From Lachnospiraceae bacterium (GTDB taxonomy: Bacteria > Bacillota > Clostridia > Lachnospirales > Lachnospiraceae): a stretch of 54,346 bases of DNA. Shown piece by piece: positions 1-54,346 of the stretch. The notes under the pieces were generated by a model. It worked only from the letters and a program-made list of their open reading frames with translations, had not been told where the DNA came from and ran no database searches. Where the stretch lies: positions 1 through 54,346 of the forward strand of contig JAFYYN010000033.1 of NCBI GenBank assembly GCA_017557525.1, written 5' to 3'. The position numbers were made by a program, and so were the translations under genes. The stretch's first letter is position 1. Each line of letters opens with the position of its first letter.

Positions 1-567
1 CTTGATCTGTGTGCGGCACCCGGAGGAAAGAGCCTGTATCTGGCTGATCTTGGCATAAAGGTTACATCCTGCGATATTTCGGAGCAGAAATTAAAGCTCA
101 TAGAAGAAAATGCTACAAGATGCGGTTTTAACAATATCGAAATCAAACTGAATGATGCAACTGTTTTTAATCCCGGTTTTGAAGGGAAATTTGATATAGT
201 CCTTTGCGATCTACCATGTTCGGGACTTGGCATCATCGGGAAAAAGCCGGATATAAAATACAATACGACTCCGGAGAAAATAAAGGAACTGGCCGCATTA
301 CAGAAAAGCATACTGAAAATCGCGGTTAAGTACCTTAAAAATGACGGATATCTAATATTTTGTACCTGTACTGTAACCGGTGAGGAGAATAAAGAAAACC
401 TTGAATATTTAAAATCGGTACCGGGTCTATCATGTGTACAGCTTGAAAGATTTCTGCCGGAGGGTATAAAGGTTCAGGAAAGCAAGGACAATTACATACA
501 GATACTTCCCGGAGAATATGACAGCGACGGTTTTTTCATTTCTCTTTTTAAGAAAACAGCGGAATAA
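1..567 (+). CDS. rsmB: 16S rRNA m5C methyltransferase RsmB, C-terminal part (5' end outside window)
   Basis: The reading frame is open from the first base and ends at TAA 565-567, giving 188 residues. It begins inside the SAM-binding motif DLCAAPGGK and carries DLPCSGLG (about residues 70-77), whose cysteine is one of the two catalytic cysteines of RNA m5C methyltransferases. A second cysteine motif, FCTCTVTGEEN, follows at about 120; families usually show S/YSTCS there. RsmB methylates C967 of 16S rRNA with SAM. The N-terminal NusB-like RNA-binding domain expected of RsmB would lie outside the window, so another member of the NOL1/NOP2/Sun family cannot be excluded. rlmN starts 39 bases downstream, probably in the same transcript. 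Confidence 0.85.
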   Translation, partial: LDLCAAPGGKSLYLADLGIKVTSCDISEQKLKLIEENATRCGFNNIEIKLNDATVFNPGFEGKFDIVLCDLPCSGLGIIGKKPDIKYNTTPEKIKELAALQKSILKIAVKYLKNDGYLIFCTCTVTGEENKENLEYLKSVPGLSCVQLERFLPEGIKVQESKDNYIQILPGEYDSDGFFISLFKKTAE

Positions 568-606
568 AGATGACAAAAGGACGATCAATAGGAGATACAG
601 CGTAAA

Positions 607-1677
607 ATGTGCGAGAAGCCGGATTTAAGATCTTTGAGCCTTGAAAAACTAAAAACTGAGATAGTACAGATGGGAGAAAAGAGCTTTCATGCCGGCCAGA
701 TTTATGAGTGGCTTCACAAAAAGCAGGCACAGAGCATCGATGAGATGACCAACCTTTCGGTGAGCTTAAGAGAAAAGCTAAAAAACTCGTATGAGCTGTA
801 TAATCTCACTGCAGTAAATGTCCTTGAGGATCTTGAGGACGGAACGTTTAAATATCTGTTTAAGACCATAGATGATAATGTCATAGAAAGTGTTTTTATG
901 ACCTACGAGCACGGACATTCGGTCTGTATTTCATCGCAGGTCGGCTGCCGGATGGGCTGCAGCTTTTGTGCTTCTACCATAGGCGGCAGGGTCAGGGACC
1001 TGACCTCCGGAGAAATGCTTGAGCAGGTATATATGATGCAGCGCCTGCAGGATAAGCGTGTTTCAAATGTGGTTGTCATGGGGAGCGGAGAGCCCTTTGA
1101 TAATTATGATAACTTTGTAAGTTTTTACGAAATGCTGACTGATAAAAATGGGCTCAATATCAGCGGAAGAAACATAACGGTTTCTACATGTGGTATAATA
1201 GATAAGATCAGGGACTTGGCAGACAGAAAATATGCGCTTACCCTTGCGATTTCGCTCCATGCGCCCAATGATGAGCTTAGACGCAGGATAATGCCCTCAG
1301 CCAATAAATACAGCATAGAGGGTATACTTTCCGCATGTGATTACTTTTTTAATGAGACAGGCAGAAGGATAACCTTTGAATACAGCCTTATGGCAGGAGT
1401 AAATGATACCGCTGAGTGTGCAAATGAGCTTGGGAGTCTGCTAAAGGGGAGAAACTGCCATGTTAATCTCATACCCGTAAACCCTGTAAAAGAGAGGGAT
1501 TACAGGAAGAGCAGGGATACGGATATAGCAAGATTTAAAAAAATACTTGAAAAAAACAAATTAAATGTTACTATTAGAAGAGGATTGGGTAAAAATATAG
1601 ATGCTGCATGCGGGCAGCTAAGACGTAGTTACATGGAGAACGGAGGTGATATGGGTGCAGGCTTGCGCGAAAACTGA
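607..1677 (+). CDS. rlmN: Dual-specificity 23S rRNA/tRNA A2503/A37 C2-methyltransferase RlmN
   Basis: This 356-residue radical SAM enzyme adds a C2 methyl group to A2503 of 23S rRNA, and in many bacteria to A37 of some tRNAs. The 4Fe-4S motif CxxxCxxC reads CRMGCSFC. It is preceded by ISSQVGC and followed by the family motifs VVMGSGEPFDN and STCGII. The C-terminal cysteine that forms the methylated intermediate lies in the typical setting GKNIDAACGQLR. The length matches the family. The ATG at 607 follows AGGAG at about 590. The 3' end overlaps the start of prpC, so translation of the two is probably coupled. A Cfr resistance methyltransferase is an alternative, but the context is that of housekeeping rlmN. 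Confidence 0.95.
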   Translation: MCEKPDLRSLSLEKLKTEIVQMGEKSFHAGQIYEWLHKKQAQSIDEMTNLSVSLREKLKNSYELYNLTAVNVLEDLEDGTFKYLFKTIDDNVIESVFMTYEHGHSVCISSQVGCRMGCSFCASTIGGRVRDLTSGEMLEQVYMMQRLQDKRVSNVVVMGSGEPFDNYDNFVSFYEMLTDKNGLNISGRNITVSTCGIIDKIRDLADRKYALTLAISLHAPNDELRRRIMPSANKYSIEGILSACDYFFNETGRRITFEYSLMAGVNDTAECANELGSLLKGRNCHVNLIPVNPVKERDYRKSRDTDIARFKKILEKNKLNVTIRRGLGKNIDAACGQLRRSYMENGGDMGAGLREN

Positions 1678-2392
1678 CGTAGGTGTTATGAGGCAGATGA
1701 ACCAGGACTATTGCTATGCAAGTACTGAGAGCCTCGGACTGCTTCCAAACCTGTTCATAGTGGCGGACGGTATGGGAGGACATAATGCCGGAGATTTCGC
1801 ATCGCGTTTCTGTGTGGAAAAGTTTGTGGAGCTTGTAAGGAATGCAGGTACCGGAGTGATCAGTAAGCTGAGCTTCCTGGAAAATGCGATCAGGGAGACC
1901 AATGAACAGCTTATCATCAAGGCGACCGATAATCCCGAGCTCGAAGGAATGGGCACAACTTTCGTAGCGGCTACGGTTACAGATAACAGGGAAATGGATG
2001 TTTTTAACATTGGTGACAGCAGGCTTTACCTTATTGATTCGTCAATCCGTCAGATTACCGAGGATCATTCACTTGTAATGGAGATGGTAAAAAACGGAGA
2101 GATAAAGAAGGAGGAAGCAAGATTCCATCCTAAGAAAAATGTGGTAACGCGTGCTATCCGCGCCATAGGGATTGTGATCCCCGATATGTTCAGGGTACCG
2201 GTAAAGCAGGGAGATATCATACTTCTGTGTTCCGACGGTCTGTCGAATATGGTTGCAGATAATGAAATATATGATATAATCAATGAAAACCGGGATAATC
2301 TAAATGAATGTGCGGATATCCTTGTGGATCGTGCAAACAGGAACGGCGGTAAAGATAATATAACGGTAGTGCTTATAAAAATAGATGAGTGA
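1655..2392 (+). CDS. prpC: PP2C-type Ser/Thr protein phosphatase (PrpC/Stp)
   Basis: A PPM/PP2C metal-dependent phosphatase of about 245 residues that removes phosphate from targets of the neighbouring kinase PrkC. Metal-binding aspartates sit in the usual motifs: TDVGVMRQMNQD near the N-terminus, DGMGGHNAGD, GDSRLY, SDGLSN and GGKDNITV near the C-terminus. The frame has GTG codons at 1646 and 1655. I chose 1655 because GGAGGTGAT (1642-1650) is a near-perfect ribosome binding site eight bases before it. The start lies inside the end of rlmN, in another frame. prkC follows after 32 bases, the usual phosphatase-kinase pairing of Firmicutes. Confidence 0.93.
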   Translation: MQACAKTDVGVMRQMNQDYCYASTESLGLLPNLFIVADGMGGHNAGDFASRFCVEKFVELVRNAGTGVISKLSFLENAIRETNEQLIIKATDNPELEGMGTTFVAATVTDNREMDVFNIGDSRLYLIDSSIRQITEDHSLVMEMVKNGEIKKEEARFHPKKNVVTRAIRAIGIVIPDMFRVPVKQGDIILLCSDGLSNMVADNEIYDIINENRDNLNECADILVDRANRNGGKDNITVVLIKIDE

Positions 2393-2424
2393 TCATCTGT
2401 ATAAAATTTTAAGAGGACTAAAAA

Positions 2425-4497
2425 ATGATTAAAACAGGAATGTACATTAGCGACAGGTATGAAATAATCGACAAGGTCGGTTCGGGCGGAATGGCAGATG
2501 TTTATAAGGCTCTGTGTCACAGGCTTAACCGCTATGTGGCTATTAAGATCCTTAAGCCCGAGTATTCTACTGATGCAAGCTTTGTCCAGAAATTCAGGGC
2601 TGAAGCACAGTCTGTAGCAGGACTTTCACATCCTAATATTGTAAGTGTATATGACGTAGGTGAGGATGACGGGCTCTACTATATCGTTATGGAGCTTGTA
2701 GAGGGTATCACCTTAAAGCGTTTCATTGAAAAGAGAAAGAAGCTTGATGTTAAGGAAGCTGTTGGTATTGCTATCCAGATAGCAATGGGTATGGAAGCAG
2801 CTCATACACATCATATCATCCATAGGGATATCAAGCCTCAGAACATTATTATTTCAAGAGAGGGAAAAGTTAAGGTTGCCGATTTCGGTATTGCCAAGGC
2901 TGCTACCTCAAATACCATTTCACAGAATGCCATAGGTTCGGTTCACTATCTTTCTCCCGAGCAGGCAAGAGGCGGATACAGCGATGAGCGAAGCGATATC
3001 TATTCTTTAGGTGTAACTCTTTATGAGATGCTCAGCGGTCAGGTGCCTTTTGCGGGAGATAACTCTGTATCGGTAGCTCTGCTCCACATACAGAGCGAAG
3101 CAGTACCTGTAAGAGAGCTTAATCCGGAGATACCCTTAAGTGTTGACAAGATCATACAGAAATGTATGCAGAAAAAGCCTGAGAGACGTTATCAGACTGC
3201 CGGTGAGCTTATAGTTGACTTAAAGCGTTCTGTATTAAATCCTGAGGGTGATTATGTTAATATTCCTACTAACGCAATAGTAACATCTTCTCCTACAAGA
3301 AGTATTACCGAGGAAGAACTGGACACTATAAAGAAGAATTCAAAAAGTGCTGCCAAGGGACCTGAGAGACAGGTGACTTATTCCGATCGCAAGACTAAGA
3401 GGAAGGTTAAGCGTGAGAAGGAAGAACTGGATACAATGGACTCCGGACTTGAAAAGGTCCTGACCATAGTCAGCGTGCTTGCCGCTATAGCGCTTTTGGT
3501 ATTTATTTTCTGGATTGCAAAGAAGATTTTCTTTACAGAGGATGGACCGAGCCCTTCAGAGCTGATCAATAACCTGACCAATAACACTACGGGTACACCC
3601 ACACCTACTCCTGAAGAGAGCGGGACCACTCCTATCATAAAGATACCTGCTACCGAGGTTCCTTCACCTACACCTACCTCTGCAGATCAGGTACTTTTGA
3701 ATATGCCCAATGTGGTTGGTTATAAAGTAGAGGAAGCCGAGAAGGTTCTGAAGGTTGCCCTGCCTGAATGCCAGATCAAGTATGAAGAGGATTATTCCGA
3801 TGAGTACGAAGCCGGACTGATCTCTGCACAATATCCTACAAAGGATGCAACAGTTATAGCCAACACGGTTGTAAGCCTTACCTTAAGCTGTGGCCCTTCT
3901 ATGAAGGCATTAGAGAATGTTTATGGATATGATGCAAAATCTGCAACTAAGATGTTGGAATTACTTGGTTATCAGGTAGGTACTGTTGAAGATTACAGTG
4001 ATTCGGTAAGCGCCGGCGATGTTATCTATACAGAGCCTGAGGCAGGCACACAGCTGCCTAAGGATTCAATGGTCATACTGCATGTAAGTCTTGGCCGTCT
4101 GATCAAAGAGGTTGAGTGTCCGAGCCTTGTCGGAGTAAAGCAGAACAGAGCCGAAAAGATGCTGACAAATGTTAATCTCGAAGTAGGAGATATTGAATAC
4201 GAATACAGTGACGCATTTGACAAAGGTATCGTAATAAGCCAGGAAATTGAAGACGGTACCATGATAGAAGAGGGTACTTCAGTAGACTTTGTAGTCAGCC
4301 TTGGACCGGAGCCCGTAGTTACTCCTGAGGATAACGGAAATAACGGTGGAGGAAATGACGGCGGAGATGACAACGGTGGAGATAATGATGGCGGAGACAA
4401 CGGTGGAGATGTTATAGAAACAACTCCCGAGCCTACTGCCGAACCGGTGGATAATGATCCCGAGGATCCTGAAAACGGCGGATCTGACGAAGAATAA
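2425..4497 (+). CDS. prkC: Membrane Ser/Thr protein kinase with three PASTA domains (PrkC/Stk)
   Basis: A 690-residue Hanks-type kinase that senses cell-wall fragments and phosphorylates division, wall and translation proteins. The N-terminal kinase domain has the glycine loop GSGGMADV (19-26), Lys41, HRDIKPQN (133-140), DFG (153-155) and the activation-segment motif SPEQARGG. A basic juxtamembrane stretch (about 300-340) leads to one membrane helix (about 345-368) and a Thr/Pro-rich linker. Three extracellular PASTA repeats follow (about 427-490, 491-556 and 557-625). The tail is a Gly/Asn/Asp low-complexity stretch rich in GGDN-type repeats, ending in an acidic Pro/Glu segment; PASTA kinases often end at the last repeat, so this tail is extra. 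A hairpin follows the stop. Confidence 0.95.
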   Translation: MIKTGMYISDRYEIIDKVGSGGMADVYKALCHRLNRYVAIKILKPEYSTDASFVQKFRAEAQSVAGLSHPNIVSVYDVGEDDGLYYIVMELVEGITLKRFIEKRKKLDVKEAVGIAIQIAMGMEAAHTHHIIHRDIKPQNIIISREGKVKVADFGIAKAATSNTISQNAIGSVHYLSPEQARGGYSDERSDIYSLGVTLYEMLSGQVPFAGDNSVSVALLHIQSEAVPVRELNPEIPLSVDKIIQKCMQKKPERRYQTAGELIVDLKRSVLNPEGDYVNIPTNAIVTSSPTRSITEEELDTIKKNSKSAAKGPERQVTYSDRKTKRKVKREKEELDTMDSGLEKVLTIVSVLAAIALLVFIFWIAKKIFFTEDGPSPSELINNLTNNTTGTPTPTPEESGTTPIIKIPATEVPSPTPTSADQVLLNMPNVVGYKVEEAEKVLKVALPECQIKYEEDYSDEYEAGLISAQYPTKDATVIANTVVSLTLSCGPSMKALENVYGYDAKSATKMLELLGYQVGTVEDYSDSVSAGDVIYTEPEAGTQLPKDSMVILHVSLGRLIKEVECPSLVGVKQNRAEKMLTNVNLEVGDIEYEYSDAFDKGIVISQEIEDGTMIEEGTSVDFVVSLGPEPVVTPEDNGNNGGGNDGGDDNGGDNDGGDNGGDVIETTPEPTAEPVDNDPEDPENGGSDEE

Positions 4498-4518
4498 AAA
4501 AATGTAACAGACATAACG

Positions 4519-4548
4519 AAAGAGCTGTCTTTTATTTGACAGCCCTTT
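4519..4548 (+). terminator. GCTGTC/GACAGC hairpin between prkC and rsgA
   Basis: AAAGaGCTGTC (4519-4529) pairs with GACAGCcCTTT (4538-4548) with one mismatch and an eight-base loop, just after prkC. The U-tract is short and interrupted (CACTATTT), so it may be a weak terminator, an attenuator or an RNA processing site. A similar GCTGTC hairpin lies between acpP and rnc. Confidence 0.5.
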
Positions 4549-4567
4549 CACTATTTAGAGAGTACGA

Positions 4568-5440
4568 ATGACTGGGAAAATAATAAAGGGAGTCGCAGGA
4601 GATTATACGGTGATCGATCCCCGCGATAAAAGATATATATGCAGGGCAAAGGGTATTTTCAGGAAAAACGGGATTACTCCTTTGATAGGTGATAATGTTG
4701 AATTTGAGATACTTAGTGAGACAGAGGGTAATATCTTAAAGATACTGCCGCGTAAAAACTCACTTATAAGACCTGCCTGCGCAAATGTCGATCAGGTGCT
4801 TTTGGTATTTGCGGCTGCTTCTCCCGAACCAAACTTTAACCTTTTGGACAGATTTCTTATAATGATGCAGAAACAGTCGGTTTCAACTGTGCTATGCTTT
4901 AACAAAACGGATATTGCGGATGATGTGAGACTGAAAATTCTTGCGCAGAACTATGAGGCATCAGGCGTAAAGGTTATATTTGCAAGTGTGAAAAATGCTG
5001 AAGGGACTGAGGAAATACTGGAGGCTCTTGAGGGTAAGACCACCATACTTGCAGGACCCTCGGGTGTTGGAAAATCATCAATGATGAATCTGCTTTCCCC
5101 GGGGACAGTATTTGAAGTAGGGGATTTGAGCGAGCGTATAGGCCGCGGAAAGCAGACTACAAGGCATACAGAGCTTGTGGAGCTGCATAATGGGACATAT
5201 CTCTGTGATTCACCGGGTTTCAGCTCGATTTACCTTGAGGGCATAGACCATAAGGAGCTGAAAAATTATTTTCCCGAATTTGAACAGATTTCCGGGAAAT
5301 GCAGGTTCCTTTCCTGCAATCACATAAGCGAGCCTGACTGTGCCGTAAAGGAAGCGGTTGCAGACGGGAGGATCAGCAAGGTAAGATATGACAATTACTG
5401 TTTGTTATACAATGAGTTAAAGAGCAAAGCAAAATTTTAG
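4568..5440 (+). CDS. rsgA: Ribosome small-subunit GTPase RsgA (YjeQ)
   Basis: A 290-residue circularly permuted GTPase for late 30S subunit maturation. It has an N-terminal OB fold (about 1-70), then the permuted G motifs: NKTD (112-115, G4) before GPSGVGKSS (163-171, G1) and DSPG (214-217, G3). The C-terminal zinc site is Cys245, Cys250, His252 and Cys258 (CRFLSCNHISEPDC). GxGKQTTRH is the family's switch region. In Bacillus and relatives this gene also follows prpC-prkC, and PrkC can phosphorylate RsgA there; that regulation is only inferred here. Confidence 0.95.
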   Translation: MTGKIIKGVAGDYTVIDPRDKRYICRAKGIFRKNGITPLIGDNVEFEILSETEGNILKILPRKNSLIRPACANVDQVLLVFAAASPEPNFNLLDRFLIMMQKQSVSTVLCFNKTDIADDVRLKILAQNYEASGVKVIFASVKNAEGTEEILEALEGKTTILAGPSGVGKSSMMNLLSPGTVFEVGDLSERIGRGKQTTRHTELVELHNGTYLCDSPGFSSIYLEGIDHKELKNYFPEFEQISGKCRFLSCNHISEPDCAVKEAVADGRISKVRYDNYCLLYNELKSKAKF

Positions 5441-5477
5441 TTGATGAAAGGAAAACTACCTGACAGGTAGCCGGTAA

Positions 5478-6137
5478 ATGATAATGAATAAGCTCGCACC
5501 TTCGATACTGGCAGCGGATTTCTCTAACTTAGGTGAACAGATAAAGGAAGTTGAGAATGCAGGTGCAGAATATCTGCATATCGATGTTATGGACGGAAGC
5601 TTTGTACCGAGTATTTCATTCGGTCTTCCCCTTATCAGTTCGATCAGGAAAACAACCAAATTAACCTTTGATGTGCATCTTATGGTTACCGAGCCTGAGA
5701 GGTTTGTTGACCAGTTTGCAGATGCAGGGGCCGATATAATAACTGTACATCAGGAGGCCTGCACTCATTTAAACAGGACCTTAAAGCATATCAAGGAAAG
5801 AGGGATCAAAGCAGGAGTATCTCTTAATCCCGCGACCGACCCTGCGACTCTGAAATATGTTTTAAACTATGTGGATATGATACTTGTAATGTCTGTTAAC
5901 CCGGGTTTTGGCGGACAGGAATTTATCCCCGAGACCCTAGGCAAGCTTTCAGACGTTAAAAAGCTTGTTAAGGAAAGCGGAAGGGATATCGATATAGAGG
6001 TTGACGGCGGGATAACATTAAATAATGTAGAAACAATCCTGAATGCAGGTGCAAATGTCATTGTTTCCGGCAGCAGTGTATTTAAGGGAAGCATTTCGGA
6101 AAATGTTAAGGCTTTCCAGAAAATCCTTCATAAATAA
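5478..6137 (+). CDS. rpe: Ribulose-phosphate 3-epimerase
   Basis: Interconverts D-ribulose 5-phosphate and D-xylulose 5-phosphate in the pentose phosphate pathway. The 219-residue TIM barrel shows the family motifs: LAPSILAADF at the N-terminus, HIDVMDGSFVPSISFG (catalytic Asp and metal His region), VHLMV, VNPGFGGQ and EVDGGI with the second catalytic Asp. Length is standard. ATG codons lie at 5478 and 5484; AGGTAG at 5466-5471 favours the first only weakly. The gene follows rsgA by 37 bases, a common Firmicute order; thiN, often next in that order, is absent. Confidence 0.95.
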   Translation: MIMNKLAPSILAADFSNLGEQIKEVENAGAEYLHIDVMDGSFVPSISFGLPLISSIRKTTKLTFDVHLMVTEPERFVDQFADAGADIITVHQEACTHLNRTLKHIKERGIKAGVSLNPATDPATLKYVLNYVDMILVMSVNPGFGGQEFIPETLGKLSDVKKLVKESGRDIDIEVDGGITLNNVETILNAGANVIVSGSSVFKGSISENVKAFQKILHK

Positions 6138-6155
6138 TTGTACATGGGGTATTGA

Positions 6156-6878
6156 ATGAAATTATCAGATATAAAGATAGGTTCGGTAATAGAGATACAT
6201 ATAACCCGGGGCGGCTCGGAGTACAAGACCAACAGCAAGGTTGAATACTGTGATGAGAAGTTTACCGGTGTTTCACCGATAGCAAGTATTCACGGCCTTT
6301 TCAGATTTACCGAAGAGGATGAGGTTGATATTGTCTATCATGAGGGTGACAAATATTATAAATGGGATCATGTTAAGGCCGGAGTTGCAAGGAGAAGGGA
6401 TGGAAGCAGACTTCATGTTTTTTCAACCGAGCAGGAGGGCGCAAGCTTTAACAGAAGAACGCAGTTTAGATTTGAGATAGGTGAAGTCATTAATATGAAG
6501 TATGAGGTCCTGAAAAGCAACGAAAAGGAACCTGCATTAAATGATAAGACACCCGAGGCAAATCTGGAAACTGTTTTTCTTATGCTTAACGAGCAGTATG
6601 AAGAAGTGGAATGCAAGGGTTACCTGAAGGACCTAAGTGAAGGCGGAGCTTCGGTAGAATCAGATGTAAAGCTTGGGAAAGGCGTATTTGTGAGCTTTAA
6701 GATCGATTCGGAGGTTGGACCGGTCTTTTTAAGAGGCGTTATCTTAAGAGTAATAGAAGATAAGCATGGATATTTCGATTATACCTACGGAGTATCCTTT
6801 GTGGAAACAAGCAAGAATTACATGAGGTATTTTTATCTCCAGCAAAGAAAACAGCTGTATGAGAATAAGGATTCGTAA
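6156..6878 (+). CDS. PilZ-domain c-di-GMP receptor (YcgR-like)
   Basis: A 240-residue soluble protein. The N-terminal half (about 1-100) resembles the YcgR/PilZN flagellar-brake type domain. The PilZ domain carries both c-di-GMP-binding signatures: an RRxxxR-type segment (RRTQFRFEI, about residues 101-109) and the D/NxSxxG-type motif LSEGGASVES (about residues 162-171). It is therefore probably a functional c-di-GMP effector, perhaps acting on motility or export. It lies 18 bases after rpe and 67 bases before an HD-GYP phosphodiesterase, so receptor and hydrolase sit side by side. The exact target is unknown. Confidence 0.85.
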   Translation: MKLSDIKIGSVIEIHITRGGSEYKTNSKVEYCDEKFTGVSPIASIHGLFRFTEEDEVDIVYHEGDKYYKWDHVKAGVARRRDGSRLHVFSTEQEGASFNRRTQFRFEIGEVINMKYEVLKSNEKEPALNDKTPEANLETVFLMLNEQYEEVECKGYLKDLSEGGASVESDVKLGKGVFVSFKIDSEVGPVFLRGVILRVIEDKHGYFDYTYGVSFVETSKNYMRYFYLQQRKQLYENKDS

Positions 6879-6884
6879 TGTTTT

Positions 6885-6937
6885 CATCGGGGACGCGGCA
6901 GGCACGTCACCGATGTGTAGCCATGCCTGTGGCAAGG
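6885..6937 (+). promoter_or_regulatory. Candidate kissing-loop RNA leader before the HD-GYP gene
   Basis: The 67-base spacer holds an 11-base inverted repeat with one mismatch, CATCGGgGACG (6885-6895) with CGTCaCCGATG (6905-6915), enclosing a nine-base loop. A second small stem, GCCA (6920-6923) with TGGC (6930-6933), encloses exactly TGCCTG. That loop is perfectly complementary to CAGGCA in the first loop (6899-6904), so the two hairpins could kiss or form a pseudoknot. The second stem abuts AAGG (6934-6937), the probable ribosome binding site, so translational control is conceivable. It matches no riboswitch class I recognise. The pairing is visible; its function is inference. Confidence 0.4.
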
Positions 6938-6945
6938 TATAAAGC

Positions 6946-9900
6946 ATGAAGTATTTAAAGCGTAAACTGGCTTTGGTTCTGATATGTGTTTTAATGTCAG
7001 GGATAATCCTTAGTGCCGGCAGGCTGCCGGTATCCGGTAATACCTTATCCGGTGGGGATTATGAAGAACTGGCTGTAGATCCGACCTCGTATGAGGACGG
7101 TTTTTCATGTGTGCTTTATGACAATATGAGCGGACTTCCTACGTCTGAGGCCAACGCTATAGCCGAGACCGAAGAGGGATTTATCTGGATTGGAAGCTAC
7201 AGCGGCCTTATCAGGTATGACGGACACAGCTTTGAACGTATGGAGTCTACCAGCGGTATTACCAGTGTTGTAAGCCTTTTTGTGGATTCAAAGGGCAGAC
7301 TCTGGATCGGTACAAATGACAACGGTCTTGCTGTTATTGATAAAGGCGTGGCTGTCATTGAAAAGGGCGAGTTTACATTATATGATATAGATGACGGATT
7401 AAAATCCGCTACCGTACGTTCCGTAGCTGAAGATAAGGAAGGTAATATCTATGTAGCTACTACTCAGGGACTGAATATCATTGGTTCCGATATGGTATTA
7501 AAGGATGTTGATGAAAAGCAGCTTAGCGATATATATATCAATGAACTACGTACATCTGCCTCGGGTGTTATCTATGGTGAAACCAATGAAGGCGATATCT
7601 TTACCATAGATAAAGGAAACGTTACATTTTATCCATGCAGCTCTTTTGGTATAGGAGAGATCAACTGCGTGCTTCCCGACCCGGATAATGAGGGCTGGGT
7701 ATATCTCGGTACAGTGGAATCAGAGATTTATTACGGCAGGCTTAACGGGGAATTTTTAGATAAGGAAAAGATTGATGTTTCTCCCTTAGTCTGCGTGGCT
7801 TCTATAGAGAAATTTAAGGATCAGCTCTGGGTTTGCGGAGACAACGGCATCGGAATGCTGAATAACGCCGGTTTCCAGAAGCTTGACAATATCCCGCTTA
7901 ACAACTCTGTAGAGAACATGATGGTCGACTATGAGGGCAATCTCTGGTTTTCATCCTCAAGACAGGGTATTATGAAGATCGTTCCCAACCAGTTTACCGA
8001 TATTTTCGATAAATACGGTCTGGATTCGAATGTAGTTAATTCTACCTGTGTCCATAACGGTATGCTTTATATAGGTACAGATGTAAAGGACGGTACCAAT
8101 AACGGTCTTATCGTACTTAGCGGCGGAAATGTTCTTGACAATATCGATATAACTTTTGCTGATACCAACGATAAATTCAGCTCCTATACAAATCTTATCG
8201 AGCTGCTATCGGGCTGCAGGATCAGGTCAATTATAAAGGATTCAAAGGGCAGATTATGGTTCTGTACCTACAGCAATAGGGGTCTTGTGGTTTATGACAA
8301 CGGAGTTGTATCACGTTTTGATACGGATAACAGCAGTATCCCTTCCAATAAAATAAGGACCGTTTACGAACGTACCGATGGAGCAATAATGGCAGCCTGC
8401 AGCGGCGGAATGGCCATGATAGAAAACGGAGAGGTTGTTGAGATTTATGATAAAAAATGGGGTCTCAGCAATACTGAGGTACTCTCTATTACCCAGGCTA
8501 AAAATGGGGAAATGATAATCGGTTCTGACGGAAAGGGTATCTACATTATCAACGGCCACAATGTCAGAAACTTAGGCAGAAAAGACGGACTGACCTCCGA
8601 GGTTGTAATGAGGATCAAGCGTGATGATACAAGAAATATTTTCTGGATCGTTACGAGCAATTCCATAGCCTACATGACCGAGGATTATCAGATAACCACG
8701 ATTAAAGAGTTCCCTTATTCAAATAACTTTGACATGTATGAAAACAGTCAGGGAGATATGTGGATACTCAGCAGTAACGGTATTTATGTAACGCCTGTTA
8801 AGGAGCTGCTTGACAACAAGGAGATTAAACCTGTTTATTTCAGTATCTCCAACGGCTTGCCATGTATCACGACAGCAAACTCCTACAGTGCCCTGACTGA
8901 AAACGGAGATCTCTATATTGCCGGAAATACAGGTGTTGCAAAGGTTAATATAGAAGAAACGAGACTGGATGTCAGCAATATAAAGATGGCAGTGCCTTTT
9001 ATTGAGGCTGACGGTGAGATTGTATATCCTGACGCTAACGGAGTATTTCATGTGGACTCCTCCACAAGTAAGATTTCAATCAGAAATCATATATTTACCT
9101 ACTCCCTTATCGATCCGCTTATCACATACTGGCTTGACGGCTTTGAGGAGGAACGTATAACAAAGAGCTGCAGTGATATGGAAGAGGTGGTTTATACCAA
9201 CTTAGAGGGCGGTACATATCATTTTACTATGATATTGCAGGATGCTTTCGGAAAAGGCAGTAATCATCTGGATATTACGATAAAGAAGAGCAAGTCGGTA
9301 TTTGAAGAGGCCTGGTTCAGACTTCTTGTACTGTTAGCAGGTATAGGTCTGTTAGCCGGAACTGTAGTTCTTATTATCCGGAGGAAAACAAAAGCACTTA
9401 CAAAGAAAAACGAGCAAAACAAACAGTTCATCAATGAGATGTCTCAGGCATTTGCGCATACCATAGATATGAAGGACAAGTATACAAACGGTCACTCACA
9501 GCGTGTTGCCGAGTATACCGCCATGCTTACCAAGGAACTTGGTTATGATGAGGAAACTGTTGATAAGTACAGAAATATTGCGCTGCTGCATGATATAGGT
9601 AAGATTTCGATACCTCCCGAAGTGCTTAACAAACAGGGCAAGCTTACCGATCAGGAATTTAATATCATAAAATCTCACTCGGCACAGGGCTATATGGCTC
9701 TAAAGAATATCAGTATCATGCCGGAGCTTGCGATTGGTGCAGGACAGCATCATGAAAGACCTGACGGAAAGGGATATCCTAAGGAACTTAAAGGTGATCA
9801 GATATCAAGAGTTGCCCAGATCATTGCGGTGGCAGATACCTTTGATGCTATGTATTCCGACAGGCCTTACAGAAAACGTATGAATTTTGAAAAAGCGGTT

Positions 9901-10059
9901 TCCATCATCAAGGAGGTTTCGGGCACACAGCTTACAGAGGATGTTGTCGATGCATTCTTAAGGCTCGTTGACAAAGGGTTCTTTAAGGCTGAGGACGATA
10001 ACGGAGGCGGAAGTACCGAAGATATCAATAATATTCACAAGAAACAGGAAAAAGAATAA
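6946..10059 (+). CDS. Membrane HD-GYP phosphodiesterase with periplasm-type beta-propeller sensor
   Basis: A 1037-residue signalling protein. An N-terminal signal or anchor helix (about 7-25) is followed by many two-component-regulator propeller repeats of the form G-x-hydrophobic-W-hydrophobic-G, such as EGFIWIGSYSGL, KGRLWIGTNDNG and EGNLWFSSSRQG, covering about residues 55-650. A Y_Y_Y-like domain (about 700-785) and a membrane helix (about 792-812) come next. The cytoplasmic HD-GYP domain (about 830-1000) keeps the catalytic pair His882-Asp883 (LLHDIGKI) and HHERPDGKGYP starting at His935, so it should hydrolyse c-di-GMP. Propeller/Y_Y_Y sensors are best known on histidine kinases. The ligand is unknown. 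The gene follows a PilZ receptor. Confidence 0.9.
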   Translation: MKYLKRKLALVLICVLMSGIILSAGRLPVSGNTLSGGDYEELAVDPTSYEDGFSCVLYDNMSGLPTSEANAIAETEEGFIWIGSYSGLIRYDGHSFERMESTSGITSVVSLFVDSKGRLWIGTNDNGLAVIDKGVAVIEKGEFTLYDIDDGLKSATVRSVAEDKEGNIYVATTQGLNIIGSDMVLKDVDEKQLSDIYINELRTSASGVIYGETNEGDIFTIDKGNVTFYPCSSFGIGEINCVLPDPDNEGWVYLGTVESEIYYGRLNGEFLDKEKIDVSPLVCVASIEKFKDQLWVCGDNGIGMLNNAGFQKLDNIPLNNSVENMMVDYEGNLWFSSSRQGIMKIVPNQFTDIFDKYGLDSNVVNSTCVHNGMLYIGTDVKDGTNNGLIVLSGGNVLDNIDITFADTNDKFSSYTNLIELLSGCRIRSIIKDSKGRLWFCTYSNRGLVVYDNGVVSRFDTDNSSIPSNKIRTVYERTDGAIMAACSGGMAMIENGEVVEIYDKKWGLSNTEVLSITQAKNGEMIIGSDGKGIYIINGHNVRNLGRKDGLTSEVVMRIKRDDTRNIFWIVTSNSIAYMTEDYQITTIKEFPYSNNFDMYENSQGDMWILSSNGIYVTPVKELLDNKEIKPVYFSISNGLPCITTANSYSALTENGDLYIAGNTGVAKVNIEETRLDVSNIKMAVPFIEADGEIVYPDANGVFHVDSSTSKISIRNHIFTYSLIDPLITYWLDGFEEERITKSCSDMEEVVYTNLEGGTYHFTMILQDAFGKGSNHLDITIKKSKSVFEEAWFRLLVLLAGIGLLAGTVVLIIRRKTKALTKKNEQNKQFINEMSQAFAHTIDMKDKYTNGHSQRVAEYTAMLTKELGYDEETVDKYRNIALLHDIGKISIPPEVLNKQGKLTDQEFNIIKSHSAQGYMALKNISIMPELAIGAGQHHERPDGKGYPKELKGDQISRVAQIIAVADTFDAMYSDRPYRKRMNFEKAVSIIKEVSGTQLTEDVVDAFLRLVDKGFFKAEDDNGGGSTEDINNIHKKQEKE

Positions 10060-10076
10060 AAAGGAGTAATTTTATC

Positions 10077-11174
10077 ATGAAGTTAGGAATTGTAGGGTTG
10101 CCGAATGTCGGCAAGAGTACTTTGTTTAATTCTTTGACAAAGGCCGGCGCAGAGTCAGCAAATTATCCTTTTTGTACCATTAATCCGAATGTCGGAGTGG
10201 TTGCAGTACCGGATGAGAGGCTTAATGTGCTTACGGATCTGTATAAGTCCGAATCAAAGGTACCGGCAGTTATCGAGTTTGTCGATATTGCAGGCTTGGT
10301 AAAGGGAGCATCAAAGGGAGAAGGTCTTGGCAATCAGTTCCTTTCACATATACGTGAGGTTGATGCCATAGTACATGTTGTAAGATGCTTTGAGGATTCC
10401 AATATAGTGCATGTTGACGGAAGCGTTGACCCTGCAAGGGACATAGAAACCATCAATCTTGAGCTGATCTTTGCAGACCTCGAGGTTATCGAAAAGAGGA
10501 TCGCCAAGGGCGTTAAGGGAGCTGCAAATAACAAGACTCTTGCCAAGGAGGTTGCACTCCTCAATAAATTAAAGGAAATGCTTGAGGCTGGAAAACTGGC
10601 TAAGAACTTCAAGACTGACGACGAAGAAGAGCAGGCAATGTTTGATTCCTTTGATCTCTTAACTGCAAAGCCTGTCATTTTTGCAGCAAACGTAAAGGAG
10701 GATGACTTAGCTGATGACGGAGCATCCAATCCCCACGTGCAGGCTGTAAGAGAATTTGCAAAGGCAGACGGCGACGGAGCATTTGTTGTAAGTGCTGAGA
10801 TAGAGCAGGAGCTCTCGGAGCTTGAGGATGATGAGAAAAAGGCATTTTTAGAGGATCTGGGAGTTGAGAAATCAGGACTGGAGAAGCTTATAGTTGCTTG
10901 CTACGATCTCTTAGGTCTTATGAGCTTTCTTACCGCAGGTCCTAAGGAGAGCAGGGCGTGGACAATAAAGAAGGGAACAAAGGCTCCTCAGGCAGCCGGA
11001 AAGATCCATTCAGATTTTGAAAGAGGATTTATCAGAGCCGAAGTAGTTAACTATGACAACCTGATCGCATGTGGCGGCTACAACCAGGCAAAGGAAAAGG
11101 GTCTGGTACGCTCCGAGGGCAAGGAATACGTAGTCCAGGACGGGGATGTAATATTATTTAGGTTTAATGTGTGA
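10077..11174 (+). CDS. ychF: Redox-regulated ATPase/GTPase YchF (OLA1 family)
   Basis: A 365-residue Obg-family P-loop protein that binds ribosomes and, unusually, prefers ATP. It shows GLPNVGKSTLFN (G1, about 7-18), NYPFCTINPNVG, DIAGLVKGASKGEGLGNQFL (G3 region), and FAANVKE in place of NKxD, the change behind altered nucleotide preference. The C-terminal TGS-type domain ends in GDVILFRFNV. AAGGAG lies about nine bases before the ATG. lgt follows, its start 43 bases after the ychF stop. Confidence 0.95.
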   Translation: MKLGIVGLPNVGKSTLFNSLTKAGAESANYPFCTINPNVGVVAVPDERLNVLTDLYKSESKVPAVIEFVDIAGLVKGASKGEGLGNQFLSHIREVDAIVHVVRCFEDSNIVHVDGSVDPARDIETINLELIFADLEVIEKRIAKGVKGAANNKTLAKEVALLNKLKEMLEAGKLAKNFKTDDEEEQAMFDSFDLLTAKPVIFAANVKEDDLADDGASNPHVQAVREFAKADGDGAFVVSAEIEQELSELEDDEKKAFLEDLGVEKSGLEKLIVACYDLLGLMSFLTAGPKESRAWTIKKGTKAPQAAGKIHSDFERGFIRAEVVNYDNLIACGGYNQAKEKGLVRSEGKEYVVQDGDVILFRFNV

Positions 11175-11217
11175 GTGGTTTTGTACAGACGTGAATAGTA
11201 ACGAAATAGGAGGTACT

Positions 11218-12318
11218 ATGAGTTTGTGGGGAAATGAGACCTCGGTCCGTTTTCCGAATCTGGGAATTGATCTTTCAAATCTTCCGAGAGGGCTTGCTAT
11301 AGGTACATTCAATATAGCCTTTTACGGAGTGATAATTGCCTGTGGAATGCTTGTCGCTCTTGGGTTTGTAAGATGGAAGGCAAAAAAGACCGGGCAGAAT
11401 CCGGATATCTATCTGGACTGCGCTCTGTGGGCTATTCCTCTTTCAGTTATTGGTACCAGGGTATACGAGGTTGCATTTAACTGGGAGGATTACAAGGGCG
11501 ATTTCTGGAAGATGATCAATATCAGAAACGGCGGACTTGCAATATACGGAGGCATAATAGCTGCGATACTTACGGTTACGGTTTACTGTAAAGTAAAGAA
11601 GCTCAGGGTTAGTCTGTTTTATGATACAGCTATTCTTGGACTTATATTGGGACAGATAATCGGGCGCTGGGGCAATTTCTTTAACAGGGAAGCCTTTGGA
11701 AAGTATACCGATTCACTCCTTGCAATGCAGATCGAAGTAAGCGACAGCTCACTCAGCAGCATATATAATCCGACGCTGTGTTCCGAAAGTACACTTCGGA
11801 CCATGTACGAAGGAAAGGAAAACATACTTAACAACATCCTGGAGATAAGAAACAATATTGTTACGCTTGAGGATGGCAGGCAGTTTATACAGGTACATCC
11901 CACGTTCCTCTATGAATCGTTGTGGAATCTTGTGGTGCTTGGCATAATGCTCTTTATGTGGCCGAGAAAGAAGTTTAACGGCGAGATTATCCTTATATAT
12001 CTGGCAGGATACGGCTTTGGCAGATTTTTTATTGAGTCGATCAGAATGGATCAGCTTTTTATCTGGGGAACCGGACTGGCTGCATCCCAGGTGCTTTCGG
12101 GGCTTTTGTTCATAGCGGCAATGACACTGATAATCGTATTCAGTATCAAAGCAAAACGTACCGGAGAGTGTGATAATATATCTATGGTCCTGGAACTAAA
12201 GAAAACACAAGATGTAGAAAAAACACCTCAAGCTAAAGATGCCGAGAACAAAGAGGAGACAAAAACAGCAGAGGTAACCGAGCCGGCAGAAGCACAGGAT
12301 AACGAAAACGATAAATAG
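11218..12318 (+). CDS. lgt: Prolipoprotein diacylglyceryl transferase
   Basis: Transfers diacylglycerol from phosphatidylglycerol to the lipobox cysteine of prelipoproteins at the membrane. It is a polytopic protein of about 366 residues with the Lgt signature GRWGNFFNREAFG, a conserved NGGLAIYGG loop and a late GxGRFFIE motif. The frame extends upstream to a GTG at 11167 inside ychF, but TAGGAGGT (11207-11214) just before ATG 11218 points to the latter. The last 50 or so residues form a charged Lys/Glu/Ala-rich tail beyond the usual family end. An insertion between helices (about residues 166-220) is also longer than in short Lgt proteins. A strong terminator follows. Confidence 0.93.
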   Translation: MSLWGNETSVRFPNLGIDLSNLPRGLAIGTFNIAFYGVIIACGMLVALGFVRWKAKKTGQNPDIYLDCALWAIPLSVIGTRVYEVAFNWEDYKGDFWKMINIRNGGLAIYGGIIAAILTVTVYCKVKKLRVSLFYDTAILGLILGQIIGRWGNFFNREAFGKYTDSLLAMQIEVSDSSLSSIYNPTLCSESTLRTMYEGKENILNNILEIRNNIVTLEDGRQFIQVHPTFLYESLWNLVVLGIMLFMWPRKKFNGEIILIYLAGYGFGRFFIESIRMDQLFIWGTGLAASQVLSGLLFIAAMTLIIVFSIKAKRTGECDNISMVLELKKTQDVEKTPQAKDAENKEETKTAEVTEPAEAQDNENDK

Positions 12319-12354
12319 CGGAAATTCGTGAGATAATTGAATATTTATGCAGAT

Positions 12355-12400
12355 AAAAAACGGGTAAGGATTCTTCCTATTTCCGTTTTTTATTTTTTTG
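12355..12400. terminator. Intrinsic terminator after lgt
   Basis: AAAAAACGG (12355-12363) pairs with CCGTTTTTT, with further AGGA/TCCT pairing inside, followed by ATTTTTTT. The A-tract/U-tract symmetry lets it work on either strand, and it separates lgt from the division cluster. Confidence 0.85.
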
Positions 12401-12509
12401 CCCAAATTCCTTTTATTGTGGAGAACGGATGTTCACACACAATATATGGATATTGCACAAAAATGTAAAAAAATAATTAAAAAAAATATAAATTTTTACT
12501 CAAAAAGTA

Positions 12510-12538
12510 TTGCATTTATATACGCAATAGTATATATT
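12510..12538 (+). promoter_or_regulatory. Sigma-A type promoter of the mraZ division cluster
   Basis: TTGCAT (12510-12515), a 17-base spacer and TATATT (12533-12538) lie upstream of mraZ in an AT-rich stretch. Just upstream, TATTGTG and CACAATA (around 12415-12450) form a spaced inverted repeat of unknown role. Confidence 0.65.
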
Positions 12539-12549
12539 TATATCATCAG

Positions 12550-12589
12550 GTGGTGAAAAGTGGTGGATAGTGGAATAAAGTGGGAGGTA
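12550..12589 (+). promoter_or_regulatory. MraZ-type operator: four GTGG repeats at 10-base spacing
   Basis: GTGG recurs at 12550, 12560, 12570 and 12580, exactly one helical turn apart, between the promoter and the mraZ start. MraZ proteins are known to bind arrays of short GTG(G)-containing direct repeats with 10-base spacing upstream of their own operons. The last repeat runs into the ribosome binding site GGGAGG (12582-12587), so binding could block both promoter clearance and translation initiation. Confidence 0.85.
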
Positions 12590-12596
12590 AACGGCC

Positions 12597-13028
12597 ATGT
12601 TCATGGGTGAATTCAATCATTCGATAGATCCTAAGAACAGGGTTATTGTGCCTGCTAAGTTCCGCGAAGAGCTTGGTGAAAGCTTTGTAGTGTCAATAGG
12701 CCTGGACGAATGTCTTTATCTTTCAAAGAAAGAGGACTGGGAGGCTTTTGCAAATAACCTTAACGAACTTCCCACCACAAGAGAATCAAGACAGCTGGTA
12801 AGATCATTTATGAAAAACGCACAGGAGTGCGAGCCGGATAAGCAGGGCAGGATCATTATTCCTCAGGGATTGGTTGATATAGCAGGACTGAAAAAGGATG
12901 TAGTGCTTGTAGGTGCAGGCAAAAAGGTTGAAATCTGGGATAAGGACAGACTTGAAGGCGAGACCACCGATGAGAGCATGGAGGACATTGTTGAGAAGCT
13001 TTCAACCGAATACGGACTTAAGTTCTGA
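12597..13028 (+). CDS. mraZ: Transcriptional regulator MraZ
   Basis: A 143-residue protein with two AbrB-like SpoVT folds, each holding the family DxxGR-type signature: the first as DPKNRVIVPAKFRE near residues 11-24, the second as DKQGRIIIPQGL near residues 81-92. MraZ forms ring oligomers and represses its own division operon through direct repeats like those directly upstream. The ATG at 12597 follows GGGAGG by nine bases. rsmH starts 12 bases after the stop. Confidence 0.96.
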   Translation: MFMGEFNHSIDPKNRVIVPAKFREELGESFVVSIGLDECLYLSKKEDWEAFANNLNELPTTRESRQLVRSFMKNAQECEPDKQGRIIIPQGLVDIAGLKKDVVLVGAGKKVEIWDKDRLEGETTDESMEDIVEKLSTEYGLKF

Positions 13029-13040
13029 TGAGGTTTCTTT

Positions 13041-13988
13041 ATGAGTGAAGAGATACAGTTTAAACACAGATCGGTTCTCCTTAATGAAACAATAGAGGGA
13101 CTTGACCTTAAACCACAGGGCATATATGTGGACGGAACACTCGGAGGTGCCGGACATTCCTCGGAAATCTTAAAAAGAGTTGAGATAGGAAAGCTCATAG
13201 GCATAGATCAGGATACGGATGCGATAAAAGCAGCATCGCAGAAGCTGGAGCCTTATAAGGAAAAGGTAGTCATAGTAAAAAGCAATTACGAAAACATAGG
13301 CGAGATACTTAAAAGCCAAAACATAGACAAGGTCGACGGGATACTGCTGGACCTGGGAGTTTCCTCCTACCAGCTGGACACTCCGGACAGAGGATTTTCC
13401 TATATGAATGATGCACCTCTTGATATGAGGATGGACAAGGAGGCAGAAAAAAACGCATCGGACATAGTTAACAACTATAGCGAACAGGAGCTGTACAGGA
13501 TAATAAGGGACTACGGAGAAGACAGGTTCGCTAAAAACATAGCTAAGCACATAGTTGCGGCAAGAGCAAATAAAAGGATTGAGACAACCTTTGAACTGAA
13601 TGAGATAATAAGAGCCTCGATACCGGCGAAGGTAAGAGAAACCGGAGGTCATCCTTCGAAACGTACCTTCCAGGCAATAAGGATCGAATTAAACAGGGAA
13701 CTTGAAGTTTTAGAAAATTCAATAGGAGAGATGATAGACCTGTTGAATGATAAAGGAAGGCTTTGCATAATAACATTCCATTCCTTAGAGGACAGGATAG
13801 TAAAAGCAGCCTTAAACACTGCAGAAAAGCCGTGCATCTGTCCTCCGGGATTTCCGGTATGCGTGTGCGGTAGAAAGTCAAAGGGAAAACACCTTACAAA
13901 AAAAGCAATACTTCCTACAGAGGAAGAGGCAAATGAAAATCCGAGAAGTAAAAGTGCTAAGCTTAGGATTTTCGAAAGAGTAATTTAA
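13041..13988 (+). CDS. rsmH: 16S rRNA (cytosine-1402-N4)-methyltransferase RsmH (MraW)
   Basis: A 315-residue SAM-dependent methyltransferase that modifies C1402 in the ribosomal P site. Recognisable motifs are [13 protein letters not shown] at the start, [10 protein letters not shown] (SAM loop), [53 protein letters not shown] and a C-terminal Cys-rich strand. Length is typical. It sits second in the division cluster, its conserved place. Confidence 0.96.
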
Positions 13989-14042
13989 AATCGTTCTATT
14001 ACCGAACGGAAAGGGAAAGCGCTAGCGGGCGTCGTAAAGAGA

Positions 14043-14633
14043 ATGGCAGAGATGAGAAGAAACAAATTCAGTTATGACAGAAACTACTATGAGAATGTCA
14101 GGACAGGACAGGTTGTAGGATCGGTAGCTAAGAAAATTGATGCCGTAGAAGAGTACGAAGAGGATTTTTTTGACGACACTGAACTTTTTACAGAGGAGTA
14201 CTCAGAGAAGGACTTTGAATCCACATCTCCCAGAAAGAGACAGGAGTGGATCAGAAATGCTCAGCCGGTAGCGGTTCCCAACGAGAGAGTAAAGATCAAA
14301 AAGAAATACAACTTCGGATTTATCGAGCTTTTGATGCTTGTTGTAGCTCTTTTTGCAGTGGTTCATGCGGTATACGGATATATTGAGACAAAGGCAGCTA
14401 TAACCCAGGCCAACAAAACCATACAGGCTGCTAAGCAGGAGCTTACAGATATCCAGAACAAGAACGAAGCTTTGGTAAGAAATCTCGACGTAGAGACAGA
14501 CAGAAATTATATTTACACAGTGGCTGTTTCTAAACTTAACATGATCTATCCGAAGGAGAATGACACAGTATATTATGAGGCACCTACAGCCGGATACGTA
14601 AGACAGTACCATGATATACCGGCAGTAAAGTAA
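14043..14633 (+). CDS. ftsL: FtsL-like divisome protein
   Basis: A 196-residue bitopic protein with a cytoplasmic basic/acidic N-terminal region (about 1-95), one membrane helix (about 98-118, FIELLMLVVALFAVVHAVYG) and an extracellular coiled coil (ITQANKTIQAAKQELTDIQNKNEALV). That layout and the position between rsmH and a class B PBP identify it as the FtsL equivalent, which pairs with DivIC/FtsQ and activates FtsWI. The sequence itself is poorly conserved, as is normal for FtsL. The 54-base gap before it has a small CGTTC/GAACG hairpin (13992-14008). Confidence 0.75.
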   Translation: MAEMRRNKFSYDRNYYENVRTGQVVGSVAKKIDAVEEYEEDFFDDTELFTEEYSEKDFESTSPRKRQEWIRNAQPVAVPNERVKIKKKYNFGFIELLMLVVALFAVVHAVYGYIETKAAITQANKTIQAAKQELTDIQNKNEALVRNLDVETDRNYIYTVAVSKLNMIYPKENDTVYYEAPTAGYVRQYHDIPAVK

Positions 14634-14663
14634 ATAAAAAACATTTTTCTCCAAGATAAAAAT

Positions 14664-14692
14664 TGGGTGAGGGAACCGGTTTCCTTCACCCA
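14664..14692 (+). other. Hairpin between ftsL and ftsI
   Basis: TGGGTGAgGGAA (from 14664) pairs with TTTCCTTCACCCA (to about 14692) around a CCGG core, forming a strong stem without a U-tract. It may attenuate or stabilise the message between ftsL and ftsI; a true terminator is unlikely inside this operon. Confidence 0.5.
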
Positions 14693-14732
14693 TTAAACCG
14701 TTATTTAGGCAGTACAGAAGAGGAAAAAGGCG

Positions 14733-16652
14733 ATGGCAGGAGTAAGATTTTTAAGAAGACGAAGAAGAGAAAAGAAGTTCAATGATGTAATGAAGAACAG
14801 TCTTTTTTTTGTTTTTGCGATCGTTATCGGTGTATGCGCCTATCTGATAGGAAGACTTGTATGGCTTAACAATGTTAACGGCGACGAATATGCAAGAAAG
14901 GTACTTTCGCAGCAGGCATACACCAGCCAGACGCTGGTTGCAGAACGTGGCTCGATCACAGACAGAAACGGTATAGTGCTTGCAAGAAGCGAAAAGGTAT
15001 ATAATGTTATCCTGGACCCTAATGTTATCTTAAGCCATGATTATTTTGTGGATCCGACATTAAAGGCTATGGAAGAAACCTTAGGGTATAACAAGGATGA
15101 GATGCTTGAGCTGATCAATAACAATCCGGACAGCAGGTACCTCGTTTATGAAAAAAACATTGAATACGCCAAGGTATCCGATTTTAATAAATATAAAAGC
15201 TCTCATAAATTCGTAGTCGGTGTATGGTTTGAAGAAAACTATTCAAGGGTTTATCCGTACGGGAAATTTGCTTCCCATGTGCTAGGATTTATGTCCAAGG
15301 ACGGTGGTAGCTACGGTCTTGAACAGTACTATAACGACTACCTTACAGGAGTTGAGGGTCTTGAGTATGGCTACTATGATCCTGAGCTTAACCGTCAGAA
15401 AACCGTAAAGGAAGCAAGGGACGGATATACCCTGGAAACCACACTGGATTTCAATATACAGACCATAATACAGAAAAAGGTTGAAAAATTCAGGAAAGAG
15501 ATCGGTTGTAACAATATCGGAGTCATTGTAATGAATCCGAATAACGGCGAGATATACGGTATGACCTCAAATTATGAGTTTGACCTCAATAATCCGAGAT
15601 CTCTAATAGGCCTCTATACTGAAGAAGAGCTGGAAGAAATGCCGGATGAGGACAAGACAAAGGAGCTGTATAAAATGTGGAGAAATTTCTGCATTTCAGA
15701 TACCTTTGAACCCGGCTCAACATTTAAGACCATAACGGTTGCATCTGCGTTAGAGGAAAACGCGGTATCAACAGGAGATTATTTCACCTGTAACGGATAC
15801 ACCGAAAAGGGCGGATGGCAGATCGGCTGTAACAAAAAGAGCGGACACGGAAGCCTTACCCTTGCGGAATCCTTAATGAAATCCTGTAACTGTGCACTGA
15901 TGGAAATAGCTGATAAGTTAGGACCTGATCAGTTTTTTAAATATCAGAACAGATTCGGATTCGGAGCAAGGACGGGAATTGATCTTACCGGTGAGGCTAC
16001 GGGTATCATAATCCCAAGAAACAAGCTGAATGTTACAGAGCTTGCAACCTCAAGCTTCGGTACGACATTTAACGTTACGATGATCCAGATTGCAGCTGCT
16101 TATGCTTCAATACTTAACGGCGGAGAGTATTACGCACCACATGTGGTTAAGCAGATAAAGACCGAGGACGGAGTTACAGTAAGACGTGATGAAAATGCTC
16201 CGGTAAGGGAAACAGTAAGTCAGACAACCTCCGATTTTATAAAGGATGCGCTGTATATGACCGTTGAAGCCGGAACAGCAACTCCTGCCAAGGTTGCAGG
16301 CTATTTGGTAGGCGGAAAGACAGGTACAGCACAGAAGAGACCCAGAACGGAAAAGAAATACATTGTATCGTTTGTAGGCTTTGCACCTGTTGACAACCCT
16401 CAGGTTATGACATATGTGGTCATAGATGAGATTCACGATCCTGAGATAGCAGGAAGCAGCTCATCAGCTACAAGAATGACCTCTGAGATACTGACCGAGA
16501 TACTTCCTTATCTTGGCATGTATCCCGAAGGTGATATCGTATATAATGTAGATCTGGATCTACTCCAGGAGCTTGAGGAGAATCCTGTTGATGAGATCAA
16601 CGAGGATGCGATACCTGAGGATTACGAGGATGTTGAGCCTGTCACAGAATGA
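14733..16652 (+). CDS. ftsI: Class B penicillin-binding protein, septal transpeptidase (FtsI/PBP2B)
   Basis: A 639-residue septal D,D-transpeptidase that works with FtsW. A basic cytoplasmic start and one membrane helix (about 23-45) lead to the PBP dimerisation domain (about 60-230; LVAERGSITDRNGIVLA). The transpeptidase domain follows with the active-site SxxK as STFKT (in EPGSTFKT), SCN (in KSCNCAL) and KTGTAQ. No PASTA repeats follow; the protein ends in an acidic tail. The length and lack of PASTA argue against a SpoVD-type paralogue, but this is not certain. It is directly followed by murD; mraY, often found here, is absent. Confidence 0.93.
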   Translation: MAGVRFLRRRRREKKFNDVMKNSLFFVFAIVIGVCAYLIGRLVWLNNVNGDEYARKVLSQQAYTSQTLVAERGSITDRNGIVLARSEKVYNVILDPNVILSHDYFVDPTLKAMEETLGYNKDEMLELINNNPDSRYLVYEKNIEYAKVSDFNKYKSSHKFVVGVWFEENYSRVYPYGKFASHVLGFMSKDGGSYGLEQYYNDYLTGVEGLEYGYYDPELNRQKTVKEARDGYTLETTLDFNIQTIIQKKVEKFRKEIGCNNIGVIVMNPNNGEIYGMTSNYEFDLNNPRSLIGLYTEEELEEMPDEDKTKELYKMWRNFCISDTFEPGSTFKTITVASALEENAVSTGDYFTCNGYTEKGGWQIGCNKKSGHGSLTLAESLMKSCNCALMEIADKLGPDQFFKYQNRFGFGARTGIDLTGEATGIIIPRNKLNVTELATSSFGTTFNVTMIQIAAAYASILNGGEYYAPHVVKQIKTEDGVTVRRDENAPVRETVSQTTSDFIKDALYMTVEAGTATPAKVAGYLVGGKTGTAQKRPRTEKKYIVSFVGFAPVDNPQVMTYVVIDEIHDPEIAGSSSSATRMTSEILTEILPYLGMYPEGDIVYNVDLDLLQELEENPVDEINEDAIPEDYEDVEPVTE

Positions 16653-16702
16653 TGGGTTTAGATTAGAAATATAATATAGACCATGACAAGGGAGAAGAAG
16701 GA

Positions 16703-18064
16703 ATGGATTTTAAGGGGAAAAAGGCAGTTATAATAGGAGCAGGAAAGAGCGGTATAGCAGCAGCAGGACTTTTAAAGGGTCAGGGAGCTGATATCGTACT
16801 CTATGATGATAAGAAACAGGACAAGGACGAGCTTTTAAAGAAGCTCGGGACTGATTTTAAGGGAAAAGTAGAGTTTGAAAAGCTCTCGGATGAATCAAGG
16901 GAAAATATTGATTATCTGATCTTAAGTCCCGGTGTTCCGATAGATGCGCCTCTTGTTTTAGAATTAAAAAAGGGAAATCCCAAGGTTATAGGTGAGGTAG
17001 AGCTCGCTTATTACTTTACAAAGGGTAAGATAGTTGCAGTTACCGGTACAAACGGTAAAACTACCACAACCGCGCTTACAGGCTATCTTTTGGGAAAGAA
17101 ATACGAAAATACCCTTATAGGCGGGAATATCGGTATACCGTATACAGAGATCTGTCTTAAATCCACCGATGACGGCGTGACGGTAGCTGAAATGAGCAGC
17201 TTCCAGCTTGATACAACAGATACCTTCCATCCATATGTCAGCATGATCCTTAACATTACTCCGGACCATCTTGACAGGCATCATACGATGGAGAATTATA
17301 TAAATGCAAAGCTTAACTGCACCAAAAACCAGACCGAATCCGAGCTCTGCATCTTAAATTATGAGGATGAGGTATTAAGAGAAGCAGCAAAAAGCATCAA
17401 GGCCAAGATTTGTTATTTTTCTTCAAAGACAGAGCTTGAAAACGGATATGTATATAAGGAAGGCGTAATCTACGAGGTTAAGGACGGCGAGCCTAAAAAG
17501 GTTATAGATGTGTCCGAGATGAAGCTTATCGGCAGGCATAACTATGAAAATGCCATGGCGGCTATCGCAGCCGCAAGGTTCATGGGTGTGGACAAAGAGC
17601 TGATAAGGGAAGGTCTCAGGGAGTTTAATCCTGTTGAACACCGTATAGAGTATGTTGAGACTATAAACGGCGTAAAGTATTACAATGATTCAAAGGGTAC
17701 CAATCCAGATGCGTCGATACAGGCTGTACGTGCCATGACAGGCCCTACCTATCTTATAGGCGGCGGATATGACAAGGGCTCGACCTATGATGAGTGGATA
17801 GAGAGCTTTGACGGCAAGATCAAAAAGCTTCTCCTTATGGGTCAGACCAGAGAGAAGATCGCCGAATGCGCAAAGCAGCATGGCTTTACCGACTATATGT
17901 TTGTGGAAAGCATGGAAGAGGCAGTTGACTACTGTGTGAAAAATGCAGTAGAGGGCGATACCGTGTTGCTTTCTCCCTGCTGTGCAAGCTGGGGAATGTT
18001 CAAGAATTATGAAGAGCGCGGAAGGATCTTTAAGGATCTGGTAAGAGACCATCTTTCAAAGTAA
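16703..18064 (+). CDS. murD: UDP-N-acetylmuramoyl-L-alanine--D-glutamate ligase
   Basis: Adds D-glutamate to UDP-MurNAc-L-Ala in the cytoplasm using ATP. The 453-residue protein has an N-terminal Rossmann-like substrate domain (VIIGAGKSGIAAAGLL), the P-loop VTGTNGKTTTT, EMSSFQLD, LNITPDHLDRH, VEHRIEYV and NDSKGTNPDA with the catalytic lysine region, and LSPCCASW, a MurD hallmark near the C-terminus. All expected motifs are present. It lies 50 bases after ftsI and 33 before ftsW. Confidence 0.97.
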   Translation: MDFKGKKAVIIGAGKSGIAAAGLLKGQGADIVLYDDKKQDKDELLKKLGTDFKGKVEFEKLSDESRENIDYLILSPGVPIDAPLVLELKKGNPKVIGEVELAYYFTKGKIVAVTGTNGKTTTTALTGYLLGKKYENTLIGGNIGIPYTEICLKSTDDGVTVAEMSSFQLDTTDTFHPYVSMILNITPDHLDRHHTMENYINAKLNCTKNQTESELCILNYEDEVLREAAKSIKAKICYFSSKTELENGYVYKEGVIYEVKDGEPKKVIDVSEMKLIGRHNYENAMAAIAAARFMGVDKELIREGLREFNPVEHRIEYVETINGVKYYNDSKGTNPDASIQAVRAMTGPTYLIGGGYDKGSTYDEWIESFDGKIKKLLLMGQTREKIAECAKQHGFTDYMFVESMEEAVDYCVKNAVEGDTVLLSPCCASWGMFKNYEERGRIFKDLVRDHLSK

Positions 18065-18097
18065 GATGTAAATTTTTTTTAAGAGGGAACGATTTAA

Positions 18098-19294
18098 GTG
18101 AGTAGAAAAGCGGCAACCGTAAGAATTAAAAATGTACTGAGCAATTATGATGCAATACTTGCTACACTTGTACTGGCTATCTGTGCCTTTGGCCTTGTAA
18201 TGATATACAGTGCAAGCTCTTATCGTGCCGCATATTATTATGGGGATTCAAAGCTGTACTTTAAGAATCAGGGCATGTTCATCATTATCGGTGCAGTGCT
18301 TATGATCGCGATTTCCATGGTTGACTATAAGTATTATTTCAGGAAACTCAAGCTCCTGCATATACCTCCGGTAATCCTGCTCTGGTTTTTGTGTGTGGCA
18401 CTTCAGTGGTATGTATTTTTCTCAGGCCACAGCGTAGGAGGATCGGCAAGATGGATAAAGCTGGGAGCTTTCAGTATCCAGCCATCCGAGATTTCCAAGG
18501 TTCTTTTTGTACTTGGCGGGAGCTTTATCGCTGCAAGAAAGAAAAAGATGATCAATACCGGAAATGTTCTGAAAAACATTCTCGGGGTCATTTTCCTTTA
18601 TCTGCTCTTTGCACCGATACTGGTACCGGTAGCTCTGCAGAATCTTTCATCTGCTATAATACTGGCAGGAATTCTTACCTGTATTTATTTCTGCACAAGT
18701 ATGGACAAGAAATATTTTCTGTTTGTTGTCCTTGCCCTTGGCGGAGCAGCCCTTGCTCTGGGTCTTTTTAAGGGCTACAGATCTGAAAGAATCATGCACT
18801 GGCTGTATCCTGAGACAATGGATCCGGCTGACCAGATCATGCAGGGTATGTATGCGATAGCTTCCGGAGGACTTTTTGGAAAGGGCCTCGGAAACAGTGT
18901 ACAGAAGCTTGGAAATATGCCGGAAGTACATACGGATATGATATTTACCATTATATGCGAGGAGCTGGGTATCATAGGCGGTATCGCTCTTATCGGATTG
19001 TTCCTGCTCCTTTTGTGGAGGATTTTCAGCATAGCACTTAAGGCACCCGATCTGTACGGAGCACTTATAGCAACAGGAGTATTCGGGCAGATAGCCATAC
19101 AGGTCTTAATGAATATAGCGGTTGTTACGAACAGTATGCCGGCCACTGGTGTCCCGCTTCCGTTTGTAAGCTACGGAGGCAGTAATTTGTTGATACTTAT
19201 GGCGGAAATTGGTGTTGTCCTGAATGTATCAAAGAAAACGGTCGACCCTATTCCTGATGAAGAGGAAGAAGAGGACGATATGCTCTTAGGATAG
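18098..19294 (+). CDS. ftsW: Septal peptidoglycan polymerase FtsW (SEDS family)
   Basis: A 398-residue SEDS glycosyltransferase that polymerises lipid II with FtsI at the septum. About ten membrane helices are visible, with LVMIYSAS in the first, GGSARWIKLG-IQPSE in the large loop (RW-IQPSE motif), LPEVHTDMIF-type sequence as MPEVHTDMIFTIICEELG, and the final GVPLPFVSYGGSN motif. The start is GTG 18098 after AAGAGGG. A RodA identity is possible by sequence alone, but the division cluster supports FtsW. The C-terminus is strongly acidic. Confidence 0.93.
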   Translation: MSRKAATVRIKNVLSNYDAILATLVLAICAFGLVMIYSASSYRAAYYYGDSKLYFKNQGMFIIIGAVLMIAISMVDYKYYFRKLKLLHIPPVILLWFLCVALQWYVFFSGHSVGGSARWIKLGAFSIQPSEISKVLFVLGGSFIAARKKKMINTGNVLKNILGVIFLYLLFAPILVPVALQNLSSAIILAGILTCIYFCTSMDKKYFLFVVLALGGAALALGLFKGYRSERIMHWLYPETMDPADQIMQGMYAIASGGLFGKGLGNSVQKLGNMPEVHTDMIFTIICEELGIIGGIALIGLFLLLLWRIFSIALKAPDLYGALIATGVFGQIAIQVLMNIAVVTNSMPATGVPLPFVSYGGSNLLILMAEIGVVLNVSKKTVDPIPDEEEEEDDMLLG

Positions 19295-19340
19295 AGAGCA
19301 GAAATTAATATAAGATCAGAAAATAAAATGGGAGGGCGTT

Positions 19341-20075
19341 ATGAGAAAAAGCAAGTGGATTGTTTTCTTGAAGATATTCATAATCGCCCTTCTTGTAGTT
19401 CTGGCGATAGTATATTTTGAGAATTTCAAGCTGGAAAGACTTATTATTGAGGGAGGAAGCCATTATACTCCCCAGGAGATCGAGGAATACCTGGTAACCA
19501 GTAAGGCTGACGGGTTTACACATTATTTCTACTTAAGATATAATGTTTTCGGAAGCCCCGATCCCATACCTTATGTTGAAAAACTGGACATGGAGATAAT
19601 TGACAAGAACACCATCCATATCCAGGTGTACGATAAGATGATGATCGGATGTGTCGAGCATATGGGAGCATTTATGCATTTCGACAGGGACGGTATCGTG
19701 GTGGAAAGTGCCGAGCAGCCGGATGAGGACGTACCGGTGATCACAGGTATTGCCTTTTCAAAGGTAGTCTTAGGACAGAAAATGGAAATAGAAGATGAAA
19801 GACTGTTCAATATCATCCTTAATCTTACACAGTCCATCCAGAAAAACGGTATTAAATGCGACAGAGTCGATTTTGATATAAGACAGAATGTTACGCTGTA
19901 CATAGGCGGATCTGAAGTGCTTTTGGGCGGCGGAGAGATATACGATTACAAGATAAGCGCCTTAAAGAAGATATTAGAGGCTGCCGGAGGTGTAGATTAC
20001 AGGTACGATATGCGTAATTACAGTGAGGAAAACGGTGAGGTTCCGGCTAAAAAATTAAATATTGAAGAAGAATAA
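19341..20075 (+). CDS. ftsQ: Cell division protein FtsQ/DivIB
   Basis: A 244-residue bitopic membrane protein with a short basic N-terminus, one helix (about 7-26) and a POTRA-like segment (FKLERLIIEGGSHYTPQEIEEYL) followed by a beta-rich domain. It bridges early and late division proteins by binding FtsL and DivIC. Position between ftsW and ftsZ supports the call more than sequence does, since the family diverges strongly. GGGAGG lies seven bases or so before ATG 19341. Confidence 0.85.
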   Translation: MRKSKWIVFLKIFIIALLVVLAIVYFENFKLERLIIEGGSHYTPQEIEEYLVTSKADGFTHYFYLRYNVFGSPDPIPYVEKLDMEIIDKNTIHIQVYDKMMIGCVEHMGAFMHFDRDGIVVESAEQPDEDVPVITGIAFSKVVLGQKMEIEDERLFNIILNLTQSIQKNGIKCDRVDFDIRQNVTLYIGGSEVLLGGGEIYDYKISALKKILEAAGGVDYRYDMRNYSEENGEVPAKKLNIEEE

Positions 20076-20095
20076 AAATTTTTTTAAGATTCTAC

Positions 20096-20124
20096 TTGAT
20101 TATTTTGCACATTAAATGTATTAT
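20096..20124 (+). promoter_or_regulatory. Promoter directly upstream of ftsZ
   Basis: TTGATT (20096-20101), a 17-base spacer and TATTAT (20119-20124) lie between ftsQ and ftsZ. An extra ftsZ promoter is common because FtsZ is needed at higher levels than the membrane division proteins. Confidence 0.6.
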
Positions 20125-20167
20125 ATTAGTAAGTGTGATTTTATATCATATTAAGGAGGGCAAGACC

Positions 20168-21418
20168 TTGGTTGAGATTACTAACGACGAAAGCAACTAT
20201 GGTGCGAAAATTATTGTAGTAGGTGTTGGCGGTGCAGGTAATAATGTTGTTAACAGAATGATAGAGGATGGCATTCAGGGAGTTGAGTACATCTGTGTTA
20301 ATACCGATAGCCAGCAGCTCAAGAAGTGTAAATGTTCAACTTGTATCCAGATAGGCGAAAAGCTTACAAAGGGACGTGGCGCAGGAGGAAATCCTGAGGT
20401 AGGAAGAAATTCCGCAGAGGAGAGCAGAGAGACTCTTACTGAGGCTATCAAGGAAGCAGAGATGGTATTTGTCACCTGTGGTATGGGAGGTGGAACCGGA
20501 ACAGGTGCCGCACCTGTCATAGCACAGATTGCAAAGGAAATGAATATTCTTACCGTAGCAGTTGTATCAAAGCCCTTTAAGCATGAGGGTGATGTACGTA
20601 TGACTCAGGCTATGGACGGTATTGCTACTCTTAAAGAGAATGTTGATACCATGATCGTTATCCCTAATGAAAAGCTTCGTGAGATCTGCGATAAGAAAGC
20701 ACGTTTCCCTGAGGTATTAAAGATGGCAGACAGTGTACTGCGTCAGGGCGTTCAGGGTATTACCGATATCATCAATAAGATGGGCGACATCAACCTTGAC
20801 TTCGAGGATGTATGTACTGTCATGAGAGATAAGGGCATTGCTCATATCGGTATCGGCAGGGCTACAGGAGATGACAGCTGTATGCAGGCTGTTCAGATGG
20901 CTATCGCAAGTCCTCTTCTTGAGACCAATATCGAGGGCGCTGACAATATTATCCTTCACTTCTCAGGCGATCTTGGATTTGATGACACGATCAATGCATC
21001 TAACTATGTTAAGGAGATTGTCGGAGCCGATACAAACGTTATCTTTGGTGAAGTTTACGATGATTCAGAGCCTGATACATGTTCAGTTACAATTATTGCA
21101 ACCGGTATAAAGAACAGTCCTGATGCTGCAGTAGTAGCTTCTCCTGCACAGACTGTTAAGCCTCAGGCAGGACTTGGTTTCTTAAATATGGGAGGTACCG
21201 CAAGAAAGCCACAGCCTGCAGCTCCGAGCGCGCAGCCCGGTGCACAGAGCAGACCTCAGCCGGCTTACAGACCTCAGGCACAGACCGGTAAACCTGCCGC
21301 ACCCGCACAGGGTCAGCAGAATCCTATGGGATACAGAAGTCCCAAACAGAATCAGACTCCCGATAACGGAAGCTCGATCCTGATACCTGAATGGATTTCA
21401 AGACAGAATAATAATTAA
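20168..21418 (+). CDS. ftsZ: Cell division GTPase FtsZ
   Basis: Tubulin-like GTPase that forms the Z ring, 416 residues from the start chosen. Visible are GVGGAGNNVVNRM, NTDSQQL, GRGAGGNPEVG, the GTP signature GGGTGTGAAPV (in TCGMGGGTGTG) and the T7 loop NLDFEDV. A Pro/Gln/Ala-rich linker (about 315-395) leads to the conserved C-terminal peptide ILIPEWISRQ, which binds FtsA or SepF. The frame extends to ATG 20096, but AAGGAGGG (20153-20160) seven bases before TTG 20168 and the promoter overlapping the upstream codons favour TTG 20168. Confidence 0.97.
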   Translation: MVEITNDESNYGAKIIVVGVGGAGNNVVNRMIEDGIQGVEYICVNTDSQQLKKCKCSTCIQIGEKLTKGRGAGGNPEVGRNSAEESRETLTEAIKEAEMVFVTCGMGGGTGTGAAPVIAQIAKEMNILTVAVVSKPFKHEGDVRMTQAMDGIATLKENVDTMIVIPNEKLREICDKKARFPEVLKMADSVLRQGVQGITDIINKMGDINLDFEDVCTVMRDKGIAHIGIGRATGDDSCMQAVQMAIASPLLETNIEGADNIILHFSGDLGFDDTINASNYVKEIVGADTNVIFGEVYDDSEPDTCSVTIIATGIKNSPDAAVVASPAQTVKPQAGLGFLNMGGTARKPQPAAPSAQPGAQSRPQPAYRPQAQTGKPAAPAQGQQNPMGYRSPKQNQTPDNGSSILIPEWISRQNNN

Positions 21419-21425
21419 TGAGAAC

Positions 21426-21455
21426 ATCGAGTAGGCTTGGCTCTACTCGATTTTC
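21426..21455 (+). terminator. Intrinsic terminator after ftsZ
   Basis: ATCGAGTAG (21426-21434) and CTACTCGAT (21443-21451) form a perfect nine-base stem with an eight-base loop, followed by TTTCTTAT. It closes the division operon; with the mrp genes starting 22 bases later, some read-through is likely. Confidence 0.8.
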
Positions 21456-21477
21456 TTATAAACTATAGGAGAAAGAG

Positions 21478-21936
21478 ATGTTTTTATTTCTTTTGGCATT
21501 GTGGATCATTTTCAATGGTGCCTTTACCCTGGAGATCCTTCTTTTTGGTATAGGTATCAGTGCCTGTGTCTGCTTTTTTATGGTGAAATTTGCAGGCTAT
21601 AACATAAAAAGAGAGCTTAAAGCGGCTAAAAAGCTACCTTTTATCATAGAGTACCTTTTTGTACTCCTGATAGAGATAATTAAGGCAAATATTGCATGTT
21701 CCGGCTTGATCATAAAGGGCAGTAAGAAGATACAGCCGGTGGTCGTAAGCTTCAGTTCTCCCTTAAAGAGCGAGTTTTTAAGTACTGTGCTTGCCAACTC
21801 AATTACACTTACTCCGGGTACCATATCCGTATCCATGAGAAACGGACAGTTTACGGTACACTGTCTGGACAGTTCCCTTTGTGACGGGATAGATTCTTCT
21901 AGTTTTGTGAAGATATTAAAAAGAATAGAAGGATAA
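21478..21936 (+). CDS. mnhE: Mrp-type Na+/H+ antiporter subunit E (MnhE/MrpE)
   Basis: A 152-residue membrane protein with N-terminal helices (FLFLLALWIIFNGAFTLEILLFGI) and the E-subunit signature LANSITLTPGTISV in its C-terminal half. MrpE is needed for stable assembly of the multisubunit Mrp cation/proton antiporter. Only E, F and G are present here; the proton-pumping A and D subunits and B and C are not in the window. Confidence 0.88.
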   Translation: MFLFLLALWIIFNGAFTLEILLFGIGISACVCFFMVKFAGYNIKRELKAAKKLPFIIEYLFVLLIEIIKANIACSGLIIKGSKKIQPVVVSFSSPLKSEFLSTVLANSITLTPGTISVSMRNGQFTVHCLDSSLCDGIDSSSFVKILKRIEG

Positions 21937-21945
21937 CATATATAT

Positions 21946-22257
21946 ATGGAAGAAATAGTTGATATTTTCCTGAAAGGAGCGATCATATTCAGCTCCGTCA
22001 TAATATTTATCTGCTTTATAAGGGCGATCATAGGACCTACGGTTGCAGACCGCCTGATAGCGGTAAATATGATCGGTACACAGGTCATCATAATAATAGC
22101 TGAGCTGGCATTTCTGCTTAATGAAGCATGGCTGGCTGACGTTGCATGCGTATATGCGGCATTAAGCTTTATCGGCGTAGTTGTGCTTACAAAGATATAT
22201 ATCGGAATCTATCGTAAAAAGCACGGGAATATAGAAAAAGGCGGGAGGATCAAGTGA
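21946..22257 (+). CDS. mnhF: Mrp-type Na+/H+ antiporter subunit F (MnhF/MrpF)
   Basis: A 103-residue protein with three membrane helices. The family motif around RAIIGPTVADRLIAVNMIGT (first cytoplasmic loop) is well kept. MrpF is a small structural subunit of Mrp antiporters; in some Firmicutes it is also linked to bile salt efflux. It starts nine bases after mnhE and overlaps mnhG. Its last residues (KKHGNIEKGGRIK) are basic. Confidence 0.88.
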   Translation: MEEIVDIFLKGAIIFSSVIIFICFIRAIIGPTVADRLIAVNMIGTQVIIIIAELAFLLNEAWLADVACVYAALSFIGVVVLTKIYIGIYRKKHGNIEKGGRIK

Positions 22258-22595
22258 TGAGTACAGTAAGGATCGTTATCGCCATTGTTCTGATCGGTAT
22301 TGGCATGATATTTATACTTTTGTCCTGTATAGGAGTATTCAGGATGAAGTACGCTCTTAACAGGATGCATGCGGCTGCCATTGCAGATACCTGCGGGCTG
22401 TTTTTCTGCATCGCCGGGCTCTGTGTGCTTTCAGGTTTTACTTTTATGACCTTGAAGCTGATACTGATACTTGTGATTTTCTGGCTTACAAGTCCTATTT
22501 CGGGACATCTTATCAGTAACATGATAAAAACGACCGGAAAAGATGAATTGTACAAGAATGCGTCACAAAAAGAACTTGAAAAAGACACAAATTAG
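22257..22595 (+). CDS. mnhG: Mrp-type Na+/H+ antiporter subunit G (MnhG/MrpG)
   Basis: A protein of about 112 residues with three membrane helices and the G-subunit motif GVFRMKYALNRMHAAAIADTCG (family form: G-x-hydrophobic-RxPDxxxRxHAxT). GTG 22254 and ATG 22257 are both in frame; GGGAGG at 22243-22248 suits ATG 22257, which overlaps the mnhF stop as TGATG. The sequence SPISGHLISNM matches the third helix of MrpG. Confidence 0.87.
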   Translation: MSTVRIVIAIVLIGIGMIFILLSCIGVFRMKYALNRMHAAAIADTCGLFFCIAGLCVLSGFTFMTLKLILILVIFWLTSPISGHLISNMIKTTGKDELYKNASQKELEKDTN

Positions 22596-22604
22596 GGGTA
22601 TGAT
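22576..22604 (+). promoter_or_regulatory. Promoter before the rimO operon
   Basis: TTGAAA (22576-22581), a 17-base spacer and TATGAT (22599-22604) match the sigma-A consensus well. The -35 box lies inside the end of mnhG, and no terminator is seen there, so this promoter probably drives 22656 onward in addition to read-through. Confidence 0.65.
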
Positions 22605-22655
22605 ATAAAATTAGGTATTGTATATAAAAAATAGAAATGAAAGAGAGTTTTTGAA

Positions 22656-23189
22656 GTGAGCGGTAAAAGCAAAAAAAATGCCGGACCTGTTTTAACCGGC
22701 AAGGTAAAAGTAATACTTATTTCGATAGCAGCTGTTCTGGTAGTGGCGGTATTAAGCCTTATTGTAATTGAGGGCTTTATTAATCAGAGTGTTAAGATTG
22801 TAAACAACACGGATAAGAACATAACCAGTCTTAAGGTAATGTTTGAAACTGAGGATGAGAGTGCAGAGCTTTTAAGCCTTTATGACGGTGAGTTAAAAAG
22901 CGGAGAAAAGTATTCAGGAAGCTATACGCCTATGGATTTCTCGGAATACGGTGCCGATCTTGGCATGCTGGTAACCTTTGAGGGCGAAGCAGAGATATAC
23001 GTTTACGATGGATATTTTTATGATAAATTTAACGGATGCGTAGACATTGATTTCCATCAGGCAGAGGGAGAGTACAGGGCTACACTTTCTGCTACAACCG
23101 GTCTTTTCAGAAATGATGACAACTCTTCCATGAAGGATGATGAGATATATTTTGATTTTGAAAATGCAGATTGGGATATAGTGGAATGA
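22656..23189 (+). CDS. Membrane-anchored protein of unknown function
   Basis: I do not recognise this 177-residue protein. A basic N-terminus is followed by one membrane helix (about 19-43, VILISIAAVLVVAVLSLIVI) and an extracytoplasmic, acidic, beta-rich domain (VKIVNNTDKNITSLKVMFETEDE...). The end is strongly acidic. The start is GTG 22656 after GAAAGAGAG. Its stop overlaps the rimO start as ATGA, so the two are translationally coupled, though no functional link is evident. Confidence 0.75.
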   Translation: MSGKSKKNAGPVLTGKVKVILISIAAVLVVAVLSLIVIEGFINQSVKIVNNTDKNITSLKVMFETEDESAELLSLYDGELKSGEKYSGSYTPMDFSEYGADLGMLVTFEGEAEIYVYDGYFYDKFNGCVDIDFHQAEGEYRATLSATTGLFRNDDNSSMKDDEIYFDFENADWDIVE

Positions 23190-24520
23190 GTGCTAAAATA
23201 ATGTTTGTTTCACTGGGCTGTGATAAAAATCTCGTGGACAGTGAAAAAATGTTGGCGGAACTGATAGAAGCGGGCTTCGAGGTAACCGACGAGCCCTCCG
23301 AGGCAGAGGTATGTGTTATTAATACCTGCTGCTTCATACATGATGCAAAACAGGAAAGTATTGATACGATTATTGAGACAGGGGAATTAAAGCAAAAAGG
23401 CAGACTGCGTTTTCTGATCATCACGGGCTGTCTTGCCACCAGGTATGCCGAAGAGATAAAGGGGGCGTTGCCGGAGGTGGATGCGATCCTGTCTTCTTCG
23501 GCGTCTGACGAACTGGTTTCGATCATTAAGAAGCTGTATAAGGGAAAATTAACCGGGAAAAGCATATCAAAGCCCATTGACAGGGAGCCGGAGCATACAT
23601 CTAAAAGACTGCACAATACGCTGAAAAATTATGCATATCTAAAGATTGCCGATGGCTGCAGCAAGCACTGTACCTACTGCGTGATACCTTCCATTAAGGG
23701 TGCCTACAGGAGCTTCCCTATGGAGGATATCTTAAAAGAAGCAGAGGATGCGGTCAAAAAGGGTAAAAATGAGCTTATCCTTGTGGCTCAGGAAACAACA
23801 ATCTACGGTACTGACATTTACGGAAAGAAAAGCCTGCCAAAGCTTCTTAGTGAGCTAAACAAAATTGAAGGTCTCGAGAGGATACGCTTAATGTACTGCT
23901 ATCCCGAGGAAATAGACGATGACCTGATAGAGAGCATTAAAACGCTTGATAAGGTATGCAAATATATAGATATGCCCATACAGCATATATCCGATGATGT
24001 ATTAAAGAGGATGGGCAGAAAAACAACCGGTAAAGATATTAAAAATATTATAAAAAAGCTTAGAAAAGAGATCCCCGGGATAGTTATTAGGACTTCGCTT
24101 ATAGCAGGCTTTCCCGGAGAGACCGAGGAAGAGCATCTTGAGTTAAAAGAGTTCCTCGGGAAATTTAAGCTTGAGAGAGTCGGGGTATTCACATATTCTA
24201 AAGAGGAAGGTACTCCGGCAGCAAAAATGAGGCCTCAGGTACTTAAAAAAGTTAAAGAAGCGTGGCGCAAGGAACTAATGCTTACCCAGCAGGGCATAGT
24301 TTTCGAGGCTAATGAAAAGCTTAAGGGTAAAAGGTTTACCGTTATCGTTGAAGGAAAGCTGCCGCAGGAAAATGTCTTTGTGGGCAGGACCTATCGGGAT
24401 GCTCCCGATATTGACGGCTATTGCTTTGTGAGTTCAGAAAGAGAGCTTGTACTCGGTGAGGTTATAAAAGTTAAGATTGAGAAAACATCAGGTTATGATC
24501 TGATAGCTTCGGAGGTTTAA
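23186..24520 (+). CDS. rimO: Ribosomal protein S12 methylthiotransferase RimO
   Basis: A 444-residue radical SAM methylthiotransferase that modifies an aspartate of ribosomal protein S12. It has the N-terminal cluster-binding domain with the RimO-specific SLGCDKNLVDSE, then Cys residues in NTCCFI and TGCLA, the radical SAM motif CSKHCTYC, and a C-terminal TRAM domain (about 375-444). The SLGCxKNxVDSE form separates RimO from the tRNA enzyme MiaB. I chose ATG 23186, overlapping the upstream stop by four bases, over an in-frame TTG at 23171. pgsA follows after eight bases, a frequent Firmicute order. Confidence 0.95.
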   Translation: MSAKIMFVSLGCDKNLVDSEKMLAELIEAGFEVTDEPSEAEVCVINTCCFIHDAKQESIDTIIETGELKQKGRLRFLIITGCLATRYAEEIKGALPEVDAILSSSASDELVSIIKKLYKGKLTGKSISKPIDREPEHTSKRLHNTLKNYAYLKIADGCSKHCTYCVIPSIKGAYRSFPMEDILKEAEDAVKKGKNELILVAQETTIYGTDIYGKKSLPKLLSELNKIEGLERIRLMYCYPEEIDDDLIESIKTLDKVCKYIDMPIQHISDDVLKRMGRKTTGKDIKNIIKKLRKEIPGIVIRTSLIAGFPGETEEEHLELKEFLGKFKLERVGVFTYSKEEGTPAAKMRPQVLKKVKEAWRKELMLTQQGIVFEANEKLKGKRFTVIVEGKLPQENVFVGRTYRDAPDIDGYCFVSSERELVLGEVIKVKIEKTSGYDLIASEV

Positions 24521-24528
24521 ATACTGTT

Positions 24529-25119
24529 ATGAATACACCTAACAAAATAACACTTTTCAGGGTTATACTTATACCTGTATTTATCATTGTTTTTCTTTGC
24601 GGTATACCGGACAGGAAGACTGCGGACATTATAGCTCTCGTGATCTTTTCGGTGGCTTCGATGTCAGATTTCCTTGATGGATATCTTGCCAGAAAACACA
24701 ATATGGTCACCGATTTCGGAAAGCTGATGGATCCTTTGGCAGATAAGCTTTTGGTCTGCATCACACTTATTTGCTTTGTAAAGCTCCGCGGTGCTGATTC
24801 TGTAGGAGATTATGCATTTCCTACATGGTGTGCGATAATCATAATGACAAGAGAGTTTGCTATAAGCGGTTTAAGACAGCTTGCAGCCGACAAGGGTGTC
24901 ATAATCGCAGCAGGAATGTGGGGCAAGGTAAAGACTGTTGTACAGCTGTTTATGTGCATTGATTATATTATCATGCCTGAGTTCCTGTATGACCTTGACA
25001 TGGAATGGTTTGCCATAGCCGGAGTGGTGCTTATGTATCTGGCAACAGCCCTTACTATAATCTCTCTGCTTGATTATCTCTTAAGAAACAGAAAGGTACT
25101 GAAAATATCCTGTAAGTGA
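24529..25119 (+). CDS. pgsA: CDP-diacylglycerol--glycerol-3-phosphate 3-phosphatidyltransferase
   Basis: Makes phosphatidylglycerol phosphate, the precursor of phosphatidylglycerol and hence of the lipid used by Lgt. A 196-residue membrane protein carrying the CDP-alcohol phosphatidyltransferase motif DG(x2)AR(x8)G(x3)D(x3)D as DGYLARKHNMVTDFGKLMD-PLAD. Several membrane helices are visible. NKITLFRVILIP at the start is typical of PgsA. It directly follows rimO. Confidence 0.94.
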   Translation: MNTPNKITLFRVILIPVFIIVFLCGIPDRKTADIIALVIFSVASMSDFLDGYLARKHNMVTDFGKLMDPLADKLLVCITLICFVKLRGADSVGDYAFPTWCAIIIMTREFAISGLRQLAADKGVIIAAGMWGKVKTVVQLFMCIDYIIMPEFLYDLDMEWFAIAGVVLMYLATALTIISLLDYLLRNRKVLKISCK

Positions 25120-25162
25120 TCTGATTTAAGGTTCCTGCATATAATGCTGAAAGGAGGCAGGC

Positions 25163-25729
25163 TTGAAAAAAGATATACGTTTTGTCATATGTCTTGTTAT
25201 AATCATACTCCTGGCATTATTATGCATTTATATGCTGTTATCCGAAAAGGAAAAGGACGGTGACATACAGCCTGATTATCCGGAGGTAAGCGTTACACCC
25301 ACCCCGAGGACCATAGTATTCAGCAGTGACGGAAGCGATGATGTTGTACTCGGTACTATCAGCTTTTATACCGTTAAGTTGTCCGGCAGGATTATTGAAT
25401 CTGTTGAGGTAGCGGTAGGAAAGGGAGCCGATATCAGTCCCAAGCTCATATCGGAGTATGTTACGGACTCTCTTGAGGATGAGGAGATCGATCTAAAGAT
25501 CCTAGGCATAGATAACAAAAACGGTATCTGTACGATTGATTTTAGCGACAGTATAAAGGAGCTGGCTATAGGAGAGCCTGATATAGAAAAGCTTGTGCTG
25601 GATGCATATTCCATGAGTATCGTTGATAACTGTTCAGATGTAAACGGAGTTACTTTTACGATCAACGGAAAAACATATGCTACCAAGAATATCAGTCTGG
25701 CGGACGGAGAGGTATATCTTAAGAATTGA
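25163..25729 (+). CDS. GerMN-domain membrane-anchored protein
   Basis: A 188-residue protein with an N-terminal membrane helix (about 6-26), a Pro/Thr spacer (VSVTPTPRT) and a GerMN-like domain (about 55-180; VEVAVGKGADISPKLISEYV, CTIDFSDSIKEL, VTFTINGKTY). GerMN domains occur in spore germination and sporulation proteins but also in non-sporulating bacteria. TTG 25163 follows AAGGAGG (25151-25157). The TGA stop overlaps the TTG start of the next gene. No lipobox cysteine is apparent: the Cys at position 21 lies inside the helix (LALLCIY), where a lipobox is conceivable but weak. Confidence 0.7.
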   Translation: MKKDIRFVICLVIIILLALLCIYMLLSEKEKDGDIQPDYPEVSVTPTPRTIVFSSDGSDDVVLGTISFYTVKLSGRIIESVEVAVGKGADISPKLISEYVTDSLEDEEIDLKILGIDNKNGICTIDFSDSIKELAIGEPDIEKLVLDAYSMSIVDNCSDVNGVTFTINGKTYATKNISLADGEVYLKN

Positions 25730-26955
25730 AGATAATAGTTATCGGCGGTGGTGCCGCAGGGCTTATGGCAGCATACTCGGCTGCGCTTGAAGGATGCGAG
25801 GTGCTCCTTCTTGAAAGAAATGAAAAGCTTGGAAAGAAAATATATATAACGGGAAAAGGCAGGTGCAATCTTGCCAATTACTGCAGTGAAGAGGATTTCT
25901 TAAAGAATGTGGTCTCAAACCCTAAGTTCCTTTACAGCAGTATACACCGCTTATCACCCTATGAAACGGTTGATTTCTTTAACAATCTTGGTCTTACTAC
26001 GAAAGTAGAAAGAGGAAACAGGGTTTTTCCGGAGTCTGACCACGCCTCAGATGTTACAAAAGTACTGGAAAAAGCATTAAAAAACATAGGTGTGAGGATA
26101 GAGCTTAATACAAGGGTTAAAAACATTAAACAGGATAACGGGAAATTTACGGGAGTTGAAACCAATAAGGGTGATTATACTGCCGATGCCTGTATCATAG
26201 CGACCGGTGGATTGAGCTATCCTTCGACCGGCTCAACGGGAGACGGCTACGAATTTGCGCTTTCTCTTGGTCACACAATTGTACCCACACTTCCTTCTTT
26301 AGTCGGATTAAAGACTAAAGAAAGCTATGTGCGGGATATGGAGGGACTTTCCCTGAAAAATATCGGGCTAAAATGCCTGATAGACGGCAAGGAAAAGTAT
26401 AAGGACATGGGAGAGTTGCTGTTTACACATAACGGTGTGAGCGGTCCGCTGATACTTACGGTTTCATCCTATTTTGCAAAGGATATAGAGGCAGGTAAAA
26501 AGATGGGCCTGCTTATTGATTTAAAGCCTGCACTTTCCACAGAGGCTTTAGATGCCAGGGTAATAAAGGATTTTGCAGCAAACAGCAATAAGGCAGTAAA
26601 AAATATCTTAGGCGGGCTTCTTCCGTCCTCGATGGTACCGGTTATGATCGATGTTTCCGAGATTGACCCTGAGAAAAAGGCCAATTCCGTAACGGCAGAG
26701 GAAAGAAAGAGACTGGTAAAGAATATCAAAGGATTTAGCCTGACAGTTGTTAGGTCGGGAGATTTCAGCGAAGCGGTGGTTACCAAGGGCGGAGTCAGTA
26801 CAAAGGAGATAAATCCGAGAACCATGGAGTCGCTTAAGTGTCAGGGCGTTTATTTTGCAGGAGAGGTTATAGACGTAGATGCCTTAACCGGAGGCTATAA
26901 TCTGCAGATAGCCTGGTCAACGGGATATACCGCAGGGGCAAATCAGAATATATAA
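25726..26955 (+). CDS. HI0933/YhiN-family FAD-dependent flavoprotein
   Basis: A 409-residue flavoprotein with the dinucleotide-binding start IIVIGGGAAGLMAAYSAA, the ERNEKLGKKIYITGKGRCNLAN motif typical of the HI0933 (BaiN/YhiN) family, ATGGLSYPSTGSTGDGY in the middle, and a C-terminal FAD motif GEVIDVDALTGGYNLQIAWSTG (split here by reading). The substrate is unknown for most members; BaiN has been linked to bile acid conversion, but that cannot be assigned from sequence. TTG 25726 overlaps the preceding stop. It precedes cmk, as often in Clostridia. Confidence 0.88.
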   Translation: MKIIVIGGGAAGLMAAYSAALEGCEVLLLERNEKLGKKIYITGKGRCNLANYCSEEDFLKNVVSNPKFLYSSIHRLSPYETVDFFNNLGLTTKVERGNRVFPESDHASDVTKVLEKALKNIGVRIELNTRVKNIKQDNGKFTGVETNKGDYTADACIIATGGLSYPSTGSTGDGYEFALSLGHTIVPTLPSLVGLKTKESYVRDMEGLSLKNIGLKCLIDGKEKYKDMGELLFTHNGVSGPLILTVSSYFAKDIEAGKKMGLLIDLKPALSTEALDARVIKDFAANSNKAVKNILGGLLPSSMVPVMIDVSEIDPEKKANSVTAEERKRLVKNIKGFSLTVVRSGDFSEAVVTKGGVSTKEINPRTMESLKCQGVYFAGEVIDVDALTGGYNLQIAWSTGYTAGANQNI

Positions 26956-27008
26956 GATAACTGCGGAGCAATTCGTAAGTTTGTCATAGAGAAAGAGAGG
27001 ATTTTTAT

Positions 27009-27680
27009 ATGAAGGCAGTAAGCATAGCCATAGACGGACCTGCAGGAGCAGGAAAAAGCACAATAGCAAAGCGTGTGGCTAAGGAGCTTGGATATATTTA
27101 TATAGATACAGGGGCAATGTACAGAGCTCTTGGATACAGCCTCATCAAGGACGGCGTAAATCTGGATGACGAGGCAAAGGTAGTGGAAAACTGCCGCGGT
27201 AAGGAGCTTAAGATAGAGTACAGGGACGGGCTTCAGCATGTAATAGTTAATGATGAGGATGTGACCGGCATGATCAGGACCGATGAGGTAGGCTCGGCAG
27301 CATCCAAGATTTCCGCATACAAAGAGGTAAGAGCCCTGCTTGTTTCAATCCAGCAGAAAATGGCAGAAAAAGAGAGCGTTGTCATGGACGGAAGGGACAT
27401 CGGTTCCGTGGTACTTCCCAATGCCACTCTTAAGATATACTTGACAGCAAGCGTGGAGGAACGGGCTAAGCGCAGATATGCCGAATATATGGAAAAAGGT
27501 CAGGAGTGTGACCTTGAACAGATAAAGAAGGATATCGAGGAGCGCGATCACAGGGATATGACGAGGGAAAATTCTCCGCTTGTATGCGTACCCGATGCAC
27601 ATATAATCGATTCTTCATTCTTAAATATCGATCAGGTCTGTGCGGAAATGTTTAAACTTGTGGAAACGGTTAAGTCATGA
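27009..27680 (+). CDS. cmk: Cytidylate kinase
   Basis: Phosphorylates CMP and dCMP with ATP. A 223-residue NMP kinase with P-loop GPAGAGKST (10-18), IDTGAMYRAL, the CMP-binding and catalytic MDGRDIGSVVLPNA and LID-region REERA-like segments (SVEERAKRRYAEY). Length is standard. AGAGAGGA precedes ATG 27009. The stop overlaps the ispH-rpsA start (ATGA), a conserved arrangement in Clostridia. Confidence 0.96.
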   Translation: MKAVSIAIDGPAGAGKSTIAKRVAKELGYIYIDTGAMYRALGYSLIKDGVNLDDEAKVVENCRGKELKIEYRDGLQHVIVNDEDVTGMIRTDEVGSAASKISAYKEVRALLVSIQQKMAEKESVVMDGRDIGSVVLPNATLKIYLTASVEERAKRRYAEYMEKGQECDLEQIKKDIEERDHRDMTRENSPLVCVPDAHIIDSSFLNIDQVCAEMFKLVETVKS

Positions 27681-29647
27681 AGGTAATCGTAGCTGAAAGC
27701 GCAGGCTTCTGTTTCGGGATAGAACGGGCGGTAAGAACGGTTTATGAACAGCTAAAAAAGGGAAAGACCGTATATACCTTTGGCCCGATAACCCATAATG
27801 AGACCGTGTGTGATGAACTGTCCGAAAAGGGCGTCCGTATAATAACGGATGAAAATGAGATACAGGGTATATCTGATTCCATTATCATTATCAGGTCCCA
27901 CGGCGTAACCGAGGCTCTGTATGAAAAATTAAAGGTCACCGAAGAAAAAAACGGCAACGAGATAATTGATGCAACCTGTACATTTGTAAAAAAGATCCAC
28001 AGGATTGTAAGTGAAGAGTCGGCAGAAGGTGCTGACGTTATCATAATAGGTGACGCTTCCCATCCCGAGGTTCAGGGTATCTGCGGATGGTGCAGGGGCA
28101 GATGCACGGTTATCGATTCTGAGGAAGAAGCCTGTAAATATGAGGTCGGAACGGCTCCCAAAACCATTTTGGTCGCCCAGACAACATTTAATATAAATAA
28201 ATTTAAAGTATTGGTTGAAATTTTAGAAAAAAGAGTATATAATATAAATGTTGTAAACTCGATTTGCAACGCTACCGAGAAAAGACAGCGTGAAACCAAG
28301 GAGCTGGCGGCGTCCTGTGACGCCATGATAGTAATCGGCGGGAATCACAGTTCCAATACGATGAAGCTTGTAGAGATCTCGGAGAAGGAATGCAAGAATA
28401 CTTACCATATACAAACTAGTGTTGACTTAGATTTAAACCATTTCAAGTCTTTCCGTTGCGTAGGTATTACAGCAGGGGCTTCCACCCCAAAAACTATAAT
28501 CAAGGAGGTTCAAGAAATCATGTCAGAAAAAAGTTTTGACGCCATGCTTGACGAATCAATGAAGACAATACACAACGGGGAGGTAGTCGAAGGTAAAGTC
28601 ATTTATGTCAAAGAAGACGAAATTGCTCTTGACATAGGATATAAGGCAGACGGTATTATTCCGAGAAGCGAATATACCAATCAGCCCGGCCTCGATCTTA
28701 GGACTGTTGTAAAAGAAGGCGATACGATTCAGGCAAAGGTACTTAAGGTTAATGATGGTGAGGGTCAGGTTTCACTGACTTACAAGAGACTTGCAGCAGA
28801 GCGCGGAAGCGAGAAGCTTGCTAAGGCTTTTGAAGACAAAGAGGTACTTAAGGCTAAGGTTACAGAGGTACTTGGCGGCGGTATCTGCGTAGTATACGAT
28901 GAGACAAGAGTATTCATTCCCGCAAGTCTTGTTTCCGATACTTACGAAAAGAATCTTGATAAGTATAAGGATCAGGAAATCGAATTTGTAGTTACAGAGT
29001 TCCAGCCCAAGAAGAGAAGGATCATAGGCGACCGCAAGCAGCTTCTTGTTGCTCGTAAGGCAGAGGCTATGAAGAAGCTCTTCGATACGATCAAGGTTGG
29101 CGATGTTATCGAGGGTACTGTTAAGAATATTACAGACTTCGGTGCATTCATCGACTTAGGCGGAGCTGACGGACTCCTTCATATTTCAGAAATGTCATGG
29201 GGCAGGATCGACAATCCCAAGAAGGTATTCAAGGTTGGCGAGACAGTACGTGCATTCATCAAGGATATCCAGGGCAACAAGGTTGCACTTTCAATGAAGT
29301 TCCCTGATCAGAATCCTTGGGCAAACGCTGAAGAGAAGTTTGCAGTTGGCAATATCGTAAAGGGTAAGATTGCCCGTATGACAGATTTCGGTGCATTTGT
29401 AGAGCTTATTCCCGGTGTTGACGCTCTTCTTCATGTATCACAGATTTCAAGAGACCATATTGAGAAGCCTTCAGATGTCTTAAAGGTAGGACAGGAGATT
29501 GAGGCTAAGATCCTTGATGTGAGTCTTGAGGACAAGAAAATCAGCCTTAGCATCAAGGCACTTCTTCCTCCTAAGGAAGATGAGGAGCCTGTTGCCGGTG
29601 AGCAGTCTGAAGAGAGTGCAGATGTAACTGAAAGCGAGAACGCATAA
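27677..29647 (+). CDS. ispH: Fused HMBPP reductase (IspH) and S1 RNA-binding protein
   Basis: A 656-residue fusion. The N-terminal part (1-280) is IspH, the last enzyme of the MEP isoprenoid pathway. Its iron-sulfur ligands are Cys12 (GFCFGI), Cys101 (DATC) and Cys197 (SICNAT), and His40, His75 and His129 sit in TFGPITHN, RSHGV and ASHPEVQG. The C-terminal part (about 282-640) has four S1 repeats, for example GTVKNITDFGAFIDLGGADGL and GKIARMTDFGAFVELIPGVDAL, then an acidic tail. The fusion is known in Clostridia and is often annotated IspH/RpsA. The S1 half prefers AAG and other highly-expressed-type codons more than the IspH half. A ribosome binding site precedes Met282. Confidence 0.95.
   Translation: MKVIVAESAGFCFGIERAVRTVYEQLKKGKTVYTFGPITHNETVCDELSEKGVRIITDENEIQGISDSIIIIRSHGVTEALYEKLKVTEEKNGNEIIDATCTFVKKIHRIVSEESAEGADVIIIGDASHPEVQGICGWCRGRCTVIDSEEEACKYEVGTAPKTILVAQTTFNINKFKVLVEILEKRVYNINVVNSICNATEKRQRETKELAASCDAMIVIGGNHSSNTMKLVEISEKECKNTYHIQTSVDLDLNHFKSFRCVGITAGASTPKTIIKEVQEIMSEKSFDAMLDESMKTIHNGEVVEGKVIYVKEDEIALDIGYKADGIIPRSEYTNQPGLDLRTVVKEGDTIQAKVLKVNDGEGQVSLTYKRLAAERGSEKLAKAFEDKEVLKAKVTEVLGGGICVVYDETRVFIPASLVSDTYEKNLDKYKDQEIEFVVTEFQPKKRRIIGDRKQLLVARKAEAMKKLFDTIKVGDVIEGTVKNITDFGAFIDLGGADGLLHISEMSWGRIDNPKKVFKVGETVRAFIKDIQGNKVALSMKFPDQNPWANAEEKFAVGNIVKGKIARMTDFGAFVELIPGVDALLHVSQISRDHIEKPSDVLKVGQEIEAKILDVSLEDKKISLSIKALLPPKEDEEPVAGEQSEESADVTESENA
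28502..28522 (+). promoter_or_regulatory. Internal ribosome binding site and start for the S1 half of ispH-rpsA
   Basis: AAGGAGGT (28502-28509) lies 11 bases before ATG 28520, codon 282, right at the junction between IspH and the S1 repeats. Re-initiation here would make a free 375-residue S1-like protein. The spacing is slightly long, so the site is plausible rather than proven. Confidence 0.55.
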
Positions 29648-29681
29648 TCTAAAAAGTTTTTTAGGCACAGCCTTTTACTCT

Positions 29682-29719
29682 GAACAGACTTAAAAATTTT
29701 TTAAGTCTGTTCTTTTTTT
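29682..29719 (+). terminator. Intrinsic terminator after ispH-rpsA
   Basis: GAACAGACTTAAAA (from 29682) pairs with TTTTAAGTCTGTTC (to 29712), followed by seven T. A smaller CTAAAAA/TTTTTTAG stem precedes it at about 29649. The cheR ribosome binding site follows immediately. Confidence 0.9.
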
Positions 29720-29731
29720 GGGAGGATATGC

Positions 29732-30505
29732 TTGATCGACACCTATGAATCCTTTAAAAAACAGTTTTACCAGCTTACCGGCATAGATTTAAATGCCTAT
29801 AAGGAAGCCCAGATGAAGCGCAGGATCGATTCACTGATGGCAAGACACAGGATCCCGGGATATACGTCATTTATCAATATTTTAAAGGCTGATAAAGAAA
29901 AATATGACGAGTTTCTGGGATACATTACCATAAATGTTTCAGAATTCTGGAGAAATCCGGACCAGTGGGAGATCCTGGAAAACCAGATACTTCCCCAGCT
30001 TAAGGGCGACGACGGGATAAAGGTATGGAGTGCAGCCTGTTCGACAGGAGATGAGCCATATTCTCTTGTTATGCTGTTAAGCGACCATTATCCTTTGGAA
30101 AAGATAAAGGTCCACGCAACGGATATAGATAAGGCTGTACTCTCAAAGGCAAGGTCAGGTATCTATACAGAAAAGAGCATAAAGGGGCTCCCGGCACGCT
30201 TCAGAAACAGGTATGTTAACCACTTGGGTGACGGAGCGTATGAAATCTCGGAGAATATAAGAAAATGCGTTACTTTCAGGGACCATGACCTGCTAAATCC
30301 CAGATATCCGCTGGATTTCGACATGATAGTATGCCGTAACGTGCTGATATATTTTACGGATGAGGCTAAATCTGCAGTCTTTAAAAAATTTGCCGGGTCG
30401 CTTAAAACAGGAGGCGTGCTGTTCCTGGGCAGCACAGAGCAGATCCTTTATCCGAAGGATTACGGTTTTACGCCGATTTCATCATTTTTTTATAAAAAAC
30501 TATGA
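29732..30505 (+). CDS. cheR: Chemotaxis glutamate O-methyltransferase CheR
   Basis: Methylates glutamates of chemoreceptors using SAM. A 257-residue protein with an N-terminal helical CheR domain (about 1-70), TINVSEFWRNPDQW (family form TNxTxFFR), the SAM loop ACSTGDEPYS (102-111), ATDID and CRNVLIYF near the C-terminus. The start is TTG 29732 after GGGAGGA (29720-29726). No other che genes are nearby, which is common for Lachnospiraceae cheR. It implies a motile, chemotactic organism. Confidence 0.93.
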   Translation: MIDTYESFKKQFYQLTGIDLNAYKEAQMKRRIDSLMARHRIPGYTSFINILKADKEKYDEFLGYITINVSEFWRNPDQWEILENQILPQLKGDDGIKVWSAACSTGDEPYSLVMLLSDHYPLEKIKVHATDIDKAVLSKARSGIYTEKSIKGLPARFRNRYVNHLGDGAYEISENIRKCVTFRDHDLLNPRYPLDFDMIVCRNVLIYFTDEAKSAVFKKFAGSLKTGGVLFLGSTEQILYPKDYGFTPISSFFYKKL

Positions 30506-30523
30506 TGTATTATAGATTTTGTA

Positions 30524-30552
30524 TTGATTTTTTAAAAACAATAGTTTATAGT
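30524..30552 (+). promoter_or_regulatory. Promoter of the plsX-acpP-rnc-smc-ftsY block
   Basis: TTGATT (30524-30529), a 17-base spacer and TATAGT (30547-30552) lie 28 bases before the plsX start. No FapR-like inverted repeat is evident around it. Confidence 0.65.
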
Positions 30553-30580
30553 TATTCCTGGAAGATGGAGAAAGAATACT

Positions 30581-31600
30581 ATGGATAGTTTGGTAAAAGT
30601 GGCAGTTGATGCCATGGGCGGAGACAATGCCCCTTTAGAGCTTGTAAAGGGCACGGTCGAGGCTGTAAATGAAAGTAATGAACTGAAATGCTTCCTTGTA
30701 GGTAATGAGAAGGCGATAAAGGATGAGCTTGCCAAGTACACTTATGATACCGAAAGGATTGAGGTTGTACATGCTGAAGAGGTTATCACAAATGATGAGG
30801 CTCCTGTAATGGCTATAAGGAGAAAGAAAAATTCTTCTGTGGTTGTCGGCCTTAATCTTGTTAAGTCAGGTGATGCCGACGGCTTTATATCAGCAGGCAG
30901 CACAGGTGCGGTACTTGTAGGCGCTCAGCTTATAGCAGGCCGTATCAGGGGCGTTGAGAGGACTCCTTTGGCTCCCGTGGTACCTACACTTAAGGGATGT
31001 TCGCTGCTTATTGACTGTGGTGCCAATGTAGATGCAAGGGCTTCTCATCTTGTACAGTTTGCAAAGATGGGCTCTATTTACATGGAAAACGTCATAGGAG
31101 TTAAGAACCCCAAGGTTGCCATTGTTAACATCGGTACCGAAGAGGAAAAAGGTAATGCTCTTGTTAAAGAGACATATCCTCTGCTTAAAAACTGCTCGGA
31201 CATCAATTTTGTCGGCAGCATTGAAGCACGCCAGATACCTTACGGGGATGCTGATGTAATAGTCTGTGAGGCCTTTGTCGGTAATGTCATACTGAAAATG
31301 TATGAGGGAGTTGCCGGAGCACTCCTTGTTAAGATCAAAGAGGGTCTTACATCCACATTACCCAGCAAGATCGGTGCATTACTTGCGAAAAAGTCTTTGA
31401 AAAGGACTATGAAGGGCTTCAGCATGGATGAATACGGCGGAGCTCCGATGCTCGGATTAAACGGGCTCGTTATGAAAACCCATGGTAATTCAAAGTCTGT
31501 CGAGGTTAAAAACTCAATATTACAATGTATTAAGTTTAGCAAAAGCAATATACCTGACAAGATCAGGAGAAATTTACAGGAAGAAGAAATAGGAGGCTGA
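30581..31600 (+). CDS. plsX: Phosphate acyltransferase PlsX
   Basis: Converts acyl-ACP to acyl-phosphate, the acyl donor for PlsY in phospholipid synthesis. A 339-residue peripheral membrane enzyme with [18 protein letters not shown] at the start, [25 protein letters not shown] and [12 protein letters not shown], all diagnostic. GGAGA precedes ATG 30581. acpP begins one base after its stop, supplying the acyl carrier. Confidence 0.97.
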
Positions 31601-31601
31601 C

Positions 31602-31832
31602 ATGGAATTTGAGAAGTTGCAGAAAATCATTGCCGAGGTACTGAATGTTGATCCGGATGAGGTTACTATGGATACCACATTCATTGATGATCTTGGAGCT
31701 GACTCACTCGATGTATTTCAGATCATAATGGGCATTGAGGAAGAATTTGATATCGAAATATCCAACGAGGATGCCGAGAATATTGTTACGGTAAGAGATG
31801 CAGTTGAACAGATCAAGAATGCAATAAACTGA
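31602..31832 (+). CDS. acpP: Acyl carrier protein
   Basis: A 76-residue acidic four-helix carrier with the phosphopantetheine serine in GADSLDVFQ (Ser36 region). It delivers acyl chains to PlsX and fatty acid synthesis enzymes. [11 protein letters not shown] here reads [12 protein letters not shown], the usual AcpP context. GAGGCTGAC lies just upstream, so its ribosome binding site is inside the end of plsX. Confidence 0.97.
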
Positions 31833-31836
31833 TTTA

Positions 31837-31860
31837 AGAGGCTGTCAGAAGACAGCTTCT
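31837..31860 (+). terminator. Hairpin between acpP and rnc
   Basis: AGAGGCTGTC (31837-31846) pairs with GACAGCTTCT (31851-31860) around an AGAA tetraloop, followed by CTCTTTGTG. The U-tract is imperfect, so partial termination that raises acpP relative to rnc-smc is a reasonable reading; RNase III processing before its own gene is another. Confidence 0.5.
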
Positions 31861-31884
31861 CTTTGTGTTATATAAGGGGATATA

Positions 31885-32583
31885 ATGTTATCGGAAAATA
31901 AAATATCAGACTTTGAGGCTAAGATTGAGTACACCTTTAAGGACAGGGATCTGCTCGAACTGGCCCTGTCGCATAGCTCGTATATTAACGAGCTGACCGT
32001 GCGCAACAGGCAGTGTAACGAGAGGATAGAATTCCTGGGGGATGCCATTTTAGAGATGGTATCCAGTGAATACCTGTACAAAAACAGGCCTCAGGACAAA
32101 GAAGGTGTTTTGTCAAAGCAAAGAGCTGCGCTCGTTTGTGAAAAAGCACTTGCATCGGCCGCCAGGGCAATCGATCTTGGCGAATATCTGCTCCTCGGAA
32201 AAGGAGAGGCGGCAAACGGCGGTGCCAACAGGGATTCAATCCTTGCGGATGCTTTTGAGGCAATGATCGGAGCTATTTACCTTGACGGCGGCTATGAAGT
32301 TGTAAAGGATTTTATCATTAAAAGGGTACTTGAGAGCGGAAACGGTACCTTTGTTGATTATAAGTCGCGCTTCCAGGAGATAGTTCAGGGAAAGACAAAC
32401 GCAAAAATCGTATATGAGCTTATAGGAGAGACGGGGCCCGAGCATGACAGAAAGTTCGAGGTATCGGTCTCTATTAATGGTATAGTCCTGGGCACGGGAG
32501 TAGGCCATAATAAAAAGTCCGCGGAGCAGAATGCTGCGATGGAAGCAATAGTAAGGACAAGAAGGCAGTCTGACTGGACTTGA
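31885..32583 (+). CDS. rnc: Ribonuclease III
   Basis: Cleaves double-stranded RNA in rRNA and mRNA processing. The 232-residue protein has the signature NERIEFLGDAILEMV with catalytic Glu and Asp, DAFEAMIGAIYLDGG with the second metal site, and a C-terminal dsRNA-binding domain (about 155-225; DYKSRFQEIVQG, VGHNKKSAEQNAAMEAI). It precedes smc, the conserved Firmicute order. Confidence 0.97.
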   Translation: MLSENKISDFEAKIEYTFKDRDLLELALSHSSYINELTVRNRQCNERIEFLGDAILEMVSSEYLYKNRPQDKEGVLSKQRAALVCEKALASAARAIDLGEYLLLGKGEAANGGANRDSILADAFEAMIGAIYLDGGYEVVKDFIIKRVLESGNGTFVDYKSRFQEIVQGKTNAKIVYELIGETGPEHDRKFEVSVSINGIVLGTGVGHNKKSAEQNAAMEAIVRTRRQSDWT

Positions 32584-32605
32584 AAGGTCAGGCAAGGTGT
32601 GAGTT

Positions 32606-35600
32606 ATGTATTTAAAGAGTATAGAAATACATGGTTTTAAATCGTTTGCGAATAAGATACTTTTTGAGTTCCATGATGGTATAACCGCCATCGTAGGACC
32701 TAACGGCAGCGGAAAGAGCAATGTTGCTGATGCGGTACGCTGGGTTCTGGGTGAACAGAGCGCAAAGCAGTTAAGAGGTGCATCCATGCAGGATGTCATA
32801 TTCTCGGGCTCTGAAGCAAGAAAGCCCATGGGATATGCATCTGTAGAGATAACCTTTGATAATTCCGACCACAAGCTCGCCATAGAGTATGAGGAAGTGG
32901 CAGTAGCCCGCCGTGTGTACAGATCCGGCGAGAGTGAGTATCTTATTAACGGCAATGTCTGCAGGCTAAAGGATGTGCAGGAGCTTTTCATGGATACCGG
33001 TATCGGTAAGGAAGGCTATTCCATTATCGGACAGGGCCAGATCGATAAGATCTTAAGTACAAAGCCTGAGGACAGACGTGAGCTTTTTGATGAGGCTGCA
33101 GGTATCGTTAAATTTAAAAAGAGAAAGGGTATGGCTGAAAAAAACCTTTTTGAGGCCACTGAAAACCTTATAAGAGTTAACGATATTATAGGAGAGCTGG
33201 AAAAACAGATCGGACCCTTGGAGAAGCAGTCAGAGGTTGCAAAGGAGTACCTTAAGTTAAAGGAAATACTTAAGAATCTCGAGGTCAACAACTTCTTAAG
33301 GGAGTATGACGAGAGCGGCAAAAAGAAAAAGGACCTTGACGAAAAATGCAAGGCAGCTACCGATGAATTAGAGTCAACCAAGAGTGCAAACGCCCAGGCA
33401 GAAGCTGAATATACAAGGCTTGAAGGCGAGATAGTCGAGATTGACAATTCACTTAACGAGTTGAAAAACGAGCGTCAGGAGACTCTTATCGATATCGAGA
33501 AAAAAGAAGGCGAGATAAAGCTCTTAGACCAGCAGATAGAAAATATCGGCCAGAACAGCCAGAAGATCACCGAACGTGTCGGCGAGATAGATGCCGATAT
33601 AGATGAGAAATTTTCCGAACGCGCAGGCTTTGAAAAGCAGAATTTAACTTTTAAGGATAAGTTAAGTGACTGCGCAGAAAAGAAAGCAAAGGCCGGCGAA
33701 AATCTCGAAAAGATCAGGCGGGAAATAGCAGAGCTAACCGGTTCCATTGAAGAGGCAAACACTGAGATATTAAAGCTTGCAAATCTTGACGGACACGTTA
33801 AGACAAATATCGAACATAACGATACGGTTTTGGAGCAGATAAATATTAGACGTGCAGAGCTTTCAAGCAGACTGCTTGCTTTAAAAAGCGATGAGGCCGA
33901 TCAGTCGGCAATAGCTGATTCACTGCAAAAGAAATATAATGATATCAGTTCCGAGATAAAGGAAAAGGAAGATAAAGCTTCCGGACTTGAAACCGAGATC
34001 ATAGATTTAGATAAAGCTTGTAAAACAATTCAGCAATCCTACGAAAAAGTTAATCATGAATTTTTAGGCTTGAGCTCAAAGGCTGAGGCCTTAAAGCAGA
34101 TTTCTGAAAAGTATGAAGGATATTCCACTCCTGTAAAAAAGGTGATGGAGAAAAAGGAGAGCTTCCCGGGTATCTGCGGAGTCGTAGCCGATCTTTTCTC
34201 GACCTCCAAAGAGTATGAGACAGCTGTAGAAACTGCATTGGGTGCAAGCATCCAGCACGTTGTTACAGAGGATGAAAAAACAGCAAAGGATGTCATAGAA
34301 TATCTTAAGAGGGAAAAGCTCGGACGCGCTACATTTCTGCCAATAACCTCTATAGGAGACGGCTCAAGGGGCAAGGTTGAGACAGGCGTATTTGATGAAA
34401 AGGGCGTTATCGGGGATGCTGCATCCCTCGTTACAGCCGATGAGAAATATTCCGGCATCGTAAAACATCTGCTAAAGAGCTTTGTTGTTGTCGATAATGT
34501 GGACAATGCATTAAAGATTGCAAGAAAGTATGATTATAATACAAGGCTTGTTACTTTAGAGGGTGAGCTCTTGTCCCCCGGCGGCTCCATTGCCGGCGGT
34601 GCCTACAGGTCAAAGGGCAATCTCTTAGGCAGAAAGAGGGAGATAGAAGAGCTTGAGGAGCTGATCGCGAAAAAGCAGGAAGAGCTCGACAGATTAAAGA
34701 AGGAAAGATCTTCCGCAAGCGAAAAGGGAAGAAATGCTTCTTTAGCCTTAGAGGAAATAAAAAACAGCTTAAAAGACGCTTACGTAGAGCAGAATACTGC
34801 TGATATGGAGCTTAAGGCTGCAAGGAAGAGCGTTGAGGATATAAAGACCAGGATCCAGGGCTATAAATCCGAGACCACTGAGCTTGAACAGAAATCGGTA
34901 CAGCTTAAGAAGGATATCGAGCGTGAAAAGCAGAACCTAAGCGAAAATGCCGGAAAGCACAAGGAATATGATGCTAAAATAGAGACTGCAAATGCCGGTA
35001 TTTCAGAAAAGAAGGCTCTTGAGGAAGAAGCATTAAAGCTTGTTTCTGATTATTCTGTGGATTATGCAAATATCGAGCAGGCGGCAAACTATACTTTGGA
35101 AAATATAAACCGTATAGATGCTGAGATCGAGCGCTTAAAGAACGACAAAGAGCGTATAAAGGCCGGTGCCATAGAGTCAGAAAATGAACTAAAGGGCAAG
35201 AAGGAACAGGCTTTAGGATTAAAGGATTTCATCAGTAAAAACAGGGAACAGGCCGAAAAGCTCTTAAACAAAATAGAGGAGCTATCAGCTAAAAAAGAAC
35301 AGATAAATCATGACCACAAGGAGTTCTTTAACTCATGGTCAGAGCTTACAAAACAGATTAACAATCTTGAAAAAGAAGCATTAAGGCTTTCTACCCAGAG
35401 AGATAAATTAGAGGAAATCCTGGATGCTGCAGTAACCTACATGTGGGATGAGTACCAGCTCTCAGTTTCTACTGCAGAGGATTACAGGGACGAGAACTTT
35501 AAGGCTTCTACGGCAAGAAAAGATATAAATGAATGCCGTCAGAACATAAAGAAACTTGGCGATGTAAATGTTAACGCCATAGAAGAATATAAAAACGTTT

Positions 35601-36166
35601 CGGAAAGATACTCACTGCTTACAGGTCAGAGAAATGACCTTACCGAATCAAAGGCTAAGATCGAGGAGATAATCAAGGAACTCGACGAGGCCATGAGAAA
35701 GCAGTTTGCCGAGCGATTTGAGCTTATCAGGCAGGAATTCAATGTTGTATTCAGAGAGCTTTTCGGAGGCGGAAAGGGCGAGCTCGAGCTCATTGAGGAC
35801 GAGGACGTTTTAGAGGCAGGCATAAGGATCATAGCACAGCCGCCGGGAAAAAAGCTTCAGAACATGATGCAGCTTTCAGGTGGAGAGAAAGCGCTTACGG
35901 CTATTAGCCTTCTGTTTGCAATACAGAATCTTAAGCCTTCGCCGTTCTGCCTGCTTGATGAGATAGAGGCAGCTCTCGATGATTCAAATGTTAAGAGATA
36001 TGCAAGTTATCTGCATAAGCTTACCAAGAATTCGCAGTTTATTGTTATCACCCACAGACGCGGCACAATGGCCAGCGCAGATATGCTTTACGGTATCACC
36101 ATGCAGGAAAAGGGTGTATCTACGTTAGTTTCGGTAAGTCTTATAGAGGATGATCTGGATCAGTAA
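32606..36166 (+). CDS. smc: Chromosome segregation ATPase SMC
   Basis: A 1186-residue SMC that loads with ScpAB and extrudes DNA loops. The head has Walker A GPNGSGKSN (31-39) and, at the C-terminal side, the signature QLSGGEKALTA (Leu1090-Ser1091-Gly1092) and Walker B CLLDEIEAALDD (about 1115). Two long coiled coils flank the hinge (about 505-670; SFPGICGVVADLFS, GGSIAGG). Length is standard. scpA and scpB are not in the window. The ATG at 32606 follows a modest AAGG-type site. ftsY follows after 30 bases. Confidence 0.97.
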   Translation: MYLKSIEIHGFKSFANKILFEFHDGITAIVGPNGSGKSNVADAVRWVLGEQSAKQLRGASMQDVIFSGSEARKPMGYASVEITFDNSDHKLAIEYEEVAVARRVYRSGESEYLINGNVCRLKDVQELFMDTGIGKEGYSIIGQGQIDKILSTKPEDRRELFDEAAGIVKFKKRKGMAEKNLFEATENLIRVNDIIGELEKQIGPLEKQSEVAKEYLKLKEILKNLEVNNFLREYDESGKKKKDLDEKCKAATDELESTKSANAQAEAEYTRLEGEIVEIDNSLNELKNERQETLIDIEKKEGEIKLLDQQIENIGQNSQKITERVGEIDADIDEKFSERAGFEKQNLTFKDKLSDCAEKKAKAGENLEKIRREIAELTGSIEEANTEILKLANLDGHVKTNIEHNDTVLEQINIRRAELSSRLLALKSDEADQSAIADSLQKKYNDISSEIKEKEDKASGLETEIIDLDKACKTIQQSYEKVNHEFLGLSSKAEALKQISEKYEGYSTPVKKVMEKKESFPGICGVVADLFSTSKEYETAVETALGASIQHVVTEDEKTAKDVIEYLKREKLGRATFLPITSIGDGSRGKVETGVFDEKGVIGDAASLVTADEKYSGIVKHLLKSFVVVDNVDNALKIARKYDYNTRLVTLEGELLSPGGSIAGGAYRSKGNLLGRKREIEELEELIAKKQEELDRLKKERSSASEKGRNASLALEEIKNSLKDAYVEQNTADMELKAARKSVEDIKTRIQGYKSETTELEQKSVQLKKDIEREKQNLSENAGKHKEYDAKIETANAGISEKKALEEEALKLVSDYSVDYANIEQAANYTLENINRIDAEIERLKNDKERIKAGAIESENELKGKKEQALGLKDFISKNREQAEKLLNKIEELSAKKEQINHDHKEFFNSWSELTKQINNLEKEALRLSTQRDKLEEILDAAVTYMWDEYQLSVSTAEDYRDENFKASTARKDINECRQNIKKLGDVNVNAIEEYKNVSERYSLLTGQRNDLTESKAKIEEIIKELDEAMRKQFAERFELIRQEFNVVFRELFGGGKGELELIEDEDVLEAGIRIIAQPPGKKLQNMMQLSGGEKALTAISLLFAIQNLKPSPFCLLDEIEAALDDSNVKRYASYLHKLTKNSQFIVITHRRGTMASADMLYGITMQEKGVSTLVSVSLIEDDLDQ

Positions 36167-36196
36167 AGACAGAAGTCATTATGGAGGAATGTATAT

Positions 36197-37150
36197 ATGG
36201 GATTATTCAGCAGATTGTTTTCGGGGTTAAGTAAGACCAGAAAAAGCATTGCAAGCGGACTTAGCAGCATATTCAGCGCATTTTCTTCGATAGATGACGA
36301 TTTCTACGAGGAGCTTGAGGAGACGCTTATCATGGCCGATCTTGGTATAAACGCCACGGAGGCCATAGTTGAAAACCTTAAGGAAAAGGTTAAGGAAAAT
36401 AAGATCAAAAAGCCCGAGGAGTGCAGGCAGCTGCTCATAGACAGTATCGAGGAGCAGATGACGGTACCTGAGGACGCTTATGAATTTGAAAACCGCAAAT
36501 CGGTTGTTATGGTAATCGGTGTTAACGGAGTCGGTAAGACCACATCCATCGGAAAGCTCGCAGGACAGCTTAAGGGCATGGGTAAAAAGGTGCTTGTTGC
36601 AGCTGCGGATACATTCAGAGCTGCAGCTATCGAACAGCTTACCGAGTGGACCAACAGGGCAGGAGTTGAGATAATCGCCCAGTCAGAAGGCTCGGATCCG
36701 GCTGCCGTTGTTTTTGATGCTGTTTCCGCAGCAAAATCAAGAAAAACCGATATCCTTCTCTGTGATACCGCAGGGCGTCTACATAACAAGAAAAACCTTA
36801 TGGACGAGTTAAAGAAGATCAACAGGATCGTTGACAGGGAATACCCTGACTGTTACCGCGAGACACTTGTTGTGCTCGATGGTACAACAGGACAGAACGC
36901 ACTTGCTCAGGCTAAGCAGTTTAGCGAGGTAGCTGATATCACAGGTATCATCATAACCAAGCTTGACGGCACGGCAAAGGGCGGTATTGCGGTTGCGATA
37001 CAGAAGGAGCTTGGCATACCGGTTAAGTATATCGGTGTCGGAGAGCATATCGACGACCTTCAGAAATTTGATCCTCATTCATTCGTTGAAGCGCTTTTCA
37101 GCATCAGGGAAACCGTATCTGAAAACGATGAAGAAGAGGAAGAACAGTAA
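36197..37150 (+). CDS. ftsY: Signal recognition particle receptor FtsY
   Basis: GTPase that docks SRP-ribosome complexes to the Sec translocon. The 317-residue protein has a short amphipathic N-terminus (MGLFSRLFSGLSKTRKS) rather than a long acidic A domain, a four-helix N domain, and a G domain with GVNGVGKTTS (about 109-118), DTFRAAAIEQL, DTAGRLHNKKNLM, TKLDGTAKGG and GVGEHIDDLQKFD. The acidic tail (NDEEEEEQ) is short. A long hairpin follows. Confidence 0.97.
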   Translation: MGLFSRLFSGLSKTRKSIASGLSSIFSAFSSIDDDFYEELEETLIMADLGINATEAIVENLKEKVKENKIKKPEECRQLLIDSIEEQMTVPEDAYEFENRKSVVMVIGVNGVGKTTSIGKLAGQLKGMGKKVLVAAADTFRAAAIEQLTEWTNRAGVEIIAQSEGSDPAAVVFDAVSAAKSRKTDILLCDTAGRLHNKKNLMDELKKINRIVDREYPDCYRETLVVLDGTTGQNALAQAKQFSEVADITGIIITKLDGTAKGGIAVAIQKELGIPVKYIGVGEHIDDLQKFDPHSFVEALFSIRETVSENDEEEEEQ

Positions 37151-37170
37151 AACTTTTTATAACAAAATAT

Positions 37171-37222
37171 AAAGATATCCACCACCTTATAGCGTAGCGA
37201 AGGCGGGGGGATATCTTTGTTT
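37171..37222 (+). terminator. Long hairpin terminator after ftsY
   Basis: AAAGATATCC (37171-37180) and GGATATCTTT (37209-37218) are a perfect ten-base inverted repeat. The pairing extends inward through CCACCTT with AAGGCGGGG. The run TCTTTGTTT follows, so this is probably the terminator of the plsX-ftsY block. Confidence 0.75.
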
Positions 37223-37319
37223 CAGTCGGGGTAAAAGCCACGACTGAAATGAGATGCGAATCATCATTTGGTTACCGGGGAAACGCGGAAGGCATTTTCG
37301 AGGTGACATTGACCATTTC
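37220..37319 (+). ncRNA. Structured leader or small RNA upstream of the CPBP gene
   Basis: After the terminator the spacer keeps folding. TTTCAGTCG (37220-37228) and CGACTGAAA (37241-37249) form a perfect nine-base stem with a 12-base loop. ATGAGAT and ATCATCAT (about 37250-37267) form a bulged stem capped by GCGA, a GNRA tetraloop. GTTACC (37271-37276) can pair with GGTGAC (37302-37307). I know no RNA family that matches. It may be the 5' leader of the CPBP gene or an independent small RNA. Confidence 0.4.
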
Positions 37320-37334
37320 AAGGAGTAACAGATT

Positions 37335-38249
37335 TTGGAAAACAATAACGAAAATTTGAGTACACAAGAGGAACGCTATATCCCCGAACAGTACAAGGAA
37401 GGCCATCCGAACCCGACTAAGGCAATAATATTGACCTTCCTTATCATGCTTACATTCATTGTAATCCAGGTCGTTGTAATGATACCGTTTATGATGCCCG
37501 GAGTCATGACTACATTGACCGAGGTTAAGAAAAGCGGGACAATGCTGAATGACGATGAGCTTACCCGGGCTATGCTGGGCAATGTGGATACCATTGCACT
37601 TACGGTTATAGCAACATTTATTTCGGCACTGGTCGCTGTACTGTGGTACCGTCTGGCATATTGCAGGAATTATGGATTTGCAGAGCTTAAGAAGACGTGT
37701 AAAAGAGTATTTAATTTAAGATCTGTCGGGGGGATAGTGCTTGCGGCCATATCTCTTTTCTACATGGCAAATTATATAACAGCCTTAGTTGGGTATATAA
37801 GTCCGTCCGCACTAAAGGAATACAATGATATTATCGAAAGCCTTAACCTTGACATGTCCGATGGGCTGGTGATCATCCTTACGGTGGTACTAGCACCGAT
37901 CAACGAAGAGTGCATAATGAGAGGTATTATCTTTACATACCTTAAGAAAAATATGCATGTATATATTGCCATTGCCATCAGTGCTGTCTATTTCGGTATA
38001 TTTCACCTTAATGTCATTCAGGGAGTATATGCAGCTGTGCTCGGTCTGTTTATGGCGTATCTTGCATATAAATACAAATCCATCATTGCATCAATGTTAT
38101 TCCATGCAGTATTTAACGGACTGAATTTCATTATCATCCTGTTCCCGGAAAACGTTCAGAACAGCGCAGCTCTGGGCATTATAATACCGATAGTTACCGG
38201 AGTCCTTTGGTTTTTCGTGGAAGGAAGAAGGAAAATTGAAGAAAATTGA
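37335..38249 (+). CDS. CPBP-family intramembrane glutamic endopeptidase
   Basis: A 304-residue polytopic membrane protein of the CPBP (CAAX/Abi) family. Its catalytic motifs are EECIMRG with Glu191, Glu192 and Arg196, FHLNVIQG with His224, and FHAVFNG with His257 and Asn261. About seven or eight helices are visible. Bacterial members act in bacteriocin maturation or immunity, or in cleaving anti-sigma factors; no substrate is evident here. TTG 37335 follows AAGGAG nine bases upstream. A new promoter follows the gene, so it is separate from the coiled-coil operon. Confidence 0.87.
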   Translation: MENNNENLSTQEERYIPEQYKEGHPNPTKAIILTFLIMLTFIVIQVVVMIPFMMPGVMTTLTEVKKSGTMLNDDELTRAMLGNVDTIALTVIATFISALVAVLWYRLAYCRNYGFAELKKTCKRVFNLRSVGGIVLAAISLFYMANYITALVGYISPSALKEYNDIIESLNLDMSDGLVIILTVVLAPINEECIMRGIIFTYLKKNMHVYIAIAISAVYFGIFHLNVIQGVYAAVLGLFMAYLAYKYKSIIASMLFHAVFNGLNFIIILFPENVQNSAALGIIIPIVTGVLWFFVEGRRKIEEN

Positions 38250-38269
38250 AGAAATTGCTTGATTTTTGT

Positions 38270-38298
38270 TGATTTTATGAAAAATTAAGTGTATAATA
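38270..38298 (+). promoter_or_regulatory. Promoter of the coiled-coil/XpaC/TelA operon
   Basis: TTGATT (38270-38275), a 17-base spacer and a consensus TATAAT (38293-38298). The leader of about 75 bases holds a G-rich/U-rich stem (GGGGGAAAA with TTTTTCTCC) and a GCTGT/ACAGC hairpin (38348-38365) just before GGAGG of the first gene. Confidence 0.8.
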
Positions 38299-38379
38299 AT
38301 ACAGAATAGGGGGAAAATTGACTTTTTCTCCTCTTATTGGGGTTTATGCTGTACAAAAAAACAGCTATGGAGGTTAAGT

Positions 38380-41214
38380 ATGGACAGAGCAGACAATCAG
38401 GCCGCTGAGAAGAACAAAGAATCAGGGAAGTCTTTAGGAGATCTCTTAAGGGCGCTTAATTCTTTCCAGGATTCGCTCGGCGAAATGATGGATGAAAACG
38501 AGGTAGCGGAGTTTACCTTCAATGACAAGAATATTGTCTTTGGAACCGGTTACCGTATCGGTATCCCTGACGGCTTTAAGGTTAATCTTCAGTCAGTCAG
38601 TGCCAACGGCCAGGGAAGGGACTTCCTTGCATGGGTTCCCAGCGAAAATGAAAAGCAGGACTTTGTACTTGCCGATGCAGACGAGGAAAAGCCCATAGAG
38701 CTTCTTCATAACGGAAACGGGACTGCCGACGGTAAGACAGGTTACGATCTTGCCAAAGAAGTTTATGATGATATGGTAAGCGGCGGTGTTAACAAATCAA
38801 AGCTTTACCTTAAGGAATATTCTTTTGGGAAAATTACAGGCGGTTTTATTAGACGTGTTATGTCGTCCATGTGCTGCAATTACTATGTGTTCTTGGAGCT
38901 GAACGGACGTGTATTAAAGTTACGTGTAATTTTTAACAACAAATATTCAACCGAAAGTATGGACGGTACTGTCACAGCATGGCTGGATACTCTTACCTGG
39001 GCAGGAAACGAGGCTGCAGAGGCAGAAAGAAATAACAAGGCTAAGGAAGAGGAAGAACGTAAGGCAAGGGAAGAAGCTGAGCGTAAGGCAGCCGAGGAGG
39101 CAGCAAGGAGAGCTGAGGAAGAGGCAAAGCGTGCCGCTGAGGAAGCAGCTCGCAAGGCTGAAGAAGAAAGAAAGAGAAAAGAAGAGGAAGAGCGTAGAGC
39201 AGCCGAAGAAGCAGCTCGCAAGGCTGAGGAAGAGGCAAGGAAAGCCGAAGAAGAAAGAAAGAGAAAAGAAGAGGAAGAACGTAGAGCAGCCGAAGAAGCA
39301 GCCCGCAAAGCTGAGGAAGAGGCAAGGAAAGCCGAAGAAGAAAGAAAGAGAAAAGAAGAGGAAGAGCGTAGAGCCGCTGAAGAGGCAGCTCGCAAAGCTG
39401 AGGAAGAGGCAAGGAAAGCCGAAGAAGAAAGAAAGAGAAAAGAAGAGGAAGAGGCTAAAGCCGCTGAGGAAGCAAAGCGTAAAGCCGAGGAAGAAGCAAA
39501 GAAGGCTGAGGAAGAGCGCTTAGCAACACTTGCAAAGGTAGAGGCAGCAAGAAAGATCGCTTCTGATAAGGCTAGGGAAGAGGCTGCAAGATTAGAGATA
39601 GAAAAGGCTGAAAAGGAAAAGCTTGAGTCAGAGCGTGCAGCAAAGGAAGCAGAAGAAAAGGCTAAGGAAGAGGCTATAAGACTTGCTAAAGAGGCTGAGG
39701 AAAAGGCTAAGGCTGATGCAGCAAGGATAGCTAAGGAAGAAAAGGAAGCAGAAGAAAGAGCAGCAGCTGAAAAGGCAGCAAAGGAAAAGGCAGCTGCTGA
39801 AAGACTTGCTATAGAAAAGGCAGCTAAGGCTGCAGCAGAGCGTGCAGCAAAGGAAGCAGCCGAGAAAGAAAAGGCTGAAAGAGAGGCAGCAGAAAGAGCA
39901 GCCAGAGAGGCAGCCGAGAAGGAAAAGGCTGAAAGAGAGGCAACAGAAAGAGCAGCCAGAGAGGCAGCCGAGAAAGAAAAGGCTGAAAAGGAAGCAGCCG
40001 AGCGTGCGGCAAAGGAGGCTGCAGAGAAAGCAAGACTTGAGCAGGAAGCCAAGGAGGCTGAAAGAATAGAGGCAGCCAAGGCAGCAGCTATGGCAGCAGC
40101 AGAAAAAGCACGTTCAGAGGAAGATGCAAGGATCGCGGCTGCAAAGGCAGCAGCTTTAGAACGTGCTTCAGAAGAAGCTAAGTCCAAGGAAGCAGAGAGG
40201 ATTGCAGCAGCTAAGGCAGCTGCAGCTCAGTATGAGATAGAGCGTGCTATTTCGAAGGGTGACAGTTCGGTAGTTGGCGCCGGTATAAGTGCCGGAGCGG
40301 TAGCAACAAACGATGCTGAAAAGAGTGCTACAGCAAAAGCAGAAAGCGTTGAAGCAGAGCGTCTTGCAGAAAAGCAGAGAAGAGATGAGCTCAGACAGCG
40401 TGAGGAAAGAAGACGCGAGGAAGAGCAGCTTCAGAGATTAGAGGAAGAAAAGCGTCATCAGCAGTTAAAGAAGCATGCTGAGGACTTAAGAAATCAGGAA
40501 GATGTTGCAGTAAGCCAGCTTAAGGCTGAAAAGGAAAAGCTTATTCAGGAGAGAGTACAGATCGCGGCTGAGATTAACGAGTGCATGCTCGAAAAGGCTG
40601 AGATCGAGAAGCAGTACGATTTAGAGCGTACACAGTTCCTACAGGTTGAGAATCAGGTTAACGCAACACTGTTTAATGCACAGGGCAGAAAGAAAGATCT
40701 TGAGGCTCAGGCTCAGGAGTCGGAAAACAGATACTCCTATAAAGAGCAGACCGAAAAGAAGAGACTTCTTAAGTTAAAGGATGATTTAAGGACTGCATTT
40801 GCTGCAGTAGAGCTTGCAGGAGAAATAGAGGCTATCTTCAGAGAGAAGGCAGCTTCCGGCAATAAGAAGAAATCACTCCTTTATAAGCAGAAGACTGAGG
40901 ACAGAGAAAATGCCGAGAAAGAGCTTGATTCAATTAAGAATCAGTTCGAGATAGCTCAGATTAACAGCAAGGCTACTATCGAAGAACATCAGAAGGTAAA
41001 GGAAAAGTTCGACAAGGATTTAGCCGCTATTAATGAGACCATCGAGGAAAATCAGTCAGTCATATCTGCAAAGAAGGAAAGCATGCAGGTATTAAAGGAC
41101 AGAAGCAAGGCTGTCGATGACAGAAGGGCAGTAGCAAATAAGAAGATTAAAGAAATAGAAGATTCAATGCGTGATATAGACGTCAGGATCAGGGAAGAAG
41201 AGGCAAAACACTAA
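38380..41214 (+). CDS. Giant Ala/Glu/Lys/Arg-rich single-helix/coiled-coil protein
   Basis: I do not recognise this 944-residue protein. A globular N-terminal domain (about 1-210) has a motif GYRIGIPDGFKVNL and a CC pair in SSMCCNYYVF. Then about 410 residues are almost only A, E, K and R, in patterns such as AARKAEEEARKAEEERKRKEEEERRAAEE, typical of a stable single alpha-helix. A short break (about 625-645, VVGAGISAGAVATN) leads to a more ordinary coiled coil (about 665-944). No signal peptide or membrane helix is seen, so it is probably cytoplasmic, bridging about 60 nm if fully helical. It heads an operon with XpaC and TelA relatives. A strand-opposite open frame is a shadow of the repeats. 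Confidence 0.8.
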   Translation: MDRADNQAAEKNKESGKSLGDLLRALNSFQDSLGEMMDENEVAEFTFNDKNIVFGTGYRIGIPDGFKVNLQSVSANGQGRDFLAWVPSENEKQDFVLADADEEKPIELLHNGNGTADGKTGYDLAKEVYDDMVSGGVNKSKLYLKEYSFGKITGGFIRRVMSSMCCNYYVFLELNGRVLKLRVIFNNKYSTESMDGTVTAWLDTLTWAGNEAAEAERNNKAKEEEERKAREEAERKAAEEAARRAEEEAKRAAEEAARKAEEERKRKEEEERRAAEEAARKAEEEARKAEEERKRKEEEERRAAEEAARKAEEEARKAEEERKRKEEEERRAAEEAARKAEEEARKAEEERKRKEEEEAKAAEEAKRKAEEEAKKAEEERLATLAKVEAARKIASDKAREEAARLEIEKAEKEKLESERAAKEAEEKAKEEAIRLAKEAEEKAKADAARIAKEEKEAEERAAAEKAAKEKAAAERLAIEKAAKAAAERAAKEAAEKEKAEREAAERAAREAAEKEKAEREATERAAREAAEKEKAEKEAAERAAKEAAEKARLEQEAKEAERIEAAKAAAMAAAEKARSEEDARIAAAKAAALERASEEAKSKEAERIAAAKAAAAQYEIERAISKGDSSVVGAGISAGAVATNDAEKSATAKAESVEAERLAEKQRRDELRQREERRREEEQLQRLEEEKRHQQLKKHAEDLRNQEDVAVSQLKAEKEKLIQERVQIAAEINECMLEKAEIEKQYDLERTQFLQVENQVNATLFNAQGRKKDLEAQAQESENRYSYKEQTEKKRLLKLKDDLRTAFAAVELAGEIEAIFREKAASGNKKKSLLYKQKTEDRENAEKELDSIKNQFEIAQINSKATIEEHQKVKEKFDKDLAAINETIEENQSVISAKKESMQVLKDRSKAVDDRRAVANKKIKEIEDSMRDIDVRIREEEAKH
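39211..39471 (+). repeat. Three tandem 87-base repeats in the coiled-coil gene
   Basis: Copies start at 39211, 39298 and 39385 and encode the same 29-residue unit, beginning AARKAEEEARKAEEE. The copies are nearly identical at the DNA level, the last diverging at its end. A shorter 22-residue partial copy precedes them. The identity implies recent duplication and likely copy-number variation between strains. Confidence 0.9.
39856..40017 (+). repeat. Three tandem 54-base repeats in the coiled-coil gene
   Basis: Copies start at 39856, 39910 and 39964 and encode an 18-residue unit, AAEKEKAEREAAERAARE with small changes. This is a second, independent repeat family in the same helix. Confidence 0.85.
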
Positions 41215-41237
41215 GCTAGAGAAAGGCGGATTACAAA

Positions 41238-42572
41238 ATGACAGTAGATGAAATTTTTTCAAGCGAATCTGAGCATTTGTATTTCAGACTCATAGCTGCC
41301 CGAAATGCCTTAAATGCAGCCAACGATTCAGATACAATACAGGTGCTGAATGATATACTTGATGATACATTAAATAGTATTGACAGGATCGGAACCGACG
41401 AGGAAATAGCCGCTGCCGAGGAAATAGTTGTCAGAAAGAGCAATAAGACTGTTAAGGATTATCTTAGCAGCCAGAAATTTGCACTGATAGCTACCGCGGT
41501 AATGTTTGTTGCTGCAGTCGGAGCCGCTCTTGCACTGCTGCTCATTATACTGGGCGGCGGTGACATTTCAAAGATGATCAAGCCTATTGTTACCGTAGTA
41601 ATTATCGGCGGCGGTATTTTTGCCATGGCATTCTTCGTAACAAAATATATGAAGAAGCGTATGAATGCTGCCCGTGAGCAGCTTAACGGCAGGACAGTTA
41701 TAGGCTGCAGGATAAATACCGGTACAAAGACCGTATCTACAAAATCCACATCATCTTCAACTTCTGCAAGCAGCTCTTCTGCATCTGCTACCAAGCAGCG
41801 TGAGAGCAGACCTGCTTCGACAACTAAGACAAAGGTATACAGAAACTACTTTGGTATTATAAAGTGGGTTGTTATCTTAGGCGTTATAGGAGCTCTTGCT
41901 TTTGTAGTATTTACAAAGCGTGCCGAGATAGTTGATTCTGCAAAGACCATTATGTTTAATATCGGCATATATGATCCTGCAGGTGATGCAAACAGTGAGC
42001 GTTTCGCTGAGATCAGAAATACTCTTATCAATAAGAGAAAGGGTATCTGCTATAATGAGGCTGAAAAGCTTTTTGCCGAGGAGAAATTCTTTGAAGCAGC
42101 CGAAATGTACAATAACAGCTACGGTTACAATGATCAGATAGAGGCAAAGATTACTCTTGCTAACAACTGCGGACATTATGTAAATGCAGACGAGCTTGTT
42201 AAAACATCAATGTACCAGGCAAGAGTTGAGTTAAACAAGATCAAGCTTCCTTTCAGCGGTGTCAAGATCGGCGGAAAGGGAACTAAGAATGTTGATCTGG
42301 TATTAAAGCAGTACACCAGGTATCTTGATTTCACCGGTGTTTACGGCAGCGGAGATGATACCTTCAATATCAAGGATTTTGTAGTTAAGAATAATCAGGT
42401 TTATATCGTTGAGAATAAGCTTGGCGAGATGAAGATCAGTTCAGACATTGATCGTGAAGGTTATGAGTATCTTGTAGAAAAGAAGTCAGGCGAGGATGTT
42501 ACCCGGTGGTATATTGCTACCGATCATGTTCTTAAGGTAACCGGAGAAGAAGAAAAGAGACTTAAGAAATAA
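41238..42572 (+). CDS. Membrane protein of unknown function in the XpaC/TelA operon
   Basis: I do not recognise this 444-residue protein. An N-terminal helical segment (about 1-75) is followed by two membrane helices (about 80-107 and 112-135), a Ser/Thr-rich linker (about 160-195), a third helix (about 206-226, IIKWVVILGVIGALAFVVF) and an extracytoplasmic or cytoplasmic C-terminal region. That region has a TPR-like stretch (YNEAEKLFAEEKFFEAAEMYNNSYGYND) and a beta-rich end. It starts 23 bases after the coiled-coil gene with AAAGGCGG upstream. Confidence 0.75.
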   Translation: MTVDEIFSSESEHLYFRLIAARNALNAANDSDTIQVLNDILDDTLNSIDRIGTDEEIAAAEEIVVRKSNKTVKDYLSSQKFALIATAVMFVAAVGAALALLLIILGGGDISKMIKPIVTVVIIGGGIFAMAFFVTKYMKKRMNAAREQLNGRTVIGCRINTGTKTVSTKSTSSSTSASSSSASATKQRESRPASTTKTKVYRNYFGIIKWVVILGVIGALAFVVFTKRAEIVDSAKTIMFNIGIYDPAGDANSERFAEIRNTLINKRKGICYNEAEKLFAEEKFFEAAEMYNNSYGYNDQIEAKITLANNCGHYVNADELVKTSMYQARVELNKIKLPFSGVKIGGKGTKNVDLVLKQYTRYLDFTGVYGSGDDTFNIKDFVVKNNQVYIVENKLGEMKISSDIDREGYEYLVEKKSGEDVTRWYIATDHVLKVTGEEEKRLKK

Positions 42573-42601
42573 TTCCGTAATAAGGAAGGAGTTGCAACAG
42601 G

Positions 42602-43339
42602 ATGGCTAAGAAGTTCCAAAAAAGTCCCTGGAGCTCAGCAGGACCGGTTTATGTTGCTGCAGCGGCTTTTGTCGGGGGAGTACTTGTTTTCCCGGCTACT
42701 GCCTCGGGACTTTTTGTGGCGGGACTAACTTCATTCTGTGGTTGGGCTATCAGCAAGATGTTCTGGCCCAAAAAGTTAGTTGATGCTATAGAGGATACAA
42801 CTGCTAAACAACAGCAGGATATGGGTGAGGTAAAGCAGGAGGAAAAGAAGCCTGATATCGATCCCAATATCAAGAAACGCCCGAGAACAGGGGATCAGGC
42901 TATAGATTCCCTGCTGGATGAGGAAGAAAAGGCTATATCGGAAATGAGGCGTCTGGACAGAGCCATAGAGGACGAAAAGGTTTCTGCACAGATATTACAT
43001 CTTGAGGATGTAACTACCAAGATAGTAAACTTCATAGTCGATAATCCTCAGAAAAAGAGTCAGGTAAGAAAATTCTTTAATTACTACCTGCCCACAACTT
43101 TAAAGCTTTTAAATGCGTACGACAGGATGGATGAAACCGGCATTTCCGGTATGAACATCGACGGTACCAAGGGAAAGGTGGAAGAAATGATGGACACCTC
43201 CCTAGCCGCATTTGATAAACAGCTTGATGCGCTTTATGCCGATGATGCTCTTGATATTTCGGCAGAGATAAAGGTTATGGAGGGTATGCTGGCTCAGGAA
43301 GGTCTTAAGGACGATGCGATTTCGGGACTTAAGATGTAA
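42602..43339 (+). CDS. xpaC: XpaC-family protein
   Basis: A 245-residue protein with two N-terminal hydrophobic segments (about 15-33 and 35-52) and an XpaC domain in its C-terminal half, marked by RKFFNYYLPTTLKLLNAYDRM (split FFNYYLPTTLKLL is the core). XpaC was named for 5-bromo-4-chloroindolyl phosphate hydrolysis in Bacillus; its real role is unknown. In B. subtilis xpaC is next to yaaN, a TelA homologue, and the same pair is adjacent here. Confidence 0.85.
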   Translation: MAKKFQKSPWSSAGPVYVAAAAFVGGVLVFPATASGLFVAGLTSFCGWAISKMFWPKKLVDAIEDTTAKQQQDMGEVKQEEKKPDIDPNIKKRPRTGDQAIDSLLDEEEKAISEMRRLDRAIEDEKVSAQILHLEDVTTKIVNFIVDNPQKKSQVRKFFNYYLPTTLKLLNAYDRMDETGISGMNIDGTKGKVEEMMDTSLAAFDKQLDALYADDALDISAEIKVMEGMLAQEGLKDDAISGLKM

Positions 43340-43486
43340 ATGGAAATACTTTGGTTTAATTTGCACTAAACACAGAAGATTTAAGGACTATTTAATATTA
43401 TTTGCTCTATATTATATATGTAATGAGTGATAATATTATAAACGTTACAAAGTAATAAAAGCAGTTGATTAGGAGGAAATATTTTT

Positions 43487-44749
43487 ATGGATAACGGAAT
43501 GCCTTCGTTAACACTTGAACCCAATGCAATGGCAGCGCCTCAGGCACCTGCTGCAGCTACGGCACCTTCTATGCCCGAAGCAGTAGCACAGCCCCAGGCT
43601 TTTGATGCATTTGAGGTAAAGCAAGCACCTTCGGCACCCACACTGACACTTAATCCTCAGGCAGAGGAGCAGCAACAGCAGCAGCCTCAGCAGCAGAAGC
43701 AGGAAGATAACAGCGTTCAGATCAATGAGGATATGCTTACCGAAGAGGAAAAGGCTATCGTTAATGATTTTGCTTCAAAGATAGATATTTCCGATTCTAA
43801 TATGGTAATGACCTATGGTGCCGCTGCACAGCAACATATCGCATCCTTCTCTGAGTCAGCACTTAACAGTGTAAAGACAAAGGATTTAGGTGAGATAGGC
43901 GAGACACTTTCATCTCTGGTAGTTCAGTTAAAGACCATGGACGAGCCTGAGAAAAAGGGTATTGCAGGCTGGTTCCAGAAGAAAAAGCATGACCTTGAGG
44001 CTATGAAGGCTAATTATTCAAAGGCTGAGGCTAATGTTGATAAGATAGTTGAAATGCTCGAGCAGCATCAGGTAACCCTTATGAAGGATATCGCACTGTT
44101 CGATCAGATGTATGACTTAAATCTTAAGTACTATAAAGAGCTTACCATGTACATAATCGCAGGTAAGAAGAGACTTGCAGAGGTACGTGCTACAAAGCTC
44201 CAGGAGCTCCGTGTTAAGGCAGAGCAGTCCGGTTCACAGGAAGATGCACAGGCATATAATGACTTTGCAAACTTATGTGACAGATTTGAGAAAAAGCTAC
44301 ATGACTTAGAGCTTACCCGTATGATCTCAATTCAGATGGGTCCTCAGACCAGAATGCTCCAGAACAACGATACTTTAATGGTAGAGAAGATACAGTCATC
44401 TATCGTTAATACTATCCCTCTCTGGAAGTCACAGATGGTACTTGCACTCGGTATCGAGCATGGACGTCAGGCTACAGCAGCTCAGTCGGCAGTTACCAAT
44501 ATGACAAATGAGCTCTTAAGAAAGAATGCTGAGACATTAAAGATGGCTACTATCGAGACTGCTAAGGAAGCAGAGAGATCAGTAGTTGATATCGAGACCT
44601 TAAAGGCTACAAATGAGAACCTTATCACAACACTCGACGAGGTTATGAAGATCCAGAGCGAAGGCAAGGCAAAACGTGCAGCAGCCGAGCAGGAGCTTGG
44701 AAGGATCGAAGGCGAGTTAAAGACAAAGCTTATGGAGCTCAGAAGCTAA
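43487..44749 (+). CDS. TelA-family (toxic anion resistance) protein
   Basis: A 420-residue helical protein. An Ala/Pro/Gln-rich start (about 1-70, with a QQQQQPQQQK run) precedes a TelA domain (about 80-415). Typical features are KDLGEIGETLSSLVVQLK, KKGIAGWFQKKK, the middle KDIALFDQMYDLNLKYYKELTMYIIAGKKRL (long helix) and NTIPLWKSQMVLALG near 310. TelA proteins associate with tellurite and other stress resistance, but the mechanism is not settled. AGGAGG precedes ATG 43487. The 147-base gap upstream is AT-rich; I could not place a convincing promoter in it. Confidence 0.9.
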   Translation: MDNGMPSLTLEPNAMAAPQAPAAATAPSMPEAVAQPQAFDAFEVKQAPSAPTLTLNPQAEEQQQQQPQQQKQEDNSVQINEDMLTEEEKAIVNDFASKIDISDSNMVMTYGAAAQQHIASFSESALNSVKTKDLGEIGETLSSLVVQLKTMDEPEKKGIAGWFQKKKHDLEAMKANYSKAEANVDKIVEMLEQHQVTLMKDIALFDQMYDLNLKYYKELTMYIIAGKKRLAEVRATKLQELRVKAEQSGSQEDAQAYNDFANLCDRFEKKLHDLELTRMISIQMGPQTRMLQNNDTLMVEKIQSSIVNTIPLWKSQMVLALGIEHGRQATAAQSAVTNMTNELLRKNAETLKMATIETAKEAERSVVDIETLKATNENLITTLDEVMKIQSEGKAKRAAAEQELGRIEGELKTKLMELRS

Positions 44750-44783
44750 AGCAGACGCATTTTTACTAAAGGATGGATTGTAA

Positions 44784-45806
44784 GTGGGAAAGATAAAGAG
44801 CTTTTTCCAAAAAACAGGAGTTGCTATTGCGGTTCTTGCGATGACAGTCATAGGTGCCATTAAATTGTCTCCTGCCTTAACAGATCCGGGAGTACTTTCA
44901 CAGGCACTTACCGTTGCCGGCGGACTCGTTGGAGCCGGAGCGGTCATGATAGGCTGCGGTATAGGAAAAGCAGTCCAGTCATCTAAGGAGAAAAAACTTT
45001 TAAAGCAATATAACGAGCCTGAACTTGAGAAGCCTAAGCAGACGGCAAATGACTTCGTAAACGGAGCAAAGAATACAGCCGGCAGCTTTGCAAACGGCTT
45101 TAATAACGGTTATAACAAGCAAAATGATTTTGGCCAGAAAATGGGCCATGCTGCCGAAAGAATCGGTGAAAAGGTTGGCGAGGGAGCCAATAAGCTGGGT
45201 GTAAAGTTAAATGAGATCTTTAATAACCAAAACAGACCCAATACCTCGGCTAATCCTTACAGTTCTACTGTAAATACCGGCAGTAATCCCTATAGCTCCC
45301 GAGACAGGATGTCGGCCGGATACGGCGGGACCTATAACGGAAAGCAGTATGGAAACAGTTATACCGGTGATGTAAGGGATGCCCGTCAGATGGGAAATAC
45401 CGGCGGATATTACAGCGGTCAGAACCAGAATTACAATAATAATTCCGGCAATCGTTATAATAATGGAAATAACGGCCGTAACGGACAGAACGGGAAAAAC
45501 GGGTACAACGGCAATAACAGACAGAACCAGGGCAGTTATAACTACAACAATCAATACCAGAATCAGAACGTACAGTATGGCGGACAGAATAACAGACCGT
45601 CAAACAATAACTATAATAATCAGAACGTTCAGTATGGCAGTTACCAGAACGGAAGGAGTCAGAACGGTAATTCAACCTATGGCGCTCAGAATACCAATAT
45701 ACCGAATACAAGCGGCTTAGAGGAGAGCGCAAAGACAAATTACTTTGATAATGAACCCGGAAGTTCATCGTACAGAAGCGGCCCGTTAAAAAAGGAAAAA
45801 ATCTGA
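44784..45806 (+). CDS. Membrane protein with long Asn/Gly/Tyr/Gln-rich tail
   Basis: A 340-residue protein I do not recognise. Two hydrophobic segments (about 11-28 and 38-57) are followed by a charged stretch, a Gly-x-x-hydrophobic amphipathic region (AERIGEKVGEGANKLGVKL), and about 200 residues dominated by N, G, Q, Y and S, such as YNNGNNGRNGQNGKNGYNG. This resembles prion-like disordered domains that can condense. The start is GTG 44784 with AAAGGATGG upstream. The stop shares one base with the xth start, so the operon may continue into xth. Confidence 0.75.
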   Translation: MGKIKSFFQKTGVAIAVLAMTVIGAIKLSPALTDPGVLSQALTVAGGLVGAGAVMIGCGIGKAVQSSKEKKLLKQYNEPELEKPKQTANDFVNGAKNTAGSFANGFNNGYNKQNDFGQKMGHAAERIGEKVGEGANKLGVKLNEIFNNQNRPNTSANPYSSTVNTGSNPYSSRDRMSAGYGGTYNGKQYGNSYTGDVRDARQMGNTGGYYSGQNQNYNNNSGNRYNNGNNGRNGQNGKNGYNGNNRQNQGSYNYNNQYQNQNVQYGGQNNRPSNNNYNNQNVQYGSYQNGRSQNGNSTYGAQNTNIPNTSGLEESAKTNYFDNEPGSSSYRSGPLKKEKI

Positions 45807-46558
45807 TGAAATTCATATCATGGAATGTAAACGGTCTTCGTGCATGTATGCAGAAGGGCTTTATGGACAGCTTTAAAGCACTTGATGCAGATATCTTCTG
45901 CCTGCAGGAAACAAAGCTACAGGCAGGGCAGCACGAGTTAGAGCCGGAAGGATATTATCAGTACTGGAATTATGCCGAGAAAAAGGGATATTCCGGTACT
46001 GCTATTTTTACTAAGAAAAAACCACTAAGTGTCACATATGGCATAGGAGTGGAGGAGCATGACCACGAAGGGCGCGTAATTACGCTCGAATTTGAAGATT
46101 TTTACTTCATAGTGGTGTATGTTCCCAATTCCCAGCGTGAACTGGCAAGACTTTCCTATCGTATGGAGTGGGAAAAGGCATTTTTAGATTATATCTTAGG
46201 TCTTGAACAGAAAAAACCGGTTATTTACTGTGGTGACTTAAATGTTGCCCATCAGGAGATAGACCTTAAGAATCCCAAGACAAACCATATGAATGCCGGT
46301 TTTACCGATGAGGAAAGAAACTGCTTTACAAAGGTACTGCAAAGCGGCTACATAGACTCCTTCAGGTATTTTTATCCTGATAAAAAGGACATTTATTCCT
46401 GGTGGTCCTATATGTTCAAATCCCGTGAGAAGAATGCAGGCTGGCGTATAGATTACTTTGTTGTATCCGAAAAACTGAAGGACAGGATGAAAGACGCATC
46501 GATCCATAATGAGATACTCGGGTCCGACCATTGTCCGGTGGAGCTGGATATAGAATAA
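45806..46558 (+). CDS. xth: Exodeoxyribonuclease III / AP endonuclease
   Basis: Repairs abasic sites and trims 3' ends. The 250-residue EEP-fold nuclease shows WNVNGLRACMQKGF, FCLQETKLQ (metal Glu), YVPNSQ, CGDLNVAHQEIDLKNPK, WRIDYF and GSDHCPVEL with catalytic Asp and His. It is a close match to the Firmicute ExoA type. ATG 45806 overlaps the previous stop by one base. Confidence 0.96.
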   Translation: MKFISWNVNGLRACMQKGFMDSFKALDADIFCLQETKLQAGQHELEPEGYYQYWNYAEKKGYSGTAIFTKKKPLSVTYGIGVEEHDHEGRVITLEFEDFYFIVVYVPNSQRELARLSYRMEWEKAFLDYILGLEQKKPVIYCGDLNVAHQEIDLKNPKTNHMNAGFTDEERNCFTKVLQSGYIDSFRYFYPDKKDIYSWWSYMFKSREKNAGWRIDYFVVSEKLKDRMKDASIHNEILGSDHCPVELDIE

Positions 46559-46572
46559 TCTTAAAAAAGTAC

Positions 46573-46601
46573 TTGACATTCGTAAGGTTTTACAGTATTA
46601 T
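46573..46601 (+). promoter_or_regulatory. Promoter of tRNA-Arg
   Basis: Consensus TTGACA (46573-46578), a 17-base spacer and TATTAT (46596-46601), about 25 bases before the tRNA. This is one of the strongest-looking promoters in the window. Confidence 0.85.
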
Positions 46602-46625
46602 AAGAAAGTCGTTGAAAAACGAAAT

Positions 46626-46699
46626 GTGTGTGTAGCTCAGCTGGATAGAGCGTCTGGCTACGGACCAGAAGGTCGCGAGTTCGAATCTTGTCACACACA
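46626..46699 (+). tRNA. tRNA-Arg (anticodon ACG)
   Basis: A full cloverleaf is visible: acceptor GTGTGTG (46626-46632) with CACACAC (46692-46698) and discriminator A; D-arm GCTC...GAGC; anticodon stem TCTGG/CCAGA with loop CTACGGA, giving anticodon ACG (read as ICG for CGU/CGC/CGA); T-arm GCGAG-TTCGAAT-CTTGT. The 3' CCA is not encoded, so it must be added. Confidence 0.95.
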
Positions 46700-46705
46700 T
46701 AAGCG

Positions 46706-46742
46706 TAGCCTCAAACCTCCAAAAGTTTGGGGCTATTTTTAT
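46706..46742 (+). terminator. Intrinsic terminator after tRNA-Arg
   Basis: TAGCCtCAAAC (46706-46716) pairs fully with GTTTGgGGCTA (46725-46735), with one G-U pair and an eight-base loop, followed by TTTTTAT. Confidence 0.9.
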
Positions 46743-46815
46743 ACTAAACGAAACTGTTCATCTCACGGATATCGAAAAGAAGATTTGTGAGATGGAAGTA
46801 ACCAGGGAGTTAATA

Positions 46816-47541
46816 ATGAATAAAAGAAAAAACACAGGCAGGGTAGCAGCCGCAACAGTGCTGATATCAGTCCTGATGCTCATATTTGGTACATTTACAA
46901 TCAATTCCTATGCAGCAGAATATAACGCTATAAGAAATTCTGTGATTTTGACAGAAGTGGTCGCAACAGACACAGATGAAAGTGTTAAGGCTGATACCTT
47001 AACTACAGGGACGGATACAACAGGTGAAACCACAGAAAAGCCTTCGCTCGGAGAAAGGATTGCAAATAAACTCTCAGGGCTTCCTGACGAGCTCGTTTGC
47101 TTTGTCGTTTCCATGATACCCATTGTGGAGCTCAGAGGCGGGCTTATAGTAGCTGCTATAAAGGGGTTACCGCTTTGGCGTGCCGTAGCAGTCTGCATAG
47201 CAGGAAACCTGGTACCCATACCTTTTATCCTGCTGCTTATAACTCCTATATTTGCATGGCTTAAAAAGACTAAACTGTTCAGACCCATAGTTGAGAAGTT
47301 AGAGAAAAAATCTATGGGAAAGAGCGACAGGATTAAGAAATATGAGTTTTTGGGCCTGGTACTCTTTGTAGGGATACCGCTGCCCGGTACAGGTGCCTGG
47401 ACTGGCTCTCTCATAGCTTCGCTGCTTGAGATAAAGATAAAGAAAGCCTTTCCTGCAATATGCCTCGGACTCATTATGGCTACGATTATCATGTGCTTTA
47501 TAACCTATGGTATACCGTGGCTGGTAGCTAATGTATTCTGA
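46816..47541 (+). CDS. Small multidrug-export-type membrane protein (COG2426 family)
   Basis: A protein of about 241 residues with an N-terminal signal peptide (AATVLISVLMLIFGTF, likely cut after NSYA), a Thr/Glu-rich spacer and a membrane domain with the family start PIVELRGGLIVAAIKGLPLW and GIPLPGTGAWTGSLIASLL. The family is named for putative small multidrug export, but evidence of transport is thin. I prefer ATG 46816, six bases after GGGAG, to ATG 46792, which lies inside one arm of an inverted repeat (CATCTCAC 46759-46766, GTGAGATG 46787-46794). Confidence 0.8.
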   Translation: MNKRKNTGRVAAATVLISVLMLIFGTFTINSYAAEYNAIRNSVILTEVVATDTDESVKADTLTTGTDTTGETTEKPSLGERIANKLSGLPDELVCFVVSMIPIVELRGGLIVAAIKGLPLWRAVAVCIAGNLVPIPFILLLITPIFAWLKKTKLFRPIVEKLEKKSMGKSDRIKKYEFLGLVLFVGIPLPGTGAWTGSLIASLLEIKIKKAFPAICLGLIMATIIMCFITYGIPWLVANVF

Positions 47542-47621
47542 TTTGATTCTGTATACTGATCACATTTGCGGTTTTAGCTTGGGCAATTAAGACCGGCATG
47601 CACCTGCCTGATTTATAACAT

Positions 47622-48461
47622 ATGGAAAAACAAAGAAGCATAACAAAAGAACAGCTTGCTGATCTGATAAAGAAATATAAAATAGGAAAGAAGCCCCTTT
47701 CAAAGCTTTTAGGATGGGGCGAAACCACAGTGCTTTTATACAGCGCCATGGATGTTGTGCCTGATAATGAGTACACCGAAAGACTTTACCAGCTCTATAT
47801 AGACAAGGGACAGTATCTTGAGGTGCTTTTGCAGAATCGCAGCAATATCACTGATATTGCTTTCAGGAAAAGCCTCAGAGCGATTCACGAGCCAATCTTT
47901 GAAAACAAGATCCTGGTAACAGCCCAGTATATTATCGATATCAATAAAAGAGCCATATCCCAGGCACGTCTCGATGTAATACTTATGTGGTCGCAGATCA
48001 TGTCGCTTTATCTCTTAGACAAGCCGATATTTGAGGACATTTATCAGCCCTCAAAGGGAAATGGAAATTCTCCTTACAGGATTGTGGCAGAAAAGTACAA
48101 AGAGAAGCATTTCTTCTCACTCAGTGAGGACCATGTGGTAGAGGAGATGAAGGATAATCTCTACGAGGCATTTAAGACCAAATTGGAGCCTGTACTTACG
48201 GACAAAGTAAAAGAGATTGTTACCCATATTTCTGATATGTTTGCATGGTATGGGGAAAAGGCGTTCTTAAGCATTCTTGCTTCAGAGCGTTTCAGGCTTT
48301 GCGGGCCTCCCGATTCAAAAATCCGCCGTTCTGCATCAAACGATATGCTGAAAAAGGTATATTCCGACGTATTTGAACAGGCAAAGGTTAAGAAATTAAC
48401 TGATCTGGATAGCTTTATATCAAAGAGAATAGATATCTTAAGGAAAAAAATAGGAGATTGA
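47622..48461 (+). CDS. HTH protein with a possible Panacea/DUF4065-like domain
   Basis: A 279-residue protein. The N-terminal region (about 6-65) reads like the helix-turn-helix of MqsA-type antitoxins: LADLIKKYKIGKKPLSKLLGWGETTVLLYS. The middle (about 100-160; VTAQYIIDINKRAISQARLDVILMWSQIMSLYLLDKPIFED) resembles the SocA/GepA (Panacea, DUF4065) fold used by many antitoxins, with the usual LQKLLYY segment degenerate. The rest is helical and unassigned. No clear ribosome binding site precedes ATG 47622, and no toxin-like partner is adjacent. The identification is a suggestion from pattern only. Confidence 0.65.
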   Translation: MEKQRSITKEQLADLIKKYKIGKKPLSKLLGWGETTVLLYSAMDVVPDNEYTERLYQLYIDKGQYLEVLLQNRSNITDIAFRKSLRAIHEPIFENKILVTAQYIIDINKRAISQARLDVILMWSQIMSLYLLDKPIFEDIYQPSKGNGNSPYRIVAEKYKEKHFFSLSEDHVVEEMKDNLYEAFKTKLEPVLTDKVKEIVTHISDMFAWYGEKAFLSILASERFRLCGPPDSKIRRSASNDMLKKVYSDVFEQAKVKKLTDLDSFISKRIDILRKKIGD

Positions 48462-48476
48462 CTTTCGTCAATCTCC
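48453..48476. terminator. Bidirectional terminator between the HTH gene and typA
   Basis: GGAGATTGAC (48453-48462) and GTCAATCTCC (48467-48476) form a perfect ten-base stem with a TTTC loop, overlapping the stop of the plus-strand gene. On the minus strand it is followed by TATTTTTTT, which makes a strong terminator for typA; the plus side has ATTTCTTT. Confidence 0.88.
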
Positions 48477-48520
48477 ATTTCTTTGCTTATATTTTTCTGC
48501 CTTTTTACGGGTCTTGATTA

Positions 48521-50344
48521 TCATTTCTTAAATCCGGCACGCTTACGGAGTGTAGGATCAAGTATCTTCTTACGGATTCTTAAGTTCTTGGGAGTAACCT
48601 CCAAAAGCTCGTCGTCATCTATGAATTCTAACGCCTGTTCCAAAGACAGGATCTTAGGAGGTGTAAGCCTCAATGCTTCATCAGCGCTTGAAGAACGTGT
48701 GTTGGTCATCTGCTTACGCTTACATACATTAAGCTCGATATCCTCACCCTTACCGCTCTGGCCGACAACCATACCTGCATATACCTGTTCACCGGGACCG
48801 ATGAAAAGAGTACCTCTTTCCTGTGCGTTGTATAGGCCGTAGGTAACTGTCTCGCCACCTTCAAATGCTATAAGGCTGCCCTGCTTTCTGAATGAGATAT
48901 CTCCTTTATAAGGACCATAGTCATCGAAAATAGTATTAAGTATACCATTTCCCTTTGTATCAGTCATAAACTCGCCCCTGTAACCTATAAGTCCTCTGGC
49001 AGGGATACTGAATTCAAGTCTTGTATATCCGCCTGAAACGGTTGACATGCCTAAAAGTTCACCTTTACGTGAACTGAGCTTTTCAATAACTGTACCTGAG
49101 AACTCATCGGGTACGTCAACAACGGCACGCTCCATGGGCTCAAGCTTTTCCCCATTCTCGCCCTTTTTAAAGATAACCTGTGCTTTACTTACAGCAAACT
49201 CATATCCTTCACGGCGCATAGTCTCGATAAGGATTGAAAGATGAAGCTCGCCACGGCCAGAAACCTTAAATGCCTCGGTGGTATCAGTTTCTTCAACTCT
49301 TAAGCTAACGTCTGTATTTAATTCTCTGAATAATCTGTCTCTCAAATGTCTTGAAGTAACCCACTTGCCTTCCTTGCCTGCTAAAGGAGAGTCGTTTACT
49401 ACGAAATTCATTGAAAGGGTGGGCTCAGAAATCTTTTGGAAAGGAATAGCCTCAACCTGATCGGGAGAGCAGAGTGTATCACCGATATGGATATCCTCGA
49501 TACCTGAGAAAGCAACTATGGAACCGATAGTAGCCTCCTGTACCTCAACCTTCTTTAAGCCCTCATACTCATAAAGCTTGCTGACCTTAACCTTCTTGGT
49601 CTTTGAAGGATCATGATAATTAACTATCACTACATCCTGACCAACCTTTATGGTACCGTTGTCAACCTTACCAACACCGATCCTGCCGACATATTCATTG
49701 TAATCTATAGTACTTACAAGTACCTGAGTACCGCGCTCGGGGTCGCCCTCCGGAGCGGGTATGTATTCAAGTATAGTATCAAAGAGAGGCTTCATGTTCT
49801 CAGGCTTGTCCTCAAGCTCTAAGATAGCAACGCCTGACTTTGCAGATGCATAAACAAAAGGACAGTCAAGCTGCTCGTCACTGGCATCAAGCTCGATAAA
49901 GAGCTCAAGTACCTCATCGATAACACGCTTGGGGTCAGCCTCGGGACGGTCAATCTTGTTGATACAGCAGATAACGGGAAGATTAAGCTCGAGAGCCTTC
50001 TTTAAAACAAATTTGGTCTGGGGCATGGGGCCCTCAAAAGCGTCAACAACAAGGATTACGCCGTTAACCATTTTAAGTACACGTTCAACCTCACCGCCGA
50101 AATCAGCGTGACCGGGTGTGTCTATGATATTAATTTTTACTCCGTTGTAATTAACAGCAGTATTCTTGGAAAGTATTGTGATACCACGTTCCTTTTCAAG
50201 ATCGTTGGAATCCATTACTCTTTCCTCAACTACCTGATTCTGACGGAATACACCGCTCTGACGCAGAAGTGCATCAACCAGGGTAGTTTTACCATGGTCT
50301 ACATGGGCTATGATAGCTATATTACGGATATCTTCTCGTTTCAT
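48521..50344 (-). CDS. typA: Ribosome-associated GTPase TypA/BipA
   Basis: A 607-residue translational GTPase related to EF-G that helps 50S assembly and growth under stress or cold. The G domain has AHVDHGKTTLVDALL, the switch ERERGITILSKNTA-type segment (LEKERGITIL), DTPGHADFGGEV and NKIDRPEADP. EF-G-like domains follow, and the BipA-specific C-terminal domain ends in RIRKKILDPTLRKRAGFKK. The ribosome binding site GAGAGG lies seven bases before the ATG on the minus strand. It is divergent from thrH. I saw no clean promoter for it. Confidence 0.97.
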   Translation of the reverse strand: MKREDIRNIAIIAHVDHGKTTLVDALLRQSGVFRQNQVVEERVMDSNDLEKERGITILSKNTAVNYNGVKINIIDTPGHADFGGEVERVLKMVNGVILVVDAFEGPMPQTKFVLKKALELNLPVICCINKIDRPEADPKRVIDEVLELFIELDASDEQLDCPFVYASAKSGVAILELEDKPENMKPLFDTILEYIPAPEGDPERGTQVLVSTIDYNEYVGRIGVGKVDNGTIKVGQDVVIVNYHDPSKTKKVKVSKLYEYEGLKKVEVQEATIGSIVAFSGIEDIHIGDTLCSPDQVEAIPFQKISEPTLSMNFVVNDSPLAGKEGKWVTSRHLRDRLFRELNTDVSLRVEETDTTEAFKVSGRGELHLSILIETMRREGYEFAVSKAQVIFKKGENGEKLEPMERAVVDVPDEFSGTVIEKLSSRKGELLGMSTVSGGYTRLEFSIPARGLIGYRGEFMTDTKGNGILNTIFDDYGPYKGDISFRKQGSLIAFEGGETVTYGLYNAQERGTLFIGPGEQVYAGMVVGQSGKGEDIELNVCKRKQMTNTRSSSADEALRLTPPKILSLEQALEFIDDDELLEVTPKNLRIRKKILDPTLRKRAGFKK

Positions 50345-50470
50345 AATAACCTCTCAAAAATTACAAACTATTCCAAACTTCATAATTTTAGCAATAATGA
50401 TGAAAAATGGCAAGTAAAATTTTTATATATATAAGTAGGGAAATTTGTATAATGTGACAAAAAGTAGCGT

Positions 50471-50499
50471 TTGACAAAACAAATTTTAAAGTATATACT
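50471..50499 (+). promoter_or_regulatory. Promoter of thrH
   Basis: Consensus TTGACA (50471-50476), a 17-base spacer and TATACT (50494-50499). The octamer TGACAAAA occurs twice, at 50455-50462 and 50472-50479, 17 bases apart, the second overlapping the -35 box; this could be a regulator site. Confidence 0.8.
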
Positions 50500-50558
50500 C
50501 TAAAAGGCGTTTTTAAGAGATTAAACACAAGTGTGTAAAAATACGGAGGAAAACAAAG

Positions 50559-51158
50559 ATGAACATAGTATGCCTTGACTTAGAAGGAGTTTTAGTACCT
50601 GAAATCTGGATCGCATTTTCAGAGGCGACCGGGATACCCGAGCTCAGACGCACCACCAGGGATGAACCGGATTATGACAAGCTCATGAAATTCAGGATAG
50701 GCATATTAAAGGAGCACGGATTAGGGTTAAAGGAAATACAGGATACAATTGCTACAATCGACCCTATGCCGGGTGCAAAGGAGTTCTTGGATGAATTAAG
50801 GTCAATTACCCAGGTGCTGATCTTAAGTGATACCTTCTCTCAGTTTGCGGGACCTCTTATGAAGAAGCTGGGGTACCCTACTATTTTCTGTAATGAGCTT
50901 GAAGTTGCGGAAAATGGCGAGATCACAGGCTTTAAGATGCGCTGTGAGAAGAGTAAGCTTAGTACTGTAAAGGCTTTGCAGTCAATTGGTTTTGAGACTA
51001 TTGCAAGTGGTGACAGTCATAATGATCTTGCCATGATCCTTGCAAGCAAGGCAGGTTTCCTCTTTAAGAGTACCGAGCAGATTAAAGCTGATTACCCTCA
51101 GTTACCGGCTTACGAAACCTATGATGAGTTACTGGCAGCAATAAAGGCGGCGTTGTAA
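50559..51158 (+). CDS. thrH: Bifunctional phosphoserine phosphatase/homoserine phosphotransferase ThrH
   Basis: A 199-residue HAD-superfamily enzyme. The nucleophile motif is DLEGVLVPE, followed by WIAFSEATGIPELRRTTRDEPDYDKLM, the highly conserved ThrH start; motif II is LSDTF; motif III/IV is SGDSHNDLAMI. In Pseudomonas, ThrH dephosphorylates phosphoserine and can pass the phosphate to homoserine, linking serine and threonine synthesis. GGAGG precedes ATG 50559 and a strong promoter is upstream. No serine or threonine genes are adjacent. A very large palindrome follows. Confidence 0.9.
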   Translation: MNIVCLDLEGVLVPEIWIAFSEATGIPELRRTTRDEPDYDKLMKFRIGILKEHGLGLKEIQDTIATIDPMPGAKEFLDELRSITQVLILSDTFSQFAGPLMKKLGYPTIFCNELEVAENGEITGFKMRCEKSKLSTVKALQSIGFETIASGDSHNDLAMILASKAGFLFKSTEQIKADYPQLPAYETYDELLAAIKAAL

Positions 51159-51170
51159 TTCGTTTTGTAA

Positions 51171-51458
51171 GTGCGGCGGCCCCTATCTTAATATCGCATA
51201 AAATATTGGACTCTGTCCGGGCAGCATCCCGAGATGGATTGTAGACCGCAACGCCTCGTCAAACTTCCTCTAAGAGCAGCAAATAAAAGACGCTCAGCAT
51301 TGGCTTCGCGCTTTTTGCTGCTCTAAGAGGTGATTTTGACTCGGCTAAAACCGCGGGTCCGTCGGACAAATACAATCCATCTCGGGAGCATACCCGTCAC
51401 GAGTCCAAATTTTATTTGCAATATTAAGATTTACGCCACGCCCGAGCCGCCGCCGCAC
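51171..51458. repeat. 288-base imperfect palindrome (giant hairpin)
   Basis: The outer arms GTGCGGCGGC (51171-51180) and GCCGCCGCAC (51449-51458) are exact inverted repeats. Inside, ATCTTAATAT (51185-51194) pairs with 51421-51430, TAAAAT and TTGGACTC (51199-51213) with 51401-51414, CGGG (51218-51221) with 51393-51396, and the 17 bases 51227-51243 perfectly with 51371-51387. After an internal loop, the core 51267-51281 pairs with 51316-51330, capped by AAAAG.CGC/GCGCTTTT and a 14-base loop (51294-51307). The arms are asymmetric only between 51431 and 51448. No open frame or transposase is seen. This fills the 359-base gap between thrH and the XRE gene. It could be a foldback/MITE-like element, a structured RNA or a recombination site. 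Confidence 0.85.
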
Positions 51459-51481
51459 CTTCCTACCACCGAGTGCCGAAA

Positions 51482-51515
51482 ATAAACTAAAAAGTCACAA
51501 GAGCATTCTTGTGAC
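51482..51515 (-). terminator. Intrinsic terminator of the XRE gene
   Basis: GTCACAAGA (51494-51502) and TCTTGTGAC (51507-51515) form a perfect nine-base stem with a four-base loop. On the minus strand it is followed by TTTTTAGTTTATTTT, just past the XRE stop. Confidence 0.9.
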
Positions 51516-51517
51516 CT

Positions 51518-51883
51518 CTATATTATATTACCTTTGTATTTTTCTACTGAGAGAATTACTTCATATAATTTTTTCTGTTCTGGTATAGGCTTAGATAGAA
51601 TTAAATCATAACAAAGCAAAGGATAATTGAATTCAGATATTTTATCATTGGTAGCAACTATTTTGTCAGCTTCTAATTTGTCAAATAGGTCAGAAAGAGA
51701 TATATTTAAGGCAGAACTAAGTTTAAGGATACTTTCGATAGTTGCGTTTTTTTCGCCTCTTTCTAATTGCCCAATATACGTAGGGTGACAATTAGCTAAT
51801 TCTGCTAGTTTTTCTTGGCTTAATCCTTTGTGAAGCCTGTAATTTTTTAGCCTTTGCCCTAAATTATACCTAAATTCATCCAT
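51518..51883 (-). CDS. XRE-family transcriptional regulator
   Basis: A 121-residue protein with an N-terminal Cro/C1-type helix-turn-helix (about 8-62): GQRLKNYRLHKGLSQEKLAE, HPTYIGQLERGEKNATIESILKL. This form is close to controller proteins of restriction-modification systems and to phage-type repressors. The C-terminal half (about 70-121) is unassigned. The base composition is AT-rich, unlike the core genes. It is divergent from a riboswitch-controlled surface protein gene. The ribosome binding site AAGGGG is about 12 bases from the ATG, a long spacing. Confidence 0.88.
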   Translation of the reverse strand: MDEFRYNLGQRLKNYRLHKGLSQEKLAELANCHPTYIGQLERGEKNATIESILKLSSALNISLSDLFDKLEADKIVATNDKISEFNYPLLCYDLILSKPIPEQKKLYEVILSVEKYKGNII

Positions 51884-51943
51884 TTTTGTTGACTACCCCT
51901 TGATGTAAAATATTCTAAAAATATCTTCTGATTTTATAAAAAA

Positions 51944-51958
51944 ATATACTATATACTA
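51944..51958. promoter_or_regulatory. Candidate operator: tandem TATACTA repeats
   Basis: TATACTA occurs twice in a row in ATATACTATATACTAT, ending next to the -35 box of the plus-strand promoter (TTGATA at 51959). It lies between the XRE gene and the riboswitch and could be the XRE binding site. AT-rich sequence makes chance repeats likely, so this is tentative. Confidence 0.35.
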
Positions 51959-51987
51959 TTGATATTTAAAAATGAATATGCTATACT
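51959..51987 (+). promoter_or_regulatory. Promoter of the riboswitch transcript
   Basis: TTGATA (51959-51964), a 17-base spacer and TATACT (51982-51987), placing transcription start near 51994, about 15 bases before the riboswitch. Confidence 0.75.
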
Positions 51988-52007
51988 AAAAATAGGATTT
52001 TGACATA

Positions 52008-52120
52008 GTTATTAATATGAACAATTGAGGCAAACCATATCGAAAGATTGGGACGCAAAACTAAAGGGACTAAAAGATGTACAAGGATGTTATCAGATGT
52101 CAGCCAGTTGCAGCAATAAC
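52008..52120 (+). ncRNA. Cyclic-di-GMP-I (GEMM-I) riboswitch
   Basis: The aptamer core is recognisable: GGCAAACC, a short stem with a GAAA tetraloop (ATCGAAAGAT), GGGACGCAAAACTAAAGGG with the tetraloop receptor, CTAAA, a variable P3 stem (GATGT...), and the 3' segment GTCAGCCAGTTGC. The outer GTTATT (52008-52013) can pair with AATAAC (52115-52120) to close P1. A terminator follows eight bases on, so control is probably transcriptional. Whether c-di-GMP turns the gene on or off cannot be read with certainty. The downstream gene encodes an exported repeat protein, a usual target of this class. Confidence 0.9.
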
Positions 52121-52127
52121 GTGATTT

Positions 52128-52168
52128 AAGCATCGTAGCGCCTTTGTTACGATGCTTTGTGTTTTTTA
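52128..52168 (+). terminator. Riboswitch expression-platform terminator
   Basis: AAGCATCGTA (52128-52137) and TACGATGCTT (52148-52157) form a perfect ten-base stem with a ten-base loop, followed by TGTGTTTTTTA. It lies between the aptamer and the gene start. Confidence 0.9.
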
Positions 52169-52234
52169 GAAATATTTTTTTGAGAATTGATGAGATTATC
52201 AATCTGAAAATAGAAAAGAGGGAGGAGAATTTTT

Positions 52235-54346
52235 ATGAAGTGTAGGAGAAAAATATTTAGAAAAGCAGCGATTTTAATTATATGTTTGACTGCCTGCTTT
52301 ATTGTGTTTTTATGTAATTATATGCCAGTTTCAGCAGATGAGGCTACTGAAGTATTGGTAGTTACAACTGAATATACTAACTATGAATATATATATGAGG
52401 ATACTCATATATTAACCTATCACATAGTTAAAATGGGTGTAGGCGGTGTAGATAAATATGGGGACAATGTAAGTTATGAAAACGGAGTGCTTAGGCTAGA
52501 TAATTACCAAGTCTCCAATAATAGTGAATTCTTTGCCATTAAGGCGAATGGTGATTTAATTATAGAACTCGTGGGAGATAATAATTTTGATTTAGGACTT
52601 ATTAAGTCTGTTAACAGACAGTATGGGATTTTTGTTGAAGGAAATCTCACTATAAGAAATGCCACCAATATGGATGGAAATTTAAACATAGATCTTAAGG
52701 GACCAGTTGGTGATTATCAAGCAAAAGCATTAAGCACCGCGGGAATAAGTGCTAATGGAAATTTAACTATTGAAGAAAGCGAGGGTGGTAACCTTACAAT
52801 AAGCATCAATGGTCGAAACGCCGTGAAGAATACCGAAGGGGATGGTGGTTCTTCCTATGGTATACGCTGTCTTGGAAAAATGGAAGTGCTTGGGAGTACG
52901 ATAAAGATAAATAATAATTATGGAGGTGAAAATGAATCGCTAGGTATTTACGCTAAGTCATATAGTCAGAGCGGTGGAAATATAGCAATTCAACCTTCAG
53001 GAAATCAAGGATCAACGCCGTCTTCTTATGGTATTCGCTGCTATGAGACCATGAAAATAGAAGATGGAGTAATCACTATTGGTAATAAAACTGGCGTAGT
53101 GAATACTTATGGTATTTATACAGGTTCTTATGATCAGTGCGGGGGAATAGTGACGGTTAAACCAGCTAACCTTGATTATAATGGATATGGAACTGGACAA
53201 TCAAGCGGAGATGCAATAGGCATTTATTCAGGAGATTCTGTCAGTCTAACCGGTGGAAGTCTTGAGGTTTTGGCAGGAAATGTACAGGGAAGCAATGGCA
53301 TTACCGGAAAATCAGGGAATGTGATCGAAGGACAAGATTGTGGTAGTAGTATTGGAGTATTAGCAAATAATGATATTACTCTTGCTTCTGATGCAATAAT
53401 TCAGGCTGGTAAATCATCAAATAATACAAGTACAGGAATCTTTTGCTTTGGAATTAATAATGTTGGGAAATTATTGTTGCAGGCTAATGTTACAATAAAG
53501 TCGCCTAATATAGCTATAGTGGCACCTTTGATTGAATTAATTGGAAATAAATATGTAAAACCCACTAGTGTAGAAATTAAGAAAATATCTGAAAATTTAA
53601 TTGGAAAAGGTTCTTCATATTATTATACTGTGCTTTTTCATCAAAGTCAGGATAATACTATCTATAAAACTGTATATGGACAGAATAATACTATTGCAAA
53701 GGAGATACAAACAGAAAAAATATTGTATTACAGTGTCAGATTTGAGTTGAATGGGCATGGAAATGCAATTGATGATCAGTCTATAGAAGAAGCAGGATTT
53801 GTAGAGGAGCCTCCGACACCATATGAAGAAGACTATTTGTTTGAAGGCTGGTATAAAGAATCGGATTTTGCAAATTTGTATAATTTTAGCACTAAAGTAA
53901 CAGATAATATTATACTATATGCAAAATGGTCTGTAAATCATACACCGAAAGACGCAGTAAAGGAAAATGAAGTGCCGGCGACATGTACAGTAGATGGCTC
54001 ATATGATGAAGTAATATACTGTTCTGTATGTGGAGGAGAAATCAGCAGAGAGAAGAAGGTAGTTACGGCACCAGGTCATACACCGAAAGACGCAGTAAAG
54101 GAAAATGAAGTGCCCGCGACATGTACAGTAGACGGCTCATACGATGAAGCAATATACTGTTCTGTATGCGGAGGAGAAATCAGCAGAGAGAAGAAGGTAA
54201 TTACGGCACTAGGTCATACACCGAAAGATGCAGTAAAGGAAAATGAAGTGCCGGCGACATGTACAGTAGACGGCTCATACGATGAAGCAATATACTGTTC
54301 TGTATGCGGAGGAGAAATCAGCAGAGATAAGAAGGCAATTTCGGCA
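52235..54346 (+). CDS. Exported cell-surface protein with InlB-type and Cys repeats (3' end outside window)
   Basis: The frame stays open to the window end, giving 704 residues so far. ATG 52235 follows GGAGGAG. A signal peptide (about 1-34; IFRKAAILIICLTACFIVFL, cut near VSA) is followed by an Asn/Gly-rich domain (about 60-440) with repeating GNLTI, YGIRC and GIY motifs that looks like a beta-helix of the pectate-lyase or carbohydrate-binding type. A Listeria-Bacteroides (InlB B, Flg_new) repeat follows at about 499-566 (FELNGHG...YLFEGWYKESDF...ILYAKW). Then come 46-residue repeats from residue 569. It is probably an adhesin or wall protein under c-di-GMP control. The wall anchor is not in view. 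Confidence 0.85.
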   Translation, partial: MKCRRKIFRKAAILIICLTACFIVFLCNYMPVSADEATEVLVVTTEYTNYEYIYEDTHILTYHIVKMGVGGVDKYGDNVSYENGVLRLDNYQVSNNSEFFAIKANGDLIIELVGDNNFDLGLIKSVNRQYGIFVEGNLTIRNATNMDGNLNIDLKGPVGDYQAKALSTAGISANGNLTIEESEGGNLTISINGRNAVKNTEGDGGSSYGIRCLGKMEVLGSTIKINNNYGGENESLGIYAKSYSQSGGNIAIQPSGNQGSTPSSYGIRCYETMKIEDGVITIGNKTGVVNTYGIYTGSYDQCGGIVTVKPANLDYNGYGTGQSSGDAIGIYSGDSVSLTGGSLEVLAGNVQGSNGITGKSGNVIEGQDCGSSIGVLANNDITLASDAIIQAGKSSNNTSTGIFCFGINNVGKLLLQANVTIKSPNIAIVAPLIELIGNKYVKPTSVEIKKISENLIGKGSSYYYTVLFHQSQDNTIYKTVYGQNNTIAKEIQTEKILYYSVRFELNGHGNAIDDQSIEEAGFVEEPPTPYEEDYLFEGWYKESDFANLYNFSTKVTDNIILYAKWSVNHTPKDAVKENEVPATCTVDGSYDEVIYCSVCGGEISREKKVVTAPGHTPKDAVKENEVPATCTVDGSYDEAIYCSVCGGEISREKKVITALGHTPKDAVKENEVPATCTVDGSYDEAIYCSVCGGEISRDKKAISA
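53939..54346 (+). repeat. Three 138-base repeats encoding Cys-containing 46-residue units
   Basis: Copies start at 53939, 54077 and 54215; the third is cut six bases short by the window end. Each encodes a unit starting HTPKDAVKENEVPATCTVDG with three cysteines, the last two as CSVC, and DNA identity is near complete. Such units recur in Clostridial surface proteins. More copies probably lie beyond the window. Confidence 0.92.

Follow-up and report, generated by a model that had tools for sequence, protein, structure and literature searches.

The genes xpaC and telA form a poorly understood pair of wide relevance, as roughly half of the sampled Lachnospiraceae genomes encode XpaC (122 of 250 at E 0.001, with 118 above the cut-off). 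In one contig of a Lachnospiraceae bacterium, from a clade which we take to be gut bacteria known mostly from ruminants, the pair lies within a run of five genes; the whole stretch of DNA analysed, 54,346 nucleotides long, is called the window hereafter, and every feature located below is on its + strand. The question raised by this locus is whether the five genes constitute one system, as the sequence-only reading had proposed, or whether xpaC-telA has acquired additional partners. Our answer, to which we give slightly less than an even chance, is that the locus would be a clade-specific elaboration of an xpaC-telA envelope-stress module, its function being a conjecture from gene content and context.

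Five genes and their products

The five ORFs (944, 444, 245, 420 and 340 amino acids) share one strand and the order first described, and this arrangement recurs in relatives. Gene 3, xpaC (42602..43339), belongs to PF10112 (Halogen_Hydrol/XpaC, E 6.6e-19) and gene 4, telA (43487..44749), to PF05816 (TelA, E 5.3e-123), so that the pair was correctly named and the PF10112 gene precedes the PF05816 gene. By hydropathy, XpaC has a hydrophobic segment at its N-terminus followed by a helical domain, while TelA is without transmembrane (TM) helices and matches PF05816 alone in Pfam. The N-terminal tail of TelA carries two [PS][ST]LTLxP motifs (43502-43522 and 43637-43657), a relaxed form of which, defined post hoc, occurs in 36 of 40 family TelA proteins and in 5 of 288 other ORFs. 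The remaining products, designated P1, P2 and P5, are more than chance ORFs, because their relatives are 79–90% (P1, seven rows including the window), 51–86% (P2, seven rows) and 63–83% (P5, nine rows) identical to those of the window. A Pfam scan covered ten proteins, namely those of the five genes and of five neighbours (37335-50344), and no family was matched by P1 or P5; none of the five proteins matched a PADLOC defence family at E 0.01.

P1 (38380-41214) had been read as a single helix of 944 residues, and the length holds, but the protein consists of a mixed head, a charged rod and a coiled-coil-like end. The N-terminal head (residues 1-215; 38380..39024) appears alpha/beta-like and is of mixed composition (11% proline plus glycine, 10% aromatic residues), and it matched no Pfam, NCBIfam or PHROG family. 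Its AF2 model is of low confidence (mean pLDDT 47), and a Foldseek search with it gave nothing at E 0.001 or better, a Mog1/PsbP-like fold having been considered. Head identity is 79–93% within group A, to which the window belongs, and 52% in genome G014. Residues 216-640 (39025..40299) are predicted, from composition and charge pairing, to form a rod of the single-alpha-helix (SAH) type: residues 216-380 consist of A, K, E, R and N alone and show alternating opposite charges without a hydrophobic seam, proline or glycine, residues 381-640 are alanine-rich or charged, and the i/i+3 and i/i+4 pairing reaches a score of about 1.0 per residue over residues 241-380. An 87-bp tandem repeat of 4.1 copies lies inside the rod-coding part. 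Residues 641-944 are coiled-coil-like, and the conserved C-terminal region within them (650-944; 40327..41211) is 85–95% identical to that of six relatives.

P2 (41238..42572) was characterized by hydropathy and by identity to six relatives. The three helices ascribed to it are borne out by hydropathy (residues ~87-105, 117-135 and 207-225), while the TPR-like segment described along with them is doubtful; the sole Pfam match is DUF2207_C, below threshold. Its N-terminal segment (residues 1-80) is 88–96% identical to that of these relatives, and its C-terminal domain (206-444) is variable, at 38–84%. A P2-like N-terminus was also observed outside the xpaC-telA context, in genome G091. P5 (44784..45806), earlier described as a membrane protein with a prion-like tail, has two TM helices, a tail of 245 residues rich in asparagine (23%) and glycine (15%), and a conserved C-terminus.

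The borders of the unit are less distinct than its core. P1 is preceded, in the window as in seven relatives, by a gene for a CPBP/Rce1-like protease (37335..38249; PF02517, E 2.2e-20), and downstream of P5 lies exo, of the endonuclease/exonuclease/phosphatase family (45806..46558; PF03372). Since the last base of the P5 stop codon is also the first base of exo, it is not clear that the unit ends at P5, and exo is possibly its sixth gene; the P5-exo gap ranges from -4 to 89 in nine genomes. The five genes are no more syntenic than the CPBP, exo and Sm_multidrug genes on either side of them, and thus gene order inside one genus is no proof of joint function.

Transcription signals and distribution of the partners

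One strong promoter had been thought to serve all five genes. Promoter 1 (TTGATT-17-TATAAT; 38269..38297), which follows the CPBP gene and lies 82 bp before the P1 start, matches the consensus at 10 of 12 positions, and both of its hexamers are invariant in all eight group A upstream regions, that of the window included. The single-promoter picture is incomplete, because the 147-bp gap between xpaC and telA holds a second promoter-like element that is conserved in six of nine genomes. This element comprises a TAATTTGC box (43357..43364, in the same six gaps), a downstream TTTAAG-N5-TTTAA[GT] direct repeat with an 11-bp period (43380..43396), equalled in each of the six genomes by 0–6 of 1000 shuffles, and, 34 bp further on (34–35 in five relatives), an extended -10 (TGA-TAATAT; 43428..43436). 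A separate telA-P5 transcript is therefore plausible in these six genomes; in the other three, telA presumably relies on read-through.

The distribution of the genes counts against the idea of an obligate five-gene system, for it fulfils the first part of what the sequence-only reading had named as its refutation, xpaC-telA without the other three in close relatives. Whole-genome searches detected neither the P1 head, the P1 coiled coil, the P2 N-terminus nor the P5 N-terminus in 13 of the 22 telA-bearing genomes of the genus, several of the 13 being incomplete drafts, and the P1 head profile has virtually no match in the family, where xpaC with telA is widespread. Among 40 family loci, xpaC directly adjoins telA in 38, and one gene intervenes in two. 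Thus, the five genes are no obligate system: judged by its distribution, xpaC-telA is a general unit, and P1, P2 and P5 are a clade-specific addition.

It might be argued that two modules merely lie side by side, a P1-P2 pair and xpaC-telA-P5, with position conserved and no function in common. Such a view accounts for G014 (94% complete), in which a P1-head gene, ended by a contig edge, stands at another place and in which searches found neither telA nor the P2 N-terminus nor the P1 coiled coil. It also accounts for locus L141 of G091, a genome outside the 122 with XpaC, where a P2-type N-terminus directly follows a coiled-coil ORF (27.6 bits, against 8.5 for the best of 1000 shuffles), as well as for the equal synteny of the flanking genes and for a second promoter-like element that divides the cluster before telA in six of nine genomes. 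However, that element is missing from the other three, the P1-P2 gap is 23–24 bp in eight genomes and the P2-xpaC gap 29–30 bp in six of seven and 48 bp in one, and the P1 coiled coil (searched with the last 232 residues), the P2 N-terminus and the P5 N-terminus are restricted to 8, 8 and 9 of 24 genus genomes, respectively, where they occur at the xpaC-telA locus as far as the contigs reach. We regard two independent modules as somewhat unlikely.

The gene after telA and a motif that changes its carrier

In all six genomes of group B, a sister lineage, a TPM-type protein is encoded after telA; four were scanned with Pfam, and L051, L052 and L055 were above the PF04536 cut-off, L056 below it. 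In group C, a TPM gene follows telA in G004 (above cut-off) and in G016 (below). Membership of P5 in this family was considered and rejected, as P5 has no Pfam match at all up to E 0.1; it is a partner without the domain that is present in its sister-lineage counterpart. P5 and the sister TPM protein nevertheless have in common the slot after telA, a similar first TM helix and a low-complexity tail, and these likenesses support descent or replacement rather than membership. The match itself covers just a single short hydrophobic helix (22 columns, 45% identity, hhalign E 2.9e-6 in a single comparison with group B). TPM was not detected in the 40 family loci with the group B model, nor was it among the 25 of 69 families listed for 42 family neighbours, and thus it looks like a genus-level rather than a general partner. 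A search for the TPM domain together with TelA found no paper in the literature collection used.

The motif NPYS[SG] links these proteins in another way. It is carried by P5 in nine of nine genomes, where the window has NPYSS twice in the tail (45252-45266 and 45285-45299), by the TPM protein of group B (6/6) and by XpaC of group C (7/7). It is absent from XpaC of groups A (0/9) and B (0/5), from six third genes of group C, from P1 and P2 (0/7 each) and from the TelA proteins of the window and of 19 further genomes of the genus, and NPYSS is found in none of 40 family XpaC proteins; two proteins of one locus were never seen to carry the motif. Strings common to XpaC of group C and the P5 tail are equalled in length by 0–12 of 2000 shuffles per genome, although the sequences used to test these motifs are those in which they had been noticed, and convergence is possible in low-complexity tails. 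The genus offers a natural experiment, with several arrangements of one module and a linear motif that changes its carrier.

A candidate mechanism and its relation to known systems

An envelope-stress role for xpaC-telA fits both the cited literature and the sister-lineage context, which includes an ABC exporter, the TPM protein and a cell-wall amidase. A passage of PMC3498285 assigns B. subtilis xpaC-yaaN to the core sigma-W regulon, and a transcriptome table in the CesSR paper (PMC3139573) reports L. lactis llmg_1115 (XpaC-like) and telA1 as raised. By analogy, our best reading of the locus is a membrane-anchored complex working like B. subtilis PspA-YdjGHI, and a cytoplasmic scaffold with membrane partners, as suggested earlier, fits the gene anatomy. 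XpaC would tether soluble, helical TelA to the cytoplasmic side of the membrane, together with a third membrane protein whose cytosolic tail is disordered; this protein is often of the TPM-domain type in sister lineages and is here P5, with similar helices and tail. P2 would contribute a conserved N-terminal segment for docking in the cytosol, as well as an exterior domain that evolves fast, and P1 would add a charged rod some 60 nm long, whose conserved head and coiled coil could connect one membrane patch with another or with some different structure. Promoter 1 would provide a basal transcript, and the direct-repeat promoter would yield more telA-P5, perhaps with exo, upon envelope damage. 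The resulting patch under the cell membrane would probably help the cell to survive membrane- or wall-active agents. Gene order, conservation, the promoter-like elements, the lack of TPM in P5 and the shared motif are read from the sequence itself, and complex formation, topology, induction and protection are what we infer. The role of XpaC and TelA becomes testable as a set of contacts between the TelA tail motif, the NPYS motif and the TPM or P5 tail.

A bolder, and rather unlikely, extension is that TelA-XpaC with a TPM-type anchor is a second membrane-surveillance machine, independent of PspA, with a portable NPYS[SG] motif and with P1 and P2 replacing the TPM exterior. If so, the motif would mark whichever membrane protein recruits TelA, shifting subunit during evolution, and the TPM exterior would have been discarded for the P1 rod and a rapidly evolving P2 sensor, the core remaining unchanged.

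Alternatively, P1 could polymerise via its coiled coil into a cytoskeleton-like scaffold for cell shape or division, positioned by the membrane proteins, with stress as a secondary matter. The long rod and conserved coiled coil would suit such a role, as would the entry for llmg_1115 in PMC3139573, which calls the protein XpaC-like and ties it to cell morphology, and the deformed B. subtilis cells that PMC8581546 describes for ydjG/ydjH deletion under alkali shock. The P1 coiled coil is, however, limited to a third of the genus genomes searched and P1 matches no Pfam family, which makes this explanation improbable. Detoxification of tellurite or toxic anions, as the Pfam and PHROG family names imply and as an L. 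cremoris sRNA that lowers Orf53, TelA, TelB and TelC together with tellurite resistance (PMC13109727) might suggest, is very improbable, since no metal or Ter family was matched in the ten proteins scanned, TelA of ter-like clusters (G024 L064, G026 L066) is only 25–26% identical to that of the window, and what the other papers cited say of xpaC-telA places it in envelope stress (PMC12791056, PMC3139573, PMC3498285).

To return to the envelope-stress reading, a close counterpart of the locus is the sister xpaC-telA-TPM cluster (L051, L052, L055, L056), which resembles the window in its first two genes, the third-gene slot, the similar first TM helix and the NPYS motif in the tail, but differs in that its exterior domain is TPM, that ABC exporter genes precede it (by Pfam for L055 alone, by ORF look-alike for the others) and that it has neither P1 nor P2. 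With the Ter stress systems the window has the TelA family in common, but TerB, TerC and TerD matched none of the ten proteins scanned; the neighbours of telA in L064 and L066 we presume, by eye, to be Ter-like genes. The PspA-YdjH logic, which we suggest as a model for XpaC-TelA, comes from B. subtilis pspA-ydjGHI, where a soluble helical protein likewise acts with integral membrane partners in envelope stress (PMC8581546, PMC11237479). In the description of PMC11237479, YdjH combines TPM with either a low-complexity segment or a long coiled coil, and PMC8581546 proposes it as the membrane anchor of PspA/YdjI. The window differs in that P5 is without TPM, in that no SPFH/band-7 family matched any of the ten proteins scanned and in that TelA is without detectable PspA homology; by sequence it was not recognised as a PspA/Snf7 homologue when the TelA profile was aligned with E. 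coli PspA (hhalign probability 0.7%, E 0.082). Finally, xpaC adjoins telA in the core sigma-W unit of B. subtilis (PMC3498285) and in the putative operon lmo1966-lmo1967 of Listeria (PMC12791056) just as it does here; the passages on these pairs describe no P1-, P2- or P5-type partners, whereas in the window the pair is joined by three genes specific to the clade and by a second promoter-like element.

Genes and proteins of the block

The five-gene block (38380..45806, forward strand) is real and conserved, and elaborates a known envelope-stress module of two genes, xpaC-telA, in a clade-specific way; the window that holds it is contig 196 in a draft genome of 3.93 Mb. Its five ORFs had been placed by the sequence-only reading in agreement with our ORF calls, and Pfam bore out the naming of gene 3 as XpaC (PF10112) and gene 4 as TelA (PF05816); genes 1, 2 and 5 (P1, P2 and P5) matched no curated family above cut-off. 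P1 (944 aa) consists of a head of mixed composition (residues 1-215), a charged rod, in which residues 216-380 are Ala, Lys, Glu, Arg and Asn only, and, at the C-terminus, a coiled-coil region. Tandem repeats of 87 bp encode part of the rod, total P1 length varies among relatives, and the middle part of 425 residues would measure about 64 nm if fully helical, at 0.15 nm per residue. A 434-aa antisense ORF within P1 (38883-40187, minus strand) is probably a by-product of repeat composition and no gene. By hydropathy, P2 has three hydrophobic helices between an N-terminal segment and a C-terminal domain, XpaC carries a hydrophobic segment at its N-terminus, and TelA has none. Judging from charge, P2 residues 1-80 would lie inside and residues 206-444 outside; the former share 88-96% identity with six relatives and the latter just 38-84%, as expected if the inside is constrained and the outside variable. 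P5 has two closely spaced helices and a 245-residue tail (23% Asn, 15% Gly), and its C-terminus is nearly invariant among relatives.

A general unit and its clade-specific additions

XpaC was found in 122 of 250 Lachnospiraceae genomes, and in 40 of these, picked non-randomly and represented by one locus each, telA directly adjoins xpaC in 38 and is separated from it by one gene in two; xpaC-telA is thus a general unit. In the two exceptions (L152:5409-6470, L153:3416-4474), the intervening protein is about 350 aa long with an N-terminal membrane helix, and that of L152 gave no match in a Pfam scan. Neighbours of xpaC-telA (n=42, same strand, within 200 bp) matched 69 Pfam families, the commonest among the 25 listed being GcpE (GcpE/IspG, five) and DHFR_1 (four), which perhaps reflect one sublineage among the loci L152-L191. 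A P1 head profile matched two of the 250 family genomes, one of them judged spurious, and, among 391 genomes of the class, only that of the window itself; the full P2 profile gave weak partial matches in six other family genomes. P1, P2 and P5 thus look like additions to xpaC-telA that are specific to the clade. A P2-type N-terminal segment in genome G091 (L141:8010-10151) scored 27.6 bits versus 8.5 for the best of 1000 shuffles; it sits on a single-TM-type protein immediately behind a 345-aa coiled-coil ORF, which has no sequence match to P1.

Scanning with the P1 head yielded 11 loci, Lachnospiraceae MAGs in every case. Sources are named for five (sheep, water-buffalo or goat rumen, goat omasum, horse faeces), and most of the remainder bear RUG/RUI isolate names, which we take to denote rumen collections. 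Among 24 genomes of the genus (G000-G023, completeness 64-100%), TelA occurs in 22, the P1 head and the P5 N-terminus in nine each, and the P1 coiled coil and the P2 N-terminus in eight each, both together in G000, G001, G003, G006, G008, G010, G017 and G020. Six of these have the block on a single contig, and in G001 and G006 contig ends divide it. In G013, the ninth genome with P5, the contig breaks off just ahead of xpaC; in the ninth P1-head genome, G014, the gene extends past the contig end, and searches of that genome for telA, the P2 N-terminus and the P1 coiled coil were negative. Contigs break off within the P1 gene's Glu/Lys/Ala repeat (G006 C6/C94, G014 C40), and counts of P1-like genes in draft genomes may therefore be too low.

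Sister lineages, flanking genes and transcription

There are several ARRANGEMENTS of the xpaC-telA module within one genus. In the TelA tree, one branch each separates group A (nine rows, support 83/82), group B (five, 100/99) and group C (six, 90/95). The order in group A is P1-P2-xpaC-telA-P5, and in group B a membrane protein of TPM type (PF04536) comes after xpaC-telA, with three of the four scanned exceeding the Pfam cut-off and L056 falling under it. Upstream of these genes, L055 encodes an FtsX-type permease and an ABC ATPase (Pfam), and L051, L052 and L056 have similar ORFs there. In group C, the gene behind telA encodes an N-acetylmuramoyl-alanine amidase in G009 (Pfam), and G005 and G022 have look-alikes of it; a TPM-type protein takes this place in G004 and, under the Pfam cut-off, in G016, and G019 has what by eye is a sugar epimerase-like gene.

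The first helices of P5 and the group B TPM proteins align over 22 columns at 45% identity (hhalign; probability 88%, E 2.9e-6 for N-termini only; 74%, E 2.9e-5 for whole proteins), a match so short and hydrophobic that it no more than suggests a relationship. A second helix and a low-complexity tail are common to both proteins, but in TPM the domain sits between the helices, whereas P5 has only about ten residues there; we read P5 as a TPM-type protein minus its exterior domain, or as a replacement occupying the same slot. The motif NPYS[SG], spotted first and then tested on those very sequences, occurs twice in each P5 (9/9), once in each group B TPM (6/6) and once in each group C XpaC (7/7, one sequence incomplete). 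It is absent from XpaC of groups A (0/9) and B (0/5, a sixth being cut off), the six available third genes of group C, P1 (0/7), P2 (0/7), and TelA of the window and 19 other genus genomes. The longest string that the P5 tail has in common with XpaC of group C is SANPYSST or NPYSST; out of 2000 shuffles for each genome, between 0 and 12 gave one as long. NPYSS was not found in XpaC of the 40 family loci, nor was its DNA pattern enriched genome-wide. A PTLTL-like motif (relaxed pattern, post hoc) marks the TelA N-terminal tail in 36 of 40 family copies versus 5 of 288 other ORFs, and occurs twice in the disordered N-terminus of the window's TelA (43502-43522, 43637-43657).

The block is constantly flanked by a CPBP protease gene upstream (37335..38249) and by exo (PF03372, 45806..46558) and an Sm_multidrug_ex gene downstream; as these are equally constant, synteny alone fails to set the five genes apart. 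CPBP and block come after ftsY in group A, a gene of about 200 aa intervening in G017 and G020. In the ftsY regions of eight block-less genomes of the genus, with gene names assigned by eye, ftsY is followed by ylxM-ffh-type genes in five (G004, G009, G016, G022 and, with one extra gene between, G014) and not in G015, G019 and G023. The smc-ftsY pair lies apart from the ylxM-ffh-type genes in the block-bearing clade (window 36197-38249) and near them in five of eight relatives (L135, L136, L138, L142, L143). Immediately behind exo is a tRNA-Arg(ACG) (46625-46700), preceded by a promoter-like site and followed by a terminator-like hairpin.

The promoter before P1 (TTGATT-17-TATAAT, 38269..38297) is conserved in all eight genomes aligned. 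In the xpaC-telA gap of six of nine genomes (G000, G001, G003, G006, G013, G020), a TTTAAG-N5-TTTAA[GT] repeat is followed after 34-35 bp by an extended -10 (4-6 of 6 matches); in the other three, the gap is 28-62 bp and has neither. No such element was found ahead of xpaC in 11 genomes of groups B and C. Hexamer-N5-hexamer repeats are typical of OmpR-type response regulators. In the window, the exo start falls within the P5 stop codon, and exo may therefore belong to the unit.

Relation to known envelope-stress systems

The evidence that P5 belongs to the xpaC-telA module is moderate, and that for P1 and P2 is weaker. Listeria TelA and nisin are reportedly the subject of Collins 2010. The xpaC-yaaN pair is placed in the core sigma-W regulon (PMC3498285), a study of membrane-protein overproduction and CesSR in L. 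lactis has the XpaC-like llmg_1115 and telA1 raised in a transcriptome table (PMC3139573), and a jumbo-phage review lists TelA with other components of structures that form beneath the membrane (PMC7824862). In B. subtilis, YdjH, described as having TPM plus a low-complexity segment or long coiled coil (PMC11237479), has been proposed to anchor PspA/YdjI at the membrane (PMC8581546). As TelA has no detectable homology to PspA by sequence, the sister-lineage xpaC-telA-TPM cluster would work like the B. subtilis PspA system (PspA-YdjGHI) rather than be a member of it, the logic being the same, with TelA in the place of PspA.
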